A DNA stretch of 41,057 nucleotides from Pseudacidovorax intermedius. GTDB taxonomy: Bacteria; Pseudomonadota; Gammaproteobacteria; Burkholderiales; Burkholderiaceae_C. Below, piece after piece: positions 1 through 41,057 of the stretch. The position numbers were made by a program, and so were the translations under genes. The first letter of the stretch is position 1. Each line of letters begins with the position of its first letter. The DNA lies in contig NZ_LDSL01000053.1 of assembly GCF_001476815.1 (NCBI RefSeq), positions 1 to 41,057 on the forward strand. The letters run 5' to 3'. The notes under the pieces are model-generated. The model made no database searches, was not told the DNA's origin, and saw nothing but the letters and a program-made list of their open reading frames with translations.

Positions 1-46
1 GTCGAAGCCCGTGGGCGCGCCCTCGCGCGCGCCCACGGGCTTCGAC
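1..46. repeat. Perfect 20-bp inverted repeat inside the ssb linker codons
   Basis: Bases 1-20 and 27-46 are exact reverse complements around a 6-base loop. The left arm starts at the first base of the window, so the repeat may be longer. It lies wholly within coding sequence that still reads as a plausible SSB linker. It could be a real structured segment, or a fold-back artefact if this is also the end of an assembled contig. Confidence 0.85.
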
Positions 47-73
47 GACATGGACGACGACATCCCGTTCTGA
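1..73 (+). CDS. ssb: Single-stranded DNA-binding protein SSB, C-terminal end (partial)
   Basis: Only the last 23 codons are in the window, read in the frame starting at base 2 and ending with TGA at 71-73. The translated tail ends GFDDMDDDIPF. The acidic DDDIPF tip is the hallmark of bacterial SSB, where it docks replication and repair partners such as the chi subunit of polymerase III, exonuclease I and RecQ. The stretch before it (Ser, Lys, Pro, Val, Gly, Ala, Pro) is typical of the flexible linker between the OB-fold and the tip. The OB-fold lies outside the window. The linker codons form a long perfect hairpin, which is listed separately. Confidence 0.85.
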   Translation, partial: SKPVGAPSRAPTGFDDMDDDIPF

Positions 74-113
74 GTCATCCCCCTGCCGGCCCGCCCCCGG
101 CCGGCAGCACACC

Positions 114-150
114 AAGCCCGCGTATCGCAAGGACGCGGGCTTTTTGTTTT
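114..150 (+). terminator. Rho-independent terminator of ssb
   Basis: A 10-bp perfect stem (114-123 with 133-142), a 9-base loop and a T-rich tail (141-150, nine T in ten bases). It stands 40 bases after the ssb stop. The opposing gene ends at 197 on the other strand. There is no T-run on the minus strand side, so the terminator appears to serve ssb only. Confidence 0.85.
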
Positions 151-196
151 GCCCTGCGCATGGCGCCGCGCGCGCCATGCACCCGGGCGCGATGGC

Positions 197-2128
197 TCAG
201 CGAGCGGCGCGCCCCACGGCCAGGCCGTGCCGGCTCGCGCGGTACAACAGCGTCGCCCGCGTGATGCCCAGCAGCCGCGCCGCGGCCGCCGCGTTGCCCC
301 CGGTGCGGCGCAGCGCGTCGGCCATCAGTGCGGCCTCTGCCTGGGGCAGCGTGCCTCCGGGCTCGGCCGGCGCGGAGGGGGTCGGCCAGCCGCCGGTCAG
401 CCGCGAACCGGACGGCGCGTCGCCCGCGGCCAGCGACAGCACACCGTCCGCCAGCGTCTCGCCCCCACGGAAGAGGTGGTGCACGTCCACCGGCTCGCCG
501 TCGTTGACCATGATGACCGCCCGCTCGATCAGGTTCTGCAGTTCGCGGATGTTGCCGGGCCAGCCGTAGTTGAACAGCGCCTTCACCGCACGCTGGGTGA
601 AGCCAGGCACATCGCGCCGATGGCGCTCGCGGTAGTGCGCCAGGAAGTGCTGCATCAGCAACGGGATGTCGTCGCGCCGCTGGCGCAGGGGTGGCAGGTG
701 GATGGGAAAGACATTGAGGCGGTAGAACAGGTCGGCGCGGAACTGGCCCGCGCGCACGGCCTCGCGCAGGTCCACATTGGTGGCCGCGACCACACGCACA
801 TCCAGCGCCAGCGTGCGGGTGCCTCCCACGCGCTCGATCTCACCCTCCTGCAGCGCGCGCAGCAGCTTGCCCTGCGCGGTCGGGCTCAGGGTGCCGATCT
901 CGTCGAGGAAAAGCGTGCCCCTGTCGGCCCGCTCGAAGCGGCCCGGGCGCGAGGCGCCAGCGCCGGTGTAGGCGCCGCGCTCGACGCCGAAGAGTTCGGC
1001 CTCGATCAGCGTCTCGGGCAGCGCCGCGCAGTTGACGGCCACGTAGGACCGCCCGGCACGCGGGCTGGCCCGATGCAGGGCGCGGGCGAACATCTCCTTG
1101 CCTACGCCCGACTCACCGGTGAAGAGCACGGTGGCCTGCGTCGGCGCCACGCGCCGCACCATGTGGATGGCCGCGTTGAAGGCGGATGAGGCGCCCACGA
1201 GGGCGGACTCGGCCCCCGCAGCCCCCACGGGGGCTTCGGCCGCGGTGGAGGACGGCTGCGCGCCCTGCGCCGGGCCAGCCGGCTGGCTCCCCGTGGCGCT
1301 GGCGCCCTCCTCCAGCGCAGCAGCGCGCGGGGCAGCCGCCTCGGGCACGAAGGGATCCGCCACAGGGCCCGCCGCGCCGGCCCCCGCCTGTGTGCCACCC
1401 AGTTGCAGGTAGCGCAGATCGTCCTGCACGTCCTCGGCCCAGTGCTCGACCGAGCGACCGACGACGCGGCATTGCGCATCGCCCGCCGAGCGGCAGCCCA
1501 CCTCGCGGAAGAGGACCAGGCGTCCGAACAGCGTGCTGACATAGCCGGTCGCATAGCCGGTCTGCATCCAGCACGCCGGTGCGCCGGTGATGCCGTAGGC
1601 GGCGATGTGTTCGTCGTCCTCGCTGGCGTTGTGCCACAGGAATTCGCCGTCGTAGCGGCCGGTGTCGGCGTCGTAGCGCACATGCACCACTTCGACCTTG
1701 ACCATGCCCTCCAGCGCATGCAGCCGGGTGCCGGCGACCGCAGCGACGCCCGGATCGGCGTCGGGCCATTGGCGGCGCACGAGCTCCGCGTCGCGCACGC
1801 CGGAGAGGTAGCCGGTGCGGGTGAGCACGCCGCGTGCGGCATCCAGGCCGATGGTCTCGATCAACTCGCGCCGCAGCGAGCCCAGCGCCTGCGCGTGCAT
1901 CAGCACCATGCGCTGGTCCTGCAGCCAGATGCGGCCGTCGCCGGGAGAGAAGAAGAGGCACTCGCTCAGGTCGGCCACGGTGGGATGGCTGGCCGCGTCC
2001 ACCTCGCGCAGATCGATGCGCCAGCCAGGACCGCCGGCCGTGCCCGAACCGGCCTGGTTCAGCGCCGCCAGGGAAATGCGGGCTGGCGCCGGCGTGCGTT
2101 TTTGTTTGCCCTCATTCATCGGGAACAT
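197..2128 (-). CDS. Sigma-54-dependent activator of aromatic catabolism (XylR/DmpR/MopR type)
   Basis: A 643-residue enhancer-binding protein. Residues about 50-140 match the XylR_N sensor and about 140-225 the V4R domain. The AAA+ domain follows (Walker A GESGVGKE 338-345, sigma-54 contact loop GAYTGA 385-390, Walker B TLFLDE 405-410), then a Fis-type helix-turn-helix at about 597-636. In the sensor, Cys186, Glu209, Cys212 and Cys220 have the same spacing as the MopR zinc ligands (155/178/181/189 as I recall them). At the same offset, His137 and Trp165 fall on the MopR phenol contacts (106/134). This supports a phenolic ligand. An unusually long Ala/Gly/Pro-rich linker (about 245-310) separates sensor and AAA+ domains. 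The contact loop has Tyr where GAFTGA is usual. The gene is divergent from the dehydrogenase pair it probably controls. The start could also be Met4 (2119); neither has a clear ribosome-binding site. Confidence 0.9.
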
Positions 2129-2194
2129 TCAGGAATGAATGCCAGCATAGCTTCGTGCCGCGTCCGCAAGGCTGCACGAGCCCGCAACGGGAGC

Positions 2195-2238
2195 TCAGGG
2201 AAAGTCCTGATTCTTCCCTCGATGGCGGGAGGACGCCA
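2195..2238 (+). promoter_or_regulatory. Candidate upstream activator sites (two inverted repeats)
   Basis: Two inverted repeats share the same 5-N6-5 layout: TCAGG/CCTGA (2195-2199, 2206-2210) and TGGCG/CGCCA (2223-2227, 2234-2238). Their centres are 28 bp apart, upstream of the -24/-12 promoter and between the regulator and its presumed target. Position and pairing suit enhancer sites for a XylR-type protein. The half-sites differ from each other and do not match the classical TTGATC-type XylR site, so this is inference from symmetry and place. Confidence 0.35.
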
Positions 2239-2269
2239 GCGGGGAATGCGAGGGTGTCTTTCGCCGCGC

Positions 2270-2285
2270 TGGTACGCGCGTTGCG
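2270..2285 (+). promoter_or_regulatory. Sigma-54 (-24/-12) promoter for the aldehyde dehydrogenase operon
   Basis: The sequence is TGGTACGCGCGTTGCG: GG at 2271-2272, exactly ten bases, then GC at 2283-2284. It matches the sigma-54 consensus TGGCACG-N4-TTGC at all but one position of the two conserved blocks. Transcription would begin near 2296, giving a leader of about 50 bases to the ATG at 2348. An adjacent divergent sigma-54 activator strongly supports it. Confidence 0.75.
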
Positions 2286-2347
2286 CCATGGCCGGTGCCG
2301 CGGGGCCGTTCGTCCCGCTTCTTCCTGTCCTTCAAGGAGACACATCC

Positions 2348-3829
2348 ATGGGTTCTTCCGAACATGCCCACCTCGCCTGGGCCCGCCCGAGCTGCTGGGA
2401 CGGCCAGGCCTTCGACGGCGGCTGGTCCACGCCGCTGGCGTCGAGCCAGGACGTCATCGAACCCGCCACCGGCCGCCCCCTGTGGCGGACCGGCCTGGCC
2501 AGCGTCGCCGACATGCAGGCCGCCATCGGCCGCGCCCAGGCCGCGCAGCCCGCCTGGGCCGCCACCGGCGCCCGCGAGCGCGCCGCCATCCTCCTGGCGG
2601 CGGCGCAGGCCTTCGAGCAGCACTTCGACGAACTGGCGCTGGCCGTGGCGCGCGAGACGGGCGCCATCCTGCCCAAGGGCCAGCACGAGGTGCGCGAGGC
2701 CATCGTGCTGTGCCGCATCGCCGCCGGCCTGCCGATGCAGGCCCAGGGGCAGGTGCTGCCCAGCACGCCCGGCCGCCTGTCGCTGGCACGGCGGGTGCCG
2801 CATGGCGTGGTGGGCGTGATCTCGCCCTTCAACTTCCCGCTGATCCTGGGCCTGCGCTCGGTGGCCGCCGCGCTGGCGCTTGGCAATGCCGTGGTGCTCA
2901 AGCCCGATCCGCGCACGCCCGCGGCGGGCGGCTACCTGATGGCCCGCGTGTTCGAGGAGGCCGGTCTGCCCCCCGGCCTGCTGCAGGTGCTGCCCGGCGA
3001 CGGCGTGGCCGGCGAGGCACTGGTGACCGACGCCCGGGTGCCGATGATCGCCTTCACCGGCTCGCCCGCCGTGGGCCGGCGTATCGGCGAGTTGGCCGGT
3101 CGCCACCTGAAGAAGGTGTCGCTGGAGCTCGGCGGCGCCAACAACCTGGTGGTGCTGGACGATGCCGACCTGGATGCGGCGGCAAGCGCCGTGGCCTTCG
3201 GCGCCTGGTTCCACCAGGGGCAGATCTGCATGGCCAGCAACCGGGTGCTGGTGCACGAATCCATCGCCGCGGCCCTGCAGGCGCGCCTGGTGGCCAAGGC
3301 GCAGCATCTGCCCGTGGGCGATGGCGCCAGCGGCCAGGTGGCGCTGGGCCCGATGATCGACGCCAAGCAGCTGGCCCGCTTCGACGCCATCGTGCAGGAC
3401 ACGGTGCGCCAGGGCGCCACGCTGGAAGCCGGCGGCACGCACGAGGGCCTGTGCTACCGGCCCACGGTGCTGTCGGGCGTGCGGCCGGGCATGCGCAGCT
3501 TCGACGAGGAGCCCTTCGGGCCGCTGGTGAACCTGGTGACCTTCGGCAGCGACGACGAGGCGGTGGCGCTGGCCAACCGCAGCGAAGGCGGCCTGGCTGC
3601 GGCGGTGATCGGCCGCGACGTGGCGCGCGCCCTGGCCCTGGGCGAGCGACTCAACGCCGGCATGCTGCACATCAACGACCAGACGGTGAACGACGAGTGC
3701 ACCAACCCCTTCGGCGGGCCGGGCCTGGGCGGCAACGGCAGCGCCGTGGGCGGTCCGGCGGACATCGACGAATACACGCGCTGGCAGTGGGTGACGGTCA
3801 AGGCCGCGCCCCCAGCCTTTCCCTTCTGA
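2348..3829 (+). CDS. NAD(P)-dependent aromatic aldehyde dehydrogenase (vanillin/benzaldehyde/coniferyl-aldehyde type)
   Basis: This 493-residue ALDH-superfamily enzyme oxidises an aromatic aldehyde to the acid in the cytoplasm. The oxyanion Asn163 (SPFNF), general base Glu260 (LELGG) and nucleophile Cys294 (GQICM) are all present. The GAWFHQGQICM segment and the WVTVK-type C-terminus resemble vanillin dehydrogenase and benzaldehyde dehydrogenases. It is not the classical CalB-type coniferyl aldehyde dehydrogenase. The start follows AAGGAGA at 2333-2339; the open frame upstream is not coding. It is the first gene after the sigma-54 promoter and is followed 37 bases later by calA. From that context, the likely substrate is the aldehyde produced by CalA or a close phenylpropanoid or benzaldehyde. 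The exact substrate cannot be read from sequence. Confidence 0.88.
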   Translation: MGSSEHAHLAWARPSCWDGQAFDGGWSTPLASSQDVIEPATGRPLWRTGLASVADMQAAIGRAQAAQPAWAATGARERAAILLAAAQAFEQHFDELALAVARETGAILPKGQHEVREAIVLCRIAAGLPMQAQGQVLPSTPGRLSLARRVPHGVVGVISPFNFPLILGLRSVAAALALGNAVVLKPDPRTPAAGGYLMARVFEEAGLPPGLLQVLPGDGVAGEALVTDARVPMIAFTGSPAVGRRIGELAGRHLKKVSLELGGANNLVVLDDADLDAAASAVAFGAWFHQGQICMASNRVLVHESIAAALQARLVAKAQHLPVGDGASGQVALGPMIDAKQLARFDAIVQDTVRQGATLEAGGTHEGLCYRPTVLSGVRPGMRSFDEEPFGPLVNLVTFGSDDEAVALANRSEGGLAAAVIGRDVARALALGERLNAGMLHINDQTVNDECTNPFGGPGLGGNGSAVGGPADIDEYTRWQWVTVKAAPPAFPF

Positions 3830-3866
3830 GCGCCACGGCACTTCGAGAACCCTGGAGACCCGAACC

Positions 3867-4634
3867 ATGAACTTCCACGGCAAGACCTTCGTCGTCACCG
3901 GCGTCAGCTCCGGCATCGGCAGCGACACCGCCAAGCTGGTGCGCCTGCAGGGCGGCCGCGTGATCGGCATCGACCGGCATGTGCCAGCCCTTACGCTGGA
4001 CGGCTTCGTGCAGGCCGACCTCTCCACGCCCGAGGCCATCGACGCCGCCGTGGCACAGCTGCCGGCGCAGGTGGACGCGCTGTGCAACATCGCCGGTGTG
4101 CCGGGCACGGCGCCGGTCGACCTGGTGGCCCGGGTCAACTACCTGGGCCTGCGCCACCTGACCGAGGCCCTGCTGCCGCGCATGCCCGAGGGCGGCAGCG
4201 TGGTGAACATCGCCTCCATCCTGGGCGCCGAATGGCCGCAGCGGCTCGAGGCCCACCGTGCCCTGGCCGAGACCGCCGGCTTCGCGGCCGGCCAGGCCTG
4301 GCTGGCCGCACACGCGGTGTCGCAGGAGCGCTGCTACCAGTACTTCAAGGAAGCGCTGATCGTGTGGACCTACACCCAGTCGCAGAAGACCTTTCTGGCG
4401 CGCGGCATCCGCATGAATTGCGTCGCCCCCGGCCCGGTGATGACGCCGATCCTGGGCGACTTCGTGCAGATGCTGGGCGAGGAACGGGTGCAGAAGGACG
4501 CCCACCGCATGAAGCGACCCGCCTTCAGCGACGAGGTGGCGCCGGTGGTGGCCTTCCTGTGCAGCGATGCGGCACGCTGGGTGAGCGGCATCAACCTGCC
4601 GGTGGACGGGGGCCTGGCCTCGACGTACATCTGA
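3867..4634 (+). CDS. calA: Coniferyl-alcohol dehydrogenase (short-chain dehydrogenase)
   Basis: A 255-residue SDR enzyme that oxidises coniferyl alcohol to coniferyl aldehyde with NAD(P)+. Visible features are the nucleotide-binding TGVSSGIG at 11-18, CNIAG at 73-77, catalytic Ser117 (NIAS), Tyr157 and Lys161 (Y-QYF-K), and the C-terminal PVDGG. Segments such as CNIAGVPGT, NYLGL, LGAEWP, CYQYFKEALIVW, APGP and VDGGLASTY agree closely with my memory of CalA from Pseudomonas sp. HR199. A ribosome-binding site (TGGAGA, 3853-3858) precedes the ATG. It is second in a two-gene unit behind the sigma-54 promoter, so the operon would turn an aromatic alcohol into the acid in two steps. Related SDRs acting on hydroxysteroids are the main alternative. 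Confidence 0.85.
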   Translation: MNFHGKTFVVTGVSSGIGSDTAKLVRLQGGRVIGIDRHVPALTLDGFVQADLSTPEAIDAAVAQLPAQVDALCNIAGVPGTAPVDLVARVNYLGLRHLTEALLPRMPEGGSVVNIASILGAEWPQRLEAHRALAETAGFAAGQAWLAAHAVSQERCYQYFKEALIVWTYTQSQKTFLARGIRMNCVAPGPVMTPILGDFVQMLGEERVQKDAHRMKRPAFSDEVAPVVAFLCSDAARWVSGINLPVDGGLASTYI

Positions 4635-4706
4635 GGACGCGCGCCGGCCGGCGTGCTGGGCGATGCGGCACCGCTCGCGCCGCTCAGTGGCCCCAAACGC
4701 GCCTTC

Positions 4707-5606
4707 TCAGGCCCAGAAGCCGTCGAACCCACCCTCGGGCTCGAAGCGCCCCGGCCCCCTGACGAACAGCCGAAGCGGCCCGGGCATGGCGCGCTCGGGC
4801 ACCTCATGCGCCGGGTCCCCCGGATAGGCCATGGCCTTGCCGCCGTCGGGCATGTCCATCACATGCGGCCGCACGCAGTAGGGGCCGCGCTCGCGGGTGG
4901 CTTCCATGAGGCCCGCCAGGTCGCCCTGAGCACTCGCATGCGCCAGATGCACCAGGCTCATGATCTGCGGCGGCGCCAGGGCGATGCGGCCGTCCCAGTA
5001 CTGCTGCAGCGCCTCGCGCGGCGCCAGCCAGGCGCTGGCCACGGCCTCGTGGTCGTCGTGCGCGGCGGTCTGGCCCTGGGGCAGGGCGGCGATGAAGAAG
5101 CGGGTGTCGAAGCGCCGGCCCTGGAAGGACACCGAGCGCTCCGGCGTGATCCAGCGCGAGAACGGATGCAGCGCCAGCAACTGCGGCTCCAGCCCCGCCT
5201 CGACCATGGCCGCGTCCAGCCGCCGGCCTTCGTCGCACAGCGCATGCACCCGCGCCACCCAGGCCCCGGGCGTGGCGCCGCTGGCGCCGTGCGCGAACAG
5301 CACGCCGCATTCTTCGAACACCTCGCGCAGGGCCGCCACGTGCAGCGCCAGGGCCACCGACTGCGGCAGGTCGGGCTCGGCCAGGCGCAGCGCCAGGGCG
5401 GCCGGGTCGGCATCGGGGGCCACTTCGGGATGCGCATCGGCCAGGTCCACCTTGCCGCCTGGAAACACCCAGGCCCCGCCGAGCACGGAGGAGCGGTCGT
5501 GCCGCTGCACCATGAAGACCTCCAGCCCCCCGGGCCCGTCGCGCAGCAGCAGCACGCTGGCGGCGGCTTCGATGGGCACGGCGGCGGGATGGGGGGTCTG
5601 GGGCAT
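4707..5606 (-). CDS. NUDIX hydrolase, NUDT19/acyl-CoA-diphosphatase-like subfamily
   Basis: A 299-residue protein with a Nudix fold. The box is split: the GGAWVFPGGKVDL half at about 43-55 is followed by an insertion of some 40 residues before REVFEECGVL (94-103), which carries the metal-binding REXXEE glutamates. This inserted layout is seen in NUDT19/RP2-type Nudix enzymes, several of which hydrolyse CoA derivatives; the substrate here is unknown. The start at 5606 is chosen because AGGAGA lies 7 bases upstream (5613-5618 on the complementary strand) and homologues begin near here; the frame stays open a further 29 codons. The gene converges on calA and is divergent from glgX copy 1, with no obvious functional link to either. 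Confidence 0.82.
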   Translation of the reverse strand: MPQTPHPAAVPIEAAASVLLLRDGPGGLEVFMVQRHDRSSVLGGAWVFPGGKVDLADAHPEVAPDADPAALALRLAEPDLPQSVALALHVAALREVFEECGVLFAHGASGATPGAWVARVHALCDEGRRLDAAMVEAGLEPQLLALHPFSRWITPERSVSFQGRRFDTRFFIAALPQGQTAAHDDHEAVASAWLAPREALQQYWDGRIALAPPQIMSLVHLAHASAQGDLAGLMEATRERGPYCVRPHVMDMPDGGKAMAYPGDPAHEVPERAMPGPLRLFVRGPGRFEPEGGFDGFWA

Positions 5607-5814
5607 CGGGTGTCTCCTGCGCACGCTCCGTCGGCCGGGCGGCAGCAGCCATTGTGCCGGCCGTGCCTGCTTGTGGCGTCCTACAGGCGACATGCTGCAC
5701 CGCAGCTAACTTGCTGGCCTTGCCCAGGAGCGCACCAGGCCGGCGGTCGCCGGCCCTTCCCCTGTGGGGGCAAACCGCCCGGGCTCAGCCGCAATTCTTG
5801 AAGGAGCCCCCACC

Positions 5815-7956
<2,142 letters not shown>

Positions 7957-8086
7957 ACGGCTGACCTTTGTCTGCACGCTGGTGCCTAGCTGGGCCTTGC
8001 GTGCGGGCCTTCGCGTGGATGGGGGCTGCTGGCGCGTTTTTGGCGCTGTGCATGCCCGGCGGTTGGCGGCATGGGCGCAGGGGGCG

Positions 8087-8338
8087 CGCGCCGGCACCGG
8101 GCCCAGGGCACGCGGGCTCATACGGGGTCGGTCGGCCCTGCGGGCCGACTGCGCTGCGGTGCTCGGATGGACGGGCTGCGCGGCAGAACTCGCTACGCGC
8201 TGACGCGCTGCGCTCAGACAACTGCCGCGAGTCAGTTCACGAAGCAGGCCTGTCCTTCGGCAGGCCTGCAGCCCGTCCATCCTGCGCGCCTCGCCGACCC
8301 CGAAATCGCCCGCGCGCCCTGGGCCCGGTGCCGACGCG
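8087..8338. repeat. Inverted repeat pair, 30-bp arms
   Basis: Bases 8087-8116 and 8309-8338 are reverse complements at 28 of 30 positions. The arms centre on a CCCTGGGCCCGGTGCC-type core. The pair encloses the left long arm of the next repeat, so the element is nested. Confidence 0.75.
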
Positions 8339-8724
8339 GGGGCACTGGCGTTGTGCATCCGGGCTCGTGCCTGCGCGGTATTGCTCCCTCTCCCCTCGCG
8401 GGAGAGGGCTGGGGAGAGGGGGCGCGGTGTCACCCAAGAAGCGCAGTGGTGGTTTGACCACCCCCTCTCCCCAACCCCTCTCCCGCGAGGGGAGAGGGGC
8501 TCAGGTGCACGACGCACATGCGCGCCGATCACCCCCACCGCAGGCCCTGGTGCCGGTGAGGGCACGGCGGTGCGCCTCTGGGGCGCCGAGGCGCGCAGGG
8601 CGGACGGGCTGCGGGCCTGCCGAAGGACAGGCCCGCTTCGTGAACTGACTCGCGGCAGTTGTCTGAGCGCAGCGCGTCAGCGCGTAGCGAGTTCTGCCGC
8701 GGCCCGTCCGTCCGAGCACCGCAG
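8154..8724. repeat. Long inverted repeat, arms of about 140 bp at about 90-95% identity
   Basis: Left arm 8154-8293 and right arm 8587-8724 are reverse complements with only a few substitutions and a short indel. Shared blocks include the complement of TTCGTGAACTGACTCGC and the hairpin-forming GCCTGCCGAAGGACAGGC. The differences are scattered, consistent with an old duplication or gene conversion rather than a cloning artefact. Confidence 0.85.
8384..8501. repeat. REP-like palindromic doublet
   Basis: Two copies of a purine/pyrimidine-rich palindromic unit (CTCTCCC-CTCG-GGGAGAG type, followed by TGGGGAGAGGG) face each other at about 8384-8421 and 8462-8501. Each copy forms its own hairpin and the two also pair with each other, like a BIME built from two REP units. 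Such sequences are widespread extragenic elements mobilised in trans by RAYT transposases. No RAYT gene is in the window. Confidence 0.7.
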
Positions 8725-8926
8725 GGAAGTCGGCGCGCAGCGCCGACCGCCCCTGTGGCGCACCGACGCGACCTCACCGGCGCCAGGGCCGGACCACCGC
8801 GCAAAAGTCACGCAACCGCAGGAAGTCCCAGGGCACCCAAAGCTCAGCCAGTGCACTGCCCCGCTCGGTGGGCGTTGAGCGCAAGACACGGGCCTACGAC
8901 CTCAACGCCCACCAAACACCGAAGCC

Positions 8927-11167
8927 TCAGAACTTCGCCCGCAACGTCAGCATCACGTTGCGCGGATCCGCATAGTTGGCGTAATCCAGGTTGGCCCAGT
9001 ACTTCTTGTTCGTCGCGTTGTTGATGTTCAGGGTCGCGCTCAGGCGCTCGTTGAACTTCCACGTCGCCCGCAGGTTCAGCACGGCCACCGGCGGATCGGT
9101 CACCGTCACCGTGCCCAGGATCGGGTGCGGAATGTTGAAGCCCTCGATCTTGGTCTGCCACTGCAGGCCGCCGCCCACCGACAGCGGCGCGAGCGCACCG
9201 CTCAGCTGGTAGTCGGTGGACAGCTGCAGCAGGTATTCCGGGAAATTCGCATAGATCAGGTCGCTCGCGTTGCGCTCCACCTTCGTGCGCGTCAGGCCCG
9301 CGCTGACGCGCCAGCGCGGCGTGACGAAACCGGCCAGCTCGGCCTCGAAGCCATACGAGCGCGTGCCGTCCACCGCGCGGTAGGCCGAACTGCCATCGGG
9401 CAGCGTGCCCGCCGGCACGCTGGTGTCGCGCACGCCGAAGTTGTCCTGCTTCGTCTCGTAGATCGCGAAGTTCCCCGTCAGGCGCCCATCCAGCAGGTTG
9501 CCTTTAATGCCGATCTCGGCATTGCTGCCCGTCACCGGCGGCAGCGGGTTGTTGCTGGCATCGCGGTAGTTCTGCGGGTTGAAGATGCGGCCGTAGCTGG
9601 CGTAGAGCGAGGCATCGGGCGTCACGTCGTACATCAGGCCGACGAAGGGCGTGCTCTTGCGGTCCACCTTCTGCACGCCGGTGGTGCTGACGTACCGGCC
9701 GGCCGTGTTGAAGTTGCTGGTCGAGCGCTCCCAGTTCGTCAGGCGCACGCCGGTCATCAGCGACAGCGCATCCGTCAGACGCCAGCGGCCGGAGGCATAC
9801 AGGCCGGTCTGGTCGGTGGTCTGCTCGCTCCAGGCGCCGGTCTTGTTGTAGTAGGGCTGGGGCGCGTAGCCGTTCCAGGTGTAGATGTTCGGGATGTCGT
9901 AGCGCCAGCCGGAGAGCGAGGTGTAGCCGTCGGTGCGGCCCACCGTGTGGTAGTCCGAGATGCCCAGCACCACGTCGTGCGCGCGGCCGCCGATGTGCAG
10001 CTTGCCCGACAGGTAGGTGTCGATGGCGTTCTGCGTCTCGCTGCCGCCGCCCACCGCGCCGTACAGCGTCATGCCGGCGCCGGTCAGGCGGTTGATGAAA
10101 GGTGGCGAGAGCGTGGTGCGGCCGTAGCCGTAGGTGCGCAGGCTGAAGGTCTCGCCCTCGGTGCGCGCGACGCTCGCGCGCAGGCTCCAGTCGTCGTTGA
10201 ACTGGTGCTCCAGCGTGGCATAGACCGTCTCGGACTCGCGGCTCCAGCGCGTCCACGACGGCGAGAAGCTGGTGGAGATGGGCAGGTCGATCTTGCCGCC
10301 GTCCAGCGCGAAGCGCGGGATGGTGCCCCAGATCGGCGCCTTGGGGTCGTTCTTCTGGCGCTGGTAGCCGAGCGCGACGACGGTGTTGCTGCCGACGTCG
10401 GCCTCCACCACGGCCAGCATGGCCGTCTTGTCTTCCGAATAGCGGTCGCGGAAGGACTCCCTCTTCTGCGGCGCGATGACGAAGCGGCTGCGCACGCTGC
10501 CGTCGGCATTGAGCGGCACGTTGAGGTCCAGCTCGGCACGGCGGAAGTCCCACGAGCCGGCGGACAGGGACACCGAGCCCGCGAACTGCCGCTGCGGCCG
10601 CTTGCGGATCAGGTTGACCGTGGCCGAGGGCGTGCCCACGCCGGTCAGGATGCCGTTGGCGCCGCGCACGACGTCGATGCGCTCGTACAGCGCGGTGTCG
10701 AACTCCTGGTTGGTGTTGTTGCTGTACGCCGGCAGGCCGTCGATCTGGAAGTCGGTGATCTGGAAGCCGCGCGCGAAGTACAGCGGCCGCTGCGTGTCGT
10801 AGAAGCTCACGGCCACGCCGTTCACGTTGCGCAGCACCGCGTCGATGCTGGTGAGCGACTGGCGCTCGATCTGCTCGCGGTTGACGGTGGTGACGGACTG
10901 CGGCGTCTCCCGCGCAGTGAGCGGCAGGCGCGTGGTGGCGCTCTCGCGGGCACCCTCCACGGTGACGGCGTCCAGCGACCGTTGGGCGGGGCGCGGCGCC
11001 GCGGCCCCGTCGGCGGCGTCGGCCCGGACGGCCGGGGCCGGCTCGCTGGCCGCGCCGGTCTGCGCCCACACGGGCAGCGCGCCCAGCGCGAACACGGCCA
11101 GGGCCAGCGGACGAAGGGCGGGAAGGGAGGAAGGGACGGCCGAGCGCGACCGGCGGGAGGCAGGCAT
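8927..11167 (-). CDS. TonB-dependent ferric-siderophore receptor
   Basis: A 746-residue outer-membrane receptor. A signal peptide ends near VWAQ (about residue 36), then comes a TonB-box-like DAVTVEG at about 66-72. The plug domain carries TPQSVTTV, ARGF and IDVVRG motifs, and a 22-strand-type barrel ends in Phe. The pattern fits the FhuE/FpvA/FoxA siderophore family. There is no N-terminal STN signalling domain and no adjacent anti-sigma/sigma pair, so it should be a transporter only. The start has AGGAG seven bases upstream. I found no convincing Fur box in the 180 bp upstream; a TACAAT lies on the complementary strand near 11265. ExbB/ExbD elsewhere in the window could energise it. The ligand is unknown. 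Confidence 0.9.
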   Translation of the reverse strand: MPASRRSRSAVPSSLPALRPLALAVFALGALPVWAQTGAASEPAPAVRADAADGAAAPRPAQRSLDAVTVEGARESATTRLPLTARETPQSVTTVNREQIERQSLTSIDAVLRNVNGVAVSFYDTQRPLYFARGFQITDFQIDGLPAYSNNTNQEFDTALYERIDVVRGANGILTGVGTPSATVNLIRKRPQRQFAGSVSLSAGSWDFRRAELDLNVPLNADGSVRSRFVIAPQKRESFRDRYSEDKTAMLAVVEADVGSNTVVALGYQRQKNDPKAPIWGTIPRFALDGGKIDLPISTSFSPSWTRWSRESETVYATLEHQFNDDWSLRASVARTEGETFSLRTYGYGRTTLSPPFINRLTGAGMTLYGAVGGGSETQNAIDTYLSGKLHIGGRAHDVVLGISDYHTVGRTDGYTSLSGWRYDIPNIYTWNGYAPQPYYNKTGAWSEQTTDQTGLYASGRWRLTDALSLMTGVRLTNWERSTSNFNTAGRYVSTTGVQKVDRKSTPFVGLMYDVTPDASLYASYGRIFNPQNYRDASNNPLPPVTGSNAEIGIKGNLLDGRLTGNFAIYETKQDNFGVRDTSVPAGTLPDGSSAYRAVDGTRSYGFEAELAGFVTPRWRVSAGLTRTKVERNASDLIYANFPEYLLQLSTDYQLSGALAPLSVGGGLQWQTKIEGFNIPHPILGTVTVTDPPVAVLNLRATWKFNERLSATLNINNATNKKYWANLDYANYADPRNVMLTLRAKF

Positions 11168-11349
11168 GCTGATGCTCCTGGAGCAGGGATGAAAGGGCTG
11201 GCTGGCAGCGCTTTCCCCCAGCGGGGCGCACAGCTTGCTATGTCGACAAAGTCAGGCGATTGTAAGCAGCTGTCGCAGCGCGCCCGGGCCGCGGGCGTGG
11301 CGAAAAGCCCACGCCGGCAGGACCAATGCGATCGGTTCATCATGGCCGC

Positions 11350-12369
<1,020 letters not shown>

Positions 12370-12389
12370 GCGCGCGGCCGAGCTGTCGA

Positions 12390-12433
12390 ATGGCCGAAGC
12401 GGCCAAATGGCCGAGCGGCCCGCGGGCCGCTCG
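12390..12433. terminator. Hairpins at a convergent junction (possible bidirectional terminator)
   Basis: TGGCCG-AAG-CGGCCA (12390-12404) is followed by a perfect 22-bp palindrome at 12412-12433 with CGAGCGGCC arms. It lies between the ends of the luciferase-like gene and the barrel protein. On the plus side a T-rich CTTGTGTTT follows six bases later. There is no clean T-run directly behind the stem, so its efficiency as an intrinsic terminator is uncertain. Confidence 0.4.
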
Positions 12434-12445
12434 TGACGCTTGTGT

Positions 12446-13354
12446 TTAGAAGCGCGCCTTGACCGCCGCCACCGGGCCCTGGAACTTCACGCGCAGACCC
12501 TGCAGGCCGGGCTCGTCGCGCTTCAGGTCCACGTCGGTGACCGCATAGGCCAGCGACACGCCGACGTTGCGCCACGGGAACCATTCGGCGCCCAGCTGCG
12601 CGTTGTAGATGCTGCCGTGCACCCCGCTGCTGCCGCCCTTGCGGATGCCGGAGGCGTCGAAGAACAGGCGCAGGTCGGGCGAAATGGCATGGCGCACGCC
12701 GATCTCCAGCATGGGCGCCACGGCGTCATCGCTGTCCTGGCGGCTGAAGCGGCCGTTGTTGCTGTAGAAGCCCAGGCTGGGCAGGTTGGCGCTGGCCGCC
12801 GCGAAGGCGTTGGTCTCGAGCTTGACCTTGTAATAGCCGATGCCGGCGCCGACGCCGAACACGGTGTTGCCCGAGCCGAACCAGTAGCGATAGCCCAGGC
12901 GAGCCACGTCCAGATCGAAATTCAGGTTCAGGCCTGCCGTGCCCGTGACGCCGAAGGGGCCGGCGGTGTAGGCGGTGCTGCCGTAGTCCGAATAGTTCTG
13001 GCTGTAGCGGAAGGCTTCGAAGGAGATGCCGTGGTTGTCGCCGATCAGGAACTCGCCGGCGATGCGCGGCAGCGCCTTGCGGTCGGCCCGGACATCGCCG
13101 GTGTTGAAGGAGGCGAAGTTGTTGCCCACCGTGGCGCTGACCTTGGGCTCGGCATAGTAGGCGCCGACGGACAGGCTCACGCGGTCGAGCGCGGGCGAGA
13201 CGGTGGTGCCGAGGGCCGGGTCGGTGGCCATGGGGCTGGCGCTCTGGGCCAGGGCCGACAGCGGCAGCAGGGCCGAACCGGCGGCCAGGGCCAGCGGCAT
13301 GCGCGCGGCGCGCAGCCAGGAACGGTACAGGGAGGAGGACGAAAGGCTGGACAT
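12446..13354 (-). CDS. Outer-membrane beta-barrel protein, function unknown
   Basis: A 302-residue exported protein with a Sec signal peptide ending ALA-Q near residue 37. A run of amphipathic, aromatic-rich strands (for example [24 protein letters not shown]) follows, and the last residue is Phe, the usual barrel-assembly signal. I place it among small OmpA/OmpW-like barrels without assigning a family; there is no peptidoglycan-binding domain. The start at 13354 is chosen because it puts the signal peptide first and follows AAGGA; the frame is open 76 codons further upstream with no signal-peptide logic. No neighbour suggests a substrate. Confidence 0.7.
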
Positions 13355-13659
13355 GGTGCCTGTTCCTTGAAGGGAAGACGACGACGAAAAAGAGAAAGGT
13401 GAAGGACCGACGGTTGCAGGAGGCGCGGGGTGACGCACCGGCAGTGCGCCATTTGCGCCCCACGCGGGACGGCCGTGCCGGTCGGGATGGACGACCGATG
13501 AAATGGCCACGCCCTGCACGGGCAGCCTATCGTCCTGGACCGCACGGCCAAGTGGCGCCGGTCCTTCGTGGCTGTAGGACAAGTGACGTTCTGGCGCAAA
13601 CGCGGAAGACCCGCTCCAGAGTGGCCTTTCGGCCCGGCAGGCCGCAGTGCAGGCCGAGG
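13355..13659. other. Intergenic region upstream of the barrel protein
   Basis: About 305 bp without a convincing gene, between two minus-strand genes. On the minus strand TTGCGC and TACAGC, 17 bases apart near 13574-13602, are a weak promoter candidate for the barrel protein. I see no strong terminator for it to follow and no repeat. Confidence 0.4.
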
Positions 13660-14424
13660 TCAGAGTCGCGTCAGGCAGCGCCGCACGATGGCCGCGCTGA
13701 AGGGGCTCGCCACCCGCGCCACGAAGCGGCCGAAGTCGGTGTGGGCGGCATCGTCGGCCCGGTCGGAGATGGTGCGCACCGCCGCGAAGGGCACGCCCCA
13801 GTCGTGGCAGACCTGGGCGACGGCGGCGCCTTCCATCTCCACCGCCAGCGCGTCGGGCAGTTCGGCGCGCAGCGCGGCGCTTTCGGCGGCGGTGGCGACG
13901 AAGCGGTCGCCGCTCAGGACCAGGCCGCGGTGCAGGCGCGCGCCGGCCAGCGCGAATTCGGCCCGCGCCTCGGGCGGCAGATGGGCCGGCAGGTCGGCCA
14001 GCACCTCGGCGGCGGCGCCGGCCAGCGCCTCGGACAGCGGGGCATCGGCGGCGAAGCGCGTCAGGCCGGTGAGCGGCACCTGGTGCCGCGGGAAGAGCGG
14101 CGAGGCGTCCATGTCGTGCTGCAGCAGCTCGCGCGCCACCACCACGTCGCCCACCGACACGCCCGCGCCCAGGCCGCCCGCCACACCGGTGAAGAGCACG
14201 GCAGGGGCGCCGTAGCGGTCCAGCAGCACGGCCGCCGTGGTCGCGGCCGCCACCTTGCCGATGCGCGAGAGCACGGCCACGACGGGGCGGCCTTCCAGGT
14301 GCCCGCGCCAGAACGGGCGGCCGGCGACGGTCTCGGGCTGCGCGTCGGGCATGGCGGCCAGCAGCGCCGCCAGTTCCTCGTGCATCGCGCCGACGATGGC
14401 GATGGGGGCCGCGCTCAGGCGCAC
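13660..14424 (-). CDS. mtnN: 5'-methylthioadenosine/S-adenosylhomocysteine nucleosidase
   Basis: A 254-residue enzyme that splits adenine from methylthioadenosine and S-adenosylhomocysteine, feeding methionine salvage and relieving methyltransferase inhibition. Recognised by IAIVGAMHEE near the N-terminus (Glu17 matches the catalytic Glu12 of the E. coli enzyme), the VEMEGAAVAQV ribose-binding segment and SDRADD, carrying the general-acid Asp. The start is GTG at 14424, which overlaps the holA stop by ten bases and gives the usual N-terminus. A later ATG would delete the beta-strand holding the catalytic Glu. It is last in the leuS-lptE-holA-mtnN run. Family members acting on futalosine are possible but less likely. 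Confidence 0.85.
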   Translation of the reverse strand: MRLSAAPIAIVGAMHEELAALLAAMPDAQPETVAGRPFWRGHLEGRPVVAVLSRIGKVAAATTAAVLLDRYGAPAVLFTGVAGGLGAGVSVGDVVVARELLQHDMDASPLFPRHQVPLTGLTRFAADAPLSEALAGAAAEVLADLPAHLPPEARAEFALAGARLHRGLVLSGDRFVATAAESAALRAELPDALAVEMEGAAVAQVCHDWGVPFAAVRTISDRADDAAHTDFGRFVARVASPFSAAIVRRCLTRL

Positions 14425-15461
14425 AGCTTCGCGGTCATCAGGCCCAGCCGCTGCAGCGCCTGCCAGGGGTCGGCGGGCCAGTCGGGCTGCTTGAGGCCCT
14501 TGACGATGCCGTCGGTGACGTGCGCGGCGCGCAGCAGGCGCGCCAGCGCGCGCGGGGTGAGGCGCGGCAGCACGCGCTCGAAGGCGCGCTCGCGCGGGCC
14601 CCAGATGCGGTTCTCGCGCAGGGCCATGGGCAGCGGGCGACCCGCGTCCATGGCGTCGCGCACGCGCTTGAGGGCGCGGATGTCCTCGGCCAGCGTGTAG
14701 TGCACCAGCACCGCCGCCTCGCCCTCGGCCTGCAGGCCGCCGAGCATGCGGGCCACGCGCGTCGCGTTGCCCGAGAGCACGGCGTCGGACAGCTTGAACA
14801 CGTCGTAGCGGGCCACGTTGTTGACGGCGGCCTCGACCTGCTCCCAGCCCAGCTCGCCTGGCGGGTGCAGCAGGGCGAGCTTCTGGATCTCCTGGTGGGC
14901 GGCGAGCAGGTTGCCCTCCACCCGGTCGGCGAAGAACTGCAGCGTGCGCTGGCCCTCCTCGCCGGCCTTCACGCGCTGGCCCTGGCGCGCCAGGCGCTGC
15001 GCGATCCACTGCGGCAGGGCGCCGCGCTCCACCGGCTCCACCTGCAGGGTCACGCCGTGGGCGTCGAGGGCGCCGAACCAGGCGCCGCTCTTGGTCATCT
15101 TGTCCAGCCGCGGCAGGAAGACCAGCGTCAGCGTGCCGTCGCTGGCCGCCGCGTTCTCGGCGATCTGCTGCAGGGCGGTGCTGCCGTCCTTGCCGGGCTT
15201 GCCCGAAGGGATGCGGATCTCGATCAGCTGCCGGTCGGCGAAGAGGCTGAGCGAGCCGCCGGCGGCCAGCACGCCGCTCCAGTCGAAATGCGCGCCGGCC
15301 ACGGTGAAGCTGCTGCGCTCGGTGTAGCCGGCGGCGCGGCCCGCGGCGCGGATGGCATCGGCCGCCTCCTGCACCAGCAGCGGCTCGTCGCCGTGCACGG
15401 TGTAGAGGGTGCGCAGGCCCTTGGCCAGGTGCGCGTCGAGCTGGGCGGCGGCCAGTTGCAT
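14415..15461 (-). CDS. holA: DNA polymerase III subunit delta
   Basis: A 348-residue clamp-loader delta subunit, the part that opens the beta sliding clamp. Typical landmarks are YTVHGDEPLLVQEAAD at the N-terminus, LFADRQLIEIR (the clamp-contacting strand and helix area), FFADRVEGNLLAAHQEIQKL and the C-terminal collar helices (RENRIWGPRE). The length is normal for the family. The start ATG follows the lptE stop by ten bases, so the two are probably translationally coupled. The leuS-lptE-holA order is conserved in many proteobacteria. Confidence 0.93.
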   Translation of the reverse strand: MQLAAAQLDAHLAKGLRTLYTVHGDEPLLVQEAADAIRAAGRAAGYTERSSFTVAGAHFDWSGVLAAGGSLSLFADRQLIEIRIPSGKPGKDGSTALQQIAENAAASDGTLTLVFLPRLDKMTKSGAWFGALDAHGVTLQVEPVERGALPQWIAQRLARQGQRVKAGEEGQRTLQFFADRVEGNLLAAHQEIQKLALLHPPGELGWEQVEAAVNNVARYDVFKLSDAVLSGNATRVARMLGGLQAEGEAAVLVHYTLAEDIRALKRVRDAMDAGRPLPMALRENRIWGPRERAFERVLPRLTPRALARLLRAAHVTDGIVKGLKQPDWPADPWQALQRLGLMTAKLCA

Positions 15462-15471
15462 CGCAGCGGAA

Positions 15472-16035
15472 TCAGGACGCGGCCGGCGGCTTGGCCGCGG
15501 CCAGGCGGCGCACCAGCTGCTGGGCCATGTCCTGCATCATGTCGCGGTACAGGAAGTTCTGCTCCGCTTCCTTGGCCAGCACGGTGTTCTCGTTGTAGCT
15601 GATGTCGCGCGACAGGCTGAGCGGCGTCTTGGGGATGAGCTCGCGGCCGTCCTTGGTGCGCAGGCGGTAGCTGATCTGCAGCGAGATCGACAGGTCGCGC
15701 GCCTGGCCGGTGGAGTTGGTCGACAGGATGGCGCTGGTGCGCGCCTCGTCGCTGAGTTCGCACACGGCCTCGGCCTCGGTCACCGGGTCGGTGTTGGCCA
15801 GCACCTTCAGGTCGCCCTGGCCGCGCAGCGCGCGGCGCAGCTCGGCCGCCACGCCGGGCACGCCGGTCACGGCGATGGAGCGGAAAGGGAACTGCGCCGC
15901 GCCCCGCAGCCGGAAGCCGCAGCCGGCCAGCAGGGCCGCCATGGGCAGAACGCCAGCGCCCAGCAGCAGGCCGCGGCGCGAGGGCCCCGCCGCCGCGCCC
16001 GGGCGCCGACCGGAAAGGCGCGCGCCCGCCCTCAT
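15472..16035 (-). CDS. lptE: LPS-assembly lipoprotein LptE
   Basis: A 187-residue outer-membrane lipoprotein that plugs the LptD barrel and helps deliver lipopolysaccharide to the cell surface. A lipobox LAGC places the lipidated Cys at residue 39, followed by GFRLRG, the usual LptE start. The C-terminal half ([23 protein letters not shown]) is typical. The ATG overlaps the leuS TGA as ATGA. The signal region has SRRGLLLG before the hydrophobic stretch, which resembles a twin-arginine motif; Sec export cannot be excluded. Confidence 0.9.
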
Positions 16036-18665
16036 GCCACCACCACGTTGACCAGCCGGCCGGGCACCACGATCACGCGCTTGATGGCCTGGCCGTTCGC
16101 ATGCTTGGTGAAGGCCTCGCTGGCCACGGCCAGGGCCTCGATCTCGGCCTTGTCGGCACCGGCCGGCACCACCACGGCGCCGCGCAGCTTGCCGTTGATC
16201 TGCAGCATGAGTTCGACCTCGTCCTGCGCCAGCGCGCCTTCGTCCACCACGGGCCAGGGCGCGTCGAGCAGCACGCCCTGCATAGCCGCATAGCCCAGCT
16301 GCTTCCACAGCTGGTGCGTCAGGTGCGGCGTGACGGGATAGAGCACGCGCAGCAGGATGCCGAAGCCCTCGCGCAGCGCGGCCGCGCCGCCTTCTTCGCC
16401 TTCGGCCTTGAAGCCTTCGAGCGCGTTGAGCAGCTTCATCGCGCCGGAGACGACGGTGTTGTACTGCATGCGCTGGTAGTCGTAGTCCACCTGGCGCAGC
16501 ACGGTGTGCACCTCGCGGCGCAGGGCCTTGGCCGCCTTGCCGAAGGTGGCGCCGTCAGCCGCGGCGGCGGGCATCGCGGCCAGCGCCTGACCGAAGTTCC
16601 ACACCCGGCGCAGGAAGCGGAAGCTGCCCTCCACCGCCGCGTCGTTCCACTCCAGCGTGGCCTCGGGCGGGGCAGTGAACATGGTGTACAGGCGGGCGGT
16701 GTCGGCGCCGTACTTCTCGATCAGCTCCTGCGGATCGACGCCGTTGCGCTCGCTCTTGCCCATCTTGCCGACGCCGCCGTACTCGACCACCGTGCCGTCG
16801 GCGGTGGTGCCGCCGGTGATGCGGCCCTGGGCGTCCAGCGTGGGCGTGACCTCGGTGGGCGGGAAGTAGTCCTTGCCGCCCTTGGCGTTGCGCTGGAAGT
16901 AGATGTGGTTGAGCACCATGCCCTGCGTGAGCAGGCGGGTGAAAGGCTCGTCGATCGTCACCAGGCCCAGGTCGCGCATCACCTTGGTCCAGAAGCGCGC
17001 GTACAGCAGGTGCAGGATGGCATGCTCGATGCCACCGATGTACTGGTCCATCGGCATCCAGTACTGCGCACCGTCCGCCACCATGGCCTGGTCGTTGCGC
17101 GGGTCGCAGTAGCGCATGAAGTACCACGAGCTGTCCACGAAGGTGTCCATCGTGTCCGTCTCGCGCCGCGCCGGCTTGCCGCAGGTGGGGCAGCTGCAGG
17201 CCAGGAAGTCCTCGCGCTTGTTGAGCGGATTGCCGCTGCCGTCGGGCACGCAGTCGGTGGGCAGCACCACGGGCAGGTCCTGCTCGGGCACCGGCACCGG
17301 GCCGCAGTCGGGGCAGTGGATGATGGGGATCGGCGTGCCCCAGTAGCGCTGGCGGCTGATGCCCCAGTCGCGCAGGCGCCAGGTGGTCTTCTTGGCGCCC
17401 AGGCCCTTGTCTTCCAGCACGCGGGCCACGGCGTCCACCGCCTCGTGGTGGCGCATGCCGCTGAAGTTGTCGGAATTGATGGTGACGCCGCGTTCCTTGT
17501 CGCCGTACCAGTCCTGCCACTTGTGGAAGTCGAAGTGCGGCTCGTCGTCCACCAGCACCACCTGCACGATCGGAATGCCGTACTTGTTGGCGAAGGCGAA
17601 ATCGCGCTCGTCGTGCGCCGGCACGCCCATGACGGCGCCGTCGCCGTAGCTCATCAGCACGTAGTTGCCGACCCAGACCGGCACCTGCTCGTCGGTGATC
17701 GGGTGCGTCACGGTCAGGCCCGTGGGCACGCCCTTCTTCTCCTGCGTGGCGAGCTCGGCCTCGGTCACGCCGCCGGCCTTGCATTCGGCGATGAAGGCAG
17801 CGATCTCGGGATTGCTGGCGGCGGCGTGCGCGGCCAGCGGATGCTCCGGCGCCACGGCGCAGAAGGTCACGCCCATGATGGTGTCGGCGCGCGTCGTGAA
17901 GACGTACATGCGCCCGTCCTGGATCGGGGCGCCGTCCGCGCCGCGGATGTCGTGCGTGAAGGCGAAGCGCACGCCGCTGCTCTTGCCGATCCAGTTCTCC
18001 TGCATCAGCCGCACGCGCTCGGGCCAGCCGGGCAGCTTGTGCTGCACGTGGTCGAGCAGCTCTTCGGCGTAGTCGGTGATCTTGAGGTAGTAGCCGGGGA
18101 TCTCGCGCTTTTCCACCGGCGCGCCGGTGCGCCAGCCGCGGCCGTCGATCACCTGCTCGTTGGCCAGCACGGTCTGGTCCACCGGGTCCCAGTTGACGAC
18201 CTGGGTCTTGCGGTAGGCGATGCCCTTCTCGAGCATCTTGAGGAACAGCCACTGGTTCCACCTGTAGTAGCTGGGATCGCAGGTGGCGACCTCGCGGCTC
18301 CAGTCGATGGCCAGGCCCATGGCCTGCAGCTGGCCCTTCATGTACGCGATGTTCTCGTACGTCCACTTGGCCGGCGGCACACCGTTCTTGAGCGCCGCGT
18401 TCTCGGCCGGCAGGCCGAAGGCGTCCCAGCCCATGGGCATGAGCACGTTGTAGCCCGACATGCGCAGATAGCGCGCCAGCATGTCGTTGATGGTGTAGTT
18501 GCGCACGTGGCCCATGTGCAGCTTGCCGCTGGGATACGGCAGCATGGAGCAGGCGTAGTACTTCTTCTTGCCCGCGACTTCGGTCACGCGGTAGACGTCG
18601 GCGGCGGTCCAGTCGGCCTGGGCGGCGGACTCGACTTCACTCGGTTGGTAGGTGGTGGGATTCAT
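16032..18665 (-). CDS. leuS: Leucyl-tRNA synthetase
   Basis: An 877-residue class Ia synthetase that charges tRNA-Leu. The HIGH-type motif is [11 protein letters not shown] (HMGH at 50-53). The zinc-type insert ([18 protein letters not shown]), the CP1 editing domain with the [10 protein letters not shown] pocket, the [13 protein letters not shown] signature and the C-terminal anticodon/vicinal domains are all present. The KMSKS loop reads KMGKS (634-638). The start ATG at 18665 gives the family N-terminus ([14 protein letters not shown]). The frame remains open far upstream only because it runs antisense to the glgB-like gene. It is first gene of the leuS-lptE-holA-mtnN unit and divergent from the glycogen cluster across 210 bp. 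Confidence 0.95.
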
Positions 18666-18875
18666 GGGCTTGGCGCAGGCGCCCGGCGCAGGGCGGGCCG
18701 GGGACCGGCGATTATCAGGGCTCGGCGCGCGACGCAGGGCTGCGCCACCACGGCCGTCCGCCACCGCGCCGAAGGCCGCGGCCCGCCAACACGGCCATCC
18801 GGATGACACGGCGCGCGCGGGCCATTGGCTACATTTGGGAACCCCGGCCCCTTCCCACGCCACACCCTTTCCCGC

Positions 18876-21008
18876 ATGCTGTCCGACGGCGAGATCCAGG
18901 CCCTGATGCGGGCCGAGCATGGCGACGCCTTCGCCGTGCTCGGCCCGCACCGCTTTCCCGAGGGACTGCGGGTGGCGGCGCTGCTGCCCGGCGCGCGGCA
19001 GGTGGCGGTTTTGCATGCGGCCTCCGGCGACCCGCTGGCGGTGCTGCAGCGCCAGGGCGGCTCGGACGTCTTCGCGGCCCTGGTGCCGGCGGCGCCCGCG
19101 CAGCTGGGCTACGTGCTGCACGTGGTGTGGGACGACGGCCATGCCTCGCGCCTGCACGATCCCTACCGCTTCGAACCCCTGCTGTCCGACCTGGACCTGT
19201 GGCTGCTGGCCGAGGGCACGCACTGCCGGCCCTTCGAGGTGCTGGGCGCCCATCCGCGTGTGCTCGACGGCGTCGCCGGCACGGCCTTCGCCGTCTGGGC
19301 ACCGCACGCGCGGCGGGTGTCGGTGGTGGGCGACTTCAACAACTGGGACGGCCGGCGCCACCTGTTGCGCCGGCGGCCCGAATGCGGCGTGTGGGAGATG
19401 TTCGTGCCGCACGTGCAGGCGGGCGATGCCTACCTCTACGAGATGCTCGGTGCCGACGGCCGGGTGCACTGCAAGGCCGACCCGTACGGCTTCGCCACCC
19501 GCGCGCGGCCCGGCAAGACGCCCGCCAGCGTGGTGAGCCTGCTGGCCGCGCCGGTGCCGATGGCGCCCGGGCGTGCGGCGGCCAACCGGCCGGACGCGCC
19601 GCTCAGCCTGTGCGAGGTGCCGCTGGATGCCGGGTGCCCCCAGGCCGGCGCCGACGGGCCGGGGGCCCGCACGCTGGCCGACACGCTGGTGCCGCACGCC
19701 GCCGCGCTCGGTTTCACCCACCTCGTGCTGACGATGGCGCACGACGCGGCCGTGGGCCTGTACGCGCCGCCGGCCTGCCTCGGCACGGCGGAAGACCTGC
19801 GCGCCTTCGTGCAGGCCGCCCATGCGGCCGGGCTGGGCGTGGTCCTGGACTGGTGGCCAGGCCGCTTTCCGGCCGACGTGCACGGCCTCGCGCGCTTCGA
19901 CGGCACGGCCCTGTACGAGCGCACGGATCCGCACCCGGACGTGCACCTCGCCCAGGGCACCCACGCCTTCGACTGGCGCCGGCCCGAGGTGCGCAACCAC
20001 CTGGCCGGGAATGCGCTGTACTGGCTGGAACGCTTCGGCATCGACGGCCTGCGCGTGCTGGGCGAGGGGGCTGTTCCTCCAACCGAGGACGGCCTGCCGC
20101 ACGGCGGATCGCAGGGCGACCACGCCGCGCATGGCGAGCCGCACGTCCTCGACTTCCTGCGGCAGCTCGGCGAGCGGGTGGCGGTCGAGCGCCCGGGCGC
20201 CGTGCTCTTCGCCGGACCCTCGCTCCCCGCCTCGCCGGCGACCCGACAGGCCGCAGAGGGCGGGCCGGGCCTCTACCACCCATGGAACGCAGCCTGGACG
20301 CGCGACACGCTCGCCCTGCTGCAGGCCGAACCGGCGCAACGCGGCGAACTGCACTGGCGGATCGTCGCCGGCCTGTCCGAGGCCCATGCCGGGCGGGCCG
20401 TGCTCGCCCTGCCGCACGAGGCGGTGGCGCGGGGCAGGAGCGCGCCCATCGACCGGCTGCCCGGCAGCGAGGCACAACCGCTCGCCGGACTGCGGCTGCT
20501 GCTGGGCTGGCAGTGGGCCTGTCCGGGCAAGAAGCTGCTGCCCCTGGGCGAGGAATGGGCACGGCACGACAGCGCGCCCGACCTCGACCGCCCAAACCCC
20601 GAACGCCTGTCCGACCCCGCCATCCAGCGCCTGCTGCGCGACCTCAATCGCCTGTACCGCCACTTCCCTGCGCTGTTCGAGCAGGACGGCGCGCCCCACG
20701 GCGTCGAATGGCTGGTGGCCGACGACACCGAACAGTCCGTCTTCGCCTTCGCCCGCCGCGCCGCCGACGGCGCCCTGCTGCTGGCGGTGGCCAACTTCCA
20801 GCCGGTGGCACGGCCCGACTACCGCCTGGGCGTGCCCCGGCCAGGCGCCTGGCGCGAGGTGCTCAGCACCGACAGCGAGCTGTATGGCGGCAGCGGCCTG
20901 GCCAATGCCCTGTCCAACACCGTGCCCGAACCCCTGCACGGCCAGGCGCAGCAGATCGCGATCACCGTGCCGCCGCTGGCGGTGAGCTGGTGGGTGCCGC
21001 ATGGCTGA
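18876..21008 (+). CDS. GlgB-like protein lacking catalytic residues (probable pseudoenzyme)
   Basis: A 710-residue, full-length homologue of 1,4-alpha-glucan branching enzyme: N1 domain, CBM48 (about 135-195, GDFNNWDG intact), GH13_9 barrel and C-terminal all-beta domain ([18 protein letters not shown]). Against the E. coli enzyme, the nucleophile Asp405 position in RVDAV is Leu395 (RVLGE). The acid/base Glu458 in AEEST is Gly447 (AGPS), Asp526 in LSHDEV is Glu515 (LPHEAV), and the region-I His of PGHFP is Arg330. The YEVHLGSW and HPFDGSWGYQ loops are also eroded or deleted. Structural segments ([42 protein letters not shown]) are well kept, and the frame is intact. The start at 18876 matches family N-termini but has no clear ribosome-binding site; a TTG at 18825 is an alternative. 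It heads the glycogen cluster and overlaps the next gene by eight bases. A glycogen-binding or scaffold role is inference. Confidence 0.85.
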
Positions 21009-21522
21009 ACCCAAGATCGTCATCATCGCGGGCCCCAACGGCGCCGGAAAGACGACGTTCGCGCGCGCCTTCCTGCCGCAGGAAGCCCAGGTGCTGCGCT
21101 TCATCAACGCCGACCTGATCGCCGCCGGCCTGTCGCCGTTCGCGCCAGAGGCCGCAGCGCTGCGCGCAGGCCGGCTGATGCTGGACGAGCTGGACGCCTG
21201 TACCCGGCGGCGCGAAAGCTTTGCATTCGAGACCACCCTGTCCGGCCTGGCCTATCTCCGTCACATCGGGGCGTGGCGGCGCGCCGGCTACCACGTCAGC
21301 CTGTTCTTCCTGGCCCTGCCCGATCCCGAACTGGCCGTGGCCCGCGTGGCGGAGCGCGTACGCCAGGGCGGGCACCACATTCCCGACGACGTGGTCCGGC
21401 GCCGCTTCCACGCCGGCCGCGACAATTTCGAGCAGCGCTACCGACAGGCGGTCGACGCCTGGGCGCTGTATGACAACTCGGGCGAAGAGCCCATGCTGAT
21501 CGACTGGGGAGAAGCACCGTGA
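21001..21522 (+). CDS. Zeta-toxin-family P-loop kinase-like protein
   Basis: A 173-residue single-domain P-loop protein. Walker A is GPNGAGKTT (11-19), followed by NADLI, with the Asp expected as general base, then FETTLSG and [18 protein letters not shown], with arginines placed like the phosphate-binding pair of zeta/PezT toxins. Characterised zeta toxins phosphorylate UDP-N-acetylglucosamine; many chromosomal relatives have unknown targets. Its ATG lies inside the last codons of the glgB-like gene (8-base overlap), and its TGA overlaps the GTG of the next small ORF. No epsilon-type antitoxin precedes it. Another nucleotide-sugar or small-molecule kinase is possible. Confidence 0.8.
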
Positions 21523-21704
21523 GCGCCAGACCCATTTCCCAAGCCCGGGACCGCGACCTTCCCGCGTCTCTGGCCGCCTTGCGCCGGGCGGCCGCTGCCG
21601 CGCGCGAGACTGCTGCGCGCACCGGCACCGCCATCGTCATCGTGCGCGACCGCAAGATGGTGCGCGTCGCCGGGCCGGCCCTGCAGCCGTCGCGCGAACG
21701 TTGA
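21519..21704 (+). CDS. Small ORF downstream of the zeta-like gene (possible partner or antitoxin)
   Basis: A 61-residue protein starting at GTG, overlapping the zeta-like stop as GTGA. It has an Ala/Arg-rich helix ([19 protein letters not shown]) and then a short strand-turn-strand, [15 protein letters not shown]. Small proteins of this helix plus IVxxDGKxV layout accompany zeta-like genes in other proteobacteria as far as I recall, which suggests a cognate partner. It has no DNA-binding motif. It ends eight bases before the likely glgX ATG, and a TTG at 21701 would even overlap its stop. The role is unproven. Confidence 0.65.
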
Positions 21705-21712
21705 ACGGCCGC

Positions 21713-23755
<2,043 letters not shown>

Positions 23756-23811
23756 CCCCGTTTTCTCTTTTCACACAACACGACACGCGCTCGCGCAGGA
23801 GACACCCCAGA

Positions 23812-25130
<1,319 letters not shown>

Positions 25131-25131
<1 letters not shown>

Positions 25132-26606
25132 TGCGCATCCTGCAAGTGAGCGCGGAACTGTTCCCGCTGCTCAAGACCGGCGGCCTGGCCGACGTGACCG
25201 GCGCCCTGCCGCTGGCCCTGGCCGCCGCCGGCGCCGACGCCCGGGTGCTGCTGCCCGCCTTTCCGGCCATCGCCGCCGGCGTCGCCGACGCCCGGCCCGT
25301 CGCTCCCTTCCACGCACCCTGGGGCGAGCCCGGGCTGCTGCGCTTCGGCTACATCGACGGCGGCGCCGGCCGGCTGCTGCCCACCTACCTGATCGATTCG
25401 CCCGGCCTGTACGACCGGCCCGGCAACCCGTACGAAGGCCCGGGCAAGCTGCCCTACGCCGACAACCACCGGCGTTTCGCCATGCTGGGCTGGGCCGCCG
25501 CGCTGCTGGCGCAGGGGCTGGACCCGCACTGGCGCCCCGACGTGCTGCATGCCCACGACTGGCATGCCGGCCTGGCGCCCGCCTACCTGGCCTTCGCGCG
25601 CCAGCGCGGCCAGGCCGGGGACGTGCGCAGCGTCTTCACCATCCACAACCTGGCCTACCAGGGCCAGTTCGGCGGCTGGGCCTTCGCCGAACTGGGCCTG
25701 CCGCCCGAGGCCTTCCAGGTCGAGGGGCTGGAATACCACGGCGACGTGTCCTTCATGAAGGCCGGCCTGTTCTATGCCGACCGCATCACCACCGTCAGCC
25801 CCAGCTACGCGCAGGAAATCCAGACGCCCGAGCAGGGCTTCGGCCTGGACGGCCTGCTGCGCGCGCGCAGCGGTGCGCTGCACGGCATCCTCAACGCGGT
25901 GGACGAGACGGTGTGGAGCCCCGCCACCGACACCCATCTGGCCCAGCGCTTTTCCATGCCCGAGGGTCGCCGCATGGCCGGCAAGGCCCGCTGCAAGGCG
26001 GCGCTGCAGCACGAGCTGGGCCTGGCGGTGGACGAGCGGGCGCCGCTGTTCATCGTCGTCAGCCGCCTGACCGAGCAGAAGGGCCTGCACCTGGTGCTCG
26101 GCGGCATCGACGCGCTGCTCGAACACGGCGGCCAGCTGGCCGTGCTGGGCAGCGGCGACGGCTGGATGGAACAGGCCTTCCGCGAGCGCGCCGCCGCGCA
26201 GCCCCGGCGCATCGCCGCGCGCATCGGCTACGACGAGCCGCTGGCCCACCGGCTCTTCGGCGGCGCCGACGTGGTGCTGGTGCCTTCGCGCTTCGAACCC
26301 TGCGGCCTGACGCAGATGTACGGCCTGCGCTACGGCGCGCTGCCGCTGGTGCACCGCGTGGGCGGCCTGGCCGACACCGTGGTCGACTGCGCCCTGGAGA
26401 ACCTGGCCGACGGCAGCGCCACCGGCTTCGTCTTCGAGCGCTTCGACGACGACGCCTATGCCCGCGCCCTGCGCCGCGCCTTCGCCCTGTACGGCCGGCC
26501 GGCCGACTGGCGCCGGGTGCGCGCCACCGCCATGCGCCGCCCCGCCGACTGGGACACCGCCGCCGCCGGCTACCTGGCCGTCTACCAGCAGGCGCTGGCC
26601 GCCTAG
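25131..26606 (+). CDS. glgA: Glycogen synthase (ADP-glucose dependent)
   Basis: A 491-residue GT5 glycosyltransferase that extends alpha-1,4-glucan from ADP-glucose. The N-terminal KTGGL motif is at residues 15-19. [32 protein letters not shown] and the catalytic C-terminal [17 protein letters not shown] are all present. The length is standard. TGATG overlap with glgC implies coupled translation. Confidence 0.95.
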
Positions 26607-26659
26607 GGAACCTTCGCCCGCCCCCGGCTTCCATTCCACGACAAGCCTCCAAGAACGCC

Positions 26660-29128
<2,469 letters not shown>

Positions 29129-29197
29129 CCCTGGCCGCTGGGCACGGCAGCGCCGGGCCCAGGTCCGCGATCCTTCTGCCCGCCGCCGCTGCGCCGG

Positions 29198-29659
29198 TCA
29201 GCGCGGCGGCGCAGCGGCGCGATCAGCCGTCGGCTCGGCCACAAAGCCGATCCGCTGGATGCCGGCCTCACGCGCCGCGTCCATCAGCGTGACGATCTCG
29301 CCGTAGGGCCGGCTGCGGTCGGCGCGCAGCTGAAGCTCGATGTCCGGCACGCCGGCCGCCGCGGTGCGCAGGCGCTGCGCCAGCGCCTGGGCGTCGGCCA
29401 CCGGCTGGTCGTCCACGAACAGGCGGCCCTGTCCGTCCAGCGCCACGGTGATGGCGCGCGGCGGCTCGACCGGCGCGGCGGCGCCGGCCGCCGGCAGGTC
29501 GAGGCGGATCGAACTGGCCATCAGCGGGGCCGTGACGATGAAGGTCACCAGCAGCACCAGCATCACGTCCACCAGCGGCGTGACGTTGATGTCGGCCATG
29601 GGCCGCGCGGCGGGGCCGGTGCGCGGGTTCAGGCGGTCGGTGCTGCGGCCGAAGGCCAT
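29198..29659 (-). CDS. exbD: Biopolymer transport protein ExbD/TolR family
   Basis: A 153-residue inner-membrane protein with one membrane helix near residues 28-46 (PLVDVMLVLLVTFIVTAPLM). It carries the conserved intramembrane Asp31, which conducts protons in ExbD/TolR. A periplasmic domain follows (ALAQRLR, YGEIVTLMDAAREAGI). It pairs with the ExbB-like gene 79 bases upstream to use the proton gradient for TonB-driven transport. No tonB gene is beside it, so TolR in a Tol-Pal role cannot be excluded by sequence alone. Confidence 0.85.
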   Translation of the reverse strand: MAFGRSTDRLNPRTGPAARPMADINVTPLVDVMLVLLVTFIVTAPLMASSIRLDLPAAGAAAPVEPPRAITVALDGQGRLFVDDQPVADAQALAQRLRTAAAGVPDIELQLRADRSRPYGEIVTLMDAAREAGIQRIGFVAEPTADRAAAPPR

Positions 29660-29738
29660 GGTGGGCGGCGTCCTGGGATGTGGCGAATGGAAAAGGCGGT
29701 CCGGGCGGCGTGAACCGGAAGGCGTGCGGCGCCGGCGC

Positions 29739-30437
29739 TCAGGCCGTTACCGGCATCGGCCGTGCCGGCGGCAGCGACGCAGGCGCCTCGGGCGCGAACA
29801 CCGCCAGCAGGTCGTGCGCGAAGCCTTCCAGTTCCGCCTCCATGTGGCCGATGCGGCGGCCGAACACGTTGTAGGCCGCCACGGCGGGCAGGGCGACGGC
29901 CAGGCCGAAGGCCGTCATGATCAGCGCCTCGCCCACGGGGCCCGCCACCTTGTCGATGGTGAAGCCGCCCGCTTGGCCAGCGATGCTGACCAGCGCGCCG
30001 TGGATGCCCCACACCGTGCCCAGCAGGCCGACGAAGGGCGCCGTGGCGCCGATGGTGGCCAGCAGAATCTGGCCCGCCTGCAGGCGCCGAAGCACGGCCT
30101 GCAGGGCGTCGCGCAAGGCGCGGGTGAGCGGCGCCTGGGGCTGGCCCAGCGCCTGCAACGTGTCCGGCAGGGTGCGCGCGGGCAGCGTCTGCAGCGCCTG
30201 CGCCAGGGGCAGCGCATGCCGGCGCGGATCGGCGCCCGCCATGCGGGCCACGCCCTCGCCCACGTCCGGCGACTGCCAGAACGCGGCGACGGCCCGCGCG
30301 ATGCCACCCGCCCCGCCGCGCAGCGCCCAGGCCTTCCACAGCAGCGTGACCCAGCTGGCCACCGACATCGCCAGCAGCAGCAGGGCCACCATGCGGCCGA
30401 CGGCGTCGGCCTGGGTCAGCAGGGAAAGGGCGCCCAT
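29739..30437 (-). CDS. exbB: MotA/TolQ/ExbB proton channel family protein
   Basis: A 232-residue inner-membrane protein. One helix lies near residues 15-35 (MVALLLLAMSVASWVTLLW). The family signature is ATIGATAPFVGLLGTVWGIHGAL, then a GEALIMTAFGLAVALPAVAAYN helix. The start at 30437 removes a spurious 40-residue Cys/Arg-rich extension. It lies 31 bases downstream of dapB and upstream of exbD. The length and lack of a long N-terminal extension fit ExbB better than MotA. Confidence 0.85.
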   Translation of the reverse strand: MGALSLLTQADAVGRMVALLLLAMSVASWVTLLWKAWALRGGAGGIARAVAAFWQSPDVGEGVARMAGADPRRHALPLAQALQTLPARTLPDTLQALGQPQAPLTRALRDALQAVLRRLQAGQILLATIGATAPFVGLLGTVWGIHGALVSIAGQAGGFTIDKVAGPVGEALIMTAFGLAVALPAVAAYNVFGRRIGHMEAELEGFAHDLLAVFAPEAPASLPPARPMPVTA

Positions 30438-30468
30438 CGTCGCGGCCCGTGCGGTGCGTGGCAGGCGC

Positions 30469-31302
30469 TCAGCGCAGGCCGAGCACGTCGAACATGTCGA
30501 ACAGGCCGGTCTTGCGGCCGGCCAGGAAGCGCACCGCACGGAGGCTGCCCTGGGCATAGCCGGCGCGGCTGCTGGACTTGTGCGAGATCTCGATGCGCTC
30601 GCCGGTGCCGGCGAACAGCACCGTGTGGTCGCCCACGATGTCGCCGCCGCGGATGGTGGCGAAGCCGATGGTCGACGGGTCGCGCTCGCCGGTGACGCCT
30701 TCGCGGGCGTAGACGGCGCAGTCCTTCAGATCGCGGCCCAGCGCCTCGGCCAGCACCTCGCCCATCTTGAGCGCGGTGCCCGAGGGCGCGTCGACCTTGT
30801 GGCGGTGGTGGGCCTCGATGACCTCGATGTCGTAGCCGGTGGCCAGCGCCTTGGCCGCCATCTCCAGCAGCTTGAAGGTGACGTTCACACCCACGCTCAT
30901 GTTGGGCGCCAGGACGATGGCGATGTCTTTCGCAATCTCGGCGATCTCGGCCTTCTGCGCTTCGCTGAAGCCGGTGGTGCCGATCACGGCCTGCACGCCC
31001 AGTTCGCGGCAGACGGCCAGGTGGGCCAGGGTGCCTTCGGGCCGGGTGAAGTCGATCAGCACCTGCGCGCCGGCCAGGCCGCTGCGCAGGTCGGCGGTGA
31101 CGGGCACGCCCGACGCATAGCCCAGCGAGGCGCCGGCGTCCCGGCCAAGGGTGGGGCTGCCCTCACGGTCCAGGGCGCCCGCCAGCTGGCAGTCGTCCGC
31201 GGCGCGCACGGCCTCGATCAGCATCTGGCCCATGCGGCCGGAGGCACCGGCGATGGCGATGCGGTGGGGGGCGGAGGACGGCGTGGAAGAGTCGGCGGTC
31301 AT
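30469..31302 (-). CDS. dapB: 4-hydroxy-tetrahydrodipicolinate reductase
   Basis: A 277-residue enzyme of the diaminopimelate/lysine pathway that reduces hydroxy-tetrahydrodipicolinate with NAD(P)H. The nucleotide site AGASGRMGQ is at about 18-26. [15 protein letters not shown], the catalytic [16 protein letters not shown] and the C-terminal [11 protein letters not shown] are typical. The start at 31302 matches the family; the longer open frame overlaps an Arg-rich non-coding stretch. It is preceded by bamE (213 bp away) and followed by exbB, an arrangement found in related betaproteobacteria. Confidence 0.94.
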
Positions 31303-31515
31303 GCGCAATCGCTTTCGGGACGGGAAATGGGACGGAACGAGGGCGGCGCCCGCAACGCCGGCCCGCCTGGAGGATGCACGCCGCCGGGCAGCGCGGATGC
31401 TGGCCCGGCGACGGCCCAGGGAAGCGAGCGGCCTGCCTTTACCCACCCTCCAGCGGCTTCGCCGCCTGCCCGGCGGATGCGCAGGCACGCGGTCGCGCAG
31501 GCAGCTGCGAAGCGC

Positions 31516-32073
31516 TCAGCGCGACTCGAGCGGCGGATAGCTCGGCGGCAGCGGCTGGGTGGCGGACGGCACGGCCTGGTTGCGCGCGGGCGCGGCCGGG
31601 CCGGGGCTGAATTTCTTGAGCTGGTCTTCCGACGCCTGCAGTTCCGGCACCTTGCCCGAACGTTTGCGGGTGTCGAGCTGGGCGACGAATTCCTGCTCCG
31701 ACGGCATGGGATCGCCACTGAAGCGCGCCAGCGTGTCGCCGTCGAAGAACACCGTCAGGCGGCGCTGCTGCGGCTCCACGCCCTGGCGGCGGATGGTGAA
31801 CACGTAGTCCCAGCGGTTGGCATGGAACACGTCGGTCAGCAGCGGCGTGCCCAGGATCTCGCGCACCTGCTGGCGCGACATGCCGGTCTTGAGCGCCTCG
31901 ACCTGCTCCTTGGAGATGAAGTTGCCCTGCACCACCTCCACCTTGTAGGGCGTGATGGCGTTGAGCGCGCCGCGCATGCGCTCGCTGGTGCTGCTGCAGC
32001 CGGCGATGCCGACACCGACCAGCAGGACGGCCGCCAGACGAAGGGTGCTGGCGCTGAGAAGGGGTCCAGGCAT
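31516..32073 (-). CDS. bamE: Outer-membrane protein assembly factor BamE (SmpA/OmlA)
   Basis: A 185-residue lipoprotein of the BAM complex. The lipobox GIAGC puts the lipidated Cys at 26. The SmpA/OmlA fold carries KVEVVQGNFIS, MSRQQVREILGTPLL and WDYVFTIRRQG, all typical of BamE. A Pro-rich C-terminal tail extends beyond the domain. It is divergent from fur, the classical fur-bamE pairing in beta- and gammaproteobacteria. A TACAAT (-10-like) lies on the minus strand at 32109-32104, about 30 bases before the start. Confidence 0.93.
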   Translation of the reverse strand: MPGPLLSASTLRLAAVLLVGVGIAGCSSTSERMRGALNAITPYKVEVVQGNFISKEQVEALKTGMSRQQVREILGTPLLTDVFHANRWDYVFTIRRQGVEPQQRRLTVFFDGDTLARFSGDPMPSEQEFVAQLDTRKRSGKVPELQASEDQLKKFSPGPAAPARNQAVPSATQPLPPSYPPLESR

Positions 32074-32186
32074 GGGGAAAAAGCGTGGCGATATGATCCG
32101 GTCATTGTAGCGGCGGGCCCTCGGCGGGCGCGGCGGCCACCCACCGGCAGTGCGGACATCCCCGGCCGGCCTCGCAGGGAAGCACC
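32074..32186. promoter_or_regulatory. Divergent bamE/fur promoter region
   Basis: 113 bp between the two starts. It contains TATGAT reading towards fur (about 32091-32096) and TACAAT reading towards bamE (32109-32104). Neither has a good -35 box, and I see no match to a Fur box, so fur autoregulation is not evident. Confidence 0.4.
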
Positions 32187-32603
32187 ATGGGCAACATCGA
32201 AGAACTGAAGAGCACCGGCCTCAAGGCCACCCTCCCGCGCCTGAAGATCCTGGAGATCTTCCAGAGCGGCGGCCAGCGCCACATGACGGCCGAAGACGTG
32301 TTCCGCGTGCTGCTCAACGAACGATCGGACATCGGCCTGGCCACGGTCTACCGCGTGCTGACGCAGTTCGAGCAGGCCGGCATCCTGGAGCGCAGCCACT
32401 TCGAGAGCGGCAAGGCCGTCTACGAACTCAACGAAGGCACGCACCACGACCATCTGGTGTGCACGATCTGCGGCAAGGTCGAGGAGTTCTACGACGCCGA
32501 GATCGAGCGCCGCCAGCAGATGATCGCCAAGGACAAGGGCTGGGATATGCAGGACCATGCCATGTCGCTCTACGGCGTGTGTTCGGATTGCAGGAACAAA
32601 TAG
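32187..32603 (+). CDS. fur: Ferric uptake regulator Fur
   Basis: A 138-residue metal-dependent repressor. The winged-helix part is about 1-80 ([29 protein letters not shown]) and the dimerisation domain carries the metal-binding HHDHLVC. The CTICGK cysteine pair and a second pair, CSDC, form the structural zinc site. The length matches E. coli Fur. It would govern iron genes such as the siderophore receptor and exb genes in this window, though no Fur box is recognisable beside them. Confidence 0.95.
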
Positions 32604-32679
32604 CCGCCGGCGACCGCCCTCCGGACGTCCATTTCCTCCCGTGGATCGTCGCGCGCCGGCCGGCCGGCCGCGCCGCGGC

Positions 32680-33633
32680 TCACGTCCCGCCGTTCTCCAT
32701 CGCCTTGTGGTGGCGCGCCACGAAGTCGGCATAGGTGTCGATGCCGCGCAACTGCAGGATGGAGTTGCGCACGGCGGCCTCGACCAGCACGGCGATGTTG
32801 CGGCCGGCGACGACCTGGATGACCACCTTGCGGATGGGCACGCCCAGCACGTCCTGGGTGAGCGGCTCGGCCGGCAGGCGTTCGTAGTCGCGCTCGAAGG
32901 AGTCGCGGCGCACCAGGTGCACGATGAGCTTGAGCCGCATCTTCCGGCGCACCGCCGTCTCGCCGAAGATGGCCTTGATGTCCAGCAGGCCGATGCCGCG
33001 CACCTCCAGCAGGTTCTGCAGCAGGTCGGGGCAGCGGCCCTCGATGGTGGTCTGGTTGATGCGGAACAGGTCCACCGCGTCGTCCGCCACCAGGCCGTTG
33101 CCGCGCGAGATCAGCTCCAGGCCCAGCTCGCTTTTGCCCAGGCCCGATTCGCCGGTGATCATCACGCCCATGCCCAGGATGTCCATGAACACGCCGTGCA
33201 TCGAGGTGCGCTCGGCGAAATGCTTGGACAGGTAGGCCCGCAGCACGTCGATGACGAAGGCCGAGGACTCGCGCGTGGCGAAGAGCGGCAGTTGCGCCCG
33301 CTCGCAGATGGACAGCAGCTCGTCCGGTGCGGCCTGGCCGTCGGCCAGCACGAGCATCGGCGGCTCCAGCGTCACGATGCGGGCCACGCGCCGGGCGCAG
33401 TCCTCGGCCGTGCCGCGCGTGAGGTAGGCGATCTCGCGCGCGCCCATGATCTGCACGCGGTAGGGATGGATGTAGTTCAGGTAGCCGACCAGGTCGGCGG
33501 CGGAACGCGCGCTGCTGATGACCTCGGGGTCGAACTGCCGCTCCGACGCGCCCAGGCCCGCCAGCCACTCCCAGCGCAGGGAGCCGCGGAATTCCTCGAA
33601 CATCGCATCGGCACTGATCACGGTGGGCTTCAT
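32680..33633 (-). CDS. hprK: HPr kinase/phosphorylase
   Basis: A 317-residue bifunctional enzyme that phosphorylates and dephosphorylates a serine of HPr-like phosphocarriers. It has the N-terminal MurF-like domain, then Walker [10 protein letters not shown], the [10 protein letters not shown] segment and the HprK signature [17 protein letters not shown]. Lying 43 bases after ptsN, it belongs to the regulatory nitrogen-related PTS of betaproteobacteria rather than a sugar PTS. It converges on fur. Confidence 0.94.
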
Positions 33634-33676
33634 GCGCCCATTGTCTCCGTCCCCTTCCGCTGGCCGCAGCCAGGGT

Positions 33677-34144
33677 TCAGACGACTTGCGCGGAACGCCA
33701 GCCGGCGATCAGCGAATGCAGCTCGCCCGCGTCGCTGCTGGTCTTGATCTTCTCGCGCAGGGGCGCATCGCTCAGCATCTCGGCGATCTCGGAGAGGATC
33801 TCCAGGTGCTTTTGCGTGGCCGTCTCGGGCACCAGCAGGAAGATCAGCAGCGCCACCGGCTGCTCGTCCGGCGCATCGAAGCCGATGGGATGGGCCAGCT
33901 GGAACACCGCCGCCATGGGCGACTTCAGGCCCTTGATGCGGCCATGGGGAATGGCGACGCCGTGGCCCAGCCCCGTGGAGCCGAGCCGTTCGCGGGCGAA
34001 CAGGCTGTCGGTGATCAACGCCCGGCCCAGGCCATGCAGGTTTTCGAAAAGGAGGCCCGCTTCCTCGAAAGCACGCTTCTTGCTGGTCGCGTCGACGCTC
34101 ACGAGCACTTGAGCGGACGGCAGGATGGATGCGAGTCGGTTCAT
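33677..34144 (-). CDS. ptsN: Nitrogen-regulatory PTS protein EIIA(Ntr)
   Basis: A 155-residue EIIA domain of the fructose/mannitol type. The phospho-accepting His67 lies in GVAIPHGRI. The C-terminal helix pattern ([18 protein letters not shown]) is typical. The protein relays phosphorylation state to regulatory targets such as potassium transport and stress responses. It is followed by hprK. Upstream, a terminator separates it from hpf, so it probably needs its own promoter or terminator read-through. Confidence 0.92.
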
Positions 34145-34279
34145 GGTGGGGGCGAATCGGGGCGCGATTATGCACCCGGGCTAACCCTTGTACCAGTGAT
34201 GGAAAAAGGTCGCCTGGCGCACGAACCATGCAGCCCGCGGCATGAGGGCCGCCCATCGATCATCCAGTGGACGGGCACG

Positions 34280-34300
34280 AAAAAGCCGCCCGGAGGCGGC
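34280..34300 (-). terminator. Rho-independent terminator after hpf
   Basis: On the minus strand GCCGCC-TCCG-GGCGGC is followed directly by five T. It sits about 70 bases after the hpf stop, in the 224-bp gap before ptsN. On the plus strand only TTCTTC follows, so it mainly acts on the minus strand. Confidence 0.85.
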
Positions 34301-34368
34301 TTCTTCACGGGGCACAGGCCCGTCGCACGGTGCAAGGCCGCTGTCGCGGGCGCGACAGCGGGACGCAC

Positions 34369-34698
34369 TCACATCAGGCGCTTGGGCGAGGAATGGCTGT
34401 AGTCCTGGATACGGTCCTTGTGGCGGACGACCTGGCGGTCGAGCTTGTCCATGAGTTCGTCCACCGCCGCATACAGGTCGGCATGGCTGGACTCGGCGAA
34501 CATGTCGTTGCCTTTCACGTGGATGCTGCATTCGGCGCGTTGCCGGCGTTCCTTTTCCTTCTGCTTCTCCACGGTGAGGATCACCTTGACATCCACCACG
34601 CGGTCGAAATGCCGCGTGATGCGGTCGAGCTTGGTGGTGACGTAGCTGCGCAGCGAAGGCGTGACGTCGAGGTGATGGCCGCTGATCGTCAAATTCAT
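34369..34698 (-). CDS. hpf: Ribosome hibernation promoting factor (HPF/YfiA family)
   Basis: A 109-residue protein that binds the 30S subunit in stationary phase and promotes inactive ribosomes. The N-terminal MNLTISGHHLDVTP and VKVILTVEKQKEKERRQRAECSIHVKG, plus a basic helix, are typical of the short HPF form. The start at 34698 follows a strong AGGAGG at 34706-34711 on the complementary strand. The usual upstream neighbour, rpoN, is missing; a helicase gene ends 254 bp away instead. The 253 bp between them holds no clear promoter. Confidence 0.92.
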   Translation of the reverse strand: MNLTISGHHLDVTPSLRSYVTTKLDRITRHFDRVVDVKVILTVEKQKEKERRQRAECSIHVKGNDMFAESSHADLYAAVDELMDKLDRQVVRHKDRIQDYSHSSPKRLM

Positions 34699-34951
34699 GA
34701 ATGACCTCCTGGAATTGACGGTTGGGGAATTGGCCTGCGCTTCAGGTGGAAGCAGCCGGCCGGCGGAACACAAGGGGTGGCGTGACGCGGTGCGGAATGT
34801 CGGCGGGCGGGAGGTGGGGCTGTGGGAGAAGGCGCGTCGGCGCGTTGAATTCACTATGCGCGTGGCGTCATCGAATTGCAATGGCGGAATGCTTGAGCCC
34901 GGTCAGCAAAGGCCCATCGCGCTGCATCTTCGATAGCGCCGCGGCGCGTGT

Positions 34952-37072
34952 TCAGGCGCCCGTGCGCCACGCTGCACGCAGGCGCTGTCGCAGGTCCAAG
35001 ACCTCGGGCGGGGCAGGGACATGGGGCACGGCGGGCGGCGGTGGCGGCCAGGTCACGCGGTCGAAATGGACCAGGTCGGCATCGGGGATGAAGCGGGTGC
35101 GGCCGGCGTACAGATGCCGGTCGCCGAAGCGCGACTGCTGCGTCACGTGGAAGCGCTGCGGCACCAGCAGGTGCAGGTGTTCGCGGGCGCGGGTCATGGC
35201 GACGTAGAGCAGGCGGCGCTCCTCCTCCAGCTCGTGCGCGCCCTGCGCCACGTCGGCCGGCATGCAGCCGTCGACCACGTTGAGCACGTGCACCGAATTC
35301 CATTCCTGGCCCTTGGCGGAATGGATGGTGGAGAGGATCAGGTAGTCCTCGTCGAGCAGCGGCGGGCCGGGCCGGTCGCTGGTGGCGTCGGGTGGGTCCA
35401 GGGTCAGCTCGGTCAGGAAGCGTTCGCGCGAGGCATAGCCGCGTGCCAGTTCGGCCAGTTGCTGCAGGTCGCCCAGCCGCAGCGGGGCGGCCTCGTACAG
35501 GCGTTCCAGGTGCGGGGCGTACCAGTCGATGGCGGTGGCGAGTTCCTGCGGCCAGCCCTCGCTGCCGGCCTTGAGCGCCTGCCAGGCGCGGGCGAAGTCC
35601 TGCCAAGCCTCGCGCACCATCGGCGGCGGGACGAAGGCGGCCAGCGCGGCGGCCGGGTCGGCGGCGGCCTGCATCGCGTCCATCAGCCGGCCGGCGGTGG
35701 CGGGACCGACACCGGGAATCAGCTGCACCGTGCGGAAGCCCGCCAACCGGCTGCGCGGGTTGTGCACGAAGCGCATCAGCGCCAGCAGGTCCTTGACGTG
35801 CGCCGCCTCCAGGAATTTGAGGCCGCCGAACTTCACGAAAGGGATGTTGCGGCGCACCAGTTCCAGCTCGAGCGCGGCGCTGTGGCTGGCCGTGCGGAAC
35901 AGCACCGCCTGCCGCTTGAGCGCCAGGCCGCCTTCACGGTGGGCCAGCACGCGGTCGGCCACCCAGGTGGCCTGGTGGGCCTCGTCGGGCACCAGCACCA
36001 GCTGCGGCCGGCCGGCGCCGGGACGGTCGGTCCACAGGCGCTTGGCATGGCGCTCCTGGGCGTGGTCCATGACGGCATTGGCGGCGTCGAGGATGGGCGG
36101 CGTGCTGCGGTAGTTGCGCTCCAGCATGAGCACGCGCGCCGGCGGGTCGAAGGCGGCCGGAAAGTCCAGGATGTTGCGCACCGTCGCGCCGCGGAAGCCG
36201 TAGATGGCCTGGGCATCGTCACCCACCGCGGTCACACCGCGGCCGTCGGGCTTGAGGCGGCGCAGGATCTCGTCCTGCAGCCGGTTGGTGTCCTGGTATT
36301 CGTCGACCAGCACATGGTCGAAGCGGGCGCTCACCTGTGCGGCAAGGCCCGGCTCTTCCATCATCGTGGCCCATGCGAGGAGCAGATCGTCGAAGTCCAG
36401 CGCGTTCTGCTGGGCCTTGGCGTCGACGTAGTCGGCGAACAGCGCCGGCAGCTGTTCCTGCCATTCGGCGCACCAGGGAAAGGACTGCCGCAGCACCTCG
36501 GCCAGCGGCAGCCGGGTGTTGACCACGCGCGAATAGATGGCCAGGCAGGTGCCCTTGAGCGGAAAGCGCCGGGCCGTCTGCGACAGGCCGCGCGCATGGC
36601 GCACCCAGCCCATCAGGTCCTCGGCATCGCCGCGGTCGTGGACGGTGAAGTCCGGGTCCAGCCCCAGCTGGGCCGCATGGTCGCGCAGCAGCCGGGCGCC
36701 GACGCCATGGAAGGTGCCGGCCCAGGGCAGCGCCGGCAGGCTGCCTTCCGCCAGCCCCAGCACGCGGGCGGCGACCAGGCCGGCGCGGCGGGTCAGTTCC
36801 TGCGCGGCGCGGCGCGAAAAGGTGAGCAGCAGGATGCGCTGCGGATCGGCCCCGGCGGCCAGCAGGTGGGCGACGCGGTGGGCCAGGGTGCTGGTCTTTC
36901 CGGCGCCGGCGCCGGCGATGACCAGCAGGGGCCCGCCCGGTGCCGCGCGCTCGCCGACGCCGTGCAGGACGGCCGCGCGCTGCTCGTCGTTGAGGCCGGC
37001 CAGGGCCGCTTCCAGGCGCCCGGCCACGGTGTCGGCGGCGACCGTGGACGCTTCGTTCACAAGGGTGGACAT
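34952..37072 (-). CDS. UvrD/PcrA/Rep-family superfamily 1 DNA helicase
   Basis: A 706-residue ATP-dependent 3'-5' helicase. Walker A is GAGAGKTS (54-61). Further motifs are LTFSRRAAQEL, DFDDLLL, VLVDEYQDTN (Walker B), GDDAQAIYGFRGA, LERNYRST, STIHSAKGQEWNSVHV and LYVAMTRAREHLHLL. The C-terminus is short and proline-rich without a clear UvrD/PcrA RNA-polymerase-binding domain, so it is likely a UvrD-like paralogue rather than the main repair helicase. The start is taken at 37072; in-frame ATGs at 37099 and 37135 are possible, and none has a strong ribosome-binding site. It is divergent from corA. Confidence 0.88.
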   Translation of the reverse strand: MSTLVNEASTVAADTVAGRLEAALAGLNDEQRAAVLHGVGERAAPGGPLLVIAGAGAGKTSTLAHRVAHLLAAGADPQRILLLTFSRRAAQELTRRAGLVAARVLGLAEGSLPALPWAGTFHGVGARLLRDHAAQLGLDPDFTVHDRGDAEDLMGWVRHARGLSQTARRFPLKGTCLAIYSRVVNTRLPLAEVLRQSFPWCAEWQEQLPALFADYVDAKAQQNALDFDDLLLAWATMMEEPGLAAQVSARFDHVLVDEYQDTNRLQDEILRRLKPDGRGVTAVGDDAQAIYGFRGATVRNILDFPAAFDPPARVLMLERNYRSTPPILDAANAVMDHAQERHAKRLWTDRPGAGRPQLVLVPDEAHQATWVADRVLAHREGGLALKRQAVLFRTASHSAALELELVRRNIPFVKFGGLKFLEAAHVKDLLALMRFVHNPRSRLAGFRTVQLIPGVGPATAGRLMDAMQAAADPAAALAAFVPPPMVREAWQDFARAWQALKAGSEGWPQELATAIDWYAPHLERLYEAAPLRLGDLQQLAELARGYASRERFLTELTLDPPDATSDRPGPPLLDEDYLILSTIHSAKGQEWNSVHVLNVVDGCMPADVAQGAHELEEERRLLYVAMTRAREHLHLLVPQRFHVTQQSRFGDRHLYAGRTRFIPDADLVHFDRVTWPPPPPAVPHVPAPPEVLDLRQRLRAAWRTGA

Positions 37073-37132
37073 GAAGCCAAGAATGTACTGGATGTCCATC
37101 CAGACCGGCCCGGTGGATGCCCTGCTGCGGTG

Positions 37133-37321
37133 CATAATCGCGCCCGCTGCTTGCCACCGGAGTACCGACCTTGGACACCTCCCCGTCTCGGCAGCTTTCA
37201 GCCCCCTTCTGACCTTCGCGTCGCGCGTGCCGGCCGGTGCGCGGGTGGCGGCTGAAAGCGCCCCATCCCCGTTTCCGTCGCCCTTTTTCCCGCCACGCCT
37301 TCGCTTTCAGGGGAGCACGCC
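37133..37321 (+). promoter_or_regulatory. corA promoter candidate and structured leader
   Basis: A CATAAT box (37133-37138) could start a leader of about 175 bases. Inside it GCTTTCAGCC (37194-37203) and GGCTGAAAGC (37250-37259) form a perfect 10-bp stem. It encloses 46 bases with further GC-rich self-complementarity (about 37220-37243). No sequence match to the M-box or mgtA leader is evident. Function as a magnesium-responsive leader is inference from place and structure. Confidence 0.4.
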
Positions 37322-38308
37322 ATGCTCAACATCTTCACGCTCGCCAACGGCCGCCTCGTCCAGGAGGAAATCGAGTCGCTGGAGGAACTGTCGCGCTTCC
37401 AGCCCATCTGGGTCGACCTGGAGTCGCCCAGCCCGGACGAGAAGCGCTGGGTCAAGCAGTACTACGGCCTGTCGATTCCCGAGGACGTGACCGACGAGGA
37501 CATCGAGGAGTCGGCCCGCTTCTACGAAGAGGACAACGGCGACCTGCACGTGCGCAGCGACTTCTTGATCGCCGACGCCGACGAGCCGCGCAGCGTGCGC
37601 GTGGCCTTCATCCTCAACCAGCACAACGCCGAACTGAAGAGCCGCGGCGTGCTGTTCTCGATCCACGACGAGGACGTGCCGGTGTTCCGCCTGCTGCGCA
37701 TGCGGGCGCGCCGGGCGCCGGGGCTGATCGAGGACGCCAAGGAAGTGCTGCTCAAGCTCTTCGATGCCGACGCCGAATACTCGGCCGACACGCTGGAAGG
37801 CATCTACGACGAACTGGAAGCCGCCGGCAACCTGGTGCTCAAGGGCAACGTCAGCGACGAGATCGCCGGCGAGGTGCTGGGCCTGATCGCGCGCCAGGAA
37901 GACCTGAACGGCCGCATCCGCCGCAACGTGATGGACACCCGCCGCGCGGTGAGCTTCATGATGCGCAGCCGCATGCTCAACGCCGACCAGTTCGAGGAGG
38001 CGCGGCAGATCCTGCGCGACATCGAGTCGCTGGACAGCCACACGGCCTTCCTGTTCGACAAGATCAACTTCCTGATGGACGCCACGGTCGGCTTCATCAA
38101 CATCAACCAGAACAAGATCATCAAGATCTTCTCGGTGGCCAGCGTGGCGCTGCTGCCGCCGACGCTGATCGCCAGCATCTACGGCATGAACTTCAAGTTC
38201 ATGCCGGAGCTGGAGTGGACCTTGGGCTATCCGTACGTGCTGGCGCTGATGGTGGCCAGTGCGGTGGGCCCGATGCTGTACTTCCGCAAACGCGGCTGGT
38301 TGAAGTAG
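37322..38308 (+). CDS. corA: Magnesium/cobalt transporter CorA
   Basis: A 328-residue member of the CorA channel family. It has a large acidic cytoplasmic N-terminal domain and a long stalk helix. Two C-terminal membrane helices follow, with the selectivity signature YGMN (GMN at 288-290) after the first, and the usual short basic tail (RKRGWLK). The start ATG follows a GGGGAG ribosome-binding site. The GMN-FKFMPEL loop is standard. It ends at an inverted-repeat junction facing metH. Confidence 0.93.
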   Translation: MLNIFTLANGRLVQEEIESLEELSRFQPIWVDLESPSPDEKRWVKQYYGLSIPEDVTDEDIEESARFYEEDNGDLHVRSDFLIADADEPRSVRVAFILNQHNAELKSRGVLFSIHDEDVPVFRLLRMRARRAPGLIEDAKEVLLKLFDADAEYSADTLEGIYDELEAAGNLVLKGNVSDEIAGEVLGLIARQEDLNGRIRRNVMDTRRAVSFMMRSRMLNADQFEEARQILRDIESLDSHTAFLFDKINFLMDATVGFININQNKIIKIFSVASVALLPPTLIASIYGMNFKFMPELEWTLGYPYVLALMVASAVGPMLYFRKRGWLK

Positions 38309-38612
38309 GCCCACCCCCGTGGCGCCTGCGGCGCCTCCCCCTCAAGGGGGCGCACGCAGCGGCCCGGCAAAGCCGGTTCCGCGCGCGCTCCCGCATGGCC
38401 TGCTCCGCGGCCGTGCGATTTCACTTTCCACGGCACCGCGCGTCGCCTGCGCCGCATGAAACCGACGCAGCAACAGCAATCAAATGGCCGCGGAGCAGGC
38501 CATGCCAGGGCACCCACGGAACTGGCTTTGCCAGGCCGTGGGGTGCGCCCCCCTCCAAGCCGAAGGCGCCAGAGAGGGGGGAGCCGCGAAGCGGCATGGG
38601 GGGTGTTTCATT
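38309..38612. repeat. Convergent junction with imperfect inverted repeat, arms of about 90-100 bp
   Basis: The gap between corA and metH holds no gene. Its core is a perfect 20-bp pair (38393-38412 with 38486-38505). Outward, the arms continue with lower identity (roughly 75-80%) and include CGGCAAAGCCGGTTCC/GGAACTGGCTTTGCC and G-rich blocks. The arms span about 38315-38600 around a spacer of about 73 bases. It looks like a dispersed extragenic element and may end transcription from both sides. Confidence 0.75.
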
Positions 38613-39650
38613 TCAGCGATAGAAGCGCGCGCCCTGCACGCCGCGCGGGGCGATGGGGCCGACGGCCGCGCCGATGGCGGCGATGTGGTCGGGGGTGGTG
38701 CCGCAGCAGCCGCCGACGATGTTGACCAGGCCCTCGGCGGCGAATTCGTGCACCAGGCGCGAGGTGACCTCGGGCGTCTCGTCGAAGCCGGTCTCGCTCA
38801 TGGGGTTGGGCAGGCCGGCGTTGGGGTAGCAGCTGATGAAGGTGTCGGTCGCCACGCGGTTCAGTTCCTGCACGTAGGGCCGCATCAACGCGGCGCCCAG
38901 GGCGCAGTTCAGGCCCACGGCCAGCGGCCGCGCATGGCGCACGCTGTGCCAGAAGGCGGTGACGGTCTGGCCGCTCAGGATGCGGCCCGAGGCATCGGTG
39001 ACGGTGCCGCTGATGATGATCGGCAGGCATTCGCCGCTGGCCTCGAAGTATTCGTCGATGGCGAAGAGGGCGGCCTTGGCGTTGAGGGTGTCGAAGATGG
39101 TCTCGACCAGCAGCACGTCCGAGCCGCCCTCGACCAGCGCGGCGGTCTGTTCGTAGTAGGCGGCGCGCAGGGTCTCGAAGTCCACGTTGCGCGCGCCGGG
39201 GTCGTTCACGTCGGGGCTGATGCTGGCGGTGCGCGGCGTCGGGCCCAGGGCGCCGGCCACGAAGCGCGGCTTGTCGGGCGTACTGAACTTGTCGCAGGCC
39301 TCGCGCGCCAGGCGGGCGCTGGCCAGGTTCATCTCGCGCGCCAGATCGGCCATGTCGTAGTCCTCCTGCGCGATGGTGGTGGCGCCGAAGGTGTTGGTCT
39401 CGATCAGGTCGGCGCCGGCCGCCAGGTAGCCTTCGTGGATGTCGCGGATGACGTCGGGCCGGGTGAGGGACAGCAGCTCGTTGTTGCCCTTCACGTCCTT
39501 GTGGAAGTCCTTGAAGCGCTCGCCCCGGTACTGCGCTTCGGTCAGCTTGAAGCGCTGGATCATGGTGCCCATCGCGCCGTCGAGGATGGCGATGCGCTCG
39601 CCCAGGATGGCGGGCAGTTGGCGGGCGCGGGTGTAGGCGGGCAGGTTCAT
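38613..39650 (-). CDS. metH: Homocysteine S-methyltransferase half of split methionine synthase MetH
   Basis: A 345-residue protein covering only the N-terminal homocysteine-binding barrel of B12-dependent methionine synthase (the E. coli enzyme has about 1227 residues). The zinc ligands Cys249 (GLNC), Cys315 and Cys316 (GGCCGTTP) match E. coli 247/310/311. [10 protein letters not shown] and [12 protein letters not shown] are typical. In many Burkholderiales the folate, cobalamin and reactivation domains are on a second, usually adjacent gene. Here the next 300 bp downstream are a repeat followed by corA, so the second half is not adjacent. A TACAAT lies about eight bases before the start on the minus strand. 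A stand-alone methyltransferase (MmuM/BhmT-like) is less likely given the MetH-specific motifs. Confidence 0.85.
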
Positions 39651-39730
39651 CCACGCGATTGTAGAAATCCGTCCCGGCGGGCGGCGGCCCCCCGCGGTCG
39701 CGGCACCCGAAGGGCCCGGGGGCACTGCAC

Positions 39731-39770
39731 GCAAATGTGTGCAAATGTGAGTAAATTGTTAAATCGTTAC
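39731..39770 (+). promoter_or_regulatory. AT-rich 10-bp phased repeats between metH and the diguanylate cyclase gene
   Basis: Four consecutive 10-base units are related: GCAAATGTGT, GCAAATGTGA, GTAAATTGTT and a partial AAATCGTTAC. The first two differ by one base. The block is far more AT-rich than its surroundings and lies in the divergent gap. One-helical-turn spacing suggests an operator for a cooperatively binding regulator, or the promoter itself. Confidence 0.5.
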
Positions 39771-39841
39771 CTGGACCATCCATTTCCGTCAACACTGGCG
39801 GGTTGCGGGCGTGGCCCCGCCCCCCACTCCTGACGACCGCG

Positions 39842-41057
39842 ATGGCCACCCGATTCCTGTCCCTGCCCCGCGCCCCTTCCCTGCCGCTGCAGTGCGCCGG
39901 GGTGGGGCTGCTGGTCTTCGTCGCCTGCCTGCTCGGCATCCTGGCGCGGCCGACAGGCTACCTCTCGGCCTTCTGGCCGGCCAACGCGGTGATGGCGGGC
40001 CTGCTGGTGCGCTACCCGGCGCTGGGCCGGCACCCCGCGGCCTGGGCGGCGGGCGCCGTGGGCTTCGTCGCGGCCGACCTGGCCACCGGCGCGTCCTGGG
40101 CCATGGCGCTCTGGCTCAACGCGGCCAACCTGGTGGACATCGTGGTGGTCTGGCAGCTGCTGCACCGCCTGGACGAGCCCAACCGCCGCCTGCAGCGCGC
40201 CACGTCGGCGCTGTACCTGCTGCTCGCGTCCAGCGCCGGCAGCGCGATCGGTGCCCTGGCCGGCAGCGGCGCCGGCCCGGTGTTCTTCGACGCGCCCTGG
40301 ACGCAGGTGCTGGCTATGTGGTTCAGCACCCAGCTGATGAATTACCTGCTGCTGCTGCCGCTGGTGCTGGCCGCGCCGCATGCCGACGACCCGCCGCCCG
40401 CCCCGCGCAAGCTGCCGCTCGCCCTGCGCCTGGCACCCTGGGGCGCGCTCGCGGCCGGCGAAGGCCTGCGCCTGCTGGTGAGCGGGCCCGGCTCGCTGGT
40501 GCTGCCGCTGCCCGGGCTGCTGTGGTGTGCCATGAGCTACCGGATGTTCACCTCCGCGCTGGTGTCGGCCATCGTCTGCAGCTGGCTGCTGGTGGCGGTG
40601 GCCCTGGGGCTGCTGGACCTGAACTTCACGCCGTCGCATGCGGGCGAGGTGCTCTCGCTGCGCGTGGGCATCTCGCTGCTGGCGCTCGGGCCGCTGGCCG
40701 TGGCCTGCGCCAACGCGGCGGGCGCGGAAACGCTGCGCCGGCTGGACCATGCCGTGCGGCACGACGGGCTGACCGGCGCACTGGCCCGCCAGGCGCTGCT
40801 GGAGCAGGGCCACCTGGGCCTGCGGCAGTCGGTGGCCGACGGCGGGGGCATGGCCGTGCTGATGATCGACGCGGACCACTTCAAGCAGATCAACGACCGG
40901 CACGGCCACCACGTGGGCGACCAGGTGCTGCGCGCCCTGGCCCGCGTGACCGCCGCAACCCTGCGGCCGCAGGACCGGCTGGGACGCATGGGCGGGGAAG
41001 AGTTCGCCGTGGTGCTGCCCGGCGTGTCGCCGGCCGAGGCGCAGGCCATCGCCGAGC
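39842..41057 (+). CDS. MASE1-GGDEF diguanylate cyclase (truncated by the window end)
   Basis: 405 codons are visible and the frame runs off the end. Residues about 15-275 are a multi-pass membrane sensor of the MASE1 type (FWPANAVMAGLL and several hydrophobic helices). The GGDEF domain starts near DHAVRHDGLTGAL. It has MIDADHFKQIND with the metal-binding Asp, GHHVGD, and the active-site GGEEF at 384-388. The inhibitory I-site RPQD (375-378) stands exactly five residues before it, so the enzyme should be an active, product-inhibited c-di-GMP synthase. The ATG has no strong ribosome-binding site. Phased repeats lie about 70-110 bases upstream. The C-terminus, and any further domain such as EAL, is unseen. 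Confidence 0.88.
   Translation, partial: MATRFLSLPRAPSLPLQCAGVGLLVFVACLLGILARPTGYLSAFWPANAVMAGLLVRYPALGRHPAAWAAGAVGFVAADLATGASWAMALWLNAANLVDIVVVWQLLHRLDEPNRRLQRATSALYLLLASSAGSAIGALAGSGAGPVFFDAPWTQVLAMWFSTQLMNYLLLLPLVLAAPHADDPPPAPRKLPLALRLAPWGALAAGEGLRLLVSGPGSLVLPLPGLLWCAMSYRMFTSALVSAIVCSWLLVAVALGLLDLNFTPSHAGEVLSLRVGISLLALGPLAVACANAAGAETLRRLDHAVRHDGLTGALARQALLEQGHLGLRQSVADGGGMAVLMIDADHFKQINDRHGHHVGDQVLRALARVTAATLRPQDRLGRMGGEEFAVVLPGVSPAEAQAIAE

Follow-up and report, generated by a model that had tools for sequence, protein, structure and literature searches.

The first gene of a glycogen operon in Pseudacidovorax intermedius encodes a full-length GlgB homologue that has lost the catalytic residues of a branching enzyme, and we consider it rather likely that it has been retained as a pseudoenzyme that binds glucan without catalysis. 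Change is concentrated in the catalytic domain while the N1 and CBM48 domains are under purifying selection—a pattern that is not uniform decay. The loss of catalytic residues is lineage-specific, being confined to the lineage of the DNA analysed here (a stretch of 41,057 nucleotides, hereafter termed the window).

Residue losses, predicted fold and operon context

The glgB open reading frame (18876..21008; all window features given here lie on the + strand) comprises 710 codons plus stop and runs from the ATG at 18876 to the TGA at 21006-21008 without a single internal stop—an open frame of 710 residues, as the first-pass annotation had it. Pfam and Foldseek recover the domain order of a branching enzyme: N1 (GlgB_N, PF22019; residues 1-105, 18876..19190), under strong purifying selection; a conserved CBM48 (N2, PF02922; residues 106-209, 19191..19502); a degenerate (β/α)8 catalytic barrel (residues 212-577, 19509..20606); and a C-terminal all-β domain region under partial constraint (residues 580-710, 20613..21005, with PF02806 at 612-708). 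Residues were mapped on an alignment that included the E. coli GlgB core (1m7x) and 29 genus GlgBs. The nucleophile Asp405 of E. coli corresponds to Leu395 (codon 20058..20060), the acid/base Glu458 to Gly447 (20214..20216), Asp526 to Glu515 (20418..20420) and His340 of region I to Arg330 (19863..19865), so that the catalytic triad is lost; all four residue calls of the first-pass annotation proved exact. The exchange of the third carboxylate for Glu is conservative. Additionally, a nine-residue loop (HPFDGSWGY) has been deleted, taking the Tyr300 equivalent with it; the junction of this 9-codon deletion lies at residues 290/291 (19743..19748). The equivalents of Asp335, Arg403 and His525 are retained as D325, R393 and H514, and the candidate glucan-binding residues Trp157 and Trp173 of CBM48 are kept and invariant in 12 sequences.

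Profile scores follow the same division between domains. Compared with one sister-species GlgB (L007), the window protein scores 94.7 vs 102.9 bits for GlgB_N, 91.7 vs 90.8 for CBM48 and 81.7 vs 87.4 for alpha-amylase_C, and the Pfam alpha-amylase catalytic domain reaches 23.1 bits vs 62.8 and 59.9 in two sisters (L007 and L009). The branching-enzyme model TIGR01515 gives 503.7 bits (937.6 in L007), and the protein would probably still be called a branching enzyme by an annotation pipeline because this score exceeds the cut-off of 463.95; it falls below the NF003811 cut-off (479.2 vs 741 bits). The protein is a homologue of an enzyme with the catalytic residues lost, as a pseudoenzyme is, and it combines an open frame with purifying selection on parts of the protein, weakly so for the C domain (p=0.19 vs ω of 1). 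As to the marks of a pseudogene, stops and net frameshifts number 0 in 710 codons—although the nucleotide alignment is compatible with a few short frameshifts in the barrel that compensate one another—and amino-acid constraint has not been lost uniformly.

An AlphaFold2 model built from 12 sequences had a mean pLDDT of 73.4 and a pTM of 0.75, with mostly high confidence for N1, CBM48 and C. Seven segments in the barrel region (252-260, 290-292, 342-345, 348-361, 397-420, 471-520 and 558-573) were predicted with a pLDDT below 50. The Xenophilus azovorans orthologue, modelled from the same rows as a control, reached 82.7 and a pTM of 0.85, with three low segments (286-298, 525-527 and 568-581). 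The top Foldseek match to the window model was GlgB 3k1d, with a TM score of 0.81 of the query.

Contig C245, which carries the window, belongs to a 5.55 Mb draft genome in 295 contigs (99.97% complete, 0.22% contaminated). The operon consists, in this order, of glgB, a zeta-toxin-like gene, glgX, glgC, glgA and glgP, with leuS divergent. A TACATTTGG block upstream of the glgB start (18830..18838), common to all five sister species, may be part of a promoter. In genomes G004 and G013 (L049 and L050), the stretch upstream of glgB is unlike the leuS-side sequence of the window's genome, G012, G011 and G008, and by eye resembles the tail of a different gene; nonetheless, the TACATTTGG block is retained close to the start. 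The zeta-toxin-like P-loop gene (21001..21522; PF06414, 46.8 bits) begins with an ATG that overlaps the glgB stop. It is followed, before glgX, by a 61-codon ORF noted by eye—the two together spanning 21001-21704. G011 carries a homologue of the zeta-toxin-like gene along most of its length and G012 a truncated version; in G004, G013, G008 and G014, which are without the zeta-toxin-like gene, glgB and glgX nearly adjoin. The debranching gene glgX (21713..23755; TIGR02100, 847.7 bits) has intact catalytic motifs by alignment, and the idea that it too is dead was rejected on this ground. The operon continues with glgC (23812..25131; TIGR02091, 501.4 bits; start codon assumed), glgA (25131..26606; NF001899, 658.4 bits) and glgP (26660..29128; TIGR02093, 1182 bits). 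A second GlgX (5764-7956; TIGR02100, 1046.7 bits) is encoded in the window outside the glg operon. A similar arrangement, a glgBXCAP operon plus extra glgB2 and glgX2 genes, is described for the betaproteobacterium Variovorax paradoxus in the available part of PMC4301808.

Distribution among relatives and the second GlgB

To place the gene among its relatives, we read GlgB loci across the genus, the family and beyond. Each of the 15 genus genomes searched, including that of the window, has a GlgB match, and all eight marker residues are present in each of the 14 other orthologues—the alignment with related genomes that had been suggested as a check. The same eight residues are found in 15/15 second GlgBs. 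A dead GlgB copy is known from one genome and is shared by none of the other genomes examined. Of 60 genomes sampled from the family, 33 gave a match; 30 loci were read, including the window's own, with four more GlgB-like matches outside the window's genome left out, and 29 of the 29 other loci were canonical. Moreover, six query peptides were used to scan the genomes of 84,980 species and returned no relative above about 55% identity; this approach needs exact peptides and may miss records near the window's genome. In a Chromatiaceae metagenome-assembled genome, we observed a GlgB (L046:5382-8150) with an intact triad in which H340 is Phe and Y300 is Leu.

The window's genome carries a second GlgB of its own, which, like the 14 intact orthologues, lay beyond the view of the first-pass annotation. 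It has all marker residues and is constrained (ω 0.16-0.19 over 612 codons), with a dS of 0.40-0.46 to the sisters; its frame is still open where contig C19 ends. In the sister genome G004, the second GlgB adjoins GlgE, TreS-maltokinase and TreZ. A Pfam N/S model found no GlgE in the window's genome, but its absence was rejected when a protein search matched most of GlgE (query residues 137-675, 89% identical) at the start of contig C27; the first part of GlgE probably lies in an assembly gap, since the match begins the contig. TreZ is located further along the same contig, and because GlgE opens C27 and TreZ follows, the second GlgB would appear to occupy the same GlgE/TreS locus as in G004.

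Loss of catalytic residues was also encountered far from the genus. A search of 41 genomes around a Defluviicoccus record with an aberrant GlgB gave matches in 22; we read 30 loci, with fourteen more full-length or nearly full-length matches outside them, some of which were read via other loci. Ten of the 30 (L079-L088, at G019:C22, G020:C45, G022:C33, G015:C165, G021:C1, G027:C311, G026:C80, G025:C29, G023:C138 and G028:C52) are full-length GlgBs of Defluviicoccus-like Rhodospirillales that have lost D526 (10/10), D405 (8/10) and E458 (2/10), and these proteins are presumably inactive. L079 and L080 hardly differ, and D405 and E458 are both retained in L087 and L088. All ten fall into a single clade (support 100) that is separate from the window protein, and the loss there is of independent origin. 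Both cases share a full-length GlgB in which D526 and, mostly, D405 are lost; the Rhodospirillales proteins differ in being common to ten genomes, with barrels 65% identical within the clade, and in having Glu458 changed in only 2/10. A canonical GlgB was also read in 8 of the 10 genomes. One aberrant gene (L140) adjoins glgP and glgA, and at L139 none of the five neighbouring ORFs scanned is a glg gene. The available part of a study of Defluviicoccus genomics (PMC9041414) reports multiple copies of glycogen genes and does not mention residue loss. Two ORFs of 1220 and 1255 aa (L068 and L070; G019:C21 and G015:C189) carry at the N terminus a truncated, degenerate GlgB-like part, fused to a complete GlgB that has every marker residue.

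Domain-graded selection and composition drift

The five closest species constitute the sister group of the window's genome, the five-species clade having support of 100 (glgX+glgC+glgA+glgP). The window GlgB is 63-64% identical to the GlgBs of these sisters, which share 93-98% among themselves. Identity to the sisters is 96-98% for holA and leuS, 95-96% for glgC, 93-94% for glgP, 89-91% for glgA and 87% for glgX, where the leuS, glgA and glgP values include upstream codons (26, 160 and 26, respectively) and the glgA figure is the least clean. Among the seven genes compared, gross change is found in glgB only; a lineage-wide acceleration was rejected on holA and leuS. Nei-Gojobori dN/dS is 0.62-0.69 for the window GlgB vs the sisters and 0.09-0.11 in five sister pairs. 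By domain, mean dN to the sisters is 0.066 for N1, 0.154 for CBM48, 0.400 for the barrel and 0.159 for C, and the corresponding dS values are 0.409, 0.316, 0.442 and 0.327. Barrel dN nearly equals dS, and its release is therefore probably old relative to the window branch, with N1 constrained throughout the same time.

The profile of dN/dS along the gene, likewise proposed beforehand, was resolved with a branch codon model of our own (MG94-type, F3x4, fixed topology) on 12 sequences; this model and the site test below used 11 of the 14 other orthologues, with G005, G009 and G010 left out. Branch ω (background in parentheses) was 0.074 (0.152) for N1, 0.275 (0.145) for CBM48, 0.585 (0.087) for the barrel and 0.360 (0.128) for C, the N1 value resting on 105 codons; non-stationary GC may bias these estimates. 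Compared with an ω of 1, N1 (p=3.6e-4), CBM48 (p=0.012) and the barrel (p=0.006) differ and C is indistinguishable (p=0.19). Relative to background, the barrel (p=1.7e-16) and C (p=0.039) are elevated and N1 is not different. The branch length under this model is 1.84 for the barrel vs 0.80-1.09 in the other domains.

A site-wise comparison points the same way. Positions fixed in the five sisters were split by their invariance in the 11 orthologues: invariant sites have changed at 1/53 in N1, 6/66 in CBM48, 118/255 in the barrel and 10/66 in C, and outgroup-variable sites at 5/38, 13/32, 43/79 and 17/50, respectively. The two classes differ in CBM48 (p=6e-4) and C (p=0.026), with the same trend in N1 (p=0.078); in the barrel they are alike (p=0.25), as expected if the constraint of an enzyme is gone. 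Against a set of 30 references, change or deletion affects 84 of 160 fully invariant sites in the barrel (53%) vs 83 of the 121 least conserved (69%), and we therefore see some residual constraint on the barrel; in CBM48, only 1/27 fully invariant sites has changed. Amino-acid changes from the sister majority affect 182 of the 362 barrel codons (213 expected) and are clustered, none of 5000 permutations reaching the observed variance, with 2/20 changed in residues 374-393, 4/20 in 534-553 and 32/40 in 394-433.

Substitutions on the window branch run from A/T to G/C: at codon position 1, 67 of 161 A/T sites have changed vs 24 of 466 G/C sites. Relative to two sisters, GC1/GC2 in the barrel rose from 0.69/0.45 to 0.83/0.56; the rise is smaller in C and nil or barely any in N1 and CBM48. 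We read this as released codons drifting toward the GC equilibrium of the genome. The 493 substitutions in the window glgB include no in-frame stop, although random placement of the observed changes would yield 4.9 stops over the whole gene (P(0)=0.006) and 2.9 over the barrel alone (P(0)=0.04). Since A/T-to-G/C substitutions make few stops, the open frame counts as moderate evidence only. The same excess explains why stops in alternative frames are fewer than in the orthologues, and an overprinted gene was rejected. In-frame indels were dropped as a statistical test, because indels necessarily come out as whole codons in a protein-guided alignment.

These results refine what the first-pass annotation had argued, namely that a preserved scaffold with loss concentrated at the active site speaks for a selected role rather than random decay. 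The scaffold is indeed conserved in N1, CBM48 and C, but the barrel is largely released; loss is concentrated in the catalytic domain, with the barrel scaffold eroded together with the active site. The case for a selected role gains from the non-uniform change and the purifying selection on N1 and CBM48, and less from the open frame.

Readings of the gene and known systems

The reading that we favour would make the protein a lineage-specific pseudoenzyme derived from the branching enzyme of a glgBXCAP operon. Branching would have been taken over by the second GlgB in its putative GlgE/TreS locus, and this activity would free the barrel of the first GlgB from selection, with N1, CBM48 and, more weakly, the C domain remaining under purifying selection. 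From that selection it follows that the protein most likely still binds α-glucan and acts non-catalytically. By analogy with plant PTST and ISA2, it could assist GlgA, GlgX or GlgP as an adaptor or as a subunit that binds chains, the choice among these three partners being a guess. Counting against the binder reading are the single genome with a dead copy, the mere 105 codons behind N1, the C-domain ω close enough to 1 to be indistinguishable from it, and a barrel that is not fully neutral and has the longest model branch. In addition, the dN of glgX is 0.08 vs 0.023-0.031 among the sisters and that of glgP 0.029 vs 0.001-0.005, a mild acceleration that fits operon-wide relaxation; and the CBM48 Trp residues are dispensable in plant MKIP1, according to the available part of PMC13172542.

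The same acceleration of glgX and glgP would suit a fading relic with no function left, whose frame survives by polarity on glgX-glgC-glgA-glgP plus luck. This account, which we hold to be improbable though serious, draws on the overlap of the zeta-like start with the glgB stop, through which downstream translation may be coupled, on the constraint of glgC, glgA and glgP (ω 0.06-0.18 to the sisters) and on a substitution drift that makes stops rare. Yet polarity guards a frame and not amino acids, and N1 and CBM48 evolve at an ω of 0.07 and 0.28; these two domains kept 112/119 invariant sites, whereas the barrel lost 118/255, and the gene-wide probability of no stop is 0.006 under random placement. 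That the protein has specialised for a different catalytic role, its active site having moved, is very unlikely: Glu515 and the equivalents of Asp335, Arg403 and His525 remain, and some barrel segments are conserved (residues 374-393, 2/20 changed), but the nucleophile is Leu and the acid/base Gly, orthologue-invariant barrel sites changed no less often than the variable sites, the pLDDT is below 50 for residues 397-420 and 471-520, and a barrel ω below 1 gives no indication of positive selection.

Recombination was weighed as well. Replacement of the barrel from a distant, already degenerate GlgB could account for a barrel dS of 0.44 and branch length of 1.84, compared with 0.32-0.33 and 0.80-1.01 for CBM48 and C. 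However, the dS of N1 (0.41) is nearly as high as that of the barrel, sliding dS moves between 0.24 and 0.57 with no abrupt step along the gene, and a similar dS to the sisters is seen for the second GlgB (0.40-0.46). Moreover, the gene as a whole clusters with the five sisters (support 100), and the six exact peptides, which may miss near records, returned no relative above about 55% identity in 84,980 species' genomes. We judged such a mosaic import to be very unlikely, mainly on dS and the tree. An assembly or contamination artefact, which a draft in 295 contigs might invite, has hardly any likelihood given 99.97% completeness and 0.22% contamination, syntenic neighbours 87-98% identical to the sisters, and 493 substitutions without an in-frame stop, which are unlike sequencing error.

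Compared with type 1 GlgB of GH13_9 (N1-CBM48-barrel-C), the window protein shares domain order, operon position, orthology and a TIGR01515 score above cut-off, and differs in the loss of the triad, His340 and Tyr300, the released barrel and the NF003811 score below cut-off. The first-pass annotation knew of no GlgB pseudoenzyme heading a glycogen operon. Among the matches listed in open-licence PubMed Central (searched mostly by title and abstract start), there was no bacterial stand-alone GlgB pseudoenzyme, and among the open-licence matches listed there was none in which an inactive GlgB heads an otherwise intact glgBXCAP operon; inactive branching enzymes as such do have precedents. The plant class III branching enzyme MKIP1 (AtBE1), as the accessible part of PMC13172542 describes it, carries a CBM48, has lost triad residues and is inactive, with a non-catalytic role. 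The window protein resembles it as a CBM48-bearing branching enzyme with lost triad residues, its own role being predicted from sequence. On the same partial account, MKIP1 differs in its plant origin, about 30% identity to canonical enzymes, an extra region of about 150 residues, a role in splicing and a retained acid/base Glu; in the window, only one bacterial lineage shows the loss, and glgB still stands in its operon. In plants, moreover, the excerpted PMC12510319 and PMC6243121 describe ISA2 and PTST as non-catalytic GH13 or CBM48 proteins in α-glucan synthesis beside active enzymes. Their partners are known, ISA2 derives from a debranching enzyme and PTST is a coiled-coil protein with CBM48, according to these excerpts, and any partner of the window GlgB is conjectural. 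As in this group, candidate glucan-binding Trp residues of CBM48 are present, W157 and W173, which would be the counterparts of the W151/W171 pair named for MKIP1. A bacterial case is the GlgA-GlgB fusion of Waddliaceae/Criblamydiaceae, with an inactive GlgB domain (PMC11046441, available in part): here too a bacterial GlgB was inactivated while a GlgB2 with GlgE remains. That case involves a gene fusion and the loss of glgC and glgP, as far as the accessible text goes, and the window has a stand-alone ORF in an intact operon.

On this basis, we tentatively propose—with less assurance than the reading of the window protein itself—that bacteria with at least two GlgBs may repeatedly convert one copy into a subunit that takes part in glycogen synthesis by binding glucan, without catalysis, comparable to ISA2 and PTST. 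The window would then represent an early stage (N1, CBM48 and C kept, barrel released, one species) and the Defluviicoccus-like clade an old, stabilised one. With five sister species whose catalytic residues are intact as controls for the window GlgB, the reason why cells keep a dead GH13 enzyme becomes a testable question in a bacterium. Should such losses recur in a lineage that accumulates glycogen, they would indicate that glycogen control has a non-catalytic layer, one hidden by annotation because the window protein passes the TIGR01515 cut-off.
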